64,000 nt of DNA, taken from positions 12,983,501 to 13,047,500 of the forward strand of contig AP031355.1 of assembly GCA_037833965.1 (NCBI GenBank). Reading direction: 5' to 3'. This stretch comes from Marchantia polymorpha subsp. ruderalis (lineage: Eukaryota; Streptophyta; Marchantiopsida; Marchantiales; Marchantiaceae). This document shows positions 1 to 64,000 of the stretch, piece by piece (position 1 is the first letter of the stretch; each line of letters begins with the position of its first letter). Below the pieces are notes generated by a model. It had not been told where the DNA came from. It searched no databases and saw only the letters and a program-made list of their open reading frames with translations. Position numbers and translations under genes: made by a program.

Positions 1-2500
1 TTTTCTCGGATCTCTCTTTTTGTGGTTCTATTTGTGCATTAGTCGGGACGAGGGGAGAGTCACTTCGAATTGATCAGGTGCTGTGGGTAGAAGGGTAGAA
101 TTTGTGCTTTGGAGAAAAGCGGAAAGGGAGAAAAGGCTGAATTCTACATCCTGCAAGAAGAAGTCGCGGTACATGGTCTCGTGGCGACTGCAGTTGGTCT
201 ATGCATTCAAACGGGGAATGTAAATATTGATATTCTTTTTCGGATCTGGACCATTCCTTGGTCGGATGATGCTTTAGACTCTGGATGGCTGCAGGAGATG
301 AATTCTGGATGATACAGCGACAAACTAGCTTCGCTTTTGATCTCTCTGTTTTCTCTCGACGAAGCATTGAAGGCCAGGTCGCGCTGCAGTCTCCGACTTG
401 TTGAACGAGAGTTCTTAATAGTTCGTGTCGCGGACTGCAGTTCATGGGAAAAGAGTCTTGAGCAAAACACGCTCATATGCTGTGGGGACGTTACTTGCAT
501 TTGACTTCATTCAGTAGGAGTGCATGTCCCGCTGTCACACGGAGACACAGCAGGTCGTTCAGGTGCAAGAGTAGCAGCTTTAAGAGCTGCGTTGTAAATT
601 GAAGATGACAGAATACTGATTCATTGTCATAAGTTTGCTGAAGACCTCCACAAGTGAGAGAAGTTTCTGCTGGGACCCGAATTTGGCGGATCATGTCCAA
701 ATCGATCTGATACAATATCACGACACGATATCATCTTCTGCTGGTTTCTCGCTCTTTGCTAATGAACATCTGTATTTGACAGTCACTAAATTATCATCCT
801 TCGAGAATTTCAAAGCTCCGCAAACGGATAATGGAAATCGTCGCCGTCATGCCACCTTGTATATGAGAGGTCTCGAAAAGGTTGGCGAATGACACGAGAA
901 GGAGAACGATTCCAACGATCAGCGGGGCTGACCCGGCGTAGATTGGGCGTCTGCTGAGAGCTTGGTCCGGTTAAGAACGAGAGGAATCATTCCAATTCCT
1001 GTAGTCAAAGATATTGTCTGACGGTTTGGCTGACGATTTACTTTGTCTGCGAGTTACTTGCGTATTGCTTTAAGCGAATCCTTCACAAATCAGTCAAGCA
1101 TGGATTATCTGGTGCCTTCCACCCTTCAATCAAGTGTAGAAGGAGGTGTTGAAATGATGTGCCCGCCAATTGTAGGTGCCTAGGATTTCCGGACGTGGCA
1201 GGTTTGGTAGTCTGTTGTCGGAATCGAAGTGATCAAGCCTTTTTTAAATACAGTTCTTTGTCACGGTGTCCGTGATCTGATCCACAAGGTTGTGAGGAAG
1301 ATGACATCCAACTTCCACAGTGTATTGATGTGGTCAAAGTCATAGTTTCAATTTTGAGCACGACTTCTGCGTTGTACCTCTACTCAGACCGAGAAACGGA
1401 GCGCTAGCTGAAAGCGAAGAAATCTAAAATGTCAAATCCGTTTATACTTGCTTCGGTTTTAGGATTATATCAGATCACCAGTATTCACTTACGGAGCACT
1501 GGAAGATGTCACCAGTTGAATAACTGAAAGGAGGGCAGGCGGGCGCCAGACACGCACTGTTTGTGAGTGAGTGAGTGCACTTGTGGTCGAAAGCATCTCG
1601 ATTCGGTTGTGCTTGTTGCCGCAGCTGCTGCTGCTCCTACTATCACTACTTCTAGTATCCCCACTAATTCTACTTCTACTTCTTAATCCTCGCACAGCGC
1701 CGATTTGTTCGGAACCCAGTGGACTGTGGGTACTTTGACAATGGAGTAGCAAGCTTGACACCGATTGTGCTCGTCCGGACGGTTGTGTAATTCTTGCCCT
1801 TTGAAAGTCCGTGGAAAATCGGAGGTACAGATTTTTCCGAAAGTAGTAATTAACCTATTTATAACTAGTCTCGTGAAGATTCAATAATAGTTAGAAAGGG
1901 ATAGGTAGAAGAGAGGTTCCTTGTTTATTCCGCAGTGGAAGGAGAAAAATTTGGTTACTTCGTTGTTTTTGTTCCTTGCTTACGCAGATCTTTGACCTGT
2001 ATTTTGAGAAGTGATTTAAATCACTTGGCATAGTTTTAGTACAGCTAATGATGTACTCATTCAACTTGTATGAGACTACTTCTCTTGGTTTTTAAATAAA
2101 ATAAAAAAAAAAGATTTCAGAAGTGAAAAGAGGAGTATTGTGAAGAGATTGAGAATTTGCACTCAGTCTCATTTATTACAATTTCTCAGTTGTGAAAATA
2201 ATGGATTTATCATTATTACTTTTTCTATGAGATTAGTTAGGGTATATAGGCTTTCTTTATATTCTTTGCCCCTATTTGTAGTGTGAAGTGGAGTATCTTT
2301 CGGCGATTTAGTGGAAGAGGGGACATTGTAGGCCCTGGAGGCGGAAGGTTGGATATCATCTTTGTGACGGAATGGACGAGATAGCGTTGCAGGCACTGGA
2401 GGCGGGAGATAGAAGACGATGGAGTTCGACCCGGAATCGTTATGCGAGGCGATTTCCCGTGTGTTGTGTTGTTCTGTGCTGTGTTTCATTTTGGCTGGGG
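1..2500. other. Leading region, no gene recognised
   Basis: Mixed-composition DNA with only short open frames that do not resemble a known family. A loose triplet-rich patch (CTG/CTA-type) lies around 1620-1690. No LTR belonging to the gypsy element that starts near 2.8 kb could be identified. It may contain flanking gene sequence, UTR or the eroded 5' end of that element. Confidence 0.4.
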
Positions 2501-2789
2501 AGTCGTTGCTAGCTGTTTGACTATATTTGGATCCTCTCCAGTCTTGCTTCTTGATGCGCGCCCATGTCTGGGTTGACGATGATTTCCGGAGTAGTTCTAC
2601 TCTAGTGTGCTGTCAATAGTGCGGCTGGATTTGATCACCGGCGCCTATCTTTGTTACTCTCATGGTGAGACTGGAATGATGACCAATGGACCATGAGAAT
2701 CTTCTTGCGGTGATGACAGGTTAGGTTGCCCATACCCATAGTCAGTAGGGCTAGAGCAGATTAGTGCAGGGACGAGGGTATGTGGAGTT

Positions 2790-3824
2790 GTGGCAGTGGT
2801 GCCAGTTGGTGAGTTATTCATCACGGAGGAGTTTGGTGGTTCCGTTGAGGACCGTGTAGGATTTACGCGGAGTGGGTTGAGGTATCGACTACCTCATCCT
2901 AGCGCAGTAGAGGCGCGGGGTGTGGCAGATAGCGGATCTTTGGTGGTGATATCATCTAGGGTCTCACACTCGTGGACTGGAGACATGTACGGGATGTACG
3001 GGGCCATGAAGAGCCCACGGCGGTACTCTGGTGCAGCGGGCACCATTGAGTTGGATGATTTCATCCAAGAGTTTGACACGTGATGCGATATGCAGTTCTT
3101 GCGTAACCTCACGTTGTTTACACCCTTCTTTGCATGGAAGGGGTTGTTTCAGCATCTAGAGGGGCCTCCCATGGATGACTACCATGGGTTTGGGAGAGAG
3201 TATGCTGTGGAGATTGACGCATGGAGGCGTCATTGGTCTCCAAACTATATGTCGATCACCCAAGGTGGTGTTGGTACCAGTGGAGGTGCGGGTGGTAGCA
3301 TCACCGATGGTACTAGTGGAGCAGGTATCACCAGCGGTGTTGTTAGCGTTGCCAGCACGAGTGGGGAGACTACTGGCGTACCTTCGTTCAGCCCCATTCC
3401 TGAGTTTTTCAAGAGGGTGAGGAAGAACTATCAGGATTTGAGGACCGAGAAGTTGAGGAGTCTCCAAGAGTTTGAGCGGAAGACTGATGAGAGTCTTCGG
3501 GAGGCATACACTCGTATGTGGCGATTAATCTCAATTACTCACGGTGTAACTTAGGCACAGGCGGTCTAGTATTGGTACAGGATACTGGATAGAAAGCTAC
3601 GGCAGAGGGTTTAGGATGCTACCCTCTTGAGCGATGCGTCACCAACATTGGCCTATGTGTTTGCTCTTTCTAAGAAGATTGAGCTTAACATAGTGGAGGA
3701 GAGAGTGGTGACATCTTCGTTCGCTAGAGACACGATCACTACCCCTCGTGTCCCGCAGAGCACGGTACACTTTAGACCCTTTGTGAGAGTTGGTGTGGTG
3801 GATGCTAGATATCCTTGCACATGA
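2790..3824 (+). pseudogene. Element A gag remnant
   Basis: Frame of 2790 can be followed to 3824 through a TGA at 3081 (probably from Trp) and TAG at 3552 and 3612 (both fit CAG to TAG). It reads as a capsid-like helical protein: an IELDDFIQEFDT segment, an aromatic-rich WKGLFQHLEGP segment, a Gly/Ser/Thr-rich linker (about 3270-3380), then FFKRVRKNYQDLR and a helix ending in the I-ELNIVEE stretch. No CCHC zinc knuckle is seen. Identification as gag rests on its position upstream of protease and RT and on general resemblance to plant gypsy gag. Confidence 0.7.
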
Positions 3825-4743
3825 GAAGAAACGTGCTCGATTTGCAGATGAGTCAATTTCCATGGAGGACATGTCAAGCTGGAGTACACGATCAAGTGGA
3901 GTTAGTCAACCAAGAAAACCAAGAAAGAAGTTGGGCATGAATGACTTTTCCATTTCGTCTTCTCAAGCTAAGTATGACGTGGTGGAAGATGTAGGAAGTC
4001 AGAAGGCCAATATCACAGTTGGCCAACTCATTGCTTTAAATCTAGCCATACGGAAGAAGTTGAGAGGAGTCCTTAGCTCCACAAGGATCAAGAAGCAAAG
4101 ATCCAAGGGAAAGGCTCACATGACTAATGTGGGAGTTGGTGTGGAGGATGCTGCTGCCTCGGAGTTATGTACACATGCCTCAAAGATCAAAGTGAGGATC
4201 GATGGGCATGATGTTTCAGACGTGCTAGTAGATGGTGGTTCTGCTGTAAATGCAATGTCTGAAAGATTGTTGATGAAGTTGGGGATGCGACTTTCCAGAC
4301 CTTCAAGTATAATTGTTGGTATGGCCAACAAACAGAAGGTAAAACCACTTGGTGTGGTTGACAAAGTTGTGGTAAGTGTGAGAGGTGTGCAAACCTTACT
4401 TTCCTTCCAAGTACTCAAGGAAGCTAGTTATGATTTGCTATTGGGACGTCCTTGGTTGAGGGCGGTGAGAACTACTGATCGATGGCACAAGGCCTATCTG
4501 AGGATAGGCCCAAAGAACCATCGGGTAAAGGTTCCTTTGACAGGAGGAGGAAGTTCTCTTACCGACTCAGATAGACCAACCGACGAATATTGGGAATCTG
4601 AGAATGAGGAGAGTGGCAGTTTTTCAGAAGTTGACACTGACATGTCAACTTCTGATCAAGAACATCGTCAGACGACTCTTCAGATGATGATGTACAAGTT
4701 CAAGTGGTTGCTGCCATGGAGTTGCTTCCTAGACCGGGGGTGA
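3790..4743 (+). pseudogene. Element A retropepsin-like aspartic protease
   Basis: Open frame of about 317 codons. A basic N-terminal part (RKPRKKLG) leads to a retropepsin core: VLVDGGSAVNAMSERL is the active-site loop, with D-G-G-S in place of the usual D-S/T-G (a variant often seen in plant gypsy elements). This is followed by a flap-like region and the LLLGRPWLR motif typical of the C-terminal half. An acidic Ser/Asp-rich tail leads to the RT. The ORF ends at 4743 while the RT frame is already open from 4656, so the two overlap by about 88 bases in a -1 relation. Confidence 0.85.
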
Positions 4744-6380
4744 AGAAAGATCCGGACAAAGTGGAGATGAGCGAAGAGGAGGTGTGTCGAAGACTTTCTT
4801 CCCTCAAGTTTGGTCCAAATGTTATCATGGAGGAGAAGGCAAGATTTTTGGATATATTTCGCAGATATATCCATGTGTTTGCCTTTAGTTACAAAGATTT
4901 GAAGCATGTGACACTTGAAACTCATCACATTGAGTTGGAGGAGAAAGCTTGCCCTATTCGGCAGAAGCAACGACGAATCAATCCTCCTACAGCTGTGGTG
5001 GTAAAAGAGGAGATTGACAAGCTAAGGGAGGCTGGCTTCATCTATGAGGTAGAAAATTCGGAATGGGTGTCTCCTATTGTGATAGTGAAGAAAAAGAATG
5101 GTAAATTACGTGTATGTGTAGATTATAAGAAATTGAATGCTGTCACAAAGAAGTACTACTATACTCTACCTTTTATAGATGAGATTTTAGAGGAGGTAGC
5201 ATGCCATGAGTGGCATAGTTTTGGAGATGGTTATAGTGGCTATAACCAAATCCAAATTGCTTTAGAGTATCAATTGAAAACTACCTTTATCACACCATGG
5301 GAAACTTTTGCCTTTAGAGTAATGCCATTTGGTCTATGTAATGCTCTAACCACTTTCCAAAGGTTCATGAATAGGGTGTTTGAACCTTTCATTGGAAACT
5401 TTGTGAGAGATTTCATAGATGACTTTTGTGTGTACGGGAAGAAGGAGGATCATTTTGATCATTTGATCAAAATACTCCAACGTTTGGAGGAAGCCAAAGC
5501 TTCACTCAATCCAGAAAAATGCATTTTTGGAAGTGAGGAAGGCTTATTATTGGGGCACATAATTTCCAAGAATGGTATAGTTGTGGATCCAGAGAAGTTG
5601 ACGAGGATCATGGAGTTACCTTTTCCGGTGACGTTGACCAAGTTGAGACAATTCCTTGGTATGGTGGGGTACTATCGGAGGTTCATCTTGTCCTTCTCCA
5701 ACAAAGCTCATGCTTTGACGAGTTACATGAAGAAGGGGACCAAATACGAGCTCATCTTCAATGATGAAGAGGCAAAGTTGGCGTTTGAGACACTCAAGAA
5801 GGCGTTGGTGTCGGCTCCAATTTTGGCAAAACGTGATTGGGGTAAACCTTTTCTTCTGTATACAGATGCATCAAATATTGCCGTAGGATGCATCTTGAGT
5901 CAATTTGATGATGAAAAGCATGATAATCCAATTGCCTATGCTAGTAGACAGATGGTACAAGCAGAGAAGAATTATTCAATGACCGAAAGGGAGGCTTTAG
6001 CTGTCATCTTTTCACTTAAGAAGTTTTGACACTATCTTTTGGATGGAAAATTCACTATAGTGACTGATCATAAGGCCTTGAAATATATTTTCAACAAGCC
6101 TAATGCTGAGGGGAGGATAGCTAGATGGAAACTTCTACTAGCGGAATTTGATTATACCATTGAGGATCGACCGGGAAAGAAGCATGCTAATGCGGATTTG
6201 TTGTCAAGAGCTTATGATGAGGGAGGAGATCAATCTGTGGATGACACTTTTCCGGACGAAGATTTGTTGGTCATGGACACGGTGACATTGGTACCAGAGG
6301 GTACAAGGAGATTTGGGAGTTCATTTCCAAAGGAGAATTTCCTCAAGGTATGCATTCAAGAGAAAGGAATGCATTGGTAA
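4656..6380 (+). pseudogene. Element A reverse transcriptase and RNase H
   Basis: RT motifs follow in order: an entry segment with IDKLREAGFIYEV, SPIVIVKKKNGKLR, the fingers/palm CVDYKKLNAVTKK, then MPFGLCNALTTFQR. The catalytic box reads FIDDF rather than the common YLDDF, so both Asp are present. It continues with KCIFG...LLGHIIS and a GMVGYYRRFI thumb. RNase H follows (LLYTDASNIAVGCIL, AYASRQM, MTEREALAVI, TDHKALKYIF). A TGA at 6027-6029 interrupts the RNase H in KKF-stop-HYLL, best explained by CGA to TGA. The frame runs on to 6380, where it shifts into the integrase. Confidence 0.9.
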
Positions 6381-6994
6381 AAAGATGTCAACCCTATATG
6401 ATCATTGAGAAGGTGTTATTTCATCAAGGAGCTGACGGTTTGCTACGACGAGCTGTTGGAAGAGGCGAAGCATTGCAACTCATGAAGGAGTTTCACGAAG
6501 GTGCCGTGTGTGGAGGACATTTTGCGGGGAAGGTAACAGACTTCAAGATTCTTGATGCTGGATATCATTGGAAGGTATTTTCAAAGATTGTGTGGAATTT
6601 TGCAAGAGTTGTGATGTGTGTCAAGCTTTTGCTAAAAGGTCCATGAAAACCCCTCCTTTGATTTCAGTTCCAACGTTAGGTCCTTTTGAAAAATGGGGGA
6701 TAGATTTTGTATGTCCTTTGAATCTTACTCCTCGTGGAAATAAGTTCATTGTGATAGCTACAGATTATCTTACCAAGTGGGTAGAGGCAAGACCACTAAA
6801 ATCTACTAATGAGAAGGAGGTTGGTAGGTTTTTGTATGAGAGAATCATAACCAGATTTGGTTGTCCTTTGGAGTTAGTGTCGGATAGAGGAGGAGAGTTT
6901 GTGGAAAATATGATCCAAGCAATGTTAGATCATTTTTCCATCAAGTCTAGACTGAACACTTCCTACAAACCCAATGCTAATGGGTTGGCGGAGC
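6350..6994 (+). pseudogene. Element A integrase, cut off after the catalytic Glu
   Basis: The N-terminal HHCC zinc-binding region (MKEFHEG...GGHFAGK, later CKSCDVCQ) is split by a frame change around 6570-6600. The DDE core follows: WGIDF (first Asp), VSDRGGEF (second Asp) and NANGLAE (Glu). The sequence then ends abruptly: 6991-6993 encode the Glu and 6995 begins TGTAAGACCGGG, the start of another element's LTR. The integrase C-terminal domain is absent from the window. Confidence 0.88.
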
Positions 6995-7776
6995 TGTAAG
7001 ACCGGGTGTTGCACATATGTACTAAGTCTTAGAAGTGGTCAAGTGATTAAGGTGATTAGCCAAGGCATAGCTAAGACTAGCTAGTTATGACTAAACTAGT
7101 TAGTTATAACTAAGTTTATCTAGTCATGACTAAGTTTAGCTACAATGTCTATAGTTGGCGGAATAATTAGCGGAGTTCTAGAAGAATGGAGTGAGCACTT
7201 CTATTTTGTCTTTTACAAAAGTTCTAGATTTCAAGTGATTAGATATTTGACTAGAAGCTTGGATTTGATTGGTTTGACTAAATGTATGAAAGATGATTGG
7301 CTAGACTAAGTCTAATGTTGACTTAGTGGCTAGGAAGCTTGTAGAAGTTTAAAAGCTTCCAATAGCATGTCGCCACCTCAACCTTGGATTCCGGAAGCTT
7401 CTAGAAGGTTTAGGTAGACCAATGGCATGTTGCCACGTACAGAGAGTTAGTCAAACTTACCTAGGTAGAAGTAAGTTAGGAGAAATTACCACATGTTACT
7501 ATGATAACTTCTCAAGTAGTATAAATAGAGACGTAGAGTAGCACCTCTCAAGCAAGTTTGGAGAGTCATGTGTGAGGACTTGTTTCAGTAATGAAGGAGT
7601 GAAGCTTTTGAGTATCTTGGAGTATCGACGTGTGTTTGCGTTTATGTGAAGAGAGTGATGTGAGGAGAGTTTGTGTGTGAGTTGGAGTGATACATGAAGA
7701 GTTTGTGAGAAAAGGTGTTTGGAATATGAGTGAAAGGATGATTCCTAGTCTTCTAGAACCATGATGCGCTACCACA
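6995..7776 (+). repeat. Element B 5' long terminal repeat
   Basis: The 782-bp block begins TGTAAGACCGGG and ends GCGCTACCACA, giving the TG...CA ends of an LTR. It separates the broken integrase of element A from the leader ORF of element B and contains a TATA box at 7520. Internal short repeats (CTAGTTATGACTAA-type around 7075-7135; GGAAGCTTCTAGAAG-type around 7325-7415) give it a low-complexity character. No second copy in direct orientation is present, so the LTR call rests on ends, position, promoter and an eroded antisense relative at about 16.87-17.34 kb. Confidence 0.75.
7520..7527 (+). promoter_or_regulatory. LTR TATA box
   Basis: TATAAATA followed by GAGACG lies 256 bp before the LTR end, a normal place for a retrotransposon core promoter. 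Transcription would start about 30 bp downstream, near 7555. Confidence 0.55.
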
Positions 7777-7795
7777 AAGCCATCAGAGGTAAACC
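7777..7795 (+). other. Possible primer binding site
   Basis: Directly after the LTR comes AAGCCATCAGAGGTAAAC. It resembles, with several mismatches, the usual plant site complementary to the 3' end of initiator Met tRNA (TGGTATCAGAGC). Its placement is right; the sequence match is weak. Confidence 0.35.
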
Positions 7796-7817
7796 TGAGT
7801 GAGAGTCAGCCCGGAGG

Positions 7818-9166
7818 TTGCAGGCCCGGATTGAGCAGTTGGAGCAGAGGCTTGCTGCTATGGCGGGTATTGGAGCGAGCACGTTCACATTTCATGAGGG
7901 ATATGATTTTCCTTATTTAGCGAGTGCAACACAGGTGGAGGCATCGGTTGCAGTGACTAGAGGTGCAGCTCGAGCTCTAGAGCCACGCGAAGCAACAGGG
8001 GAGTTGGACCCTCAAAGGAGTGAGAGTGGGCGTCAGGTCAGACTTTCCCAGTCGTTTTTGTTGTCAGAGGTGGGCAGGACTTCATCCATGAGACCTGTAC
8101 CACCTAGTGACCTTAGTGGGAGGACTGAGACATCTACGTCACGGGTTGTGGACATGGACACACCATCTAGTGCAGTGACGCGGATGGCTAACTCAGTGAT
8201 GAGATCTCCACTATTTTCAGCTACGGAGCTGATAGACTCTAAGATTGACTTGGCTCGGGTGTTTTGTGTAGCCGACACGTTGTGTGAAAGTGGGAGTGTC
8301 ACTGCTACGAGTGCTGAGATAGGCGAGGCTATTGTTGAGGAGTTATCCTCTACGACTACATTGAGCGATGAGTCGACATGGCAGGCGCGGATGGATTTCT
8401 TACCTGTCCGACCAGCCGTTGATTGTGAGAGGGTTGTCCTTGGTGTGTGTATGGTGGACAACCGGAGTGGTGTATTTTGCTTGGTGAGTGCTACAGGGCA
8501 GGTGTATGTCCCAGCCAGAGTGTTGCTGGATTCTGATGCACAGCCCTTGATGTTGGGCAAGACAGCTTCATTAGTTTGGGAGTTCGGAGGTCCGAGTTGG
8601 AGCCTTGTCCGTTCCAGATTCAGACATCACTCGGTGGCACCAACAATAGGTCTTACATGATCACCAGAGAGGGCATATCAGTGCAGTTGAGGCATGATCA
8701 TGATCGTGATAGCTCGCAGTTTGGAGTTCGGGCGGTAGTTACAGCAGCAGAGTCATATGATGTGCTTGTTGGTGGAGCTGTGTTATATCTGATGGGATTT
8801 TGGATGGATTATTGGACAGAGATTGCTACTTATTGCCTTGGCTCGCAGTCCGGCGATGGACATATGAGTGAGCTGCCGGTGAGATTTATTTCTCGGGATC
8901 GACCTCTGGGATCTTCTACTGCGGTTTTAGCCTCCGTTGCAGGTTTCAATGGAGTGCTTACATGGTCTGATGACTTGTTGGAGAGGAACAGGTCAGCCGA
9001 GGATACTCCAGTCTATGAGGAGGTGGAGGAGATGGTGAGCCTCGCAGCGGCAGTGTCATCATCTTTGGATGTTCCACTTTGGGTTTCTTGCCACGCATTA
9101 CAGCACGAGGTTGATAGGTTGGTGAAGAAGGCTTGGAGTGGGACCTCTTTATCAGCAGAGGCATAG
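7818..9166 (+). pseudogene. Element B leader ORF and retropepsin
   Basis: The frame opens about 40 bp after the LTR with a short coiled-coil-like start (IEQLEQRLAAM). It runs through a Ser/Thr-rich stretch without gag hallmarks to a protease site, YVPARVLLDSDAQPLMLG, where the usual D-S-G is D-S-D. Around 8585-8600 the frame changes and continues as FQIQTSLGG, then SYDVLVGGAVLYLMGFW, the C-terminal protease region. A TAG at 9164 and TGA at 9167 and 9236 separate it from the methyltransferase, with which it shares a frame. The missing gag could be a deletion in this copy or a feature of the family. Confidence 0.7.
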
Positions 9167-9235
9167 TGAGTCTCAAGTGGTCGGCTAGTATGTGGTCATA
9201 GCACACTATCATCATTAGTTACTACACCTATCGTA

Positions 9236-10215
9236 TGAGAGTATTTCCAGAAGGGTGTTTGTTTGCTAGATCTTTTTGGAGGGATCAGTACAGGTTTGAT
9301 TGCAGTTTTGCAGTCAGGTATTCTTGTACGTAGATACTTGTACGTGGAGAAGGACGAGACTGCACGTCGAGTTTCTTCACGACATGTTACACAGTTGATG
9401 CAGCGTTTTCCTTTGTTGTTGCCGCGATCAGCTGTTCGAGGATACCAGAAGGCGTTGACTTCAGACATTTTGTTGTTGGGGGCGCCAGACCTTGATCGAG
9501 TTGGACATATCGATTTGGTGATTGCGGGATAGCCATGTCACGGGCACACACGCGTTGGGCATGGAGCAGGGTTGCATGACCCCAGATCTCATATGTTTTA
9601 GGAGATGCTACGAGTGTTACGTCATCTCTAGGAGCAGCAGACACGTTCTCCAGCATACATTCTAGAGAACGTACCATTGTTGGGTGACACTCGGGCTTTG
9701 TTGATGGCGAGTGTACATGAGGTCAAGGCATGGATTGGATCAGCAGTGTTGTTGGATGCTGCGAGGGTTGGTTCACGTGCTCATCGTGCACGTTTATGGT
9801 GGACCAACCTTGTGCCACGAGAGATATTGCGTCATGCGTATGTTTCTGTGCATCTTGATCCGACACTCTCCGTTGACATGATCTTGGATGCCTCTCGATA
9901 CTCTTAGGTGGTGAGAGTTGCTGACAGGTCACCTATGGCATTGGTGAACCGCGTAGGTCAGCCTCGGATGGCTTTACCTACGTTAGTCAGTTATCCGACA
10001 TCACATGCATATCGTGATGGTGGACCTGGACTACTGTGGGACAGTACCCTACATCAGTTGGTGGAGCCCAACGCCAATGAGAGAGAACATGCAATGGGAT
10101 TTATGATTGATGTGACCGCGGCTTCTTTAGTTTCAGAGGCGTCGCGTCGTCAAGCTTTGGATCAGGCTATGGACCTGAACTGCTTGACATGGATTGTGAG
10201 CTTGGGCTTGGGCGA
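9236..10215 (+). pseudogene. Element B cytosine-5 DNA methyltransferase domain (retrotransposon DNMT)
   Basis: About 326 codons in one frame match a C5-methyltransferase in full motif order. Motif I, the S-adenosylmethionine site, reads LLDLFGGISTG (9263-9295). YLYVEKDETARRV follows as motif II. Motif IV has the catalytic Cys in P-C-H-G (9533-9544; usually PCQG). Motif VI is AYILENVPLLG (ENV at 9665-9673). Motif VIII is GSRAHRARLWW (9770-9802). Motif IX is the EPNANEREHAMGF region near 10070, and motif X is ALDQAMDLNCLTWI near 10165. Four TAG stops interrupt it (9530, 9599, 9629, 9905); the first replaces the residue before PC. The natural role would be adding methyl groups to cytosines in DNA. 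It sits between protease and RT, in the protease frame, so it was part of the polyprotein. This copy cannot be active unless the stops are read through. Confidence 0.92.
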
Positions 10216-11960
10216 GCAACGCCGTTTGCTCGTTGATTTGGTGGTTGTTACAACACTTGTTAGCTCATTGCCTACCGGAACGGTAGTGGCAATGGCTGGG
10301 GGCGATAGGCGAGATATTTGTCATCCTTGGAGTTCATGGGACGAGACAAGAGTACTTGCTAGAATGGGCGCCCATGCAGCTGGAGATGTTGGTCACGTGG
10401 AGGTTGCTACAAAGGAGGGTACGGAGAGCCCTTCTTTGGAGGATGTGGCATAGCAACCATTGACAGTATCGCCTCCCTCTTGTGTGTCCATGGCGAGGAG
10501 TGGGAGCCATCGATTGATTCTCAGATCACCAGCAGAGAGAGGCGACGGTTGACACAATTCCTACGTGACTATAGGAGTTGTTTTGCCTTCAGTATGAAGG
10601 AGTTGGGTACTTTGATTGGACCCGGCATACGGATAGAGTTGGTTAGTGATACGCCAATCTTCCGTCGTACCTATCGATATAGTGATATGGAAAAGGACTT
10701 GATTCAGAGTCGGACGTTGAAGTTGTTGGAGGCTGGGTTAGTGGAGTTGTCGCATGGTGAGTATGCTTCAGCCACTATTATGCCGGCGAAGAAGGATGTA
10801 CATGGCAACTACACGGTCAGGCGCATGTGTGAAGACTACCTTCCTATCAATCGGCAGACGAAGGCCGATAAGTATGTCATGCCTACACTCGAGGAGATCT
10901 TCGATGTGGTGGGACATGCGAGGATGTTTAGTAATTTGGATCTTCGGGTAGGATACCATCAGTTGCCGATTCGGAAGGAGGACAAGGCCAAGACAGCGTT
11001 TTGAGGTGTCAACTCCCACGGCAAGGATTGTTTGTATCAGTGGCGATTCTTACCCTTTGGATTGAAGAATGCACCTGCCGAGTTCCAGAGAGTGATGGAC
11101 AGGATTCTAGCGGGGCTAGATTTTGTCAGATGTTACATTAATGATATCTTGGTGTTTAGCGACACGGTGGAGCAACACCATATACATTTGCAGATTGTGC
11201 TTGAGCGGGTGAGGGCTCATGGTTTGCGGTTACATCCTTGGAAGTGTAAGTTCTTCCAGAAGAAGGTGGAGTACTTGGGTCATGTTATTTACCAAGGTGG
11301 TTTGGGAGTTCAGCAGGCAAAGGTGGAGGCTATTGCGCGCATTCCTCGTCCAGCGGATGTGAGTATAGTTCGTGCATTCATGGGTTTGGCGAACTATTAC
11401 CGCAGGTATGTGAAGGGATTCAGCGCTATAGCGAAGTTTTTGAACCAGTTGCTGAAGTTGGATCAGGAGTGGCAATGGGGAGATGAGCAGGAAAGAGCTT
11501 TTGTTGAGCTCAAGGCCAGGTTGGTGGCCGCTCCCATCTTGAGGAGACCTATCAGAGGTCGTCCATACCACTTGCACACTCATTCGAGTATGTTGGGACT
11601 TGGAGCGGTGTTGACGAAGTGTGATGATGAGAGCAAGGAGTTTGTGGTTGTGTACGCTAGTTGTTCGAACAATGCAACAGAGTCGCGGTATAGTTCGTAC
11701 AAGGGAGAGTGTTTGGCAGCGGTGTGGGCTGTGGCACACTTCAGGTGTTACTTGTTTGGTACACAGTTTACCCTTGTTACTGATCATCAGCCGCTCAAGT
11801 GGTTGATGGAGTCCGACAAGCTCACAAGGAAGCTTGCACGGTGGGCTCTCATCTTACAAGAGTACGACTTTTAGGTGTTGCATAGGCCTGGAGTTGCGAA
11901 CTTGGATGCCGACGGTTTGAGTTGGAACCCATGCACTAGCCAGGAGGATGACACTAGAGC
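10216..11960 (+). pseudogene. Element B reverse transcriptase and RNase H
   Basis: After the methyltransferase a linker runs in the same frame to a TAG at 10451. The RT lies one frame away, starting near 10444-10480. RT motifs: IFRRTYRYS, GLVELSHGEYASATIMPAKKD, RMCEDYLPINRQTKADKY, MPTLEEIFDVVG, LPFGLKNAPAEFQRVMD. The catalytic box is Y-I-N-D at 11134-11145 instead of YxDD, a GAT to AAT change that removes one essential Asp. RNase H begins HLHTHSSMLGLGAVL, with His at 11581 where the catalytic Asp is expected, then YKGECLAAVWAV and VTDHQPLKWL. Stops are TGA 11002 (from TGG) and TAG 11872 (from CAG). Confidence 0.9.
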
Positions 11961-13154
11961 TAGGTGGCATGGTGAGCTTGATGAGGAGACGGTGCCCGGT
12001 TGGCATGCATCTGCCTTCATGTGTTGGTTACGTGGAGCCTCTAGCAGTGATGACCACTTAACATCTTACTCTAGTGAGAGAGTAGATAGTCAATCTTTGG
12101 ATCCTGTGGTTGAGGATGGTGGTATGGATCAGCGTGATGTTCACGATGATGTCTTGGAGTTGGAGTTCCTATGGACCAGTATGGTGCCAAGCACAGTGGG
12201 TGCCAAGGAGCGAGATCGTGTTCTCCAGCGGGCGAAGAGATACCGATTGGAGGGGTCACATGTTCTCCGAGTGTGGGAGGACGGTAGGTTACGAGTAGTA
12301 CCCCATCCATCTCAGAGAGCACGCATTGTGAGGCATGCTCATGAGGAGTTGGGACATTTTGGAGTGAAGCATACGTACAGCTTACTCCTTGGTTAGTATT
12401 GGTGACGTGGTATGCATACGCAAATACAGCAGTTGGTATCACGTTGCATGGTTTGTGACCGAGTGAGGGCATCGTTCAATGCCCCGACATCAGAGTTACA
12501 TTCCATGATAGGTATATCATGGAATTGGGTTACCGCTGGAGTTTGGACTTTGCTAGACCACTACCTTTGACTACACGACATTATCGGTATGTGTTGGTGA
12601 TGGTGGAGCATTTCTACAAGTGGATTGAGTTGGTGGCATTACCTGACAAGGCGAGTGAGGGAGTAGCATATGCTTTCCTTGACAGGGTGCTTAGTCACTT
12701 TGGTGCAACAGCTGAGGTGTTGACCGATCAGGGGACAGAGTTCCAGGGTGAGTTTCAGGTCTTGTGTGACAAGACGCTGATTGATCATCGGACTACTTCC
12801 CTAGATCATCCAGAGGCGCATGGTCTGGCTAAGCGGGTTGTACAGACGGTGAAAAGAGCGTTGCGCAAGTATGGCTTACAGAAGGGGCATCTTGGAGACT
12901 GGTATATTCAGTTATCATGGCTGGCCATGGGATATTGATTCAGTCGTCAAGCATCCTTGGCTTCGTTTTCAGCATATTTTCTATTGTACGGCCGAGATCC
13001 AGACTTGCCAGCAGCGATTCATCGTGAGTCTAGCAAGGTGCTGAACCTTGATGATCCAGATATGTGGGTGAGAGTGTGTTCTCAACGTGCAGTGCTCTTT
13101 TGGAGAGTTATGCATGCAGCCTTTGAGAACCTTGCGATTGCTCAGCAGTTGTGA
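11961..13154 (+). pseudogene. Element B integrase
   Basis: An HHCC zinc finger spans about 12332-12470 (HAHEELGHFGVKH, later CMVCDRVRA) and is broken by TAG 12394 and TGA 12403. A frame change before 12519 leads into the DDE core: YRWSLDFA (Asp codon 12546), VLTDQGTEF (Asp near 12725) and HGLAKRVVQ. There AAG at 12831 gives Lys in place of the catalytic Glu, again a G to A change. SLASFSAYFLLYGRDPDLP follows after a TGA at 12936. The frame ends in ENLAIAQQL at 13154. The usual C-terminal region (basic domain, chromodomain or other module) is not present. Confidence 0.88.
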
Positions 13155-13263
13155 TATCTTTGTGTGTGCACACTCTCGTTCCTTATGTATGTATATGTGA
13201 GTTGTGAGTAGAGCATGTCAGCGATGTATGATGTATGGCGATACCGAGTCGCACGACAATTCT

Positions 13264-13552
13264 CCTCGTGCAAAAACTCTATATTAGCACAATGTCTCCT
13301 AAAACTCTACTAAAAAGTGATTTTAATCAACACATCATCCGGATTAAATCTTGACAATCTCATACTTTTAAAATAAAGTTGATAGAATAGACATATATAT
13401 AGGGTTAACAGAAAATAATTGGTGTATTGTACTTGTTATTCTCACGCAAAATCTTTAAATGAGCACAATGTTTCTTAAATCTCTATTAAGAAGTGATTTT
13501 AATCTACACATCAACCGGCTTAAATCTTGACAAGCTCATACTTTTTAAAGTT
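13264..13552 (+). repeat. Two-copy direct repeat, period about 176 bp
   Basis: Copies at about 13264-13382 and 13439-13552 share GCACAATG (13287 and 13463), AAGTGATTTTAATC, ACACATCA, TTAAATCTTGACAA and CTCATACTTTT in the same order. They are about 80% alike by eye. The repeat starts about 110 bp after element B breaks off. It may be a satellite fragment or two pieces of an eroded transposon end. Confidence 0.7.
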
Positions 13553-13554
13553 AA

Positions 13555-15300
13555 CACGTGATGATGTTGCTATGTTTTACTTTGTGCTCTATCACTTGAT
13601 TTGCAGCAAAATATAATCCATTCAAACTATCACAATGAAGATTGATCATCTCTTTTATCAATACCATCTCAATGATAAACCTTCATCAAAAAGCTTTTTC
13701 TTGATTTTACTTTTGTTACATGTTCAGATTCTATTACGAATTGAATCACATATTTTTGCAAAGGAAAATCTAACCAATGACTCCATTATTAAGTATATAC
13801 ACATGGTCAATTGTAAATTTGCTTCTGTTCTTGTTCATAATTTGTATCAATGTAGCTTTGCAAGGATTTGACATCATCTTATAAACCATCAAAAAACAAT
13901 CCTTAATATTTTTGATGACCTCATGTTACTCATGCATTTACTTTGTAACTTTTAAAATCATCTTCCTTGATTTAACATATATATCTGCTCATTATGTCCA
14001 TAGCAAGAGTAATATCAAATTATATGCATATTATTAAATATATGAAGCTATCAATTACTTTGTCATAAAAGATCGATGACATGTTTTCCTTTTTCAATGA
14101 CATTGATTGTACATTTAGATTTCAAAAACTATATTTATTTAAAATTTAGATTTCAAAATTCAGGATTGAGGCCAAAAAATCTTAAATGTTTTAAATTTAG
14201 ACTTTAATGTTAATTTGTTGCTTTTAGCTTTTAGCTTTTTGTTAGGTCATGAAAATGTTTTTCCACTTTTCATCAAGTCACAATGACACTAATACACTTT
14301 ACTTTGTATCACAGAAAAATCAATTGGATTCTTTGCTAGGTCATAAGAATATTTTTTCTCTTCTTGTCAGGTCACAAAGACATCATTTTGCATCTCGGCA
14401 AATCACAAGTACCGTTATTTTGCTTCTTTTTAGAAAGAATTTGTCTTACGACAATCAAATAGATTAAAATTTTGTTTCAAGCTTCTCAAATATCAATGTG
14501 ATGACTTGATTCACGCTTTATTTATATGTTGCTTCTCAAACGTCAAAGCTTAAGACTTTAAAGTTCTTTCAACTCGTATTTTTTTCATGATTTCTTTAAT
14601 CTTTTTATTGGCATGTGTCATTTTGCTTCATCAATTAGCTTCAATTTATTTTTTGCAACATTATTGAAACATGACATGTGCATGTGAGCATTAGGAAGTT
14701 GGTTTATGCCCTCCACACATACAATCTTTATGATAAAGTATTGAGTTTTATCTATCTTTTAAAGGTGTTGTTCAAACATATTAGTCAAAGTTCTCCAAAT
14801 AAACCAATTGTTTATGATTGTTCTGCATGAAAAATTCATTATCATTCAAATAATTCAGTACTTTGTTTCATAATGACTAATTCCTCTTTGTTCCATAGCC
14901 ATCATTTTTTGGGAGAAGAAAGTATCTAGTCATTTATGCCCTCATTTCAATTGAAGTTTGCTATTCACTTTTGATCTAATGTCTAAATAGTCAAATTTAT
15001 ATATCAATAAGGATCAAATCATTTGAGTATAATTTTTTATAACAAAGAATTTTTTAAGCTTGAAAAGCTAACTTTTGAACTATTTTTTTCCTTCAATTTT
15101 GAATATTTATTAGCATGGATGTTAAAGTTTTAGTTAAATGAGCAAATTTTTCACAAATCTATAATATAAACTGTTAAAACACTTTTAAGTTTAATTTCAT
15201 ACTCAATTACTTTATAAGAGTACTTTTATTTTCTTACTTATAATTTGAAATCCATCTATTGTCATTTTATAATTCACAGAATCTACTTCTAACTTGCCAA
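13555..15300. other. AT-rich region without a gene
   Basis: No supported coding sequence. One internal near-repeat (AGGTCA...TTTTT...GTCACAA) occurs at about 14243-14290 and 14338-14385. The composition fits old, heavily mutated transposon DNA. Confidence 0.5.
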
Positions 15301-16060
15301 TAGGCCTCGACAAGGTAAGGTAAAATACCTTTTACTCAAGTATTAAAGGTAAAAGTTAGGGGTAAAGGTGCGAAGATAACCAATGCATAAGACAGAGGGT
15401 AGAATAAAGGTAATTTTGATTTACCTATCCCTTTATTCGAGTAATTATCCGTTAAATTAATGGCTCGGTGTGAAGTTAATCAAAATCAAAGATAGAGTAT
15501 AGGTAATGCAGGTTTACCTACCCCTTACTCAAATTTTTAGCCGTTAAGTTAGCAGCTTTATTAATTGCATTCTTGAGTTGTGTTTCTTGACTTGCCGATA
15601 ATTCGATGAAGTTGGGATCTTCGTTAATTGCCTTCATGTGCGGCGTTTGTTCACTTTTGGTTAATTTGGTTAATTTTGCCGCCCGAGTGAGCATACCTAT
15701 TTGCCACTTTAATCCAAAAACAATTTGAAATAAATAAGTTTATTTTTATTGGTGTAATTATCAAGTAAATTCATAAATACAAGTAAAATGTATTATTTAC
15801 TCTTATTGGATAATTATCTGGTTAACGGGGAAAGTAAAGGCAAAGTGTATTTTTTATTTTTATTGGGTAATTATGTGGTTAATGTGTAAAGTAAAGATGA
15901 AGAGTATTTTTCATTCTTATTGAGTAATTATCCGGTTAACGAGTAAAGTCAAGGTAAAATATATTTTATTGAATAATTACTTCTTTAACCAATGTGATAA
16001 ATGTAGGAGTAAAGGAAAGGTAGAAAATATTTTATTATCCGTTAAACATTTATCTTATCT
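15300..16060. repeat. Diverged minisatellite with GTAATTATCCGGTTAA-type units
   Basis: Between about 15745 and 16045 there are four or five tandem units of roughly 58-70 bp built on TTATTG-GTAATTAT-GGTTAA-GTAAAG-AAAGTGTATTTTT. Further diverged relatives lie at about 15400-15460 and 15500-15550, where GGTAA/TTACC stretches also pair as inverted repeats. No coding potential is seen. Confidence 0.65.
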
Positions 16061-16319
16061 TGCCCAATTCTACTTGCCAAATTCATGTTCTAAAACTTTG
16101 ATATATAATTCATTTTCTATATATCAAGCACACAGATTTATTAACATGATATCTATAGCATGATAGTCACGAATGTATAAATTAGCCTATAATTCATACC
16201 TTATAGGAGACATACTTATCCGATTTGACAATATTTTAGTACTTGATTTTTATCATTTAAGGTAGATACTTGACGCTCATCAACAATAACATGTTATTAT
16301 AATTTTTATCTTTAGGAAT

Positions 16320-16700
16320 TTGCTCCATCTATACTAAAATTCTCTTTGTGTAACATCACCTATCACATAATCATCAATCTTCTTGTTCACAACATCTATT
16401 GGTGGAGATTTTTCCTTAACCAGGGAACTTGAGATCTTGTTCACTTTTTCAACGATATGGACTCATTAAAGAATATCCTACGAACAATAATTCAATCTCA
16501 TAACTCATAATCCTTCACATCATTAGCACATCCAAGAAAAGTACCATTCTTGAATATAGAATCCAAATATATAATTTTTTGTGTAGACATGAGGGAAAAA
16601 CTTGTACAATCAAAATTTTTCAAACAATCATAATCAACCATTTGTTTGTGATTCAATTCAAATGATGCACTAGAAAAAAAATAAACTAAATTTATTTTAA
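16320..16700 (-). mobile_element. Ty1/copia pol remnant (post-integrase region), antisense
   Basis: Read on the minus strand this gives a copia-specific block downstream of the integrase core: LDSIFKNGTFLGCANDVKDYEL followed soon by FNESISLKK. It resembles the common K-FLGY-D-VKGYRLWDP and F-E-S pattern, with stops and frame changes. It is strongly AT-shifted. Confidence 0.65.
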
Positions 16701-16869
16701 TGTGAGAACTTCAACCTAAAATTCATAAGATGTGTCAAATTGGCTCAACATGCTTTGATCTTACGACTGATTTCAATCAAAGTTTACCTTACATGTTTTT
16801 TAGTAGTTTATTATGAATCTTGAAGAGAAAAACCCATTTACATATACTTTTACACAATTTTTGCACTCA

Positions 16870-17340
16870 TCATTCATTCATTCATCAACATTTTATGGTG
16901 ATAGTGTAATTCAACCTTTTATTTATGAAACAAGTTTTATCGCAATAAATTCTTCAAACTTGGTTGCAAGAATTTTTTCTAATTTTTTATTTAAATTATT
17001 AAAAAAATTATCATGGTTTCATATGGTGATTATTACTCAACTTAATTATACTAAAATAAAACTTGTTATGCTTGATTTAATTTCTCACTACATGACAACA
17101 TGTCATTGAAATACCTACATTTTTTAGAAGTTTTTTTTTCCTAGGTTGAGGTGGCTACATGCCATTGAAAACCTTGAAAGTTCTAGAAATTTCACTTACC
17201 ACTATGTCAATTTTAGATTTAGTCTTACCAATCAAATTTATATTATTTGGTCAAATCAATCAAAACTAAAATATAGTCAAAGTTTTTTACTCCTTAAAAT
17301 TTGATATGAGACAAAATAAAAATAGTCACTCATACTTTTT
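16870..17340 (-). repeat. Eroded LTR related to the element B LTR, antisense
   Basis: The reverse complement of the element B LTR aligns here over several hundred bases. CCAAGGTTGAGGTGG (from 7373-7387) matches CCTAGGTTGAGGTGG at 17140. GTGGCAACATGCCATTGG matches ATGACAACATGTCATTGA at 17092. TTATCATAGTAACATGTGGTAA has a counterpart near 17010, and CCAAACTTGCTTGAGAG near 16955. Most differences are C to T or G to A. Extrapolated full ends would be near 16750 and 17530, but those margins are too diverged to fix by eye. It could be a solo LTR or one end of an older element B relative. Confidence 0.7.
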
Positions 17341-18319
17341 TATGTATCTTATTATTCTGCAATTCACACATACAACTATATATAGACAATTCTATTTTCC
17401 ATATGTAGTTGTATGTGTATAATAGACAATATACTTTTACTTAGCTAAACTTATTCATATCTAAATTAACCATTGTTAATATATTTGATTCTTTTTATAA
17501 CAAATTACACATACAACTACTGATTTTATAATATTTGCAATCTTTTCCAACACTATTTGTTTGAAATTTTTAAAAATAGCATTTTTTTGCAAATTATAAA
17601 TCGTGACAAGATGAAAAATAATATTCTTCATTTTGCAGCAACTTTGAAAATATAATTCTTCTCATTTTTCATATGTAAATATGTCATCTTGTTTCTAGTT
17701 TTAGTCTCAACTTGGACTTTTCAATTTGTACAAATTGTAAAAACCTCAAAAAATTTTGTGATGAAATAAATTCAAATAATCTTGAGTTTTCAATATTAAA
17801 TGATATATACTAAAAATTTAATCAAAGTGAGGATTTTGAGAAAAATTTCAACTTGTCATTGTATCCATACTCAAAAATCTTCTTAGAACTGTGAATTTCA
17901 ACATAAAAGGTTTAGCTATGATGTATTTTTATCATGTATTCTCACATCAAGCATTCATTTCTTAGAGTTTTATACAAATTCATTTGATTTAAACATTTAA
18001 AAAAATCAAGTTCTTTCTCATATTAAGTATAAATCTGATTTAAAACACTGCAAGTTGGATTATATCAAACATTTAAATCTTGATAAATGCAATATATTCA
18101 ATCATATATGATTGATCATTTACAATAAGAACTAAATTGTTTGATCTAACATAGAAGAAAAGATTTCTCTTGTGTAACAAATGTGATAAGAACAAAAATT
18201 GTTTAGAATCCATATATCATCAACCTTCCTTATAAAATGCATATGACATGTCTCTAGCATCATAGTTTAACTTTCAACAAGTTTTTTTTGAAAGTTCAAA
18301 TCCTTGAGTCACATTAGTT

Positions 18320-18900
18320 AAAGGCTGATCAACCTTTAATCTACACATGGCAATCCTTTTTGACATGGCCACTCATGGCGCATTTTTAACACACCACTGT
18401 CAACTTGTCGATGTATTCATCCCTAAATTTGGATTTATTTTAAAACCAATTTATTTGATATTTTTTTCATTTTTTGAATATGATCAACCTCGCATCACAT
18501 TAAATTCCATACTGGAAAAACATTTGGAGCTGATGACAATTTTTTATTTTATAAATCATTAGTAAAAAAAAACTTACAAATTTCTTGTAAATGTTTGTGT
18601 GACTATCACAATCAAATAACACACATGACATTTAATAATAGGAAACATTGAATTAACTCAAGACATGAAGAATTTCTCTAACATCATTAATATACTTCAA
18701 GATCTTGAAGATTAGTGATAAGATCACCAAACATATCAATGTAATGTTGGATCTTTGTGTCAAAATTTATCATTTTAAAACATATAAGCTTCAAGAAAAC
18801 ATAAAGCATGTGGGACAACTTTTTGTGATGTATACGTCTTTCAAACATTTCAAACAATATAGTACAATCGTCATACTCATATACTTGCTTTAGACACATA
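18320..18900 (-). mobile_element. Ty1/copia gag remnant with zinc knuckle, antisense
   Basis: The minus-strand frame 18899-18687 has a copia gag pattern: FKMINFDTKIQHYIDMFGDL and ITNLQDLEVY, like the helical segment that precedes the knuckle in plant copia gags. Further along, near 18360, a CCHC-type stretch reads KCAMSGHVKKDCH after an in-frame stop where another residue once stood. With the pol remnant at 16.3-16.7 kb it suggests one old antisense copia element, interrupted by the LTR relative at about 17 kb. Confidence 0.6.
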
Positions 18901-19770
18901 TTATTGTAACATTAATATCGAACTTACTAAATTATATTTTTAGTATATAAAAATTTGATATCTAAAAATTTTCATTTATTTTTATTATTGTGTTTTCAAA
19001 TTAACATACTAATGATAGCAAAATGTTATAGTGATGAATATTTCATATATTTATCACAAATAATTTTGACATTCATATTTTTACAAGATAATGTTTTTTT
19101 ATATACATGTTAGATCTATTTTGATTGATGTAGAATATAAATTTTTTTGGCAATATTTTATATTACTTTTTGCTTTTTGATCATGTTATATATTTTAAAA
19201 AAATTCAAAACTAGAAACTAAAATTCACAAATATCGTAAGTCTAACATAAAAAAATTTTGAGTTTTTAGGAATAAATTCAATTTAGATTAAATATATTGT
19301 AATATAGATGTCACGGTTTAACAGTCTATTGAGAAGTTTTACTTCTTAGGCACATGTCATATCCAGAAGACGCTCCAAGTGCTAAGTCCGAAGGTATCAC
19401 ATTGCAGGGTGAAATCACACTCAAAACTTGAAATTCATCCAATAGGTCACTACAAAAGTCGCACACAACTTTGTAATTGATATTAAGGGGGGAAATTCCC
19501 AAGATTACACACTTAACCGACTGCACCGAGCTTCAAATGTATAGATTTCCTTAAATCCTGAGATACACTATACACCACTCAGAACATCCGAATTGGACTC
19601 TGTACTTAAGAAGCAATATCTTCGAGAAACTGAATAACTCGCACACAGTAACAAAACACACAATTCACTAACGCGCGGAGGACTGCAGGCTGAAAACTGA
19701 GAAATGGACTAATGAAAAAGTACTCCAAAGGCAAAGCCTTTGGTCTCTTTATTCCTAACTAACACCGAAG
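18901..19770. other. Boundary between AT-rich DNA and transposon-like ORF
   Basis: Composition changes from very AT-rich to balanced near 19320. The segment 19320-19760 holds no recognisable coding domain. It could include the terminal repeat of the antisense element whose ORF lies at 19.8-21.9 kb, but no matching repeat was found on the far side. Confidence 0.35.
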
Positions 19771-19773
19771 ATG

Positions 19774-21894
19774 TCAATTGCTGTGATGCGAGACTCCAAC
19801 AAGCGCGACGCCAACCAACTCAACAATTACCATGCCCGCTGAGTCTCTATCTACTCCTATCCTACGCAGAGCGATTGATAGTTCTAAATCTAGATTATCC
19901 TTCGTGTCCTCCAAACCAAAGATGAACGAATTGAGCTTCCTACCTAACTGACGTTGCTCCGCTACACCGTTAACTATCAATTCTGTCACTCGGCGCTCCA
20001 GCTCACTCAACTTCGTCCATTTAAGAGTATGGATCTCCCATTCCACATAATCACGAAGACATCGATTTACCTTCCCGCACAACGCATCATCTGTCTGGTC
20101 TGCTAACTGCTGGACTGCCGCTCCCGTCTCCAGCAATTTTGCCTCGGTCGTGATCAACTACTCCTCAACTACTAACAATTGAGATTGCAATTTGTTGCAA
20201 TCTACATCCAATCTCTCCCTCTGCTCTAACTCCAAAGACCTGACAGCTTCACAATCCTTCAACTCTTTCATCTTCGCCTTCAATTCAACAGCGTGCACCT
20301 TATGAACATTGCTGCGGTCTACCCGAAGATCCACGTACTCGAGCTCCGCCTTCGTATGAAGGACCCTTTCTGCTGCTAGAGGGAGTGTGACGAACTTCTT
20401 TGAAGTTCGGCACACTCTAGATATGATTGTCGAAGTCGCTTCTCCCGCTCATGCAAAGTAGCCTTCAAGGTTGCGCACTAAGTGGACAAGCTCGCCCTTC
20501 TTTCAGCTACCTCCACAGATTCTGCCACCTTTGCCCACATCTTGCAACACACTAATTCTACGTAGAATCCCGCTATTGCTGGCTCAACTTATTTCGCCAT
20601 CTTCCCATCCAAATATCTTAGCAAGGGAACCACTCGCTCACTCAATATGTCTATTGCACTGAGTCTGACCGACTTGGATTTTTTGACCGAAGGTCCTTCG
20701 CCACAGTTCAAATCGATTGTACTCGAAGACACATGCCCCGAAGACATAGACTGTTGTTCATCAATAGTTCTTTCCACATTCTCCACTTCTTGATCTATGA
20801 GTTCTTCCATCGAATTGGGGTCCATCGCCTTGTCTGCCACCTCTGCGGATACCTCCAAATACTCTTTACCAGAAGGTGTGTACAAGGTTGGTTGTCTCGG
20901 AGTCCGACGACCTTGACTCGAGGTCTCTACCTCCGTATCACCTCCTTGCTCTTCTCCTTCCTTCATCAAATCTTCCATGGGCAATGCCGAAGGTCTCCAC
21001 TCTGAAGGCCAAAGGCCCTACACCGAAGGCCATTCATCGTCAGTTCATGTTTCTTTCGGTTCAATCTTGACTCACTCTTCCAGAGATATCCGGCACAAAG
21101 ATGTGGTTTCACTACAATCAGTGTTGTCTTCTTCCACAATCTGCGGCCGTCGTGCCTTCATCTTACTAAAGGCGTGCACATTTGCCGATCTCCTTTTCGT
21201 AAGAATTGGCCCTCGAACCTGCAACTTTGCTTGCTGATCAATTAACTTTGAAGTCGTGACCGGCTGCAATTTACTCATCTTCGTCAGGCGTTCCTCTACC
21301 GCATCTTCAGCTTTGTTGACTTTGGCCGAAGGCAATGCAAGTATAATGTTGTCCTCCTCGCTGACAACTTTTGCCTCCCAACGCCTCTTCCTCATCCACT
21401 GTCTCCGTCTCAAGCGGAAATTGCTTCTGCTCACCTACAGTCAACAAACCCATCCCTTGGTAAAAGTTGACAAAGAACAGGGACAGATAATTCACTGATC
21501 CCTCGAAAGCCTCGCCAATGTGCTAGCGTGCAGTGCCCCATAAGATGTGTGCCCAGTGAATAGGCCTTCCTGCAACCGCGCGCTCCACAAATTTGACTTG
21601 CCATATCGCCATGTAAGTTATTCGCGAAGGCCAAAGGATCTGCATCAGGACCACCGATACTTTCGTGCGCAACCAATCACGATACTCTGTCGTCCGCCAC
21701 CCATTCTTGCGCTCACGAGATTTCTTGAATAGCTGCGCAAAGGTCTTCTCTTCCGTGCGGGTTATCCGGGTGAAAGAGTGGCACGAAAGATGCGCGTCGG
21801 AAGCTAAGGGACTTCGTGGCAATCCGGCGATGTGGACTATCAAGGATTGGGCAAAGGTCTTAGGATCGTACTTAAGAGAATATGGGTATTTCAA
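19774..21894 (-). pseudogene. Degenerate transposon-like coiled-coil ORF
   Basis: Minus-strand fragments in order: 21894-21307 (helical, Trp-rich, with KNGWRTTEYRDWLRTK and GRPIHWAHILW, interrupted by a TAG at 21523), 21434-21072 (charged), 20984-20589 (acidic/Ser-rich linker) and 20415-19774 (coiled coil, with TAG at 20158). The last part is rich in heptad-like Leu/Glu/Lys (LKAKMKELKDCEAVRSLELEQ) and ends with TDDALCGKVNRCLRDYVEWE. Together they look like one roughly 700-residue protein broken by stops and frameshifts. It resembles, from memory, repetitive proteins of liverwort genomes. No RT or transposase domain is seen, so it may be a gag-like or non-autonomous element protein. Confidence 0.5.
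20384..20416. repeat. Short hairpin, 15-bp arms
   Basis: AGTGTGACGAACTTC, loop TTT, then GAAGTTCGGCACACT: arms match at 14 of 15 positions. It lies inside the broken coiled-coil ORF, close to where the readable frame changes. Confidence 0.75.
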
Positions 21895-21929
21895 CTTGGA
21901 TTTTATACACTAAGGGTAGTATCACAAAA

Positions 21930-23040
21930 ATAAATAAATATGTGATGCTACCATGCTATAGGTACCGGTATGAGTAAACCTAACCTTGTATCAAAATAGT
22001 AATTGGAGTCCCCTCATAGGCAGCATCTGGTGAAGCATCAAAACGAGTTTTTCCTTGTATTTAGCCATGGCCGGTCAGAGAAGGGATGGATGAATTGAAG
22101 GTTGGTCCTGATGCGGTTTAGTTTTGTGAAGGTTAGCTGAACAAACTCGCGCTTAGTTGCGAAGGTTACTGAGAACCAGTTGCCTTCGTTGCTAGAATAC
22201 ATCTGGGTTGGGAAGATTCTGTGGCTTTCACTCCAGCAGTGATTACCACGAGGCTGTCTATGTCCCGAGTGTTATGATCCAGGATTGGGTTGTATTTATC
22301 ATTAATTATAGTGGGAGACATGGGATACTATCATCGCAATCGGTACGTTGAAATGTCCACACAATAGGGGGCTGCGAACGAAAGGAAGGGAACCCGGAGA
22401 ACGCGAACTCTGCATACTTGAAGGATTGGAAACCATCATCAGCATCTTGACTTCTGAAGTCGATTTTTCTTGTCATCGCATTTCTAAGATTTCAGTCTTC
22501 TAAGCCTCGGAGTGAGGCCGGCATCTTGGAGTTCGCAGTCCACTTCTTCATTTTAGAGTCTTGTTTTTCGTGGGTCGCGTCAATATTAGCGGTCGCGGAC
22601 GTAGATAAAGATAGCTACTAAACGACATGAAGTAGCGCCTGGTGCCAATGGCGTGAGCTCTGTTGGGAATCTGTGTCCCTCTGTGATGACTAGAGTGTTC
22701 ATCGAGACTCTGAGCCACTCAGAGCTGCGATCTGCACGTGATGCAATGGGCTGTGAGAGTCGGTTCGGACATTTTACCTTCTCCTGGAGGAGAAGAAAGG
22801 CGAGCACATGCAGCTCCTGCTAGCGGCTTCTTGAGCTTGGAGGCAGTGCGAGGGCGGAGATTTCGAAACTCTCGGACGCTGGATGGTGCAGTGCTTACAT
22901 TGTTGGCGTCTCTAGGCAATTTTCAGCGTTGAAGCTTGGACCAGGCGTTCTGAGCGTCTTTTCCGCAGAGGAGAGGAAGTGCAGTTGTGGCAAAAAATGA
23001 GGTCCTTCGGATGCTGACATCAACGGCTGGCCAGACTTAT
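21930..23040. other. Intergenic or 5' region, nothing definite
   Basis: Balanced composition, with short open frames that show no recognisable domains. It may hold the promoter and 5' exons or UTR of the multi-exon locus that follows. Confidence 0.35.
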
Positions 23041-23049
23041 GAGGATTAA

Positions 23050-26000
23050 AAAATCTTGAATTTGCGAGGAATTTGGTATCGGAGCAGGATGGCGATCCGA
23101 GGCCAATGGAGTGTGACTCTTGTGATCGCTGGCTTGTGGGCGATCTCCCTGCTGTATGGAGAGATGTTTGCCTATTGGTTTCCAATCTTTTCTTGCTCGT
23201 GGCCTGTGATCGAGCTTGTAAGTACTTGGAACTCTCTTCAACTGATGTGTCCTTTAAAGTGTCCTTTCGATCTCAGAAATTCTTGTTCGATGTTTCTGAC
23301 AAAAAAAGTGCAAAGCTTATCTTGACTTTTGCTTTTTACGTTTGCCTGAATCTCAGTAATCTTGGTTTTCGGCCCCAGTGAGTTTGTGGCTCTGTACATT
23401 CACCATTTTAATCCTACTCCTAAAGTGGAATGGCTATTTGCTGCTTCCGTTCTCCCATCTGGAGGTCATTCGAGTCTCGCCTTCAGTCAAAAACTTCATC
23501 CCGAAACTCATGGGTTGTTCGAATCTTGAGCCACTTATGGGATCTTTGTGTTAGATGTTCATGTGCCTAAAATGTCATGTACAGGAGAATTTCCACCACA
23601 TTGTATACTAAAGGTGATGTTTTTCTCGATTGTTCTGACATAGTATTTAAGGTCTGGGTACTAGTTGCCACGAAAATCTCAGAGTCTGGAGAGTATCCAC
23701 AAGCTACTACAGAGGGCGAAGTTGACAGTCGGCTGAACTTCCTGTCCCGTAATAATAAGCGTGGTAATATACGAGTTGGTAAACTGATCCTCTTGGAAAA
23801 TCTAGAAGGTCTTGCAAGTGCAGTGACACGTGATATTGCCCCACCTGAAACTATACTATCTTAGGTGGACGCGAATATTTTAGAAGTGTTGCTCTAGTAT
23901 CGTTTGCGAAGCCATAATATCCAAAACCTCAGCCCTTGAAACCCATTGAGTTTTTGGAGTTTTATGTGGAATTTATCGAGATATTTGATATCGACTGACA
24001 ATATACCAGCTAAATTGATATATCCGGTGGTGATGTTCTTTGACGCAGAATGGAACAAATGCAGAAGATTTCAATGTAAAGCCTATCAAGATAGCCTTGA
24101 TCGCAGATCCTCAGGTCTGTTGCACTAAGTCTCCTTCAAATTATAGTGAACTTGGCCCCTCGGGATTTGTGAGTTAGGATGAAATAAAAACCTTGTAACA
24201 AGCGAACGAGGTCTAGGTTTATGAAAAAGTTGTGCTCACGTTAGCATGAACAATTATTCACTCAATCCTGAATATTTCATCTACACCCATTAATTTATGA
24301 ACTTCGAAAGATACAGATTTGATCAGTGCAAAAGGAATCTTCACACCGATCATTCGCACCTGGCCTATTCTTAGTTGGCCCCTACAAGGTTTCTTGTTTT
24401 CCTTGTCTAGTTGTTGAGATCATCTCAGGAAATCGTCGTTCTCAGTTTTGAATGTGTATTGTAATGGTTATATTGTAAAAGATCACTCATCAGGCCGGGG
24501 ACAGATCACCAGTTCCGACAACTTTGAAGTTTTCAGAGTTTTATTCCGACATTTACATGCGACGGGCCTTTCGCTCATCTGTTCTTGCCATGGAACCAGA
24601 CCGCATAATAATTTTGGGTGATCTTATTGAGGGAGGATATCGTCTCTCAGATGAGGAGTAAGAGTTTATCCTCAACTCCTCTTTCAGAACTTGTTATTTT
24701 AGTGCACAAAAGCACTTCTGAACAGTAGGCAGAGAGTAGATCAGGCTGTTAGACTCTTTCTTTCATTAATAGTGCTGCTTTAGACTACTCTCAGGGTCAT
24801 ATGCTTTTTTTCTTGCATTCTCTTTCTATAGTTTAGATCTCTCTTTGAATATTCCACCTGTTGGTGACGTTCGTCCTCTCGCAGGATGTAGGTGTAGGTA
24901 GATCATGCAGCATTCACAATATTATCTTTCGGAAGTAAGTTATCTTCATAATCTGTTGTTTTGATTCGATGTTACAGATGGAACGTAATTGAGAAGCGCT
25001 TTGAGCATGCCTTTGATCAAGCTGAAAGAGGTTCGAAGAAGGGATCAGGGCGATTGCCTGTTTACTATCTGCCAGGGATGCAAGATCTTGGTTCAGCTGA
25101 AATTCAAGCCAAAAGACCAGAGGTAAATAATTGTTCACTCCATAGGTTCAGTAGCTTTAACAGTTTATCTTGGCAGCTCGGTTGGTAGTTACGCAGTTTG
25201 CTCTGGAAAGTGAGGTTTTTCAGTGTGATACGTTTTGCTTACCTTAAGGGAAGAATCTCTAATTGATAGGGTTCCTCGTTATGTTTTCTGGCAGTTATAA
25301 GAAGTCGATGATTGATTTCTTCTTTCGTGGTTTCAACATTCAGATTCTCAATCGCAACTTTGCTGCGTTTGGACCTTCAGAGTACATTGTACCTATTGGT
25401 GGTGTAGAGTTCATCTTTACTAATGCGAAAGCTTATGATGGTAATTCCTTCGTCCTTTTTTAGGCCTTATCAGATTCTTTATATTGGCGTTTGACTTATA
25501 CAGTTTAGTCGCTTCACATGGACTGTTTATATGAATTGAACCACTCATAGTAGGTGTTTCGTTTGTTTAAAGTTTCAGCTCTCTATGTTCCCACTGAGGT
25601 TCTTCCCAATGTATGTTCTAAAGATAACCACCTTCTCATTGATGCAACATCAGTTCTTTGACTGCTATAGGTATAGAATCCAGCATTCAAGCCAATGCTA
25701 GGTGGGGGCTTTCCGATCGAATTTCATCTGGTAAGTGCCAATTCTCTCAGCTTTTGTGGGAACGAGGAGGGCAATCTCGTTTGTTAAATGCCGTATTTAC
25801 CAGGCTTTAAATTTTGATCATGCATGGTTATTTCATCGTGAATCTCTTTTGTAACATGTTAATTGCTACGACTCACTTGAACTGTTTCGCTATCGTTCTG
25901 TTCGTTACTTGAAGTCATGTGCATATTGGCATCATCTCTCTCCACGAGGCTGCTTGTTATCACAACAGCTGTAAAGAAATATGTATATTTGCCAATTAAA

Positions 26001-29000
26001 ATACATTCTTGCATTGGCAGATGGAACACACATTCCCCGTGTATTGCTGACAGCTACTCCACTGTACAAGTCTAATGATGTCGCTTGTAAGCGTCAACAC
26101 GTTTCTGAAACGGCGGATGAGGTCTTGACTCATTTATGTGCATGGGTCTTTTTGTTATATCATTCAATTTCACTGGCTGAGACGCTGTTGCTTGTTGTGA
26201 GCTAAGTGCAAATGTTTCGATTTCATGGAGTCAGCTCACTAACTCTTGACCTGTACCAGTTTGTAACGGGACTGCCAGAAATGCTTCACGTAGACAAGTA
26301 AGTTGTGAATATACGCTTATCAAAATTATCGTCTTTCATTCCATCACTGTCCTAGAAGAAAACCCAAACGCATAATCCCATCACTTTGAGGACAATAGTG
26401 TTAGCTACAATATATGGCTTCTTACCCACCATTTGTTTTATCAGCCTAATTAGGTTTATGGGCTTCAGGCCGCAACTAGCGCATGTTATTTAGTAACGTA
26501 GCCTTGGTTTGGAATTCGAATATGATATAGATTGCTAGAGAAAAACGACATCAGAGAGGAAACTAAACACACTTATGATCTGGACCTGTGCACAATTTTC
26601 CCAAACCCTCGGACTGAGAGATATTCTGTGATTGATTCTTTGACTGGCCTGCATTCAAGGCCCGAAGTTTCTGCTCTTTAAGTTCGATATACGGCGCTGT
26701 ACAGCTAAAAGTATGAGATATTCTAGTCAAGAAATTCCCGTTTGAAACTTCCAGCATTGTGTTTAATCTATCGATGGAGACAGAAACCAACATGAGATAG
26801 GCCCTCCTCTTGCTCACACTGTCCTGTCTCATTTTCCTTCGCCTACATCCTCCTTCACTTGTACCACTCAGTTAGGCCGCGCAGTATGTGATTTCAAGCT
26901 GTGACCATGAAAGACATTGGATTCCAGTTTTACGTAGTTTAATGATTTCGTATGTGGGTACACAAGATTCAAATTGGTTGGCTTTGCAGGCCTGAAGATT
27001 ATCTAACTCTTGAAACTACTACAAAACTTCTGAACCTCACCAAGCCTGTAAGTTTCAGGTCGTCTGTCTTTTGAAACTTGGGGGAATATTTACCTTTAAT
27101 AAGGCAGAATGACATCCTTGGATTTATGATTTGTACATACGTTGATGGATGCTTTTTTTGCTTCAATTTCGTTCGGTAGAAGTGGACCAATAGTTGCTTA
27201 TGAATATTTGCAGATGATTGTCTTTTCTGCACACGGATATCAAGGGTGCTCTCTGACTCATGCGATGTATGGATCCGTTACTGAGGTACTGCCATACACA
27301 CCCTCTGAGACAGTTGGTTGTTTCCCAGGAAATTCTTGTTCTTTGTTTCCTTTTACAAGTGCTACAAATAGTTGAAGAACCTGAGTTTCGGAAATCTTGA
27401 TGCTCTCAGCATACCGTGGGAACTTTCAACTGGCAGCAAGAGAATCTCCATCCTTCTTTCATGATGATTTCAGTCGCACCAGAGTCGGTTTCAGGTTCTT
27501 TGGACCTGGTGTCAGTGAGCCAATGCTTCCTGCCTGTCCAAACTTGGATATACACATGGTACTCCCGTAGACCACAGCTAAATCATTTCACCCGATTTTC
27601 ATATCGTTTGCTGATTTTATTTTTAATGATTGTAGGAGTAGGTGGATTGGAAGTTGTGATGAGTTGATGTGTATCCTCTGAGAAGCATAGAAAGCTGTAA
27701 TGTTATTCATTCTGCCTCATCCATTGATAGTATCTTCACGTTTTATGCGCCTGTATACCCCATATGGACTCCTCTACTTTGCGATGTGTAGGTCGAACAG
27801 TATACCGCGCAACCTGATAACTATTTCACTGTATATGTCCATCTTCAAGTCCGTCGCAATGAAACCACCGTAAATCTTTTCCTTTTCTAAGTTTGAAGAT
27901 CTTCGTACTGAAGATGTCGCCGTCTTTCCAGGTATCTTTTTGCATTCTTGACAGGTTTAGTGTCTATCTTCACTTGGCCATCTCAAGGGGTCGACGTCTC
28001 AGGTTTTTTCTTCAAAGTTATGAAATATTGTAAAGAGATATTTCGACCTGATGGAGGAGTAAAGGCCAAAGATGAAGATGCCGACAATGGTGATTGGGAG
28101 ATGATGTGGGATGCAGAAGGTGGTATGCATCTAGTCAAGGCTCATAGAACTGTCATAGCTACTAAGAATACAACGCAGGGGGTCGATAGAAGGTAAATTT
28201 GCTGTCCCATTTGAATCAGGAGAAAAATTCCTAAGATGTTTGGCAGTGTTAAGTGTCCATTCAGGTGTATGACATGTATCTTAGATGTGCCTCCTTTCCT
28301 TTTATTAACTGGGCGTCCTTTGTGTTTCTGTTGTCTTGGCAAACATGGACAGAGGAACTGCCCTTGTAAGACCAGCTGCTAAGCGAGAACCTGGATCGGA
28401 AGTTGAGACCATCGTAAGGATGGATCCTAGTCATAGTGTTCATAGGACGACTAGAACCAGGAATCGTATACTTTATAACTGGTTAAGGTTTGCTTTGGGA
28501 CCGTTGGCTGTCCTTATATCTCTGAATTTTAGCCTCTACGTGATGCTATTAATGAAAGATTGGACTTGAGGCAAGGAAACAATGGAACTCAGTTCGTGTT
28601 CGATTCTCCGAACTGGCAAGTAGGCACAGTATAACACAGTATATGCTTCTTCATGTTTTGAGGCAATATGAGGCACGTCTTTACCGACTTCTCTGTTTTG
28701 AAATTCCCCGTGGCATTTGGTGTTGCTTACGGTATAGCACTTGCCCTGAAAGGGCTGAGGAACTTCACCTTGAGGAGCTTTTGAATCCAATTTATAACTG
28801 ATTGATGCCTTACGAGGTAGAGTGAAAGCGTTTTGAAGCAGAATAAACTAGTAATCCCCTACAATTGAACTAATGGTATTGTATAATGCGGGAACATGAT
28901 TATCGTCATTCAAACAATGCATCAGATCAGTCACATCGCCTTCCTACTGTTGAGTTTATTTCAGGCTTCATCGAGCGATGTCTCGAGGACAGAATCCATT

Positions 29001-29540
29001 AAAGATGACCGTGGATTCTGTGGAAGATGCCCAGACCCGAAGTGGCACTCCTCGTACGTCATTTGTCAGTGCTGAGGCAAAGGTAGAAAGCTTCTTCTTA
29101 GAGGATCCAAAAGGGAGAACTCCACATTGTCTACCGCGGCTCTCGGTGTCCAATATGTTTGTCCTTCGTCTGGCAGGGCAACTGTACGATCACATTGGCC
29201 AAGGGATGCCGCGAAATACGTACAATGTTCTATGTAGCCAATGCAGACGAAAAAGAAGCGTAATATGCCGAGTACCTTTCTGATGGTGGAAATGCCACCT
29301 GCCTGTGAATTGCAATGCTGAAACCAGACATCACGTTGTCCAAAAAATAAGAAACTAGTGCTTCTAAGCGAATTTCACTTACGCGGCTTTGAGTCCTCAA
29401 TGTATTCCAGCACACAGTTGGAAGATAAGCAATTCTAGCCGCGTATGGCAGTTGAGCGTCTCTACCTGTGAAGACCTGCATGACTGCTGAAAGACAACCC
29501 ACAGTTCTCTTACTGAAGCAACATCCTGAACTTTCTTGCG
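23050..29540 (+). CDS. Unidentified multi-exon gene, possibly damaged
   Basis: Many short coding-like stretches lie between good splice signals. Exons with both borders visible: 24978-25122 (VIEKRFEHAFDQAERG; LPVYYLPGMQDLGSAEIQ), 25295-25440 (SYKKSMIDFFFRGFNIQ; YIVPIGGVEFIFTNAKAYDG), 26990-27047 (PEDYLTLETTTKLLNLTKP) and 27214-27285 (MIVFSAHGYQGCSLTHAMYG). Others are likely near 23050-23219 (MECDSCDRW, a CxxC-W motif), 23640-23862, 25682-25731, 27440-27560, 27796-27870, 27955-28190 (DGDWEMMWDAEGGMH-type), 28527-28615 and 29000-29500. I do not recognise the family. The CxxC-W start could be a zinc finger, but no second Cys pair is certain. Apparent stops (for example before 23056 and near 23862) may be intron positions I placed wrongly, or real damage. 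Confidence 0.45.
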
Positions 29541-29559
29541 TCGTCCAATGAATGAACCT

Positions 29560-32520
29560 TCACTTTTCAAGATATTCATTCTTCGACGGAGACGAGATCA
29601 GCAATCGACCGGAAAGATTGAGGGAGTAGAGAGGTTAGGGCCAGGACATGTTCTTCGCATATTGTTTGCTATCCAACAGAAATTAGAGAGTGTATGTAAT
29701 GAGTTTTTCAGTTTTCATTTCTGGTTGTACATTAATTAAATATAGCACTATGTAGGATTTTCCAAATAGAGATGAATGAACGTATATTTATTAGGATTTG
29801 AGAAATATCTTTCAAATCAAAAAACATCTCTAATCTAACTATCAAAAAATAATTTCGAATGTTTTGTTTCAACCTATCTTTATCATGTATTGGGACTTGG
29901 TTACTAATATAGGGTAAAAAAAAATTTAAGTTTATGAATTCAAGGGTTTGATAGTTACCAATTCTGAGTGCTGAGTCGAGGTTATTATTTTGCTTATAGG
30001 AGGAGATATGTGACGGATATGTAACCATAGCTATTGATATGTAACCATACCAATAGCTAGATATGGTTATTTCTATGGATCATCTAGAATAGTGTGTCAT
30101 AGTGAGTCATAGTCTTTATATTTCTCAAGGTAAGGCATTTTGAAAGATTATGATAAACTATGATTGTAATGCTTGGATGCGCACTTAAGTGAGACAATCG
30201 CATCAAGATAAACTTACAGACAAATACTCAGAGTTCATCATTTACTCTGTTGACAATTTTGAGAACTTTCGTTTGGTTTACAGATATATTCTGTTTTAAA
30301 ATCTAAATACATGTGTTTTTCAAATTTTATTACCCACTCATCTAAATTTACTCAGAGATTTTTGAAGGGAAAATTTTATTTTTCATGACATTTTTATATA
30401 TAGCTAATTTGTTACTGCTTGATAGTGTCAAATTGTTTCTTTGTCTTGTTCGTCATCGATTTGCATATTTTGGACCTTGTAAATCACATCTAAAAAAAGC
30501 TGTTTATTTATCAAGCTTTGATTGACTACCAAACTTCATCTCATTGCTTTTGAGTCAAGGAATCAAATTTTAGTAAATGAATAATATTATGAAAATTACA
30601 ATAGTGCTCGTCTTAAAAGTTTCATTATATTTTATATTATAACCAATTGAATTATAAGTTCTAGGTTAAAAATTGTAGACATAAATTTTGTCTCACACTA
30701 TCCAAATACTTTCTTTTTTTTAGGCTATGTATTGTCATTGACAACAATTAAACACTTTTTGACAAGATTATGGTATTGATCATATATTCAAAAACATCAT
30801 AGTTTAATAAATCTATGGCCGGTTAGATTTGCGCTTTGACACAAATTAAAGACATTTTTGTCAATTTTGCGTAATAAGTTTAATAAGAAGTTTAATTTAT
30901 TATCTATCGAAAAGAGGAAATGAATTTCCTGTCTGGCTAGTTGATTCATTTTTTTACTTTTTCTTCTTTATCCATATCTGCTTGCAGATAAATTAATCAT
31001 ATGACTCTGAGAAATTTTGATACCATGTATTTTTGAATTTTTTTTACAGTGTACAAAAATAAGAGATATCCTTTCAGATACAAAGTACAAATTCTTTTTT
31101 CTTTCTTTCTTTTTCTTTGGCCATATATTCAGTCAGAGGGCTAAGATTTATTAGATGAATCCACATTTTCATTTTTTTCCAGATTTAGTCTTAAAAGATT
31201 CTACTTTGATGAACCAAGAATTTGAATAGTTGTTACAACCGTTTTAGATAATTCTATCTTAATGCATCTACAATAAACTGTAGCAGGAGGAAATTGTAGA
31301 CAAAATAAGTGCATAATTATCATAAGTACTACATTTTTATCAATGTATTCAATATTTTTTATGTTACTGAGGCATAAATATTATCCATAAATTATCCAAT
31401 TCCGATGATCCAAAATATTTTTTAATTTACCTTCTATCGCTTGATAAAATCTTATCAAAGTAATTGCTGTATCAATATATGGGATTTTTTTAAGTAAATA
31501 TTAATTTAAATATCATCTTAATAAATCTCTGGGATTTTTTTAAAAGCTTAAATAATTTATATGACATCTAAAAAATATATATATCACTCTCTTGTCAATA
31601 TGAAAATTCAGAAGTTGCTCAACGCAAAATTTGAAAAATCCTAGCTTTTCTCTTGATAGACTTGAAAATTATATTAAGAGACAAAAATGTTTTATCTTTT
31701 TTTTTTTTTTAAGGAGAATCTACAATTATTGAAGTGTCCAACATTGATCATAATATGTGATTATTAATCTTCATCTGAACATGTAAATTTAAATATCAAA
31801 CTTCAAACATTAACAGCAACTTTATTACAATGATAAAATCCCTTTGCATCTTTGAATAAATTTAGGGTTAGTTAAACAAGTTCCAACTGTAAAAAAATAC
31901 CAAATAGGCTTTTTTTCCTTACAGGATTAGAAAAGAATTATTTTTTACTTTATTTCACAATAATCATTTTTCTAAATTATTGCGACAAATCTAAGTATGG
32001 GAACACATATTACTGATGAAATCTTTCATTATAAAAATGAAAACTCAATCTAACTAGCCAACAGGATATACTTTTAATCTTATATTAACCAACAAATAGT
32101 AAATTCAAAATTTTACGGTAGATCCTGACCGAAATGGATTTCTATATCTATCCACTGGCATAATCTTTACTTAGTTTAAAATTATGTTTCGACTAAGTTT
32201 AAGGTTATGTTTTGAGAATATTTTTTTAAAGATTGATTATTATAATGAAATCTTGCTTTCTTTATAAGTGTTCTTTCCCTTTGGTAAAAACACAGGTGTC
32301 TTCCATTCTTGTAACAACTAGTCTTGCTCAGCCCGCTCCTCTTTAGATTAAATTATTCATTTACAAGTATAAGTTCAGTCCTTCTTGTCTCTTGGATGAA
32401 GTTCTGGACCAATGAAATAATAATTCCACTTCACTTTGATAAGGTTGATAACTCAACGTATATTATGAACTTGAAAACTAGGGAAAAGCAGGTTGCTCCT
32501 AACCTCTACAAGCGAGGACA
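29560..32520. other. AT-rich intergenic region
   Basis: About 3 kb of strongly AT-rich DNA with homopolymer runs (for example poly-T near 31700) and no supported ORF, RNA gene or clear repeat. Confidence 0.5.
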
Positions 32521-32538
32521 TATCTGTTGTTGAAGAAC

Positions 32539-32592
<54 letters not shown>
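32539..32592. repeat. Compound (CT)n(AT)n microsatellite
   Basis: An uninterrupted CT run (about 17 bp) is followed directly by an AT run of about 36 bp. Confidence 0.95.
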
Positions 32593-32598
<6 letters not shown>

Positions 32599-32599
32599 T

Positions 32600-35230
32600 A
32601 CCAACTTTTTTTCGTTTGACCTGCTGATGTTCACTTGTGTGGTTGTCTCTGTCTTATAGAGAATTACACAACAAAAAATGAAATGGCTTAAAGTGAAAGG
32701 TTAATGTTGAAATGTCCTGTTTCTTCATGAAAAATACCTTGTACGGCATTGAATTGGTAAACTGTAAATGCTCCGGGTGTCAATGGTAGTGGAACTCCCT
32801 TGAATGATTCCTTGCCACATTTCCCTCCATGCAGCCAAGTGCCCACTCTAACGATTTTCTCACTCCAACCAGCTCTGTTTTCCGAGAAACTCTCTCTTAT
32901 CCAATGACTTTAGTTTGCCAAATGTGTACAACCCGACGGACACAGCCTTCTATTCTTAAGGCCAATTTAGAATGGCCCATCATATGCTCAACGGAGTTAA
33001 GTCGACTGAAGAAAACTCGGGTGCTTGGCAGGTTAGCGTGGTACTATATCTGGACAAAATAGGAGGAAACGCCTCACAGATATACGATGAAGTGCAGATC
33101 AGTGCACGAATAGGCCCGTGCAGGGTCCTTTGCAGGGCTGGCCTTGGTGTCAGGGTTATCGAGTGTTGGGAGTAAAGGACAGCCGGCTGAAGAAGGTCGA
33201 CCCACACTAGTTCACGACGACTCAGTTCGTGCTTGCGCTGTACGTACCGGTAAAAGCTAAGTGTCCTATATCATCTCATCTCCACTGTCGTACTTAACTT
33301 GACTGAACCGTTGGTTATGGTGCTAACAACTGCGTGTAGATTGGCATGGGAAGCTTTACGCAATAGTAAACAATGCCACGAACTCCGTATCAAATGGAAG
33401 TGACCAACACGTAAATGTACCCTACCGGAAATCGCGCTGATTCGATAGAGGTTCAGGTGTCTGGCAGTACACCAGTGTAAGTGAGGTCCCAACTTCCCAC
33501 GTACACTTTTTGTCCCAACCCTCGGCCCAACTGCCTCAACCCCGGTATACAATGGGATTGGCTGGATTAGATCAAGTAGCGGAAGACAGTATTGCATACA
33601 TACAAAGAGAATCACCTCTCTTACCCTTACTTCATGTCGGAAGAATGATGTGTACGCCACGGCCAAAATCGCCCGAGCTCAGAGATCATGACAAATTTGC
33701 GGAAGGGGACTTGTGTCCAGCCCGTGTGCTGGATACACCTCGCCCTTTGAGTAGCTCATGCTGGAAAGTACTGTGCGTTAGAGCGCAAACCGTGACATCA
33801 GGTGACGAAGGTGCCGCTGCAACTTGTGTGATCGTGTGCTTTATCCATCTCACTGCCTTGGTGCTGGTGTCTGGTCGTATAAGCCCATCGCACTGGCTGT
33901 CGGTTGAGGCGAGATTGCCAAACATCATCGACCTTTATGACCCATCGACCAGACTTCTGGGCAGAGTGTCTGTCTGTGCCCATATCGCTACCTGCTCATG
34001 CGAAGCTGTCTTCTGCTCGGCTCGCGGGCACTCAAGTGGCTGCAACCGCCACGGTTGCGAGTTACTCTGGTGGTGCCTCGCGCTCACCGCGCAGGAGTCA
34101 CATCTCGTGGCCTATCAAACTTTCCGCTCCGTGTCCGCGGCTGTGAAGAGGACCACGAGTTCGGCATAAGGCATCTGAGCGGGGACGCAGCGCAGCGATT
34201 GCTGATTGTAAAGGGGAAACGGGTGCTTTGTCGCTCGTAGGAACGTACGTACGTGCAGCCCCGCGAGTCAGACTGCCGCGCCACGATTTTGCGACTTCCG
34301 ATTGCTCGCCTGCCGAATGGCAGCTGGATCGCCACTCTAGCGCTGGGCTCCGTTTGGTATGTTCCAAAGTGGGGGAGTTTCTGGTCACAGCTGGTCAACC
34401 GGTCAAAGCTCGAAGGGCCTAGCACCTGCAGCTTAAGAGCAGGGCTGTGGCGTCCGGCTCCTCCGGCGAACGTTTGAAAAACTTCAAGTTTGGAGCCAGG
34501 AGCGTGTACACCACGAAGCTAACGGTACCCCGGGGTTTGAAATGGCGCACGCGTGCGGAAAGCTGTCCGGCCTTCGCTTATACGGCGTGGGGTTTCAGGT
34601 TTGGAAAACAACGCGAAGTATGCGTTGGAACAACTCCGATCGAGAGTTGCGGTGTGAAACTTCGCGCGTGGAGACAGCAGACAGAGTCTTCCATTCGGGT
34701 ATCTTACGCGAATCAAAACATCTATGGATGTAACGCGGGGCGAGAAACAACTACAAGCTGGATATGTTTGTGGGACGAATGGAGGCCGGTAGGCTACTGC
34801 AGCAATAGCCCAGAGAAGGCAGTACTTGGACAGTTTTGAGGGAGACGATCATGAGATGAAGATCAATCTACAGTGCCAAATGTGAGCGAGAGGTGGGAAT
34901 CCCACAACGTCTGAGAACGGGCGTGCGCTTTGACGCGCAGCACATGATGGACTGGCTCAACGCTGCTGAGAAAAAGATTTGGCACAAAAAATATAAAGAC
35001 TTAAGCGCAGAGATAAACATCTGCATCACATATCGTTCATGGTACACAGTATGGGCAAAACATGCCTTCCCTCGGTTTTCTACCGAAAATTCATCTCAAC
35101 TAAAAAGTCTATCCATCTACGTTCATAAGGACAGCATGAACATTCACGCATACAGACCTTGTTACGATTCATTTTACACTCTATATGAGAAACTGCTGCA
35201 ACTTGATCCACCAGGACCTGAAGAACTGCA
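32600..35230. other. Gene-density composition without a recognised gene
   Basis: Balanced to GC-rich sequence with several overlapping open frames on both strands. The longest are plus 33510-34169 (219 codons) and plus 34447-34839 (130 codons). None shows a domain, and the frames overlap one another, so these may be chance ORFs in non-coding RNA or the 3' flank of the minus-strand gene that ends at 35234. The part nearest 35.2 kb probably includes that gene's 3' UTR. Confidence 0.35.
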
Positions 35231-35233
35231 CTA

Positions 35234-36688
35234 TCAAGCTGCTGCCTCCACATGTCTTTTGACGGGTCTTCCTATCGGTCCCGCCGGGGATGGTCCCCTG
35301 AAACCTTTCGTTATGGCATCATCTACGCACCAATGAAAGGGTGGTGGACCCATGTTCCTCTCTCGTAAAAAACAGCAGAATTTGCAAATCTTCGTGTTCT
35401 CCCCTCGGCTATCCCTTGCCACAAGGCCGCGTAACATGCCGTTGAGCTTAGACAGCTCGAGCGGGCCCATGGGTCCTGGCAGAGGTGTCTGGTGTTGCTG
35501 TTGAAGGTGGGAAATATGAGCCTGAGCTTGCTGCAATGTCAGACCTCCATTCGTTCCTGCCGCTACTGCTGCAAGACCGCCCATCGATACTCTAGGAATG
35601 AAATTTCCAGTTGCTGTAGAGGACAAGGGAGACAAGGTTGACCTGGAGGCGTTCGATGCAGAGGACATGGAACTACTTCTTTGTAGAACAGGTGAAACCG
35701 AGAAATCCTTTGCAGAACCATTTCTGGCCAGAATCGCCGAAGCATGTCTTGCTCCATTTCCTTGTGGATTGGCATCGTTGAATCTATCTTGGTGGATCAC
35801 ATCTAAACCGGAGGAGTGATGAAGTTGCGGGTGCCCAGAGGAATGACCATTAGCCTTTTCAGACTGCCTGAATGATCCATCTTCCTGAATTGCGCCAGAT
35901 TGACTCCAGTGCTTTTCGAGATTTCTCCTGTCTTCTTGCTGCAATGCGGAACCGTTAGAAGTCTGCAAGGTATGACCCTCTGCTTTCCCACCACCCGACA
36001 GGACATTGAAACCTTCTACTCGCTGACTGGAAACTCCATTCGCCCATCCCGACCTCGGACTGGCAAAGCCATTCTGCCCCACTCCTTCCCGCCTCAGGAG
36101 CGTCCTCTCAACTTTAAAATCACCTCCCAAGGTCATCTTCCCCGGTGGAGAACCGCTACCGGGTCTTGGCTTGTTGCCATTACCAACAGGAATGGCAGAT
36201 GGTGACGAAGGCCGCTGCATGAAGCTCGGCGGAGACGTTGCCTCCGGTGAAAAAGTTTCATCTGCACTCCCAGTCTTAGGGCGTTCATCTGAAGGGGACA
36301 GATCACCCCGGGACGAATTTGAATCCTCGTCGTCTGCGTTCTCCGCTTCAGCACTGCGCTTCCTGGTTACCTTCCGCTCCTTTTTGGATTTTTTCATGGA
36401 TACAAGAAAATGACAATCTCTTTCCCTGCTAGGATTATGCTGATTAAGGATGATATTGAAATTGGTGTTCTCGTTGATTGGTAGCTTCTGCCTTTTCTCT
36501 GTGTCCTTCAGAGTTCTCCGACAAACAAAAACTGAAGACAACTGATAGGCAGGAATCCCTGTTTTCTGACTCATAATTGCCTGGAAGCGCTTGAATGTAA
36601 GCACAGAGTGGACGCCAACATGCCCTTTATCGTGCTCCTGCTCCCCATCATAGAAAATAACGGAGTAAGGTGTGGCAAAGCTCTCCAT
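35234..36688 (-). CDS. Plant-specific protein with DUF7138-like N-terminus and Cys/His C-terminal motif, 484 aa
   Basis: One intact minus-strand ORF from ATG at 36688 to a stop at 35234. Residues about 5-100 form a compact domain (PYSVIFYDGEQEHDKGHVGV, FQAIMSQKTGIPAYQL, FNIILNQ) that resembles the plant DUF7138 family, possibly a ubiquitin-like or PB1-like fold (inference). A Lys/Arg patch (MKKSKKERKVTRKRS, about 97-111) could be a nuclear signal. Residues about 112-390 are low-complexity, rich in Ser, Gly, Asn and Pro. A Gln/His-rich helix follows (LQQAQAHISHLQQQHQ). The C-terminus carries CKFCCF...PFHWCVDD, a C-x2-C...H-x-C set that could bind zinc, then GFRGPSPAGPIGRPVKRH. A TTCAG just upstream of the ATG could be a 3' splice site, so the 5' UTR may contain an intron. 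Function is unknown. Confidence 0.82.
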   Translation of the reverse strand: MESFATPYSVIFYDGEQEHDKGHVGVHSVLTFKRFQAIMSQKTGIPAYQLSSVFVCRRTLKDTEKRQKLPINENTNFNIILNQHNPSRERDCHFLVSMKKSKKERKVTRKRSAEAENADDEDSNSSRGDLSPSDERPKTGSADETFSPEATSPPSFMQRPSSPSAIPVGNGNKPRPGSGSPPGKMTLGGDFKVERTLLRREGVGQNGFASPRSGWANGVSSQRVEGFNVLSGGGKAEGHTLQTSNGSALQQEDRRNLEKHWSQSGAIQEDGSFRQSEKANGHSSGHPQLHHSSGLDVIHQDRFNDANPQGNGARHASAILARNGSAKDFSVSPVLQRSSSMSSASNASRSTLSPLSSTATGNFIPRVSMGGLAAVAAGTNGGLTLQQAQAHISHLQQQHQTPLPGPMGPLELSKLNGMLRGLVARDSRGENTKICKFCCFLRERNMGPPPFHWCVDDAITKGFRGPSPAGPIGRPVKRHVEAAA

Positions 36689-36689
36689 T

Positions 36690-38430
36690 TTGAATGTGTA
36701 CTATATCTCCTATCTGAACCGAAAAGGCAATGATTTATATCCTTTCCAAATCTACTGTCTCGTCGCCACAAACATTAACCATCCTGCAACGACGAGAATT
36801 GCACACGCAGAGACGTTAGTAAAATTGTCATTACCGCTCTGACTGAACGTAATCACTAAATCCAAAACATGACGCATGGAGCTGATGTCGGCTCCCTGTA
36901 CGAACGCTAAGTTTGACCATTATAGGACAGATAATTGCAGTTAAGAACCCCTGCAATCTGACATAGAAAACACTGCTCACTACCGGTGGCTTCATAAGAC
37001 TTGCTAGCAAGCCCTAGGCGATTTTGCGTCCGTCCATCTCCTCGACAAATCGTGATTGTCAAGAATCGTGCGTGTGCGCAAAGACCCAGTGAGTTCAGTT
37101 GAACGCTTTGCAACGTGGGGGTACACAACGCACAATCGAGTCGGATAATCGACATTCGTTGTCATTTGAGTGCGCGTTGCAGTAACATGCACTTCGATAC
37201 TACGCGGGATGGCAATTCCCGTACTATCGGATCATCGACGGCGAAAGACGCAAAGCTCCAAGCGTCGAACCTAGACTCGTCAGCCTGAGCTCTGCAAACT
37301 AAGCTGGAGGGTGATCGCCTCCACCGGCCCGGGGCGATCTTGTGTCCTTAGCCTCGGAATCGACAACTTAGATGTGAGATGTCGTGGCGCATGATCGTGA
37401 TACCGATGCTAGGATCCAGGCGCGAGCGTACCCTCCGTAGCACAAATAAAGATATGCTATCAAGGTGCATGTCCACTGAACTCCTCGGTATGCTGGGTTC
37501 ACTAGATCTAAGGCAAATGTGTCGACTAATCGAAACTACTTTGAAGGCAGAAAGATCAATGTTGAAGGCAAAAACAGTACCTGATGTATAGTCGGCTGTC
37601 AACCTGGCATAAAAGGCACCAAGCAAGAGACTCTGAGTAAAGCACCGATCCGACTTCTCTTCCGACTTCTGGGGCCAGCGTGCCCAGAAAGTTGTCGGAA
37701 AAGAAACCTACAAGAAATTTCCTCCCTATGATCGCAAGGACGCTGAACGTTGAGGAAGATGGGGGCATGTACACTCTAGATCGAAGAAGAGGAAAGGGCA
37801 GCAGAGTGACAGGACGATCGACGACGATCGAGACGGAAGAAAAGGAACTAACAAGGATCTACGCTACTTGGAGAGAGTATGAAGAGGGCAAAGTTAAATA
37901 ACTCCTCATTGGCTCGAAGTAATAAGCAGTCACGATAGACTAAACATTGTACACGTAAGGAGCAGAAGGCATAATATCGGCAATTAACGGGGCGGACCTG
38001 AGCTAAGGCTGATCAACTAGGATCCAACAATTGAAGAGGATCGGAAGTGTTCGAGCAACGCCAAACGAACAATTCTTCACAACCAAGGCTCCGAGCACCT
38101 ACAATCATCGCAAGATAAGCTCACAGTTCACTCACTGGCTTCTTCTGAGTGTCGGTTAGGACCCGGGAGTCCTCTTGAGACATCAATGAATGACGAGTAG
38201 TCAATAGAGATCAAGAACCCAAGGGCGATCGGAAACACTGAAGAGCGGATCGAGCGACGCTACAAACAGATCTAAACACTGCAGACGAGTTCGGCCTGTG
38301 CTAATGATGAAAGAAGGCACCGCCATTTTCGCTCGCGACTGGGCACAAAAGGCGTATCTGAGAAAGAATTTTCAAAGATCACCAATTCTCTCTCCCTTCT
38401 AGTACCATTTCCACAGGAAGGCAAACAGGA
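36690..38430. other. Upstream region of the 484-aa gene
   Basis: No coding sequence supported. It probably includes the 5' UTR and any 5' UTR intron of the minus-strand gene. A likely acceptor (TTTTCGGTTCAG on the minus strand) lies about 28 bp before the ATG. Confidence 0.4.
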
Positions 38431-38436
38431 GAGCTG

Positions 38437-39080
38437 GCGAGGGCGAGGGCGAGGGCGAAGGCGGAGCAAAGCGACGCAAAGCGATCATCTGCCCCGACCC
38501 CTTTTTCCTTTCCTTCTTTTCCTCCCTTCTCGTCCCTCCCTGTGAGCTCTTCTCTTGTATGCTAAGAAACGCAGACATGTAGTAGAAGAGCGTTGTTGTT
38601 TCCTCTCCCTACCAGAACGAACTCCCTCTCTCGCGTCCTTCGCTTGCCTTGGCTTTGCTTGAGGTGGCTTGCTTGCTTCCTTGTCGCTCGCTTGCACAAT
38701 GAAAGGAAAGGCAGGACCCCGCCACACCTCCCTCCCTCGTCCTCCTCATACAGCACCGCCTTTTCCCCTGCCTCTGTCCCTCTCTTACTGCCTTCCAGGT
38801 CGCGTCCCGCATCCGATCAATGCAGCAGAGGGGAGTGCAGCAGGTCGCGATGCAGAGCCGACGAAAAACAGAAAAACCGTCGTCCCACTACACGAGCCCT
38901 TCCTCCGCTTTCCTCTCCTCTCCCCTCCCCTCCCCTCCTCCCCGCTCTCCTCTCCTCTTCTCGCGCCACAGACAACACGCAGACAAAAGGGACTTCTCCC
39001 TCGCCTTCCCTAGCATCTCCTCTGCTTCCCCACCCGCTCTCTCTGTCTCTCTCTCTCTCTCTCTCCTCCCGTCTCTCTCA
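38437..39080 (-). promoter_or_regulatory. Long polypurine/polypyrimidine tract (GA-rich on the minus strand)
   Basis: Includes (GAGGGC)n-like repeats at 38437-38460, a C/T-dominated stretch at about 38500-38980 and a (CT)n run at about 39036-39080. On the strand of the 484-aa gene this reads as GA-rich DNA roughly 1.8-2.4 kb upstream of its ATG. Such tracts are common in plant promoters and 5' UTRs. ORFs across it are composition artefacts. It could instead serve an unseen plus-strand transcript. Confidence 0.5.
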
Positions 39081-39099
39081 CAACAGAAACTCCACGCCA

Positions 39100-42000
39100 A
39101 TCCCCCTACGGCAGCAGCGAGCAGTAGCTGCAGAGTAGCGAGAGAGCAATTACCCTAACCTTCTCCCCTTGCCTTCGATCCTACTACCGCTGCTAATCAT
39201 TTCGTAGGCACAGAGAGGCACTCGCTGCACTCCCCGCTCCGCTCGCTGCTTTCGGTTCTGTTATGTTCTCTTCTTCTCCCCCTCTCCGAAGATGTCGCCC
39301 CTTGGCATTTTCACTCGACGGCCATCACATTCAGACAAAACGCACTGATGTGCCTGCGCTGATCGGATCGGGCCCCACCCTATCCTGGCCAGACTCCAGA
39401 GTGCACGAATTCCCGGCGGGACGCTGCCGACATATCATTAAATGCCCGGTCCAGGCCGAATGCGGGGAATATTCGATCACATTGTGGTCCGTGACTTTCC
39501 CCGCTTGCGGTACTCCCCGGTACAGCTTCGGCCGGACATTCCATGGCACTCCCGGCGATGGTTCGTTATTGCCTCTGCTGCTGTCTGGTCCCTCGGCTTC
39601 ACGCATCCCCTCCCTCCCTCCACCTACTAACCGATGTGCCCGGACCCCACCTCTTTTCACCACAACACACCCGAAGCAGCAGCAGTCATCACGTCACGCA
39701 GTTGGTGCCCCGTCCCTCCCGTCCCATCCGTCTATTGCTCCTCCTTATTTCTGGACTGTTCTGTGATGTAACCGGTTATTATGCTCGCATTTTTTACCGC
39801 GTTAGGTTCACAGCCGGAGTATCACGACACTGACCTCCCATCCATTTGTTCCATCCACTTTCCCCCCGCCCCACCCTGCCCCTGCCCCTGCCCTCCCCTG
39901 TCCGGTTGTAGCTCGTAGGTACCTTTCGTTCGTTCACTTTGGACACTAACTGCCCTCTGGCCTCTCAGTGCCCACCTCCCTCCCACACTACATGAGTTCT
40001 TCTTCCCATATTCTAACAGAATCTGCGACTGGTATCGGGGATGCATCTTAACATCGAGTCTCCCACCCGCCATCTGAATTGGCTGGGACTGAATTGGCTA
40101 GGACTATATATCCTTTGGCACAAAAAACTAATTTCTCCCCCGCCCTCCAACCCCACCACCCCCACCACAAAAATCGTCAATCCCTTGGGGTGGAGTCATA
40201 GAGAGCTTTAACCGGCTAATACCTCCAAAAAGGAATTGGGACTACTTTTCTGTTCATCTTTTCAGGTTCCATCCATAACACATCTTCAAAACGGACATAA
40301 AGGATGTTCATTCAGTTCTCGAACTTCACATGGAGACTTGTTTCTTAAAGGCCCAACCCCTCAGCCGACACTAAATGTGATGACAGCATCTGGCATCACG
40401 CATCGTGTCATCACGTGTTTACCTTCGTGATCGCAGACGAAGTAGTTTGTGTAGAATCCGCAGCTTCCGCACGGAATTGGGGTGAGAAATTCAAATTACC
40501 TACCCATAGTCTGAGACCTCGCCCCGCAATATTTTCTTCTCGCCTATTTGACCAGAAGCTCTGACGAGTTCTTTACAACCAAAGCTATCAGGTTTCAGCA
40601 GTTCCACAGAACCCGAAAAGAGACTAGGAGTCATAGAGTTCCTAGACGAGGACTTTCCTAACCTGATATATAGGAGAAGCTGTTTCACAAATTTCCATAT
40701 GCAATTCTCCTCGAATTCGGGCTTGGGATCCACAGAATCTTCAGCATCGTCCGACCTGCGGGTCACAGAACCATGAGATGTTGCGTTTTGGCTCTAATAA
40801 AACGGCGACCCAGCTAAATTTGCAGCTTGCCTTGTATATCAGCACACCAAACAGATCGCACTCTATAGACCTAGACCACAAAACTCCACCCCATACATTT
40901 CATCTCCGTAGCTCCGAGGGCCACTACCGTTTTCGAGAAAATGAGGAAACATCCTGCCAAGAAAAGAAAAGGGAGGCTAAAAAACAGGAGCGAACCCCCA
41001 AATTTGATACAAGACAAATTCCACGGAGCACGGCAAAGCAATGCGCAGTGCCAGAAGCATGCGGAAGGGAGTAGCTCAGAATCCGCGCAACGTCTAAATC
41101 AGTGATCTCGCCCTCGATCGACAAAGTGAACTCAATCCTCCCGACACCACTCTTGCAAAGAATTCCCCGTATCACAGGCCTCCATTCAATCCGATCTGAC
41201 GAACTCGTAATCCAACAACTAAGAAAGTCGACACAAAATCAGCAAGTCGAAATGCGGAGAAAAATTACATACATTTATTATCGTACATCATGAAACTCTA
41301 CGACGATGGTAGGGATGTCGCGCCGGAATGCCTGCCGAGCTGATCGAGCTGAAGTAAGGCAAGAGCAAATAACGCTGTTGCTGCTGCCACTACTACTACT
41401 ACAACAACTCCTTTGACCGAAAATGTCGAAGGTGAGGTTTTAGCTCTCTAGGCTTCTTACCTTCCACTCTTTCTTCGTATTCTCCTAAGATGGGTAAGTG
41501 AGTTCGAACCCTCAGTTTCCGGGCGTGCTGAGGTGAGCGTCAGGGGATTGACCCGTTGACCAGCATCCACCATTGACCTTTTACCATTTTCCCAAATTAG
41601 CTAAAAACATTTTCCGTCTTTACCTGACAATAGGAAGAGTACTTTGTGGTGTTGTTGAGATCGATGACTCTAAAAATAGATGGTGATGGTTGAGTACAAT
41701 CTTTACAAACTGTCATCGAAATAAAGAGAAGTTTAATAATTGAAGTTTATATCAGAGATTAACCTAAATGATAGCAGGGGGGGAAATACAGTATAATATA
41801 CGAAAGATAACCAATCTTACTATGCAAAACATACAAACTTTCATCCACCTCGATCTGATCTTTCAATTGGTGGGCAATTCATAAATTGCAGAGGTTGTAT
41901 CAAGGAAGTAGTTCTTCTTTCAAGCTTTGGAAACGTTTTAACTCAAGAACAAAACTCCTTGGGGCGCTACTAACTCCAAGATTTGACCGTAGGAGCCCAG

Positions 42001-43840
42001 CTGCAGGAGATGGGTGATGCATGTCGCCATGACTTGGTGATCAAGGTCAAGCAGAGTGTAACGAAAAATTCTATCATGAGCGTAATTTCTAAAAACTATT
42101 ATTGTGTAGTCTACAGTCCAGATGTTTTGAGCTACATTACCATTGCCGGAGGAAGCGCAGCTGAGCAGGGCAGGAAAAGTTCTGGTCACTTTCGATCACA
42201 CCAGAACTCTCTACTCGGCCAAAACAGTCACATCACCTTACCTCACCTCAAAACCCAGGTGAAGTTTACAGGGCTCGAACTAAAGCGTGTCGGGCAAGGG
42301 CAAGAGCAAGGTGGGGTTAAAAATAGCCAGAACAACGCCTGCCCAACCGGATCGCTAGAAAAACATCGAGGGGGAAGAGCATTGATGACATGTGAGACAG
42401 TGCCCGGCTTGTGTTGGCCCAATGTTCCGGGTCCGCTACCGATCTTCTTCAGAATCAGTTACTGAGATCATTGAGCTACTTTAGTATGACTTTCTTTCAT
42501 GAAATGCGGGCCTAAACTCGCCGCCTTTCAATCTGTTTTGAGACAAGCTACCAGAGGCATCCAGCCGATTTAGCCGGGGTGTGAGTGATGTCTTCTACTG
42601 GAAGTCCATTCCTGTTCTTATCTTAAAACAGTCACATGTGGCATTAATGTCACAGAGCACAGTGACGTCCTGACTGTAGCAGCAGTATTTCTTCAAAACG
42701 AATAACTTTTCAACGATACCATGGTTGAGGGTCGTTCTCAATACACCTTCGGAGAAGAATGCTGGTGGACCATTGGCATACATGTACTTGGAGGTACTTG
42801 TTCTCTTCTTTGCGCTACTATCTAACTTGATATACGAATAAGCTCCACATTAACCGTCAGAGGCTATGAATTTATCATACTTACTAGTTTACACTCTTCC
42901 TCCCGCAAGGTTATATGCTAGTAAATCTCCATTTCGTGGGGCTTTTCCATTCCACTCATCACTTTTTCATGATGAAGTGTAAATTTTATATTTATACTAA
43001 CATCTTCACTATTTCAAAGTGGATATGTTATTATTTTAAAATCACAGTGTGTTCAAATATGAAAAAAAATTATTATTGATGATCAAAAGTGCCATGATTA
43101 TCACGGCATGAAAAATGTCTGCACTCTCATTGAAGAAGTGTTGAAAGCTTTAAGGAAAACTAGGATTTAATTCATATACATGGTTGCATATGAAAGTTAA
43201 ACAAACATGTGAAAGTTGAAGAGTCATAGTAAAACACATGGTTAATAATATAGTTACAAATTATAGAGACTCAAAGATGATTATTTATCTTTAAGATGTA
43301 TCATTAATGTAAAGGAAGCAATGAAGATCTTTTAATAAAATTTATAAATAAAAATCATCTCTTTGTTATTCTAGCATTTTACTTCTATCAAATCCTTAGC
43401 TTTTGTAAGAAGTTAAGCTCTATAATTGTGGTAACAAGAATTAGTTTAGCCCTAGTTAATGAAGATTATCATTATACAAAAGAGTTCAATAAAACTATCG
43501 GTGACACTTGTTTTCAGTAAAAATTATATATTTTTGTGAACATTGCATCTTACAATCATTATGAAGTGTGTTGCTTTGTTGTGAAAGGAAGACAATCATT
43601 TACAATAAAATTTTAAATTTTTTTTATTTATAACTTCAAACAAAAAATAATGATGTCATCTCTTCCATTCTCTTCATTTGATATGGTATTTATTGTGACT
43701 TGGACATAGTTTACGTGAACAAGCGCATCAAGATTTTGAAAATTACCTCAGAAAGCAATTACAAGAGATCTCGAATCCCCATCAGGCTTCAAAATTTGAC
43801 TCCAAATTTGAGCAAATTTGATCGACCGAACATGTAATAC
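39100..43840. other. Anonymous region
   Basis: GC-rich until about 40.1 kb, then balanced, turning AT-rich after 42.9 kb. Open frames such as plus 39263-39766, plus 41983-42465 and minus 42189-41938 show no family features. A triplet tract (GCTGCTGCC then ACT repeats, then ACAAC) spans about 41375-41405. No supported gene. Confidence 0.4.
41482..41575 (-). other. Possible tRNA-derived (SINE-like) sequence
   Basis: On the minus strand GGGTTCGAACTC gives a perfect B-box core (GTTCGAACT). About 55 bp upstream, TGGTCAACGGGT is an imperfect A-box. The cloverleaf around them does not fold as a normal tRNA by eye, so a tRNA-derived repeat is likelier than a tRNA gene. Confidence 0.25.
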
Positions 43841-43843
43841 TTG

Positions 43844-44850
43844 TCAGAGCTGATTTGAAGCACTTAGAAGCCAGAATTTCAGAAATTCACAAATGTAATC
43901 TACAAATGCATTCCGGCTATATGCCATATGTTGTGTGGCACACGAATCCACATACCATGTGGGATCCGCGCTGATTGATGAGAGTCCGATGACGAACAAC
44001 CGATGCTGAGCGTTTGAAGTAGAGTGTGTAGAAGAGTACTCTTGCTTCTTCTTTTGACACTCATTTGCAAGATGACCGCGCTTCTTGCAATATAAGCATT
44101 TCATTTTTTGGCGGGAAAAAGATGGTTTTGATGTGGATTCTGGTTGTGCTGAAGAGCAAGAGCCTGTGTCATAGGATTTTTTTGGCTGCTTCTTAGAGGG
44201 ATTCCACCCTCTCTTCTTCGCGATGTATAGTATTGTTGTTCCGTTAGTTGCTGCTTCCTTCTTGAGGTGTACTTCTTCAAGCAGGAGATTGATTATGACG
44301 GTGTGTGTGGACAGCCACTCACTAATTCGCATGGAGCAAACAAAGGTTTGCTATCCATCAAGAAGACTTCGTAGGAGGCAGAGCAAGGCTTCTTCATCTG
44401 ATATTGTCTATCTTATGGCAGCCGGCTGATCAAGAATGGGTTGAAACTGTGTGATGATGGTTGACACATGCTCGCCTAGCTGCATTTTTAGGGAATACAA
44501 CGCATCTCTCAAATACAATTGATTTGGATTCGATTTTGATTCATATACTCTGGCGAGCTCGTTCCAAGCCTCAGCAGCTATCCGATAGCATGCAATTAAA
44601 GGCTGTTTTTTCCGTTCCATGGCATTGTTCAACATTGCCAATGCCTTCTTACTCCATGGGCCGGACTCGAATGTTCCGTTCGTAGAACCAGGGTAGTATT
44701 AGGTCGGAATTCAGTTTCTTCAATTAGTTCCATCAGTCCTTCCATTCGAAAGAGCCAGCTGATCTCATCTTTCTAGGCATGAAAGTGTTTTTCATCAAAT
44801 TTGGAAAGATACTTAAATGGGTATCGGATGGAAGTGCCTGAAGTAGTCAT
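43844..44850 (-). mobile_element. Ty1/copia gag and protease fragment, antisense
   Basis: On the minus strand gag starts at an ATG at 44850 (MTTSGTSIRYPFKYLSKFDE). It has a TAG replacing a Trp codon soon after (near KHFHA), a frame change around 44640, and then a typical copia gag body (WNELARVYESKSNPNQLYLR, ALYSLKMQ). A CCHC knuckle follows, KCLYCKKRGHLANECQKKK (about 44100-44050), and then the protease start TWYVDSCATQHM, where Cys replaces Gly in the D-S-G triad. Integrase and RT are missing. It is less AT-shifted than the copia traces on either side, so probably younger. Confidence 0.88.
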
Positions 44851-44949
44851 CTTCCTTGTCACGTTTGCTTGTTTACACCTTCTTCACGGTGTGGTGCAAG
44901 ATACTGATTCCACTTTTAGAAATTATTGCAAAACAAAAAATTTTGTGAA

Positions 44950-46150
44950 ATAAATAACTAAATAACTATTAAATAAATAACAAAATATACAAATTTTTAA
45001 AACTAAAAATTTTATTTAAGTTTATAATAAATTCTTTAAAAAAATTACTCTTCTACAAATGTGCCAAAGTACGAGTCACTTTTGTGTGAAAACTAAAGCT
45101 AAATAAGATGATTAAAGTTGCTCAAAGATGGATTATGATGGCATAAGTATTTCTTGTGCAATCCATCAAAACAATTGATGATGTATGGATTTTAAATTGA
45201 TTTTTTTATAAGATTTGTAACATGAAAGATAAATTTGTACTTTTTTTTAAGCCAAATAGACTGGTTCAAATGAAAATTGATCAATCCAAGAGATTTAATA
45301 ATGATATGTTAAAATTGAAATGTTTTATAAAATATAACATACATTCATACAAGTACTATTCATATCTAATGTGTGAAAATTTTTTCTCTCACTTTGAAAT
45401 GCTAGATTTAAAGAAATTTGAATGAAATTCTAAATGATGATGACAAGATTAAATTCAAAATACACAGCGACAACAATCTTTACACACTAGAGTTCTTATA
45501 GTTTGTGATGAAATTTATTTTAGTATATCTCAAATTGATATGATTATGTATAATAATCTAGGCCAAGACGTATGTGTAATAGGTACTTCAAATTCTTTGA
45601 TAATTGTACATATCATTTCATGAGTATGTACATAAAAACATTTGCAAACTCTTCAAAAACTTCATTCACTAAAAAGTTATACTATGTATAATCTATTAAT
45701 ACTTATTTACAGTTTATATTTATTCACACAAAAACAAGAGCTATTTACAACTTTGAAAAGCTAGAGTGCTCAAATTGATATCCATATTGTACACATAATG
45801 AGATATTACCAATATGGATAATGAAGAGAAGTATTTTTTGAAGATATTAAGGCTAAAGAAATAAAAAAACACTCATCATCTTATCACAATATATATTTTA
45901 CATCAATATTTTATTTTTTACTTTCTCAACCAAACAATTTCACGAACATGTACAATATGCTAAGCAAATCTCATTCACCATATAAATTAGATTGAAGTTA
46001 TCAAAACTTCAATGTTTTTTGTTACATTTTTTTCATTTAGTGTTATCTATTTTTTCACATCATTTTAATTGAAAAATAAACAAATGATTCATTGTAGTTG
46101 TTTGAAAAGTTATTTTATACAGTTTATCTCCTTGTACCTATGAAGAATAA
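44950..46150. other. AT-rich region without a recognised gene
   Basis: Strongly AT-rich. Short open frames such as plus 45222-45425 lack recognisable features. It probably contains more decayed retrotransposon sequence. Confidence 0.4.
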
Positions 46151-46159
46151 CAAAAAATT

Positions 46160-47770
46160 AAATCTTATGTTTAAGAGACTTTTTTGGATATGCTAGTGAT
46201 GTGAAAGATTTTAGACTATGATATTCAATACCAGTAAGGTTATTATCAAAAGAGATTATTGCACAATATCATATCGTTGAAAGATGGGATTTTTCTTAAC
46301 TTCTTTTACAAATAAGGATTAATCTTCATTAAAAAAAATTACTAAAGGAGGAGTTAATAATTAAAATTTTAATGATATGACACAAATTTAAGATCTAATA
46401 TGAATGGACAAAGAAAATATTTAAAAAGCAAAAATTAAGAAAAACAAGTTATTTCTTGTCAACTTCAATAAACCACATCACCAATAAAATTTGATCAAAT
46501 TTGTCTACTACGAGATCATCAAATTGTATGATAAGATACTTATAATGATGTATGAAAAAATGTATGTTGCTTTCATTAATAAATGATGGATTTATTTATT
46601 TATTTAAATCATGATTTTGAGATTTAGTATAAGATGACAATGTGTTAATCTCAGAAGAATGAGAACCTTTGTCCTATAAAGAAGCTCAAAAATTTGTCTA
46701 TAATCTTGACTAAAAGACTATTATGGAACTTGAGATGCAATTTTTGATTGATAAAAAAAGAGTAAGCAAGTGAAACTTCCAAAAAAAACCAACCTTTGAT
46801 TGATAGCAGTGGATGTATGAGTTGAAAAAAAAATCAAACATAGAATCTTCAAAATCAGATTGATGGTTAGAGTTTCCATACCCAAAAAAATTGTGGAGTA
46901 CAAAAACTTTTTATAACCCTTATGAAGTATGATAAAGTTTGATTAGAATATGCATTTGATAAATATTTATTGTGATTACAAATAATATGAATATAATCCC
47001 AGCAATTTTTATAAACATTTCAAAACAATCTATATGAAGGAATCAGTTTAGTTTGAAAACAACTGGCAACAAAATTTGGATTGTTGATTTGGATTGTAAA
47101 TAATATTATTAGATTGATTGAATCAACCTTATATGTAGTGAAATGAAAAATTGATTAATGCCATGAAAACACAATATTTATCCAAAGTATTAAATGATTC
47201 ATCTCTATATGAAGATTATTAATAATTAAATCATTAATTTCATTATTCAAGTACTTTAAGATAATGACATGTTCATCTTGGCACAAATTAATAGAGCGTA
47301 GAGATATGCAAGAATCAACAAAAAATATCATTCAAAAACAAGAGTTGACTAAATCTAGAAGTATATAAAAAATTTATATTCATGAAAATTTAAAGAAAAA
47401 AATACTATGATTAGATGAAGACAATTATGTTCAACGCCTATTACTAGCTATGTTCCGTTGAAAAATGTGTAACTCAATTTAAACCGGAAGCTAAAAATAT
47501 GACGATGCTAGAATCAATATGAAAAGAAGTTTGATTAAATAAATTTAATATTTAGATAGTAGTGAACAAAAAATTGTGAATCTTTATTGTCATAGTCCCA
47601 GTGTATTACAATTTGCTGCTAATCAAATGAATGATAATGGAATAAAACACATGGAATCAAATACTTTATAATAGTTTTATTTTTTAATAGTAATATTAAC
47701 TAGACAAATTGCTGATAAATTCAATCTAGCTGATGCTTTGAGAACAGGGTATTGCTTTAAAGAAATTTAA
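46160..47770 (+). mobile_element. Heavily decayed Ty1/copia pol remnant (RT and RNase H)
   Basis: Plus-strand traces in copia order. Near 46170: FGYASDVKDFRL (post-integrase block). Near 47020: NLYEGISLV-stop-KQLATKF, matching the common KSLYGLKQ-P-W RT segment. At about 47570-47650: VNLYCHSPSVLQFAANQMN then GIKHM, matching copia RNase H (CDSQSA...AANP...TKHI). Near 47715: RQIADKFNLADAL, the usual end of RNase H. Stops and frameshifts are dense and the base composition has drifted far toward A/T. Confidence 0.7.
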
Positions 47771-47779
47771 AATACATTG

Positions 47780-50590
47780 TGCTACTTAGCAAGTTTCACA
47801 TAAAAAGCACAAGTCAAATCATCAACAATTTTGTTACTTTTTGATATATTTTTAAATAACCATATTTTTCTTATTGCTGAATTTTAATTTTTTATATTTA
47901 ATTAGTAAATTAGGATTTTTTTCTATAATTTTAAGCAAATATATTATAAAGATGTAACAATCTATGATTGGTAAGAACTAAATTAGAAATTATTCAACAT
48001 CTATAATTGTCACCTTAGCACTGTGTGTGCTTGATAGGTAAAAGATAAATATGTTAATCGACAATGATATGTAAGCAATTTTTGTATTTATTTGATAAAA
48101 ATTGAGTGTGTTAGTTCAAAGCAACATGTCAACAATCATAGTGCTTGTTAAAATTATCCAACATGTCATCAATGAACTAAAAACGTAAAATATGGTGGGA
48201 TGAGATCTTATCTACTTTTAGTTGTTAATAAGATATCTATAAAACTTCATGTGTCATAATAAAAATTATGATTTTTGCAATGATATGATTAATTTTATAT
48301 TTTATAATATCAATATATGCAACACATTTTTATCACAAAACATCATCAATATAATTGAAACTATATATCATGAATGAAAAAAATAGCTTATATACAAAAT
48401 TTAACAATTTTCATGGTATTTCATTACATATAAAGAATAAATTTTAATGAATAATATTTTAAATTTTTTGTTTTTTTCAAATTGATATAATCTTTTTATT
48501 TCCCACTAGAAATCCAAAAATTTTATTGCATAAAATTCAAAAAATAGGTAAAATTTTAAATATCAATTGAATTATAGAAAAAATTTTTAAATTAGTACAA
48601 AGTTTCAAACTGGTGGATCGGTTGATGTTGATGAGTTTCATTTTTACGGTATTCACAAATTTTACCGAATAATCACTTTTTCTTTAGAAAATTGGATGCT
48701 TACAATAAGGATTAATTTTTTTTGAAATTTTAGGTTTTTTGTATTTTGAATTCATTAAAAATTTTATTATGATTTTTATATTGTTAAATTTGAATTTGAA
48801 TTTTGTTTTTGAATAGATCCTTCACTACATTCAAGCATATAATTATATCATATTATTATTTTTGCATTCTTATTAGTTTAAACAGTCATCAAACTATACT
48901 ATCTCCACATCATTCTAACAAGTGTGGGAGTATCTCAAAAGATTTCAAAAACGATGAAATGAATTCAAAACATATTTTCTCATTTAATTTTGTCCACATG
49001 AGATTGACCGATAGATGCCTATGATTCTATACTTGTGAGATCAGACGAATATAAATAAAACAAACAAGACAACATAAAGTCTAGTTCTTTCTAAATAAAT
49101 CAAAACAGACATAGTAGTATTCCGTATATAGTACAACTTACATAAACGCACCTCCGCAAATCATACAAATATTTAAGTATAGCCTAATCCCTTTTTTTTC
49201 TGGTACAAAATCTCTCTACAAGAATTATACTTTCATATAGTTCTGAAATTCAAGATAAGGCTATGCAAATCCTTAGGATCTTCATAATTCGTCTTTAGAG
49301 GAATCAAAGATTTATCTGTAATAATAGAATAAACCATCAAAACCACAATTGCAAGAAAATGAGTTTTCGATATTTTATTAGGGTTGAGGGTTTTCCACAT
49401 AGATTTCACCTGCTCTATATGTTACATATTTATATTAAAATAATTAAATAGGAAATAGAGTGTACTTTATGCGGAGGGTCTGTTGCACATAAGTAGATTG
49501 AAGTATTGTGTCTACATCTTCTTCTTTCTTTTTAGTACCCAATCAGTATGGACAAACCGCAAGGACCGAGCATTATGATTACATATAATCAACTTTTGCA
49601 GGTCAGGCAGTGTGACGGCTATACTCAGAGCTGAGAGCCGTCTAATATGACAGCTATCACCTGCTGTGGTATGGTGATCGCTACATATAGGATTCTTGTA
49701 TTTTTGTTTGCACATTGCCGTGAAATGTAACTCCTGTTTTCCATGGGTATATCTCTGAAGATGATTTCTTACCATTATGCCTTCAGTTATGGTAAATGGT
49801 AATAGATCAAGCCCAGGGAACCCAAAGGGTCAAAAGGCTGAAAAACACAAACAAAGAAATAAACACTTGAAGTCTCTATTTTCATGACCGTTCTCGAGGT
49901 CTGTATATCGGAACTTTATATCCGACGCGATGAAAACCGGCTCGAAACTGGAGTCTTGTTGCTCGACTTTAAAGACCATGTGTCACCGAAGTCATGTACT
50001 GCTCGTTAAGTCGCAGCTACAAATCTCGTGCAGTTTGACCCACGGATTTGCTGCCTAAAATTTAACTCAAAGCTTTTGTCTCTGATATGGTTTAGAGGAC
50101 AGTTGTACATGATATCACAGCACCGTTTGAGTACCCGGATATGTGCGAATAGTAGTGTAAATAATCTAAATGCTTAATCTACCTTTTGGGTTTGTACATT
50201 ACTTTCTATCAAGTACCAATAAAGACACGGTAATTCGGTGTACCTCGAGTGAAATATTGCTTGAATGGAGGGAAGACCATAAGTGTGCTACACCTTTTGA
50301 GAGCACTATCACTGATTATCAGTTCATGTTTTTGGTCCAGTAAAATAGAGCCCACGATCTACTCTATGAAGTACGGATAAATTTTCCATAGATGAAAATG
50401 TACCGTCTAGAATAATCAACAATCTCTCGATGTATTGTGTCTACAAAGAACTGTCCCTCGATGCTTGCATGGATGCATTGATTTTATGCCTAGTACACAT
50501 AGGAGGATCTGGAAATAAAACGAAATTATAGGGCATTTCAAACGCGTGGACATTTTTGGCAGAAAACCCAGCTTTTCATTATGTCAAGTC
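47780..50590. other. AT-rich then balanced DNA, no gene recognised
   Basis: AT-rich until about 49.4 kb, then balanced. No supported coding sequence or RNA gene. Confidence 0.4.
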
Positions 50591-50596
50591 AAGCAT

Positions 50597-51041
50597 GAAT
50601 CAAAACCCTTATGGTATCAATTCAAAGATTTTGAAGATGTTGAGCTAGAACTCAGTTAGAAAAAAACAAGTCAGTAGCCTACAGCAGGTGAATGAAATTC
50701 TATAGTTTCTCACCATCAAACAACTGGCTCAGTAAGGGTTGGACAAGTCTTCTCCTATAATTAAGCTACATAATTCGTGAATAATAGTTTTGACAATGAC
50801 AAGACGAAGCTTTGATGAATTTTTTTTCAGTCAATTTAAACTACACTCCACGTATTATGTAGCTTACTCATGAGGAAAGACTTGTCGAGCCTATAATGAG
50901 CCAGTTGTTTCATGATGAATTATCCAGTGAGAAACTATAAAGATTCATTTACCATCCTGTAGGCTCCTGGATTATTATTTTATCCAACAGAGTTCTAAAT
51001 TAACATCTTTAAAATATCTCAAGTGGATGCCATCAGGATTA
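50597..51041. repeat. Large imperfect inverted repeat (fold-back), arms about 185 bp
   Basis: The left arm 50597-50779 pairs with the right arm 50849-51041 around a 69-base loop. Matching blocks from outside in: CCCTTATGGTATC with its counterpart in GATGCCATCAGG; AAGATGTTGAGCTAGAACTC with GAGTTCTAAATTAACATCTT; GTAGCCTACAG with CTGTAGGC; CTATAGTTTCTCA with TGAGAAACTATA; AACAACTGGCTCA with TGAGCCAGTTGTT; GACAAGTCTT with AAGACTTGTC; AAGCTACATAAT with ATTATGTAGCTT. Identity is roughly 70-80% by eye. It may be a fold-back transposon, an inverted duplication, or a source of hairpin RNA. Confidence 0.85.
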
Positions 51042-51112
51042 ATATCTACAAGTAATCTTGAGAATGATGTTTACCTTTTCCCATTGTGATTCTATGGGAG
51101 GTTCAAGGGTCT

Positions 51113-51166
51113 AAGGTTTAACCCTAAACATTCAACCCTAAACAAACGCGGGATTCCTCCCGCGTT
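51113..51166. promoter_or_regulatory. Telo-box-like motifs next to a paired E2F-like palindrome
   Basis: Two AACCCTAAAC motifs (51119-51143), similar to the plant telo box and telomere unit, are followed by AACGCGGGA, loop TTCC, TCCCGCGTT (51145-51166). That palindrome presents TCCCGCG-type E2F sites in both orientations. In plants this pairing occurs in promoters of replication and ribosome genes. No coding gene was recognised beside it. Confidence 0.35.
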
Positions 51167-52329
51167 GGTTATCTCCCTCTAAGACTTAATGTTAATTCCC
51201 ATCCTCCTATCTATACTAATTTCTTTGGAATTTTTCTCGCTCGATTTTAACATATACACCATTCATATTGATCTACACAAAAAAAAAGAAGGTTATCAAT
51301 AATTTATCAAAACATATGGGATGTGAAACCCCATCGTTTCAAACTTGAGGTAAGTAGAAACTATCATATTGACTCCACTGGACTCAAACTGTTTGGTGAA
51401 CTTCGCCCATCTGAGATAGATGAGGGTTCACCTTTTCTGCCTAAGGCACTCACATTTCCTCTCACATGTAATTTGCCGGCAAGAAATTATTAGTGCTGTA
51501 TTATAGCAGTTCAGAGGCTCCAATTGTTTTCAGAAAGTTGGGTGAGCGGGGTGGGAATATCACATGCAAAGTTTTTACTAAGATGATCTTGAGACAATCC
51601 TATATAAAACACTCCCAGTGACTTGACAATGGATGGATTTTGATGATGTCTTAGTATCTTGGTGTTAAATGTACTCGACGTTATTTAGCATTCATGGTAC
51701 AGACTTCAGCCAGACATCCTGGATGAAACTGCAGTTGTTTTCCCTTTTATGGAGTTGCTTTTGTCATGGATCGCATGCTTACAGATCATCATTTTGTCAG
51801 TGTACCATGTTGTGAGTTGAGCATCATCCTTCCCGACTTAAGACATGATATAAAGAATATAAAAGTAAGAAGAGGTGATATCACATGGAGGTTACAAATC
51901 GTGTTGGGACCACATGATCCCAACTTCCCAAGTTTTTCTCTACCAAACTCGTTTGAAATGTTTAGGAACCACAAAATGCTCGTTGCTCTAACATATTTTG
52001 TCGCATCCTCTATATGTTATATGTCGTAGTTTCTTTGATCGCAGACCATCTCGTTTTCAAATTTTGGGAAACTAAATCAGCATTCTGTAACTAAAGGTGA
52101 AAACGTTCTCCATGAGACACTTGCCATAGCCTTGAAGTTTGTGCAATGAGTTGCCTATTCCGAGGCTCTTGACATAAAAGGTAGAGAATATGAGGAGATT
52201 ATCATATACATCATCAGAGTAAACCTGAGATTCTTACAGCTAGACACTAAGAATATGGCTGCAAAAACTAACGGTTTCTTTTGCAATAGATGACTGTGGA
52301 TCCTTGACAAAATTTCAATTTTGTTAAGG

Positions 52330-52371
52330 ATTGTTAACTTCTAAAGTGTGAACACTTTAGAAGCAAACAAT
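52330..52371. repeat. Short hairpin, 20-bp arms
   Basis: ATTGTTAACTTCTAAAGTGT, loop GA, ACACTTTAGAAGCAAACAAT: the inner 12 bp pair perfectly and 18 of 20 overall. Confidence 0.8.
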
Positions 52372-54502
52372 CACTCATTTGCCGTGGCACTGTCCAAAAC
52401 TTAGATTATCAACTTGCAAAGAAAATTTAGTGGAAACATAATGCTCTTAAGATGTCAAATCGAAGAGCAGGGAGTATAACCGTACTTTTATCAACTATAA
52501 CTTTAAAATTTTAACAAGAAGTTTCATATTCTTTGGCCATGAAACTACACATGTTTTAAGAAAGCCCCAGTAGATCAGCAAGAGCGTGTTATTTGTTGAG
52601 ACATTTCACTGCACTATACGTGGATATTTAGGGTTTCTTTGAACTAGTATTAAAACATTATTCTATGGCACTGACATAAGCTTGCTGCTTAAATTAAGAT
52701 ATTACAAAAATAATTTGAGCTTACTTAATGAAAAATTATATGATCAAATCAGATTAAATTGATGCGGATTCAATCAAATTTTATTAGAAATCACTCACAA
52801 TTAAAGAAGGAAAATTTCTGTGTTTAATAACAGAGAAATTTCTATTTCTCGAAATTATGGTAATTTTGATACAAATCATAGTCACATCTATGTGAAACAT
52901 GAGGAAAAACCTCATATAAATAAATATAATTATATTTTTAAAAATAAAAAAACTAATATATAAGTCTATCTATGAAAAGATAGTAATTTATTTTATTATG
53001 TTTTTGAAAAGTCTATAGTTGTTAGCTCTGTTTCGTCTTTCTGGAATTCGAGATACTTGAACTTTTATGCTAATAATATGCAGGCCAAAAATCATTGATA
53101 TGTTTCCACATCATCTAACAATAATTTTCATGGCACCAAACAGAATATGAACAGAGTATTTGATTTCATTTCCACCTTGAAGCTTATTTAAATGATAAAT
53201 GGTAAATGGTAAATGGTCAAATCACTAAAGGTCAAATCACTTATTGTTGTTCCAAAGTAGCACTGTCTTTACATCAAGAACATTTATTTGAGTAAATCAC
53301 GCAAAAATCTCTTGTTTAATGTAGAAGATCTTGGGAGTTTTACTGTCACCTAGATTAATGAGGGGATGAGAATGCTGTATTAAACAGTTTTAGGGTGAAG
53401 AAACAATCTCATCTATGTTCAACACAAAGTTTTGAACTTAGGACTTAGGGCATCCCATATTAAACGCTAGAGAAATTGTTAAGATACCATTTCTCCAAGA
53501 AAAGTTTTTATTGACAAACATGCCCATTTCTAGGTCAATCTGTTAATCTTTCGTCATGAAGCCGTCGTTTTTTTTTAAGAAAAGAAGGATCTCAATGTCT
53601 GAAGAAAGCGAGACGGGTCAATCTCACGGATGTAGCAACCCATAGCACACCTTTGGTGACCGCTAGTCCTTGGGGTCTGTTTGCAATTTCCTGGTTTTAC
53701 CGTTTGACCGCCTATATACTTCAAGGTAACGCTTATTAGATTTAGCTCGTAAATCCTAACTTCGCTGTTTCCTTCCTGCCTTCTTATGTTGCTGTTTGAG
53801 TACGATTTTCTGCACTCAAATTACCCCTCGAGAAAATGAAATTTAGATAAATGTGAATACTTTGGCAGTCTCGGTGCTTGAAATGCAGTCGTTGCTTTAA
53901 TGAGAAAATAGTCTCTCGGTTTAAAACGAAAAACCTTTGAAGTTCAGCATAAGTACGAACTTTACCACTTCCATGTGCCCCACTTCAATTTCTCGAGAGT
54001 TGAAACCTTTTCGACCTATGCATGAAAAGTTTCAGTAGGTCACATGAACCTTCACCGCAAATATTCAAATTTATGCTGTTTTCTAAAGGTCCACAGGAAA
54101 GCCCCTTGTAATTTCCTCAAATGTGATCCCTCCAAGACTCAGAACTCAACACTCCCTTCTGCTTTAACAAAAGAGTCCAACAACTATGTGCAGTCTCGTG
54201 AACGAACGTAATTGCCACATGGTCTCAGCCCATTTCAGGTGCATCCAGATCCATCTCTTTTTAAAATCCTTGAGTTTATCACAGTACGTTAGTTAAGGAT
54301 CTTTCCTCGTCGATCACAGAATTATCTGTGACCCACCTAGAGTTTTGTGGGCCTTTCATACCAAGAATTCAAGTTAATGCTTGTGCTTGTCTTCAATAAC
54401 TTCATATTTTACAGGAGTAAATCATGCGTATATAGTACATTTTGGAGAAATATACAGTATATGCCTTACACCACAAGATTTCTTGGTACGTAATATGATT
54501 CG

Positions 54503-54531
54503 GTCACATATATAATTCGTATATATGTGAC
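54503..54531. repeat. Short perfect hairpin, 12-bp arms
   Basis: GTCACATATATA, loop ATTCG, TATATATGTGAC. Confidence 0.8.
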
Positions 54532-54713
54532 TTCCAGTGACTAAATTCCTTCCATCCCAGCATAACTCATTGCATAGGAATCTTATTTCTTGGATCAACC
54601 CAATCGATGTATATGTCAAAGTCGTGGATCTTTGCTGCCAAGATCGACAAACAAGCATACGGCACTCCAAACTGCAAAGTATTTTGCATATTACCGCATC
54701 AAGTACTTTATAT

Positions 54714-54750
54714 TCTGAGAAACTGTGTGTACAACACACAGTTTCTCAGA
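54714..54750. repeat. Perfect hairpin, 17-bp arms
   Basis: TCTGAGAAACTGTGTGT, loop ACA, ACACACAGTTTCTCAGA, all 17 pairs matched. It lies 183 bp after the hairpin at 54503-54531. Confidence 0.9.
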
Positions 54751-54959
54751 CCTAAAGACCCATGCACTTGACTTGCTTACATCCTGCTTTACGTTCGTAC
54801 GGTTTACAGACAATTGCAACATGAAGCTTCAGTTTTTCCTTTCTTGCAATGTGGCAAACAGCTATATTATTATATACCAAACGATACAGTGTCGAATGGA
54901 AATGAGAAAGGTGGCTGTAAACTCTGCGCTCTGCTGAAAAGCACGAGTTGAATCTGAAA

Positions 54960-57250
54960 AGTACACGAGGTCAGTATGTCTTCGTCAGTGGCAAATGGTC
55001 ATGTAGATAGTGTTTAGTAGGAAAGTCCAGATGTTGTACTGAAGGTAAAAAATTTTGAACGGATCTAAAAACGATAAACCATCAAATTGTGGTAAGCATA
55101 GTTGGTATAGTAAGTCAGGAGTCGGTAGCCTTTCAAACACCTGGTTACATATCTTCTGGCTCTGTATCCTTCTGCTGATGCATCATAGTATCATATGCAA
55201 TAATAACTGTTTATTCAGCATGGAATTTAAAAGAGACGGCTGGAAAGATTCTTTTATACTTAGTTGAACTCTTAATCCCATACAACTAATAGCAGCTCAT
55301 GCTCCATTATCTTCTCCGGATTGTCAATCATTTATCTACTTGCTACAAAGGACTGAGGGTGTCAGAGACGGTGTGACGAATAATTTTCAAAAATTTCGTG
55401 CTCACTGATCGAAAAATCACCACTGTAGTTCACTGGAGAAACAGGAGTGGAGATCTGTGTCATACAAGAACAACAATGATGACACGACTTTTGTTCTCTT
55501 GAGAAGAGCAGTGGTTGCCTCCTTTTTGGCGTTTAAACCCTGCCTGCCTGATTGGAATGCACTTTGATACAACTATGGGCCCGTGGTTTATACAATATTC
55601 AGCCATGAGTAACTTGGGACTGTTTTTTAACAAGGTTATCTCTTCTTCTGCTTGGGATTCACGCACTTTACTGGAAAAACAACTGCCCGAAAAGTGTGCT
55701 ATCCAAGGTGTTCCATTCACAACTTGTCTAGAAAGTTCTTACGTAGTACCTTGCATTAGATATTCTATAAGGTGAAATCTTAGTGTTCTGTAAAGATATG
55801 CAATATAGAATTACTTTACTCCTTCCATTTCATCGCCTGTAGCTAGAGTCCTGGTACATAGACCTCAGCTCTGACCAGTCACTCTTTGCCAGTGGTCCCC
55901 AGTTTCTATCAGTTAACTCTTGCCTCCTGTCATTCCACCAGAGAGTAATCCTCTTCCTGCATTGATGGGTCGTGACACTGAAATTCTGACCGACGAAGTT
56001 CTTAGATTGTTCTCCGAGATAGTCATCTAGGGTCCGTTGTCCGTTGACATTCTGTCAAGTTGCTATGATAAAAACGCCTACCGTTACATTGTAGCTGCAT
56101 GAATCAAAGCGGATAGTGGAGTGGGCTACTCTCGCATAACCTCTAACGATCTCACAAGACCAGATAGTAACGCCACGGTACTCTTGTTCCCATGCTTTCC
56201 CAGCCCTGGAGGTCATCTCCCATCATGGAACCGGTCAACTTATGCTTGAACACGAAAATTTCCGAGGAACTCGTGTTGCTTTCCCTTCAGAGCTCTGGAA
56301 GTTCATCCATTTACGAAACCAATCAACAAATGCTAAGACATGAAAATCTTGTTTCAAAAGAATCTTACTAATTTGGATTGAGACTTCTACGTCAAAATAA
56401 TTTAGAAATAATGAAGTGGCAAGTTCCATCTTAGAGAACTGGATACTTTTTGTGGAAGAATCCTCCAAACAACCCTCACAACTGCTCCAAGAGGGACCAC
56501 AAAAGTTCCCGTTTTCTAGAGTCATTGGGACCCAAACCTAACTGTTAACATCATGTGAGTAGAGGAGATAACAGCATAGAACCCATAGTTCACACACTTT
56601 ATTTCTTTGACTGTTATTCTAGGAGATGAGAGTTTTTGACGCACTCTTATACCCTCCAGGTTTGCAATGCCATTTTTCTTGTTGCTGCGAATCTACAGTA
56701 AATGTTACATATTGTTGTTTAGATATTTCATCGGTAGATGATCTTTCTTTAGAGGAACAGGGTTGTGGACATATCAGTTTGTAGTCTGTTTAGGGTTATA
56801 GAGTTTATTTGCTCCGAGGAAGTGTTTGAGCGCAGTCTGTGCAAAGCGGGTATGCTACAGCATGTACAGACGGTGTTTGTTTTTATTTTTTTATCTTTTT
56901 TAAAGCCCGCAAGCAGGAGAGAGTAAACCCCAAAGAAGAAGAAGTAAATGTCAATACAGCTAGGGCTTGTCAGCAGACTGAAAAAGCCAAGGCATTGCAC
57001 CCGCCACCCTTTTTACTGGAGACGAACAAAAATATAAATTGCAAGAGCAGAACCGTCTAGTCTACTGAATTAATGTGGTTCGTGACATTGTACAGGGTAA
57101 ATCAGGTTGATTTTATGGAATTATAGTAAAGGAAAATTGCTCAACGGAACACCGATGATTGTGGCAGAGGTTTCCGGTTAAGTCACAGTGAGCAGGATGG
57201 AATACTTAAAAGCGGGCGAAAGCTTTAGAACAAAGATAATGGTTGTGACT
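54960..57250. other. Anonymous region
   Basis: Balanced composition. Short open frames (for example minus 56525-56235) lack recognisable domains. No repeats beyond those listed. Confidence 0.35.
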
Positions 57251-57258
57251 AGAACCCG

Positions 57259-57315
57259 GCCGGCGGTCGGGAACAGTGGCCAGGGTGGCAGTGTCAGGTT
57301 CCGACCGCAGCCGGC
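57259..57315. repeat. GC-rich inverted repeat in an AT-rich setting
   Basis: GCCGGCGGTCGGGAAC (57259-57274) pairs with GTTCCGACCGCAGCCGGC (57298-57315) apart from two unpaired bases. It stands out from the surrounding base composition and lies within a short open frame (57188-57418) of unknown meaning. Confidence 0.6.
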
Positions 57316-57749
57316 TGGGCCCGACTGTACGACCGTCATGTCAGAAAATCTTGGCCTTGAAGGACTTCTCGTAGTCTGCTCAACTTTAGGAATCCCAGGG
57401 TTCTTCTTACGCCGATAGGCTGTCGCTGGCCTAGATGGATGGTCTAATGCTCACAGGTTCGTGTACCAATTGGACCAATAGAGGAACGCTATTATAAAAA
57501 AACATTCACCGGTCGTGTGTGAGCATCCTTTGAGGAAAAGGGATCAGCCTACTAAGGAAGTAGATATGTTAAAGCTAGAAACCGCAATTAATACTTTCTA
57601 ATTTGAAATGAGTCCCTATAATGGTAGAGAATCCAGCTCAGTATAGGGAGTGTTCCATTGGCCGCCAACACAGTAGGAATTGGTGGGATTGAATGTACGG
57701 GACATCGATTCTGAAAGAGAAATCGGTTACTGGAGACGGATGGAATGAA

Positions 57750-57784
57750 CGCGAGACTACATAGAGACTCTATGTAGTTTCGCG
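57750..57784. repeat. Near-perfect hairpin, 17-bp arms
   Basis: CGCGAGACTACATAGAG, one-base loop, CTCTATGTAGTTTCGCG: 16 of 17 pairs. It lies directly at the left edge of the AT-rich inverted-repeat element that follows. Confidence 0.85.
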
Positions 57785-57789
57785 ATATT

Positions 57790-58220
57790 ATATTGTTCCG
57801 AATAATATTATTTGATATTATTTTTTTTTTCTAAAATACAATACAATATATTGGTATTGAGTTTCAAGACAATACAATATATTGGTATTGTAAATCAAAA
57901 AATACAATACATTACAATATCTAATATAAAAAATTAGACATTTTGAGACCATAGTTTGCCCATACTTCTCGGTCACATACTCTCCTATCAAGACTACTCC
58001 AAACAAACAAAACCCGATCGCGCCCCCTTGCACAGACGCCACATCACCTTTGTTCCCTGCCCCAAACAAACACCATTTCACCTTTCTTCCGCCAAGCAAC
58101 GATCTTATCAAACAAATTTCTCCTTGGAATAAACGGGTCAAATCAAGCAAATAATATTATTGATATTGTATTGAGCAACAATACAATATATTGTTGGACA
58201 AATATATTATTCCCAATCTC
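57790..58220. mobile_element. Candidate MITE-like element
   Basis: AT-rich ends with GAATAATAT in inverted relation (57797 onward and before 58220) enclose a more GC-rich core containing two CCAAACAAACA motifs. Internal copies of CAATACAATATATTGGTATTG occur in tandem at about 57840-57890, with a related form near 58170-58195. The size (about 430 bp), terminal symmetry and lack of coding capacity fit a miniature inverted-repeat element. Target-site duplications could not be fixed. Confidence 0.45.
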
Positions 58221-58439
58221 TATGATAGAGTAACACCAGCTACATTATCTGTATATGTGTAAGGGTGGTGTTTGATACTTCACATCAAACAAAATATAGA
58301 TGTTTGGCACTCCCTTGATTCAACATTGGCCACGATGTTAATGGAAGGCAGGGTCGCAGGAAAGTGAGACGCCTAGAAAATCCTATATGAAGCTGACGAT
58401 GCAGGTGCAAACCCTCCCATCACTCCGGTTTCGGGAGCA

Positions 58440-59003
58440 AATTACTTGATGGGACACTTCCGTAACATAAAACACTTCACAAGACCCTAAACAATGCATT
58501 TTACCCGAGGATATCCCACATCCACATCCTCCACCCCACCATCAACTGCGAGTTCTTGTATTGAGAATTCAACGACATATTACAGTTGGTCGTAGAAGGA
58601 AGCTCGGAATGAGGATCAGCCCTTATTGACACAATTCCCAGGTCTCGTCTACGATTGATTTGGTTATGATTTATTCAGAACATGCAAATGGAAGACAGTA
58701 GCTAGCCGATCTAAAAGTGAGGGAAGAGTTATGGAACATAATTCTTTTCTGCAATGACGTGATCATTACGTTACATAAATCATGCAAATTGCGAATCACA
58801 AATTTTGCTAAAACCAAACTATAACTCTATTGAGAGAGTTATTTTTGAAATCGAAAACACATTTTACAAGAACATATGCGTTACAAGAACTCATAGAGTA
58901 ACATTGGTGACGGTGAGACGTACTAGGGATCCTTCGGGTAAAATATAATGTCTGGGCGTCTCGTCAAGTGTTTTGCATTGGGGACGGGTCCCATCAAGTA
59001 ATT
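58440..59003. repeat. Inverted-repeat element, arms about 90-135 bp
   Basis: Left arm begins AATTACTTGATGGGAC (58440); right arm ends GTCCCATCAAGTAATT (59003). Paired inner blocks include AAACACTT with AAGTGTTT, ATTTTACCCGA with its complement near 58935, and GAGTTCTTGTA with TACAAGAACTC. The arms are about 75-80% alike and enclose about 300 bp without an ORF. This is a MITE or fold-back architecture, distinct in sequence from the element at 50.6 kb. Confidence 0.8.
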
Positions 59004-60190
59004 CTCTAACGGTTTCTTCTGATAAGTGAGATCTCCTATTGTTTGTATACCTTAACGGTTTGATTTCATTCTTGTGATTTTTCCAACATTTTGTTATGTT
59101 AATGTGTTACGCTATTCTCTTATATTCTTCAATAACACACTTATATGATTTAAAATACTTTCAAAATCGTTTGAAATTACTTTCATACGATCCTAGACAA
59201 TAAATGCAAATAACTTTTTTTAGACATATATAACTACGTTTAAAATAAATGGAATGATATAAGTTGATAATGAGATATTTTATATCACAGTGTATTTTGA
59301 AATTTACATCAGACTAGTGTAATTGGCTGCAAGATTATTATATGCTCACAACCAAGTTTTTACATCAATAAATAAACCTTATTATAAAATCTATGAATAC
59401 ATTTCAAATTGATATAAAATACAAAAACATGAAAATTATGTGATTGATATAATATTTTTCATGAAATATATTACTGAAAACAAGAAAAAGTTTAGTTGAA
59501 ATGCAATATACATTGTCATGGATCATCTCATGTGCGTTGTTTTTCTTTTGAGACTTTTTTGAATAGATAGATTGTTAAGCTTCAATGTTGTCTAGCAACT
59601 CAACTTAAGTATCCAAAAAAGATTTCAAATTTTTTTCTCATTTTCTTGCTCTATTTTCACGTCCTTGTGAGTTGAAAAATAATCATTAGATCTATTTAAC
59701 AAGTTGTTGTTTTATTTCACGATAAGAAATTTGATTATTAAATATTTTGATTAAAAATTTGACCAAAGTATAATGACTTTAGATACATGCAAAAAAGCAC
59801 ACGATATGTCATTGATTTCATTTTTCCAATATACACATTAATTTTTTTTGATGATACTTTTTTAGCGAATAGAATTCTAACTTTTTTTTTCATTTTTAGA
59901 CTTAAAAAATGATTTCGTATTTTACTTGTTCATGTAAACTATAAAAGATCTCATTAATGTCTGATTTTTTGCTACTAATTTTTTTTTTAATGTTAAATTT
60001 GTTTTAAAATGTAATCATTATATATAAAATGTCTCAAAATTATGATGGAATTTTAATAGAATTGGATGTTAATGTATAATAATTTAAGTTTTATGGAATT
60101 TTTTTTTCAAAAAAAATCTATATTCAAGGATTTTGTTATTGTGATGTACATTGCCATATGCATAGAACATATATGTAACTCCTGAATGAG

Positions 60191-60225
60191 ATATATATAT
60201 ATATCTATCTATCTATCTATCTATC
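60191..60225. repeat. (AT)n(ATCT)n microsatellite
   Basis: Seven AT units run directly into five to six ATCT units. Confidence 0.95.
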
Positions 60226-62147
60226 ACTCACTGGAATCTTTGTGCCAACTGTGTATGATGAAGGTTGTACTCAACTGTGAAGAAAAGGATAACAGAAATA
60301 TGGTCTCATGTAGGAGAATTTTGATCGAGATTGTGTAAGTACAAACAGGAATGAGGAAAAGTGTTAAAATTCAAGGAGACAAGCACCCGTGCTTATCCAA
60401 ATGTACCTATATAGCACATAGTGAGAGTAAAGAAGTAAAATACTACGTCATTTAAAATTCATTTCACAAAAATAAAAGTGCAGTTCATTTGTTAGCACTC
60501 CCACAAGAAGGAGGTAAGAGAAGATATTTCAATCTATTGCAATTTTTATTGAGAATTGAAATTCAGCCGCACAAAATTGTTCTGAACAACCCTTGAAACG
60601 GATTGTAAAGATTGACTCTACCAGAATCAACAAAAGTCCTTTCATTGGAAACACGGAAGTTGCAAGCAACCTCAGTGATTGTTTCATTACTTGAGATTTA
60701 TGAAACTGTTTTTTTTTTTCAGCTGGCGATGAACTCATATAAATAAGGTTCATCGACTGCACACATTACTTTGAAACATGTAACCAGTGACTGGCTAAAA
60801 AATCTGCTATAGATCTTCATACACGTTCAAAGAATATCTTCAATTGCAACATTTGACCAGATCACCTTAGCGAATGTAAAAATAAGGATGACAGCATAAC
60901 GGATATTTTACACGTGCTCTCCACAGGATGGTGTATGTGAGAACATAAAATTGTACGGCCTAGTCTGCAACGCTATTGTGATTATACCTATGCAGGTGAT
61001 AAAGTGGTATTTGATGAACTGTCTCCACATCAGAAAGTAATGTGGATAAAGACCACCTCCTCCCTAAGTTTCCGACTCAGAGGACCCATGTGATCTTGTC
61101 CCCCCGTGTTCGTTCGAAGAAATCTATGAAAGCTATTGTACGTTAGCTAACAAGAGATAGATACTATCTCGTCGTAGCCAACGTACAACTCCAGATGGAG
61201 ACATTGGAACGTTTCTATATAAAGAGTAAACTTGAGTTTTGTGAACTCTTTTGCGGTTAGCAAATTTCATAAAGATACTCGATTTGAGATTGCACTGCAG
61301 TCCTTGGAGACGAAGGAATGGGAGTTTACTTCTTATCAAGCCTTAGCCTAAACATTTGAAATGTTTTACCGTGTTTGGTGTTTTTCTGATGAGTATGTGT
61401 CACAAGTTCATTAGATTACCCAATGTCTGAACCTCCTGCTATCACTGATTGCATATTGCGGGCAAGACAGACAAAACCTACAATGCAAAACCTGATGATG
61501 TAAGATGTTTTGGAATCCAGAAATTCATTCCAATTGTACATTATAACTTTAATGACACATAAAATGATTGTACATATCCATTCTCATCGTTTGTTCCACA
61601 GCCTTCTTTGATTGCTCTGTACATCATTTATTTATCTAAGGAATTAAATCTCCTCGGTGTCTACACTAACGTCTCTTAATACCGGACTTATCTAAACCTA
61701 ACGGGAGCCTCTTCAAATTTCTGACATGGTAAACAAGCGTGTTGTTTTTCTGGTCACTTACAATCTGCAAAATCCAGTGGTCGCATTTTCAAGTCCGATC
61801 ATGATATCGACTGATTCTCCTCATATTTGCTTCTTCCCATACACAGTGAAATAAGCTAGCTGCATGTACCATGTCGCAGTACCTTGCGTCTCCCTTTTTC
61901 CACCTACCGACCAGTGGGGGTTTGAACTCTGCATGTTCTATTTGTTTAACAGCAATATAGAACATCCAGCACAAACGAAATGTTTAACCTTGACGTGACT
62001 GGGCAACGATAATCATGTAAGGAAAAATATAATTTCTTCAGGCTGATCTTTTCGTAAATTAAGTGACAAGAGATACATTATGTATAAACACGTTTTGTTC
62101 TCTTTCTTAATCTGGAGCATCTTATAGAGCTAGAAGAGGTAGCCTTG

Positions 62148-62223
62148 TGGTTGAATTGGTATATGTTTCGGAAGTTTAGTTATGAATATGTACGTATGCA
62201 TTTGGCGCCAACGTGTTAAATCC
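62148..62223 (+). other. Possible tRNA-derived remnant
   Basis: TGGTTGAATTGG (62148-62159) fits the polymerase III A-box consensus at every position. GTTAAATCC (62215-62223) is one mismatch from a B-box. The spacing is plausible for a tRNA or SINE head, but no acceptor stem pairs, so it is not a functional tRNA gene. Confidence 0.25.
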
Positions 62224-62870
62224 CATGAAGACCAGATTTCTATATTTTAACGAGTATGTCCCTCTCGTTGTAGTTTGATACGTCATGGATCAGGCGTTGA
62301 GCCCATATATGACTCTCTAGGATGGCTCCTCGTGATCAACCTGCTGACCCTGAGGTCGGGCGGCCGACCCTTCCAAAGACTCCCTGGTACAGGTCATATG
62401 CCCTTGAGTTGGCTGTTTGTAACGGTTGTTTTAGAGGCACTACTCCTGACTAAGGTCCCACCCAGTTTCTCTCCCGCTGTAACCAGCAACCGCGAAGTGA
62501 CGGGAACTGAGCCGACGCAGAGTCTGCATATACGAAGCGGATGAGCGTTCGGAAGTTGCCAAGTCAGAAAGAAATTCCAAATCATACATCGCACTGTGAT
62601 TATCGGAATACTATCGAATAAGGAGGGGCCATGTCAGCTTGATACCTGCAACACAATTAAATTAAGGAAGAAAGTACATATGAGCTGGATCTGGAAGTTC
62701 CCAGTCCAATTAGGAGATGACATGTCAGCAGCATGTAATGCCCTTGGAAGGAGCTCTAAGCTCTGGTTCTCGAGACCGAGAAAGAAGAGGCAGAAGCAAA
62801 TTCGAGGAATTCTTTGTGTCGACGTAGAGGCACAAATTACAGGAAGAGGACGGGGATAGAGAGGATCAGC

Positions 62871-63898
62871 ATGGATCTGCAGGATTTGTACGAGACGGGT
62901 CCGCCCTGTATGTCCCGGGCAGTCGATGGCTTCGTGCGCATTGGAACAGTACGACATTCTGGTTTTGTTTGGTTTCACTAGAGGAGGAGCCTGGAGTTTG
63001 CTTGAATATCTGTTGATTTTCTCAGGTCGTCCGTTGCATATACTCTTGATGGGTCTGCGGCGTTGCACAATTTCTGTTTTTTCTTGCTCGATAGCTGTAC
63101 ATGGTTGTGGAAGGAAACATTCTGGAAGCGTACTTGGAAGTATGCTGATTTGGAGTTTTTTGTTTTGGAGATAGCTTTGGTTAGGCCTTAGATTTTATTT
63201 GCTGGATTAGAAATCTGCTGATCTGGATGCAAAACCTAAAGGATGGAAAGTGTTAATCTTGCACTCCGGGGTTGCGTGGGCTGTTTGTCATCTCATGGAG
63301 ATCTCTGCAGCTGTTTCCTGTTTCCTGCGGCTGAGTGTCGTATTAAATGGTGCTTCTGCATTTCTATCCAGATTATATCGTATGAATTTGGTCTTCAATC
63401 GGACTAGGCTTTCTCTTTTTTGTGACTGAATTACCATGTGTATACCTTTAGGATACCGTGGCCGGTTTGAACATTTTTTCCAAATTTATATTCATGAGTA
63501 GTAGAATTAGGGTTTTTGTGCACCTTCTTGATACATTCTTCTACTCTCTATGCTTTTCAAGAGTGGGGTGCTGTACATAATGGTTCTTGACGATCTCTTC
63601 TCTTCTCTGTAACGAAGGGTGAATTCTGCTCTCTTGACATCCAGATTTCGTGAATCTTTGCCATATTGTCAAAGTAGTCTTTGTCCCTTCCTAGTCCGTT
63701 CAATTACAAGAATAATGTCGAACTAAAGAACCTCTGGACGTCGTATTCTCAAGTACTGAAATGACGACCTTTATTTCTCTCCGCTCAACAGTCACGATGG
63801 TTGGTGGTTGATGTTCTGAATAGTGTAGTTGTCTACTTGTTTTTAGGCAGGACTTGCTTGGGGAGTTTTCATGGGCTCCTACGATGCGACCAAAGAAG
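62871..63898 (+). CDS. Outer envelope pore protein 16-4-like (Tim17/22/23 superfamily), 5' part of gene
   Basis: Exon 1, 62871-62948, starts at ATG and encodes 26 residues (MDLQDLYETG, then PCMSRAVDGFVRIGT). It ends in phase 0 at a GT. Exon 2, 63847-63898, follows TTTTTAG, encodes AGLAWGVFMGSYDATKE and ends in phase 1 at GTGCGT. The join gives VDGFVRIGT-AGLAWG-F-GSYDA: an amphipathic start followed by a Gly-spaced membrane helix, in register with the N-terminus of the plant OEP16-4 subgroup (PC, four to five residues, V-RV-TAG--G---G--DA) as I remember it. The family are small four-helix proteins of plastid or mitochondrial membranes tied to preprotein or amino-acid transport. The gene continues past the window. 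Confidence 0.7.
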
Positions 63899-64000
63899 GT
63901 GCGTGCTTACATATCAACTGCCATTAACAACTGACAGTACTTCAATCTCAGCTTGTTTCGCAATCTAGAAGTGCTTGATCAGTGCTCCTCCAGACAAGTG

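What the first reader, a model, noticed from the sequence alone, without database searches (positions are those of the whole stretch)
9236..10215. A cytosine-5 DNA methyltransferase embedded in a Ty3/gypsy polyprotein
Seen: all main C5-methyltransferase motifs (I DLFGG-STG, IV PC, VI ENV, VIII R-HRAR, IX, X) in order, in the protease frame, between retropepsin and reverse transcriptase, downstream of an LTR. Known (from memory): retrotransposons with captured DNMTs were reported in charophyte algae and dinoflagellates. Inference: this is a related or parallel case in a land-plant-like genome. An element that carries its own maintenance or de novo methylase could mark its own DNA, hide from other surveillance, or alter host silencing.
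Basis: partly seen in the sequence, partly recalled or inferred. Interest (0 to 1): 0.92.

Follow-up and report, generated by a model that had tools for sequence, protein, structure and literature searches.

The report
Liverwort jumping gene carrying DNA methylase
The window holds a broken copy of an abundant liverwort retrotransposon that carries its own DNA-methylating enzyme and, in intact copies, a chromatin-reading finger; related elements occur in mosses and green algae, so such gene capture looks more widespread in green plants than the published charophyte case.

Summary
A cytosine-5 methyltransferase domain lies at about 9236-10215, between a retropepsin motif and reverse transcriptase, in a decayed Ty3/gypsy copy (stops, frameshift, nested insertion, PHD end lost). 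It is not a one-off: the same genome (241 Mb, nine contigs, inferred Marchantia) holds 179 places with the element's internal repeat junction. Of 20 copies fetched, 5 have a full gag-PR-DNMT frame and 5 a full RT-RNaseH-integrase-PHD frame. The two frames are separated by one in-frame UAG in a readthrough-type context (18 of 20). The methylase is under purifying selection (dN/dS 0.14; RT 0.08). Relatives occur in Calypogeia, Sphagnum and many metagenomes; a second layout, with the methylase between RNase H and integrase, occurs in the green algae Haematococcus, Pleodorina and Chromochloris. Repeats are split (A-internal-B-A-B) as in DIRS, but the integrase is DDE type, with 4-bp target duplications in both copies read to both ends. 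An 11-nt complementarity between the predicted RNA start and the primer site suggests Tf1-like self-priming. The closest published relative is KnitGypsy-Dnmt3 of Klebsormidium. The bryophyte and chlorophyte branches, PHD finger, two layouts, readthrough stop, self-priming and circle model are what I add. Methylation of the element's own cDNA is the likeliest role, but is untested.

The parts
2085..3801 (+). 5' untranslated and gag part of the methylase element, before the nested insertion
   Evidence: 84% match of the 5' region of another copy to 2085-2822; 2289-3801 matches gag of other copies, pieces at 86-92%
3802..7823 (+). fragment of a different Ty3/gypsy element (protease, RT-RNase H, integrase remnant, LTR-like 6995-7823) lodged in gag; about 390 bp of gag are missing at the joint
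   Evidence: other copies lack it; Pfam gag-asp_proteas, RVT_1, RNaseH; the LTR-like stretch recurs beside two other copies, once on the other strand
7824..9169 (+). end of gag and retropepsin region, frameshifted; motif LLDSDAQPLML at 8523 (LLDSGAQPLML in another copy)
   Evidence: reading frames; other copies. Retropepsin here rests on the motif, not on a Pfam hit
9236..10215 (+). cytosine-5 DNA methyltransferase domain, DNMT3-like, degenerate (4 stops in 324 aligned codons)
10451..10459 (+). in-frame stop between methylase and RT frames, TAG CAA CCA, a UAG-CARYYA-type readthrough context
   Evidence: sequence; same site in 18 of 20 fetched copies
10480..11871 (+). reverse transcriptase and RNase H, broken by a stop at 11002-11004
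   Evidence: Pfam RVT_1, RT_RNaseH; ORF list
12307..12935 (+). integrase zinc finger and DDE core (two frames in this copy)
   Evidence: Pfam Integrase_H2C2 (below its cut-off) and rve
13147..13258 (+). repeat B (112 bp); about 0.6 kb with the integrase end and PHD finger, and an A repeat, are missing next to it
   Evidence: 95.5% match to B; deletion point from comparison with other copies

Best explanation
The feature is a dead copy of a high-copy Marchantia Ty3/gypsy family of about 10.9 kb. Likely life cycle: (1) RNA starts in repeat A about 30 nt after a TATA-like box. (2) ORF1 gives gag-PR-DNMT; readthrough of a UAG gives a minority gag-PR-DNMT-RT-RH-IN-PHD protein, so the methylase sits in most particle proteins. 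(3) The first 11 nt of the RNA fold back on the site just after A and prime reverse transcription, as in Tf1. (4) Plus-strand synthesis starts at a purine tract just before B, so the cDNA repeat is B-GC-A. (5) cDNA ends join to a two-repeat circle, which integrase opens at the palindrome ACA-GC-TGT, giving A-internal-B-GC-A-B with TG...CA ends and a 4-bp target duplication. (6) The DNMT methylates the new double-stranded cDNA or circle, and the PHD finger guides integration by reading histone tails, so the copy arrives premarked and is then kept methylated by the host. Shown from sequence: the anatomy, abundance, selection and repeat order. Inferred from motifs: steps 1-4. Model: step 5. Hypothesis: step 6.
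For: Anatomy: Pfam DNMT, RT, RNase H, H2C2, rve and PHD (1.2e-10) in another copy's frames; full gag-PR-DNMT frame (1364-1365 codons) in 5 of 20 fetched copies, full RT-IN-PHD frame (1045 codons) in 5 of 20, both in 2 of 20. Abundance: 179 B-GC-A junctions with up to one mismatch, control 0. In one search, 27 of 150 scored rows show a frame of at least 1348 codons and no stop inside the match; that column can bridge a stop outside the match, and of the 6 of these 27 that I hold in full, 5 are truly open. Stop: TAG CAA YYA at the ORF border in 18 of 20 copies. Selection: between two subfamilies, DNMT dN/dS 0.142 (28 pairs), RT 0.077 (42 pairs). Class. Split repeats, TG...CA ends, GC joint, duplications TAGA and TCTT in 2 of 2 copies read at both ends. 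Self-priming: 11-nt complement in two subfamilies with diverged repeats, and in 64 and 112 genome places, controls 0. Four pairs of junctions lie 267-702 bp apart among the 100 of 179 places listed, as multi-repeat circles would give.
Against: No expression, methylation or cDNA data. CpG observed/expected of five copies (0.68-0.86) brackets that of the rest of the window (0.77) and exceeds that of the nested non-DNMT element (0.46), so there is no deamination scar of CpG self-methylation. The fold pairs the RNA start with the primer site in the minimum-energy structure but not in the centroid, and z is only -1.1. The subfamilies keep the same 11 nt, so there is no covariation, and the counts demand exact ends. 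Target duplications come from two copies only. A phage methylase profile also matches (5.5e-17), so a DNMT3 origin is not proven.
Confidence: 0.55

Rival explanations
1. The methylase is a passenger or acts on RNA: it is retained for RNA binding or for methylating the element's RNA, and does not mark cDNA.
For: A LINE DNMT tested by de Mendoza 2018 did not methylate DNA in yeast (PMC5890265 discussion). No CpG depletion here.
Against: The catalytic Cys (66 of 67 rows that are type I or DNMT-only; 104 of 105 type II rows) and the ENV Glu (69 of 72; 105 of 106) are kept. dN/dS is 0.14. The profile ranks DNMT3A far above the RNA methylase DNMT2 (1e-24 against 3e-6).
Confidence: 0.2
2. The DNMT is self-limiting: it methylates sister copies and lowers their activity, which keeps the host viable and the element persistent.
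For: Compared with each of five other copies, the window copy has T for C (or A for G) at 9-10% of CG and about 9% of CHG sites but under 5% of CHH sites, as expected of methylated DNA. Copies with open frames coexist with decayed ones.
Against: CG and CHG methylation is the host's normal way with transposons; nothing links it to the element's enzyme.
Confidence: 0.2
3. One-off chimera: a host DNMT gene fell into one element.
For: None found.
Against: Many copies in this genome and homologues in other bryophytes and in algae. The native DNMT3 gene (L085) falls apart from all 81 collected methylases in the tree.
Confidence: 0.01
4. The split repeats come from a DIRS-type (tyrosine recombinase) life cycle.
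For: Order A-internal-B-A-B is the DIRS order (as described in PMC5890265).
Against: The pol frame scanned has a DDE integrase core and no tyrosine recombinase hit. Ends are TG...CA with 4-bp duplications in 2 of 2 copies read.
Confidence: 0.03
5. The methylase came from a phage or bacterial enzyme and not from a host DNMT3.
For: Motif IV is PCQ, and phrog_116 matches at 5.5e-17.
Against: DNMT3A is best among solved structures (1e-24), ahead of HaeIII and HhaI. The tree has long branches to both sides, and even its two DNMT3 rows do not group with support, so it cannot decide.
Confidence: 0.2

Closest known systems
KnitGypsy-Dnmt3 of Klebsormidium nitens (de Mendoza 2018, PMC5890265)
   Same: Gypsy pol with a DNMT3-related domain in a polyprotein, repeats described as DIRS-like, purifying selection on the domain.
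   Different: Other hosts (liverworts, Sphagnum, chlorophytes). The parts I read do not mention a PHD finger, a readthrough stop, self-priming or two DNMT positions for it. No Klebsormidium sequence was among the listed hits, so homology was not tested.
SymbioDIRS-Dnmt3 of Symbiodinium (same paper)
   Same: Retrotransposon with a DNMT3 domain and A-internal-B-A-B repeats; two domain orders coexist.
   Different: That element is a tyrosine-recombinase DIRS; this one has a DDE integrase and target duplications.
Tf1/Sushi and plant Tcn1 chromoviruses (PMC6317226, passages)
   Same: Primer site complementary to the RNA's own start (here predicted from sequence).
   Different: PHD finger instead of chromodomain; carries DNMT; RT clade not tested against a reference set.
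DNMT3 host genes (native copy L085 here; human DNMT3A)
   Same: Unrearranged motif order and best match among solved structures.
   Different: PCQ where DNMT3A has PCN; no PWWP or ADD domain reported by Pfam; part of a gag polyprotein.

Membership tests
Ty3/gypsy (Metaviridae) | pol order RT-RNase H-DDE integrase, nearest solved relative Ty3 | tested here: met
   Pfam; Ty3 polyprotein 4e-99
KnitGypsy-Dnmt3 kind (gypsy with DNMT) | DNMT domain inside gag-pol of a gypsy element, multicopy | tested here: met
KnitGypsy-Dnmt3 kind (gypsy with DNMT) | DIRS-like repeat arrangement A-internal-B-A-B | tested here: met
KnitGypsy-Dnmt3 kind (gypsy with DNMT) | purifying selection on DNMT | tested here: met
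   dN/dS 0.142
KnitGypsy-Dnmt3 kind (gypsy with DNMT) | common descent with the Klebsormidium element | not tested
   no Klebsormidium sequence among the hits listed; 61 of 181 hits and 15 of 135 were not listed
DIRS/Ngaro | tyrosine recombinase | tested here: not met
   DDE integrase rve, no recombinase hit in the frame scanned
DIRS/Ngaro | no target-site duplication (recalled) | tested here: not met
   TAGA and TCTT duplications, two copies
Tf1/Sushi-Tcn1 chromoviruses | self-primer complementary to the site after the 5' repeat | tested here: met
   11 nt, sequence only
Tf1/Sushi-Tcn1 chromoviruses | C-terminal chromodomain | tested here: not met
   PHD finger, no chromodomain hit
DNMT3 methyltransferases | closest to DNMT3 among solved C5 methyltransferases, unrearranged motifs | tested here: met
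   DNMT3A 1e-24, DRM 4e-12, HaeIII 2e-8, DNMT2 3e-6
DNMT3 methyltransferases | nested in eukaryotic DNMT3 in a tree | tested here: inconclusive
   only 2 DNMT3 rows and 8 phage rows; long branches

The most novel reading that the evidence does not exclude
An old green-plant lineage of gypsy elements captured a DNMT3-like methylase and a PHD finger once, later moved the methylase between two places in pol (before RT in bryophytes, between RNase H and integrase in chlorophytes), primes its own cDNA, and integrates from two-repeat circles cut by a DDE integrase at a palindrome. Its methylase marks that circular DNA before insertion, so new copies enter the genome already methylated.
Probability: 0.3. 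Interest if true: 0.88.

Novelty: new variant of a known kind. Interest (0 to 1): 0.72.

Why it matters
It puts DNMT-carrying retrotransposons into what is almost certainly Marchantia, a model land plant with genetics and methylome tools, where the question of why a parasite would carry the host's silencing enzyme becomes directly testable. It also suggests that the Klebsormidium case may belong to a family that spans green algae and bryophytes. The split repeats with a DDE integrase offer a test of whether an LTR element can integrate from a circle. Annotation matters too: Marchantia entries named DNA (cytosine-5-)-methyltransferase include pieces of this element (P0009, P0071).

Tried and rejected
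One-off fusion and a DIRS origin of the repeats were considered and rejected. A viral origin was looked at: a scan of IMG/VR gave 52 loci with 24-42% matches, which I take for phage methylases; 8 of the 52 were examined further, as outgroups in a tree. CpG depletion as a mark of self-methylation was looked for and not found. A careful maximum-likelihood search did not finish; the tree cited is the quick one with SH-aLRT only. Rfam and tRNA scans of the window were empty. A first spacer range for the self-primer pattern was too short and gave 3 places; it was corrected. Ten searches of the held paper library were made. I saw listings with titles and abstract starts, and opened five papers, in part or by passages (PMC5890265, PMC9516144, PMC6453930, PMC12344493, PMC6317226). 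None of what I saw describes DNMT retrotransposons in bryophytes or chlorophytes. Subscription papers are mostly not held, and supplements were not open to me.

Limits: the RT tree has two outgroups on long branches. Proteins for both trees were gathered by similarity to the element, so other DNMT classes are under-sampled. The 81 methylases in the tree stand for 183 near-full domains, after rows shorter than 260 residues or more than 60% identical to a kept row were dropped. Protein architectures rest on BLAST matches to this element's RT, RNase H, integrase and PHD and on a retropepsin pattern.

Full report
What is there. The stretch 9236-10215 encodes a cytosine-5 DNA methyltransferase domain. 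The motifs DLFGGISTGL, PC, ENVP, SRAHRARLWW and ERxxAMGF occur in order in one frame. Pfam finds DNA_methylase even in this broken copy (5e-6). Tblastn aligns 324 of 326 domain codons, four of them stops. It lies between a retropepsin motif and RT-RNase H (10480-11871), followed by integrase pieces. Comparison with other copies shows that the element begins upstream: its 5' region and gag are at 2085-3801, a fragment of another Ty3/gypsy element with an LTR-like end sits at 3802-7823, and the rest runs from 7824 to 13258 with the 3' part deleted.

The genome. The window is contig C6, 12983501-13047500, of an assembly of 241,466,482 bases in nine contigs. The nearest named proteins are from Marchantia polymorpha, one at 97% identity over the whole query. 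The contig lengths printed for those M. polymorpha records differ from the lengths of this assembly's contigs. I infer M. polymorpha or a very close relative; no other test of species was made.

A multicopy family. A DNA search with 9236-10215 scored 40 of 400 candidates, the window's own included, all at 91% identity or more over nearly the full query. A human DNMT3A query scored 150 of 235 candidates. At least three places among these are not the element: a native DNMT3 gene (L085, best PDB match DNMT3A at 7e-29) and two genes that I read as DRM-like (L086, L092). By my count of the printed rows, 27 of the 150 show a frame of at least 1348 codons with no stop inside the match. That column can bridge a stop outside the match: I hold six of these 27 in full, and five are truly open. 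The junction GCACGACAGCTGTCATGG occurs 179 times with up to one mismatch, the reversed control never. Among 20 fetched copies, 5 have a full ORF1 (1364-1365 codons), 5 a full ORF2 (1045 codons) and 2 both. Intact copies exist; I single out none.

Protein layout. The frames of another copy read gag with two CCHC knuckles, retropepsin motif LLDSGAQ, DNMT, a stop, then RT, RNase H, integrase and a PHD finger (PF00628, 1.2e-10). Gag and retropepsin rest on weak Pfam scores or motifs in this family; relatives P0074 and P0075 give Pfam protease hits. No chromodomain was reported. The stop is TAG CAA YYA in 18 of 20 copies; one further copy has a similar motif with a different lead, and one none. This fits the UAG-CARYYA readthrough context of tobacco mosaic virus (recalled). 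The metagenome frame P0074 also ends about 118 residues after the methylase domain. Readthrough would place the methylase in the abundant gag product and the RT in a minority product.

Repeats. Two copies were read to both ends. The order is A (255 and 289 bp), internal, B (112 bp), GC, A, B. The ends are TGTCATG and ACGACA, and the flanking duplications are TAGA and TCTT. The two A repeats of one copy are 99.7% identical, of the other 93.8%. The sequence before B ends in a purine tract (AGGGGGGCGA in most copies read), and the sequence after the first A begins CTCGAAGAAC. A primer site after A and a purine tract before B would make reverse transcriptase build a repeat B-GC-A. The genomic form is what results if a circle with two such repeats is opened at the palindrome ACA-GC-TGT, and this explains all five joints. 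Four pairs of junctions 267-702 bp apart occur among the 100 of 179 places listed, which fits extra repeats in circles. This is a model, not a demonstration.

Self-priming. CTCGAAGAACT is the exact reverse complement of AGTTCTTCGAG, which lies 29-30 nt after a TATA-like box in A (29 by script in one copy; the others read by me from the sequences). Of the two first-subfamily copies read, one keeps all 11 primer-site bases and one 10. A second subfamily has a diverged A repeat (60% mean column identity in the five-row alignment, flanks included) but keeps both 11-mers at another spacing in 2 of 3 copies; the third has one change in the first 11-mer. The paired 11-mers occur in 64 and 112 places at the two spacings, controls 0; one locus among the 64 is listed on both strands. 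The pattern demands exact ends, so these counts show frequency, not conservation. The fold supports the pairing only in the minimum-energy structure, with z -1.1. That Tf1 uses an 11-nt self-primer is recalled.

Selection and decay. Between copies of two subfamilies whose domain has no stop, DNMT dN/dS is 0.142 (28 pairs; codon bootstrap of one pair 0.086-0.216) and RT 0.077 (42 pairs; 0.018-0.116). These pairs share few independent lineages. Against each of five other copies, the window copy has T for C (or A for G) at 9.1-9.7% of CG, 8.9-9.4% of CHG and 4.6-4.9% of CHH sites, against 3.0-3.5% the other way at A/T sites, the pattern expected of methylated, silenced DNA. CpG ratios give no sign of extra self-methylation.

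Relatives. One search gave 62 proteins, a profile search 181 with 120 listed, and a second profile 135 with 120 listed. Named hosts among the listed proteins are Marchantia polymorpha, Calypogeia fissa and four Sphagnum species; Haematococcus lacustris, Pleodorina starrii and Chromochloris zofingiensis (read from the label Chrzof1); and Closterium sp. NIES-54, where the methylase is fused to a copia-type gag. In the Haematococcus (P0165) and Pleodorina (P0235) proteins the methylase is seen by my profile and not by Pfam, and the Pleodorina row is a long branch. Of 183 proteins with near-full domains, the commonest orders were RT-RH-DNMT-IN-PHD (65), DNMT alone (49) and PR-DNMT (18). In the quick tree all 81 collected methylases, 12 of them of unassigned layout, lie on one side of a long branch (SH-aLRT 99) from the native DNMT3, human DNMT3A and 8 phage enzymes, and the RT-RH-DNMT type forms one group (99) that also takes in 6 unassigned rows. 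RT-RNase H of this family is 45% (median of 80) identical to that type, 37.5% to Ty3 and 34% to the nested element. This favours one lineage with a relocated methylase, though outgroups are few.

What is known. De Mendoza and colleagues (PMC5890265; parts 1-2 of 7, sections 9 and 11, and passages) described KnitGypsy-Dnmt3 with a DNMT3 domain in gypsy pol and a DIRS-like repeat order, and showed that retrotransposon DNMTs can methylate CG de novo; a word search of its main text found no Marchantia or liverwort. Sarre and colleagues (PMC12344493, passages) mention DNMT3 in Copia and DIRS elements as reported in streptophytes and dinoflagellates. A plant LTR survey (PMC6317226, passages) reports self-priming in Tcn1 and TAR and has no mention of methyltransferase. 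I found no description of the bryophyte or chlorophyte family in ten library searches, seen mostly as listings.

Judgement. The finding is real. It is a new variant of a known kind, with a wider host range and several structural traits that, as far as I could search, are unreported. The function of the methylase remains a hypothesis.

Noticed in passing
type II relatives (such as P0106, P0115, P0139): Motif IV reads ECQ instead of PCQ in 61 of 105 rows while the catalytic Cys (104 of 105) and ENV Glu (105 of 106) are kept; a changed or unusual chemistry is possible.
   Followed up: no
contig C1 of the genome (5,591,195 bp): By my count of printed rows this small contig, perhaps a sex chromosome, has 15 of 179 B-GC-A junctions and 22 of 248 primer junctions, 3.6-3.8 times its share of the genome.
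   Followed up: no
P0254, Closterium sp. NIES-54: A copia-type gag (PF14223) fused to a related DNMT suggests that the methylase also entered copia elements.
   Followed up: no
P0046: A protein labelled as from a Candidatus Obscuribacterales MAG groups with this retrotransposon methylase set, probably a eukaryotic contaminant contig.
   Followed up: no
window 13260-13373 and 13436-13549: Direct repeat, 84% identical, 176 bp apart, just beyond the element's last B repeat.
   Followed up: no
window 35234-36688 (-): Open frame of 484 codons outside the element, probably part of a host gene.
   Followed up: no
P0106 residues 1191-1239: A Tudor-like domain (PF21743) follows the PHD finger in a type II relative.
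   Followed up: no
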